The notes beneath the pieces are model-generated. The model was not told where the DNA came from. It did no database searches and worked only from the letters and a program-made list of their open reading frames with translations. Both the position numbers and the translations under genes were made by a program. This document shows positions 1-6,983 of a stretch of 6,983 bases of DNA, in pieces (position 1 is the stretch's first letter; each line of letters starts with the position of its first letter). Origin of the DNA: Actinomycetota bacterium (GTDB lineage: Bacteria; Actinomycetota; Actinomycetes; Nanopelagicales; Nanopelagicaceae). The stretch is from assembly GCA_009705165.1 (NCBI GenBank), contig WLCU01000049.1:1-6983 (forward strand), given 5' to 3'.

Positions 1-1049
1 GCCATGTCTTCCCATGAGAAAGAGCCATCGGTACCAAATGGAATAGCACGTAGGAAGTAATAACGGAAAGCATCAACACCAAAGTGATCAGTGATGTCTT
101 TAGGTGCAATTCCTGTCAACTTACTCTTGCTCATTTTTTCGCCACCGACTAGCAGCCAACCATGCGCAAAAACTTTCTTAGGAACATCTAAACCAGCAGC
201 CATCAACATCGCTGGCCAAATAACGGCGTGAAAACGCAAAATGTCTTTACCAACCAAGTGCACATCTGCCGGCCAGGTTTGTGCAAACTTCTTGCCACCC
301 TCAGAATCTGGTGCATCAGTTAATCCAACCGCGGTTGCATAATTTAGTAACGCATCAAACCACACGTACACAACTTGATCTGTATCCCAAGGAACTGGGA
401 TTCCCCAATCAAATGTTGAACGTGAGATTGAAAGATCCGAAACGCCGCCTTCTAGAAAAGAAACTACTTCATTACGCGCGCTTTCAGGCTGGCATGCATC
501 TGGATTGTTGCGGTAATGCTCCAGGAGAGCATCGGTAAAAGCAGATAACTTAAAGAACCAGTTGTTTTCATTTACAAGTTCGATGGGCTTGCTGTGAATT
601 GGACAGCATTTCTTGCCATCAATTTCAATTAAATCTCCGGGCAGTTTAAATTCTTCGCAACCAACACAGTATGGACCTTCATATTTTCCAGCATAAATAT
701 GTCCAGAATCTTTGAGCGATTGTAAAAACTTTTGAACGCGCTCGGTATGACGCTTTTCTGTCGTGCGAATAAAATCATCGTTTGCGATATTGAGCGCTTG
801 CCAATTTGGTTTCCACGCTTGCTGAACTAAGCGATCTACCCAAGCTTGTGGGGCAGTGTTATTTTCTTCGGCAGTTCGCATGACTTTTTGACCATGTTCA
901 TCGGTTCCAGTTAAGAACCAGACGGATTCGCCTTTTTGACGGTGCCAACGTGTCAATACATCGCCGGCCACAGTTGTGTAAGCATGACCGATGTGAGGCG
1001 CATCGTTGACGTAATAAATCGGCGTCGTTAAATAAAAGGACTTAGTCAC
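1..1049 (-). CDS. metG: Methionyl-tRNA synthetase, N-terminal part (3' end beyond window)
   Basis: Charges tRNA-Met with methionine in the cytoplasm; essential for initiation and elongation. The visible 349 residues cover the class I Rossmann catalytic domain. The N-terminus reads VTKSFYLTTPIYYVND, the HIGH motif is at residues 19-22 and the KMSKS loop is at 305-309 (bases 123-137). A zinc-knuckle insert has Cys128/Cys131 (CVGC) and Cys149/His152 (CPIH), as in single-knuckle bacterial MetG proteins. The conserved AHGWLLVGGEKMSKSK stretch is intact, and I found no frameshift when reading the whole segment. The anticodon-binding domain lies off the left edge; roughly 500 residues would be expected in total. 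The start is a GTG at 1047-1049, chosen because it immediately precedes the conserved N-terminus and overlaps the rsmI stop codon as GTGA. There is no strong Shine-Dalgarno sequence, so translation is probably coupled to rsmI. Confidence 0.96.
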   Translation of the reverse strand, partial: MTKSFYLTTPIYYVNDAPHIGHAYTTVAGDVLTRWHRQKGESVWFLTGTDEHGQKVMRTAEENNTAPQAWVDRLVQQAWKPNWQALNIANDDFIRTTEKRHTERVQKFLQSLKDSGHIYAGKYEGPYCVGCEEFKLPGDLIEIDGKKCCPIHSKPIELVNENNWFFKLSAFTDALLEHYRNNPDACQPESARNEVVSFLEGGVSDLSISRSTFDWGIPVPWDTDQVVYVWFDALLNYATAVGLTDAPDSEGGKKFAQTWPADVHLVGKDILRFHAVIWPAMLMAAGLDVPKKVFAHGWLLVGGEKMSKSKLTGIAPKDITDHFGVDAFRYYFLRAIPFGTDGSFSWEDM

Positions 1050-1888
1050 TTGCTTATCTTATTCGCATCGACCACGGCTGCATAAACCAGACGCTTAGCA
1101 ATTCCAAACTCAGTAGCCACGGAGGCAATTGCGGACTTTCGATCCATTCCCGCCTGCTCAAACGCTCGGACTCGGGAGACCATATCTTCGGCAGTCAATG
1201 ACGCTGAGTCTGTAGCTGCGCCCTCAAAAACTAAAGTTATTTCTCCGAGAACTTCATGCGTATCCGCCCACGTGCATAGTTCATCTAATGTTCCACGAAT
1301 CGTTTCTTCATAATGTTTAGTCATCTCGCGACATATAGCACCACGACGATTTGAACCAAAAACGATTTGTGCATCAGATAATGAATCACCTAACCGGTGT
1401 GGAGCTTCAAAGAAGACCATGGTTCGCTCTTCATGTCTTAGTTTTTCAAAAACAGCCAATCGTGCACCAGATGTGCGAGGAGGAAATCCCTCAAATGAGA
1501 ATCGATCCGTTGGTAGCCCTGATAAAGCAACTGCCATCGTGACTGCGCTTGGACCTGGAATAACTGATACATCTATGCCGCGCGCGATTGCTTCACGCAT
1601 TAAGCGAAAACCTGGATCACTAATTGTTGGCATCCCTGCATCTGAAACAACTAAAACCGTTGCGCCATTTTCAAGTTGAACCAAAATCTCTTGTGTCCGT
1701 TCATCTTCATTTCCTTCAAAAAATGAAAGGACGCGGGCGGTAAAGACCACTTCTAAATCTGAACACAGGCGATGAAAGCGGCGCGAATCTTCAGCGGCAA
1801 TAATCGTGGCATCGGCAATCGCAGTTTTCAGGCGCGCGCTTGCATCGGCTGGATTCCCCAGGGGAGTTGCTGCCAATATCAGTGCCAT
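1046..1888 (-). CDS. rsmI: 16S rRNA (cytidine-1402-2'-O)-methyltransferase RsmI
   Basis: SAM-dependent enzyme that 2'-O-methylates C1402 of 16S rRNA in the ribosomal P site. The 280-residue product matches the usual family length. It shows the tetrapyrrole-methylase fold signatures in order: ATPLGN at residues 7-12, AEDSRR at 32-37, SDAGMPTISDPG at 82-93, PGPSA at 111-115, FEGFPP at 132-137, FFEAPHRL at 159-166 and REMTKHYEE at 187-195. A C-terminal helical segment typical of RsmI follows. The ATG at 1886-1888 (MALILAATPLGN) is chosen because it places the conserved glycine-rich strand at the N-terminus. A GGGATGAT stretch about 7 bases upstream may serve as ribosome binding site. Longer in-frame starts up to 1939 add an unconserved leader. 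The gene ends in a 4-base overlap with the metG start, so the two probably form an operon, and it diverges from pmt across 51 bp. Confidence 0.95.
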   Translation of the reverse strand: MALILAATPLGNPADASARLKTAIADATIIAAEDSRRFHRLCSDLEVVFTARVLSFFEGNEDERTQEILVQLENGATVLVVSDAGMPTISDPGFRLMREAIARGIDVSVIPGPSAVTMAVALSGLPTDRFSFEGFPPRTSGARLAVFEKLRHEERTMVFFEAPHRLGDSLSDAQIVFGSNRRGAICREMTKHYEETIRGTLDELCTWADTHEVLGEITLVFEGAATDSASLTAEDMVSRVRAFEQAGMDRKSAIASVATEFGIAKRLVYAAVVDANKISK

Positions 1889-1939
1889 GTGCCAATCATC
1901 CCAGTAATTTCCTACCGATTTGCCCATACGATTACACAC
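1889..1939. promoter_or_regulatory. rsmI-pmt divergent intergenic region
   Basis: This 51-bp gap must carry the start signals of both divergent genes, unless they are read from further away. On the plus strand, TACGAT at 1927-1932 matches the actinobacterial -10 consensus TANNNT. It lies 7 bases before the pmt ATG at 1940, the spacing expected if transcription starts at the ATG itself (leaderless mRNA). No convincing -35 box and no Shine-Dalgarno sequence are seen for pmt. For rsmI a GGGATGAT stretch is a possible ribosome binding site, and no clear -10 is visible. The promoter assignment is inference from spacing only. Confidence 0.4.
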
Positions 1940-3214
1940 ATGACTGCAGCTATCGCCCCCATCTTTATTGCGATTGCATCCCTTGTTCTTCGTCTACGTA
2001 ATCTAGCCGCGCCTAAAGGCTTTGTTTTTGACGAGGTCTACTACGTAGATGGTGCTCGAGATTTTCTGAAATTCGGCGTGGAAATTGCCGGAAATAAACC
2101 AGAGTTCATTGTTCACCCACCAGTTGGAAAGTGGCTCATAGCAAGTGGAATTCAAATCTTTGGCGACAGTGAATTTGGTTGGCGTTTTGCAACGGCAATC
2201 TTTGGAACGTTGCTCATTCTGCTCTTTGCCAGATTAGTTCATGCTCTTTTTTATTCACCACTTTTGACCTCGCTCGGTGCCTTTCTCATGGCTTGTGATG
2301 GTTTGGTGCTAGTCCATTCTCGAACTGCGCTCTTAGATCTATTTTTAACTTTCTTTGTTTTACTGGCCGTATATTTCTGGCACCAACAAAGACATTGGTT
2401 GGCTGCAATCGCCTTAGGTCTTGCCATGGGAACAAAATGGAGTGCAATCTATTTTCTGATAGCAATAATTTTTGTCTCTCTTTATCGAATCTTTTCAGAG
2501 CATCCAAGTAAAGACTTAATTCGCCCAATTATTAAAAAGTTTTTTCAATATGGATTGCTACCAATTCTTGTCTACCTAACTACGTGGTCAGGTTGGTTTA
2601 TTAGTAATCGTGGTTGGGATCGTGATTGGAGTTCAAATCCGCTCATTGCCTGGATTCACTATCACTCAGAAATGTTAAGTTTTCATACTGGACTAACACA
2701 AAAACATTCATATCAAGCTAACCCTTGGAGTTGGATGGTGATGGGAAGGCCAACATCATTTTTTTATGCCTCACCCAAGGGTTGTGGAAGTGATAGCTGC
2801 GCGCAAGAAGTTTTAGCTTTAGGCACACCTTTGCTGTGGTGGGCTGGAACTATTGCAGTTGCTGTTGTAATCGGTTTTTGGATTAAGTCACTCATTCTCC
2901 GCGCTACAGATCCGGCACTCAATATCATCGTTCTAGGAATGATTGCCGGCTACTTGCCTTGGTTCTTTTTTCAACAGCGAACTGTCTTTACTTTCTATGC
3001 GGTGATTTTCGAACCATTCGTGATACTGGCGCTGGTTTATTGTGCGAAATTACTGCTGGATAGTTCGCTTAAACCCGGAGTTTCACAGGCTTTAGTTGCA
3101 GCCTTTGTTACCGTAATTTTCCTGAACTTTATCTACTTCTTGCCAGTCTTTACCGGAGAAGTAATCACTTACGACGCTTGGTTACAAAGAATGTGGTTTA
3201 CGTCTTGGATCTAG
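1940..3214 (+). CDS. pmt: Polyprenol-phosphate-mannose: protein O-mannosyltransferase (GT39, Pmt)
   Basis: Integral membrane glycosyltransferase that transfers mannose from a polyprenyl-phosphate donor to Ser/Thr of exported proteins on the outer face of the membrane. The 424-residue product begins with a hydrophobic segment. It then has the GT39 signature FVFDEVYYVDGA with the acidic pair D31-E32, followed by HPPVGKW at 59-65 and VHSRTALLD at 125-133. WHYH-like text occurs as IHYHSEMLSFHTGL at 239-252, then YQANPWSWMVMGRPTSFFY at 258-276 and FTFYAV at 350-355. It ends YDAWLQRMWFTSWI, matching the actinobacterial Pmt terminus. About ten membrane segments are apparent. It is shorter than mycobacterial and corynebacterial Pmt (about 500-520 residues from memory), apparently through shorter loops, since every motif is present. 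The ATG at 1940 is used because upstream in-frame sequence only overlaps rsmI. It is divergent from rsmI, as in mycobacteria. The stop abuts the convergent sepX stop. Confidence 0.92.
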   Translation: MTAAIAPIFIAIASLVLRLRNLAAPKGFVFDEVYYVDGARDFLKFGVEIAGNKPEFIVHPPVGKWLIASGIQIFGDSEFGWRFATAIFGTLLILLFARLVHALFYSPLLTSLGAFLMACDGLVLVHSRTALLDLFLTFFVLLAVYFWHQQRHWLAAIALGLAMGTKWSAIYFLIAIIFVSLYRIFSEHPSKDLIRPIIKKFFQYGLLPILVYLTTWSGWFISNRGWDRDWSSNPLIAWIHYHSEMLSFHTGLTQKHSYQANPWSWMVMGRPTSFFYASPKGCGSDSCAQEVLALGTPLLWWAGTIAVAVVIGFWIKSLILRATDPALNIIVLGMIAGYLPWFFFQQRTVFTFYAVIFEPFVILALVYCAKLLLDSSLKPGVSQALVAAFVTVIFLNFIYFLPVFTGEVITYDAWLQRMWFTSWI

Positions 3215-3991
3215 TTATTCGTTTGCAGCGCGAGCTTGCTTAAGTTTTTCAACCGCTTGATCTGCTAACTGTTGATCGAAAATTTCATCTCGAGAAGGTG
3301 ATGCAGCAGCTAACGCTTCGCGTTCCAAGCGCTCTTGTTCATCACTCCATGCTCCAGGAATTGTTAAATCAATTACGCGCTTTGGAATAATAGCTTTTGG
3401 CGCAGATACATAAATCGGTGTTGGAACTTCTGCAGGCTCCCATGTTTGTCGAATTGCGGCAGTGCCTTTAGGCATAAGTACAACGCCCTTAAGTTCGCGT
3501 TCTGACAAAGGAATCCAATGTTCTTGAGAAGATTTTGGAGTAACAACTTCAACTAAATTAGTTGCAGAGACACCTGATGTTCTGCGGTGGAGTTGTTGAA
3601 TACGACGTTGTTGAATTTTGTCGGCGACAGTTTGGCGGCGAACATTTGCAATATAAATTAGAATTCCAGTTGCAGGAACCAATGTATAGACAAATGGCAT
3701 CGTGCTCATAAATCCACCAACTATCGTTGTTATAAAGGAAAGAAAGAGAATAGAAAAAGTTATTCTGCGTCGTAACAAGAGTTGAGCAGTTTTTGCTTCG
3801 CGATCTAAGTCAATGTGTATGGAACTTGAACCAGTTTCACCATTTGGTGATGAACTTGCGACAACACGAAGTGCGCTTTTAAATCGTTCAACTGATTTTC
3901 CAGAAAATTCATTGCGGTCATGAATCCAGCGGGGCACAAAATATGCGACCCACATACCGATGATCGCAAGATAGATAAGTCCGGAAGTCAT
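3215..3991 (-). CDS. sepX: SepX/GlpR-family divisome membrane protein
   Basis: Actinobacteria-specific membrane protein. In Streptomyces SepX is needed for division septa, and in Corynebacterium the related GlpR is the membrane receptor for the gephyrin-like protein Glp that binds FtsZ. The 258-residue product starts MTSGLIYLAIIGMWVAYFVP, very close to the family's SGLIY...AWAAYLVP first membrane helix (residues 3-21). Next comes RWIHDRNEF and SVERFKSALRV, the family's conserved N-terminal loop. A basic LLRRR precedes two more helices at about 77-95 and 98-116. A basic stretch and a long hydrophilic tail follow; the tail holds the family motif TWEP..VPTPIYV....I.P.RVIDLTIPGAW at 183-215 and ends in a charged helix. 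The ATG at 3991 fits the conserved N-terminus better than a TTG at 4000. There is no Shine-Dalgarno sequence, but TATCTT lies 8 bases upstream. It is the third gene after glp and rimJ. Family identity is from recognition; function is inferred from homologues. Confidence 0.86.
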   Translation of the reverse strand: MTSGLIYLAIIGMWVAYFVPRWIHDRNEFSGKSVERFKSALRVVASSSPNGETGSSSIHIDLDREAKTAQLLLRRRITFSILFLSFITTIVGGFMSTMPFVYTLVPATGILIYIANVRRQTVADKIQQRRIQQLHRRTSGVSATNLVEVVTPKSSQEHWIPLSERELKGVVLMPKGTAAIRQTWEPAEVPTPIYVSAPKAIIPKRVIDLTIPGAWSDEQERLEREALAAASPSRDEIFDQQLADQAVEKLKQARAANE

Positions 3992-4039
3992 GATGGCCAA
4001 AGATAAAGGAAACCACGCTCAAAACTTGGGATTTGGCGC
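3992..4039 (-). promoter_or_regulatory. Possible internal promoter in the rimJ-sepX gap
   Basis: This 48-bp gap is the widest inside the glp-rimJ-sepX cluster. On the minus strand TATCTT (plus-strand bases 4000-4005) fits TANNNT and ends 8 bases before the sepX ATG, consistent with a near-leaderless start. No Shine-Dalgarno sequence or convincing -35 element is visible, and no hairpin terminator is seen after rimJ. It could equally be plain spacer in a polycistronic message. Confidence 0.25.
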
Positions 4040-4618
4040 CTACTTAATTAAGGGATTTTCTTTCACGAAAACTAGGTGGTCTCTCCATGACCCCCCGATA
4101 TGCAAATATCTTGGCCGCTCTCCTTCAAAAACATACCCAGCTTTTTCCGCTACTCGACGCGAAGATGCATTTTCTGGGCGAATATTGATTTCAATTCTAT
4201 GAAGGTTGAGTTGTTCAAAAGAGAAATGGGTTAAAGCCTCTACGGCTTGGGTGGTAAAACCCCGATTCGCATAGTTCTTATCGATCCAATATCCAATATG
4301 CCCGCCCCGCAAAGCCCCATAAATCACACCGCCAAGAGAAATCTGCCCAATGAGATTGCGTTCATGCCAGATTGCAAATGAAAATACCCGACCAGCTCTG
4401 GCATCGTGGTTGATTGCACGGACCATGGCAAAAAATGAAGGAAGTTGAGTCGGATCTATCGCATTTTCTCCAGAAATAATCGGGATTGTTGCCTCCCAAG
4501 GTGCCAGCCAGTCGCGGTTCTCAAATCGAACCTGATTCCATGCACTTCTATCTCGAAATCTGAGCGCCTGTAGACGCAAATCTGCCGACTTTATAACTAC
4601 CGGCCATGGGGTGGACAT
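4040..4618 (-). CDS. rimJ: GNAT-family N-acetyltransferase, RimJ/RimL type
   Basis: Predicted acetyl-CoA-dependent N-acetyltransferase. The family includes the ribosomal-protein alpha-N-acetyltransferases RimJ and RimL, but the true substrate is unknown. The product is 192 residues. It opens with DLRLQALRFRDRSAW (13-27) and NRDWLAPWEAT (34-44), the usual start of actinobacterial RimJ-like proteins. The core strand IGQISLGGVIYGALRGGHIGYWID (90-113) follows. The acetyl-CoA pyrophosphate loop is YANRGFTTQAVEAL (116-129), where the usual G-R-G-x-A/G-T reads N-R-G-F-T-T. LHRIEINIRPENASSRRVAEKAGY (139-162) and YLHIGGSWRDHLVF (171-184) complete the fold. The ATG at 4618 lies 7 bases after the glp stop, and the WP following the start resembles relatives. 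A TTG at 4645 would overlap glp by 20 bases. Neither start has a Shine-Dalgarno sequence, so coupling to glp is likely. Its place between glp and sepX is conserved in mycobacteria and streptomycetes. Confidence 0.87.
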   Translation of the reverse strand: MSTPWPVVIKSADLRLQALRFRDRSAWNQVRFENRDWLAPWEATIPIISGENAIDPTQLPSFFAMVRAINHDARAGRVFSFAIWHERNLIGQISLGGVIYGALRGGHIGYWIDKNYANRGFTTQAVEALTHFSFEQLNLHRIEINIRPENASSRRVAEKAGYVFEGERPRYLHIGGSWRDHLVFVKENPLIK

Positions 4619-4625
4619 ATAAATA

Positions 4626-5537
4626 TTAAATATATCTGCGTTCAAGTACTACAACGGTGACTTTATCGCCGGCTTTGAGCTGGGTGTCTTTTTCACCAAC
4701 TGCAATAAAAGCCGTGGCATCAGAGAGAGTTGAAAGCTCCTCTTGATTAGCTAGCGGAACTACTGAACTTCCATCCTCTGATAAAACGCCTCGGATATAA
4801 GAACGCACACCTTCGGTAGAAGCGATGGCTTTTTCCAGCTTTGCTTTGATGCTGGGGCGGTGAATCGTTGATGCACCCAGCATTGTTCGAATCATTGGGC
4901 GCACAAATAACTCAAAAGAAATATATGAAGCTATTGGGTCCCCCGGCAAAGTAACAACTGGAGTTTTATCTGGTCCGATAAGACCAAAGTTATGGCGCCC
5001 ACTCATTTCGATGGCCATATCTACTGTTGTAATTTCACCCATATTTGAAAGTGTGCGAGAAATGAGATCAAAAGAATCATCGTGGCGCTCACCACTAATA
5101 ATTATTAAATCTGCACGAACCAGTTGATCCTCAATCAGGTTTTGAAGCTGTGCCTCATCGTCTGGAATTGAGTGGACTCGATAGGCAACTGCGCCAACTT
5201 CACGAACCGCAGTCGTTAGCATCCAAGAATTAGTCTCAAACTCTTCGGTGCCTTTTAAATCTTTTCCGGGTTCGACTAAATCTGGCCCTGCCGACATAAC
5301 CACAACGCGGGGATGTGGCCTAGTTGGAAGGTGATCTAGCCCGATGGATGCAGCTAGACCGATCTGAGTAGAACGGATTCGGCTACCAGCTTTCATAACT
5401 AAGCGATCGCCAGCATAAATATCTTCGGCAAGAGTTGCTCCGTGCGCATCCAAAAGCGGCATGTCAAAAGAGTCTAAGGGTGTACAAATTTCGAGAAGTG
5501 AAGTTAAGAATTCATCAACCCGCGTGTGCTCTGCCAT
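4626..5537 (-). CDS. glp: MoeA-like/gephyrin-like protein (Glp) lacking domain II
   Basis: MoeA proteins insert molybdate into molybdopterin; the actinobacterial paralogue Glp instead joins FtsZ and a membrane receptor in division. This 303-residue protein is about 100 shorter than usual. Residues 1-40 are the N-terminal part of domain I, ending LAEDI. The next residues, YAGDRLVMKAGSRIRSTQIG (41-60), are the canonical re-entry into domain I after domain II. The whole of domain II, with its MDGYA motif, is therefore absent. Domain III spans about 70-220 and domain IV about 225-303. Catalytic motifs have diverged: SxGDELVxPG is MSAGPDLVEPG (81-91), SGGVSVGxxD is SGERHDDSFD (148-157), PGKPxxFG is MSGRHNFG (178-185) and LPGNP is LPGDP (197-201). 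Structural strings such as ASYISFELFVRPMIRTMLG (203-221) are kept. The ATG at 5537 follows GGTGGG and the family start; an upstream start at 5621 would overlap the divergent gene. It reads without a frameshift and sits upstream of rimJ and sepX. Confidence 0.85.
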   Translation of the reverse strand: MAEHTRVDEFLTSLLEICTPLDSFDMPLLDAHGATLAEDIYAGDRLVMKAGSRIRSTQIGLAASIGLDHLPTRPHPRVVVMSAGPDLVEPGKDLKGTEEFETNSWMLTTAVREVGAVAYRVHSIPDDEAQLQNLIEDQLVRADLIIISGERHDDSFDLISRTLSNMGEITTVDMAIEMSGRHNFGLIGPDKTPVVTLPGDPIASYISFELFVRPMIRTMLGASTIHRPSIKAKLEKAIASTEGVRSYIRGVLSEDGSSVVPLANQEELSTLSDATAFIAVGEKDTQLKAGDKVTVVVLERRYI

Positions 5538-5605
5538 AATCCCACCATACTTGTTGCAGTTAGTAATCTTTGGGATTTGAGCATGGATTGGTCGAAAGGG
5601 AAGCA
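5538..5605. promoter_or_regulatory. glp / 5-FCL divergent intergenic region
   Basis: This 68-bp gap serves two divergent genes. On the minus strand TATGGT (plus bases 5544-5549) fits TANNNT and lies 6 bases before the glp ATG, so glp may be leaderless; the overlapping GGTGGG could instead act as a weak ribosome binding site. On the plus strand TAATCT at 5564-5569 is a possible -10 for the cyclo-ligase gene, followed by a clear Shine-Dalgarno AAAGGGAAG at 5595-5603 just before the ATG. No good -35 boxes are visible. In mycobacterial relatives galU lies at this place; no trace of it remains. Confidence 0.4.
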
Positions 5606-6154
5606 ATGAATCAGGGCACACTCAAGAAAGAGCTTCGTGAACGCTATCGCCGTGAACGAGTACAACGCTTTATCCCCTCTAATTTCAATGTAATTTTGAA
5701 ATGCCCTGAAATTGTTAGTGCATCCACAATCTGTTCTTATTTTTCCTATGCCGAAGAACCAAGTACTACCGAAATTAACCAAACTTTAATTAAGGATGGA
5801 AAGAAACTGCTACTCCCTCGGGTTTCTGGCGATGAAATTGAATGGGTCCATTGGAATGGAGATTCCACCCAACTTAAAATCACCAAGAAACTTACTGAAC
5901 CAATTGGTCCGGCAGTTACAGATTTAAGCGACGTTGGTGCGGTAATAACTCCTGCGTTACGTATCGATCAAGAAGGATTTCGTTTAGGCCAAGGTGGCGG
6001 TTTTTACGATCGCGCATTGCCGAATTTACCTGGCTGGACAATTGGCTTAGTGCACCCAGGTGAACTATCTAGCGAATCAGTTCCGCGCGAAGTTCATGAC
6101 ATTCCACTTAATGCCGCGGCAACACCTTCACTGGTTGTGCGTTTTAACCGTTAG
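5606..6154 (+). CDS. 5-formyltetrahydrofolate cyclo-ligase (5,10-methenyl-THF synthetase)
   Basis: ATP-dependent cytoplasmic enzyme converting 5-formyl-THF to 5,10-methenyl-THF, returning this storage folate to one-carbon metabolism. The 182-residue product has the usual family length. KKELRERYRRER (7-18) is the basic N-terminal helix. YFSYAEEPSTTEI (45-57) is the folate-site segment. LLLPRV (68-73) precedes the central strand. ITPALRIDQEGFRLGQGGGFYDRAL (114-138) is the diagnostic signature, with the glycine-rich RLGQGGGFYDR ATP/phosphate loop. VHDIPL (163-168) is the conserved C-terminal element. The ATG at 5606 is preferred over one at 5570 because a good Shine-Dalgarno AAAGGGAAG ends 2 bases upstream and the family starts with the basic helix. 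It is divergent from glp, as in mycobacteria, where galU usually intervenes. Its last 11 bases overlap the convergent acyl-CoA dehydrogenase gene. The gene is often annotated fau, ygfA or mthfs. Confidence 0.94.
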   Translation: MNQGTLKKELRERYRRERVQRFIPSNFNVILKCPEIVSASTICSYFSYAEEPSTTEINQTLIKDGKKLLLPRVSGDEIEWVHWNGDSTQLKITKKLTEPIGPAVTDLSDVGAVITPALRIDQEGFRLGQGGGFYDRALPNLPGWTIGLVHPGELSSESVPREVHDIPLNAAATPSLVVRFNR

Positions 6155-6983
6155 GCAAATTACGCGCCATAACAATGCGCTGGATTTGATTTGTGCCTTC
6201 GTAAATCTGAGTTAATTTTGCATCTCGCATCATTCGCTCGACTGGATAATCAGATACGTAGCCATAACCGCCCAGAATTTGAACTGCATCGGTTGTAACT
6301 TTCATTGCAGTATCACTTGCAAAACATTTGCTTGCTGCAGAGAAGAAGCGTAAATCTTTCTCACCGTTTTCACTCTTTGATGCGGCTGCATACGTTAATT
6401 GACGGGCAGCTTCTACATTCATTGCCATATCGGCCAACATAAATTGAACGCCTTGAAAATCAAAGATTTCTTTGCCGAATTGCTTGCGCTCGTGTGAATA
6501 TTTCGTGGCAACATCAAGTGCGCCTTGTGCTAAACCAAGTGCTTGCGCCGCGATAGTGATGCGTGTGTGGTCTAACGTATTCATTGCCAATGAAAATCCT
6601 TCACCGATTTCACTAATACGGCGGTCATCTGTAAGTCTTACGTTGTCGAAATAAACTTCACGCGTTGGCGAACCTCTAAAACCCATCTTTTTTTCAGGTG
6701 CACCAAAAGACACTCCAGGATCTGATTTTTCAACTATAAATGCAACGATTCCCTTTGATCCCATGGCTGGATCACCTTGGGCAAGGACGGTATAAAACTC
6801 TGAGACACCCGCGTTTGAAATCCATTTTTTGCTGCCATTTAAAATCCAATCATCACCATCTGTTTCAACTTTTGTACGAAGGGCAGATGCATCAGAGCCT
6901 GCATCGGATTCTGATAAGCAATAAGAGAAACCTTTACCTTGCGCCAACTGTGATAACCAACGTTGCTTCTGATCTTTATTTCC
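6144..6983 (-). CDS. Acyl-CoA dehydrogenase, C-terminal part (5' end beyond window)
   Basis: FAD-dependent enzyme that oxidises an acyl-CoA to the 2,3-enoyl-CoA, passing electrons to electron-transfer flavoprotein. The visible 279 residues start inside the protein at GNKDQKQRWL, part of the helix before the FAD-binding strand; about 100 N-terminal residues are missing. LSESDAGSDASALRT (22-36) and WISNAGVSEFYTV (54-66) are the ACAD signature 1 region. FRGSPTREVYFDNVRL forms the middle beta domain. HERKQFGKEIFDFQGVQFMLADM is the ACAD helix with the FAD-binding Arg and Phe. QILGGYGYVSDYPVERMMRDAK is signature 2. QIYEGTNQIQR carries the catalytic Glu at visible residue 262 (bases 6198-6200). The motif set fits the short-chain or butyryl-CoA dehydrogenase-like group, but chain length cannot be settled. 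A TTG at 6947 lies inside a conserved region and is an internal Leu codon, not the start. No terminator is seen at its end, which overlaps the convergent cyclo-ligase gene. Confidence 0.93.
   Translation of the reverse strand, partial: GNKDQKQRWLSQLAQGKGFSYCLSESDAGSDASALRTKVETDGDDWILNGSKKWISNAGVSEFYTVLAQGDPAMGSKGIVAFIVEKSDPGVSFGAPEKKMGFRGSPTREVYFDNVRLTDDRRISEIGEGFSLAMNTLDHTRITIAAQALGLAQGALDVATKYSHERKQFGKEIFDFQGVQFMLADMAMNVEAARQLTYAAASKSENGEKDLRFFSAASKCFASDTAMKVTTDAVQILGGYGYVSDYPVERMMRDAKLTQIYEGTNQIQRIVMARNLPNG

What the first reader, a model, noticed from the sequence alone, without database searches (positions are those of the whole stretch)
4626..5537. MoeA-like protein with a clean, complete loss of domain II
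The reading frame runs straight from LAEDI (residues 36-40), where canonical MoeA enters domain II through a PPFDNSxMDGYA segment, to YAGDRLVMKAG (41-51), where it returns to domain I (canonical xxAGDxxLxAG). About 100 residues are gone with no frameshift and no scar, with the junction near bases 5415-5420. Domains I, III and IV remain well formed. A single-domain deletion that keeps the fold suggests selection for part of the protein only. I do not recall a described Glp or MoeA of this architecture; this is memory, not a search.
Basis: partly seen in the sequence, partly recalled or inferred. Interest (0 to 1): 0.78.

Follow-up and report, generated by a model that had tools for sequence, protein, structure and literature searches.

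The report
Cell-division scaffold shorn of enzyme domain
Across most of a family of small-genome freshwater bacteria, a protein that descends from a molybdenum-cofactor enzyme and likely helps cells divide lacks one whole enzyme domain yet is strongly conserved, so it has likely been pared down to a pure scaffold.

Summary
Window 4626-5537(-) encodes a 303-aa orthologue of Glp, the actinobacterial gephyrin-like divisome protein, without domain II (98-103 residues missing at one clean junction). It is no assembly accident: the same junction is in 21 of 21 short rows of a tree, where the short form is one clade (100/100), and 79 of 83 good genomes of the family (Nanopelagicaceae, Planktophila and kin) carry the short form. 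The gene is under strong purifying selection (omega about 0.03), and the predicted model keeps domains I, III and IV.

The loss tracks the molybdenum-cofactor (Moco) pathway. Of those 79 genomes, 54 have neither MoaC nor any MoeA; 25 have MoaC plus a separate, distant MoeA. The four genomes found with an intact full-length Glp have no other MoeA, and there glp sits beside moaC. In short lineages moaC and mog are gone from the operon, while rimJ and glpR stay (79 of 79 loci). Active-site residues in domains III and IV have decayed too.

Best reading: an ancestrally dual enzyme/scaffold was stripped of its enzyme half. FtsZ and GlpR binding are inferred, and the FtsZ-binding hairpin is altered. 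New variant of a known kind.

The parts
4626..5537 (-). glp, short form: 303-aa Glp orthologue without domain II
   Evidence: Open frame; best curated family Glp NF045515, 264.5 bits, below its cut-off of 475; one clade with 20 other short rows (L060 standing for the window)
5409..5420 (-). Junction (residues 40-43) where 98-103 residues of domain II are missing
   Evidence: Two-piece alignment to full-length relatives; same junction in 21 of 21 short rows
5310..5318 (-). Residues 74-76 (PHP), taken as the second Pro-rich hinge between domains I and III (placing is mine, after PMC10522489)
   Evidence: P74 and P76 kept in 21 of 21 short rows; P74 in 0 of 15 second-MoeA rows, P76 in 15 of 15
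4755..4805 (-). Residues 245-261: hairpin of domain IV that binds the FtsZ tail in C. glutamicum Glp; altered tip here
   Evidence: Strands 245-252 and 258-261 in the model; Tyr of the hairpin in 0 of 21 short rows, 3 of 3 full-length family rows, 13 of 26 class rows
4040..4645 (-). rimJ-like GNAT acetyltransferase gene between glp and glpR (frame from first possible start; overlaps the end of glp)
   Evidence: Pfam Acetyltransf_3 70.3 bits, over cut-off; same place and strand in 79 of 79 short loci with at least 2.5 kb downstream
3215..4000 (-). glpR-like gene: likely membrane partner of Glp, three TM-like stretches
   Evidence: SepX_GlpR_2 NF050099 98.8 bits, below its cut-off of 150; hydropathy windows at 1-26, 80-98 and 100-120
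5570..6154 (+). 5-formyltetrahydrofolate cyclo-ligase gene, divergent neighbour; galU, present between it and glp in full-length relatives, is absent here
   Evidence: TIGR02727 107.7 bits, over cut-off; galU-like frame in that place in all 7 full-length family loci (L134-L136 are second copies of L140-L142) and in 7 of 86 short loci

Best explanation
This gene encodes an orthologue of the actinobacterial divisome protein Glp that lacks domain II, and it likely works only as a scaffold that ties FtsZ to its predicted membrane partner GlpR, without molybdenum-insertase activity. Inferred history: the ancestor of the family had one dual-purpose Glp in a galU-glp-moaC-mog-rimJ-glpR operon; in the line that led to most of the family the Moco work was dropped or passed to a separate MoeA; domain II (half of the active site in relatives), moaC and mog then left the operon, the active-site loops left in domains III and IV decayed, and the scaffold and its receptor gene were kept. 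Shown here: the missing domain, its one origin on the tree, purifying selection, the gene order, and presence or absence of Moco genes. Predicted: the fold. Inferred: loss of activity, dimer form, binding to FtsZ and GlpR, the order of events.
For: One clade of short forms, 100/100. Omega median 0.028, maximum 0.079 over 27 pairs. Model pLDDT 86.6, pTM 0.85, best Foldseek match C. glutamicum Glp with FtsZ peptide. Of 79 good short-Glp genomes 54 lack both MoaC and MoeA_N, 25 have both in a separate MoeA and MoaC. The four intact full-length genomes have no MoeA_N outside glp itself and do have MoaC and MoaA. moaC and mog frames adjoin full-length glp in all three g29 loci and moaC in the g38 locus (cut by the contig end), and occur in 19 and 18 of 26 class loci fetched; none was found in the short loci. 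rimJ and glpR follow in 79 of 79 short loci. G296, S328 and S400 equivalents fall from 28, 27 and 23 of 29 to 1, 4 and 2 of 21. Hinge prolines P20, P74, P76 kept 21 of 21.
Against: The FtsZ-binding hairpin is altered in 21 of 21 short rows and most short-Glp lineages have a changed FtsZ tail, so FtsZ binding may be weaker, different or gone. GlpR here scores below its cut-off, and its first loop is short and basic, unlike the long acidic one in C. glutamicum. A broad test found no excess loss of residues shared with MoeA (17 of 40) over Glp-only residues (17 of 42). 25 of 79 carriers still have Moco, so loss of the pathway is not a precondition today; outgroup G047 keeps domain II without MoaC or MoaA. 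G078 keeps a MoaA match without MoaC or MoeA. No binding, activity or localisation data.
Confidence: 0.68

Rival explanations
1. Short Glp still takes part in Moco synthesis, for example by pairing with the separate full-length MoeA, which would supply domain II across the dimer interface.
For: 25 of 79 good short-Glp genomes also have MoaC and a separate MoeA, the window's own genome does too.
Against: 54 of 79 have no MoeA_N protein and no MoaC yet keep short Glp; active-site residues of domains III and IV decayed.
Confidence: 0.05
2. Glp keeps a scaffold role but no longer binds FtsZ; it serves GlpR, or another partner, alone.
For: Hairpin Tyr lost in 21 of 21 short rows; FtsZ tail changed in 15 of 17 short rows; glpR kept in 79 of 79 loci.
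Against: FtsZ tail still conserved as a DxPDFM/L motif; hairpin still predicted; in C. glutamicum the same loop serves both partners (PMC10522489).
Confidence: 0.2
3. Domain II was removed because that improves the scaffold (for instance by preventing filaments through domain II, as in gephyrin), not because the enzyme became useless.
For: Gephyrin forms filaments through subdomain II (PMC12441120); fast change on the stem of the short clade, 0.8 per site.
Against: moaC and mog vanished from the same operon in the same lineage, and active-site residues decayed, which points to the enzyme role; no sign that bacterial Glp forms such filaments.
Confidence: 0.05
4. Assembly error, strain deletion or decaying pseudogene.
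For: The window lies in a draft genome, 62% complete in 146 contigs.
Against: Same junction in complete one-contig genomes and many species; omega about 0.03.
Confidence: 0.01

Closest known systems
Glp of Corynebacterium glutamicum (Cgl0883; PDB 8bve, 8bvf; PMC10522489; NCBIfam NF045515)
   Same: Best sequence match among solved structures (125 bits) and best Foldseek match; two genes from a glpR-like gene; hinge prolines kept
   Different: No domain II (residues 46-145 there); below the Glp family cut-off; hairpin tip altered; GlpR with a short basic first loop
Full-length Glp of genera g29 and g38 in the same family (loci L140-L143)
   Same: Nearest relatives on the tree (91/86); same operon neighbours rimJ and glpR in g29 (the g38 contig ends before them)
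   Different: Domain II present; pass the Glp cut-off at 507, 511 and 543 bits; adjoin moaC, and mog in g29; only MoeA_N protein of their genomes
MoeA, Cnx1E and gephyrin E domain (Mo-insertases)
   Different: No domain II; most conserved active-site residues lost. Gephyrin needs subdomain II for filaments and receptor clustering (PMC12441120, abstract and passages); this protein has none

Membership tests
Glp (gephyrin-like divisome protein) | Descent: falls in the Glp clade, apart from the separate MoeA | tested here: met
   Short rows group with full-length Glp of the family (91/86) and away from the second MoeA clade (100/100, L060 standing for the window)
Glp (gephyrin-like divisome protein) | Score over the curated NCBIfam cut-off (475 bits) | tested here: not met
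   264.5 bits, profile positions 138-403 only; full-length relatives reach 507-543
Glp (gephyrin-like divisome protein) | Four domains I-IV | tested here: not met
   Domain II missing
Glp (gephyrin-like divisome protein) | Pro-rich hinges between domains I and III | tested here: met
   P20, P74, P76 in 21 of 21 short rows; placing of the hinges is mine
Glp (gephyrin-like divisome protein) | FtsZ-binding loop of domain IV (M361 to Y369 in C. glutamicum) | tested here: inconclusive
   Hairpin predicted but Tyr in 0 of 21 short rows; it is also missing in 13 of 26 class rows
Glp (gephyrin-like divisome protein) | glpR near glp | tested here: met
   GlpR-like gene at 3215-4000; 79 of 79 short loci
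Glp (gephyrin-like divisome protein) | Binds FtsZ and GlpR, sits at the septum | not testable with these tools
   Needs bench work
MoeA (Mo-insertase enzyme) | Active site made with domain II and conserved residues of domains III and IV | tested here: not met
   Domain II absent; equivalents of Cnx1E G296 in 1, S328 in 4, S400 in 2 and D274 in 10 of 21 short rows

The most novel reading that the evidence does not exclude
Evolution has taken a moonlighting protein apart. In the early-branching genera g29 and g38, Glp is the cell's only Mo-insertase and also its divisome scaffold. In one later ancestor, domain II, moaC and mog were all cut from the same operon, leaving a minimal gephyrin-like scaffold that works without the domain that gephyrin's own scaffolding requires. 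This would overturn the published view that Glp-bearing bacteria keep at least two MoeA copies and that Glp as a group has lost its enzyme role.
Probability: 0.5. Interest if true: 0.75.

Novelty: new variant of a known kind. Interest (0 to 1): 0.64.

Why it matters
Whether Glp is still an enzyme is open: the 2023 discovery paper left it open, and the 2025 follow-up predicts loss from active-site conservation (PMC10522489, PMC11733289). Here most of a family carries a Glp that physically lacks half of the active site and is still tightly conserved, also in genomes with no MoeA and no MoaC: natural evidence that what is conserved is not Moco synthesis. Its sister genera have a full-length Glp as their only MoeA beside moaC, which points the other way for them. 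Together they are a clean natural pair to test moonlighting against repurposing. The contrast with gephyrin, where subdomain II is needed for scaffold assembly (PMC12441120), shows that MoeA-derived scaffolds need not be built alike.

Tried and rejected
Artefact and pseudogene: rejected. Diverged domain II: rejected, the alignment leaves no residues for it. Domain II as a separate gene: the only MoeA_N match in the own genome (62% complete) is in the separate MoeA. Short forms outside the family: none among the listed matches of 296 class genomes, 28 of them of this family; the list was cut, so weaker matches were not seen. The order draw of 201 genomes brought in no other family. Column-class test of residues shared with MoeA against Glp-only residues: null, 17 of 40 against 17 of 42 lost; I therefore rely on a few published catalytic positions and make no significance claim. 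PF00384 search: weak evidence on Mo enzymes, 39 of 40 genomes match, mostly by one protein of about 780-810 aa, the size of NuoG (recalled, not tested); only frames of 950-1255 aa are taken as likely Mo enzymes. G078 has MoaA but no MoaC or MoeA; G152 has MoaC but no Glp or MoeA match; both unexplained. Where the second MoeA came from was not pursued.

Literature: ten searches. No listed title or abstract start describes a natural Glp or MoeA without domain II, and a word search found no 'Nanopelagic' in the two Glp papers. What I saw: PMC10522489 results, discussion and passages; PMC11733289 abstract, section 9 and passages; PMC12441120 abstract and passages; PMC13262936, PMC11434336, PMC5301498, PMC8748795 and PMC12977500 passages.

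Rows dropped or doubled: six of 29 full-length rows (distant or long-branch) left out and of the first run; the second run and one search used all 29. One of 16 second-MoeA loci fetched (L205) gave no match and is not in the tree. Loci L134-L136 and L140-L142 are the same three contigs fetched twice, so the six full-length loci are three, and the seven are four. The 79 short loci hold 77 different Glp frames. L060 stands for the window in the tree and residue counts.

Full report
What is there. The reading frame at 4626-5537 on the minus strand is 303 codons long and intact. Pfam finds the molybdopterin-binding domain III and domain IV of MoeA; MoeA_N, the model of domains I/II, does not match. 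Among curated bacterial families it fits best to Glp, the molybdotransferase-like divisome protein (264.5 bits), but only from profile position 138 onward and below the cut-off of 475. Two genes downstream, 3215-4000(-) matches SepX/GlpR, the Glp receptor family (98.8 bits, cut-off 150), and has three TM-like stretches. A RimJ-like acetyltransferase lies between them.

The missing piece. Against full-length relatives of its own family the window protein aligns in two pieces that leave one stretch out, 98-103 residues in three relatives. The junction is the same in all 21 short rows of the alignment. In C. glutamicum Glp, domain II is residues 46-145 and the putative active site lies at the distal dimer interface, far from the FtsZ site in domain IV (PMC10522489). 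In gephyrin the same subdomain holds one half of the substrate site (PMC12441120, passages). In four full-length genes both borders of domain II carry an Asp-Ile pair coded GAYATY; a deletion between such short repeats is possible but not shown.

How far it goes. In the same genus, 29 of 37 genomes (own included) match from residue 1 to 303 without a break, five are cut at contig ends and three have no match. In an even draw of 151 genomes of the family, 143 match. Of the 83 that are at least 90% complete and at most 5% contaminated I read 79 as short, 3 as full-length (G064, G079, G091; genus g29) and 1 as without a match (G152). A fourth full-length frame is in G073 (genus g38, 87% complete). 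A draw of 201 genomes of the order brought in no other family. In a class-wide draw of 296 genomes, 28 of them of this family, the listed matches from outside the family all begin at query residue 23 or later and sit in frames of at least 401 aa, but for one frame at a contig edge (G308); the list was cut, so weaker matches were not seen. Record titles place the family as Candidatus Planktophila and Nanopelagicaceae.

What happened to the enzyme. In 40 chosen genomes, 34 of them with short Glp, 8 of the 34 have both a separate MoeA_N protein and MoaC, and 26 have neither. In the 79 good short-Glp genomes of the larger draw the split is 25 and 54. MoaA follows the same line except in G078, which has MoaA alone. 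The four full-length genomes have MoaC and MoaA, and their only MoeA_N match is in the glp frame itself. G079 and G073 also hold molybdopterin oxidoreductase frames of 950-1250 aa; G064 and G091 do not. So within the family, where Glp is the only MoeA beside a Moco pathway it keeps domain II, and elsewhere the domain is gone. A published acI genome paper reports Moco synthesis in one of its four strains only (PMC5301498, passages). Outside the family, G047 keeps domain II without MoaC or MoaA, so the rule is not general.

The operon tells the same story. g29 loci read galU, glp, moaC, mog, rimJ, glpR; the g38 contig ends within moaC. Of 26 class loci fetched, 19 hold a moaC frame and 18 a mog frame. 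No moaC or mog frame was found in the short loci. A galU-like frame remains in 7 of 86 short loci, all of genera g33 and g36 or their near kin, which split first within the short clade; in the window and the other 79 it is gone, and at most 47 nt separate the neighbouring frames. In 79 of 79 short loci with at least 2.5 kb downstream (77 different Glp frames), rimJ and glpR follow on the same strand, at most 15 nt separate the glp and rimJ frames, against 715-883 nt in g29. The separate MoeA sits in a moaC-mog cluster of its own in 12 of 16 loci fetched, the window's genome among them.

What decayed and what stayed. Of the catalytic positions listed for plant Cnx1E (PMC13262936, passages), G296 falls from 28 of 29 full-length rows to 1 of 21 short rows, S328 from 27 to 4, S400 from 23 to 2, D274 from 23 to 10; K294 is already Gln in most full-length rows. 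P20, P74 and P76, which I place in the two Glp hinges, are kept in 21 of 21. A coarse test of all columns shared with MoeA against Glp-only columns found no difference in loss (17 of 40 against 17 of 42), so this argument rests on few positions. The hairpin that binds FtsZ in C. glutamicum has its Tyr in 0 of 21 short rows, 3 of 3 full-length family rows and 13 of 26 class rows. FtsZ is present in 22 of 23 genomes searched. Its tail reads LDVPDFLK, or LDIPDFLK, in the three full-length family rows, two outgroups and two short rows (g33, g36); 14 of the other 15 short rows read I/M-D-V/I-PDFM, and the window's own genome ends PDVMK. Either the partners changed together or the contact is weakening; only binding data can tell.

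Reading. The most economical account is that Glp was bifunctional in the ancestor of this family, that the Moco job was dropped or handed to another MoeA, perhaps during genome reduction, and that domain II went with it, leaving a scaffold. This agrees with the prediction of Megrian et al. (PMC11733289, abstract, section 9 and passages) that Glp is repurposed. [quoted passage not shown] It also contrasts with gephyrin, where removal of subdomain II abolishes filaments and receptor clustering although receptor binding stays (PMC12441120). Loss of activity, dimer form and partner binding remain inferred.

Novelty. The ten literature searches named in Tried and rejected returned no description of a natural Glp or MoeA without domain II. 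Databases already hold many copies under automatic names; one 303-aa copy is called gephyrin-like molybdotransferase Glp of Candidatus Nanopelagicaceae (P0042). I rate it a new variant of a known kind.

Noticed in passing
L173 (FtsZ of the window's genome) and L160-L181: The FtsZ tail changed from LDVPDFLK to I/M-D-V/I-PDFM in 14 of 17 short-Glp rows; the window's own genome ends PDVMK, and only g33 and g36 keep the older form.
   Followed up: partly
window 3215-4000: GlpR here has a short basic first loop (pI 9.7), unlike the long acidic one described for C. glutamicum (PMC10522489).
   Followed up: no
L221 3199-5338 and other second-MoeA loci: The separate MoeA lies in its own moaC-mog cluster in 12 of 16 loci fetched; its origin, old paralogue or later arrival, is open.
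   Followed up: partly
L075, L086, L101, L102, L106, L110, L129, L138, L139: Record titles name Streptomyces griseus, Bifidobacterium breve or a beta proteobacterium although the loci carry this family's short glp: likely mislabelled or misbinned drafts.
   Followed up: no
G203:C20, G173:C21, G150:C1: The glp match holds one internal stop in each of these drafts; error or decay not settled.
   Followed up: no
PDB chains 2nqm_A, 9gw9_B, 1xi8_B: MoeA or gephyrin chains with only 265-322 residues in the library match the short model well; domain II may be unmodelled there, which would fit a mobile, separable module.
   Followed up: no
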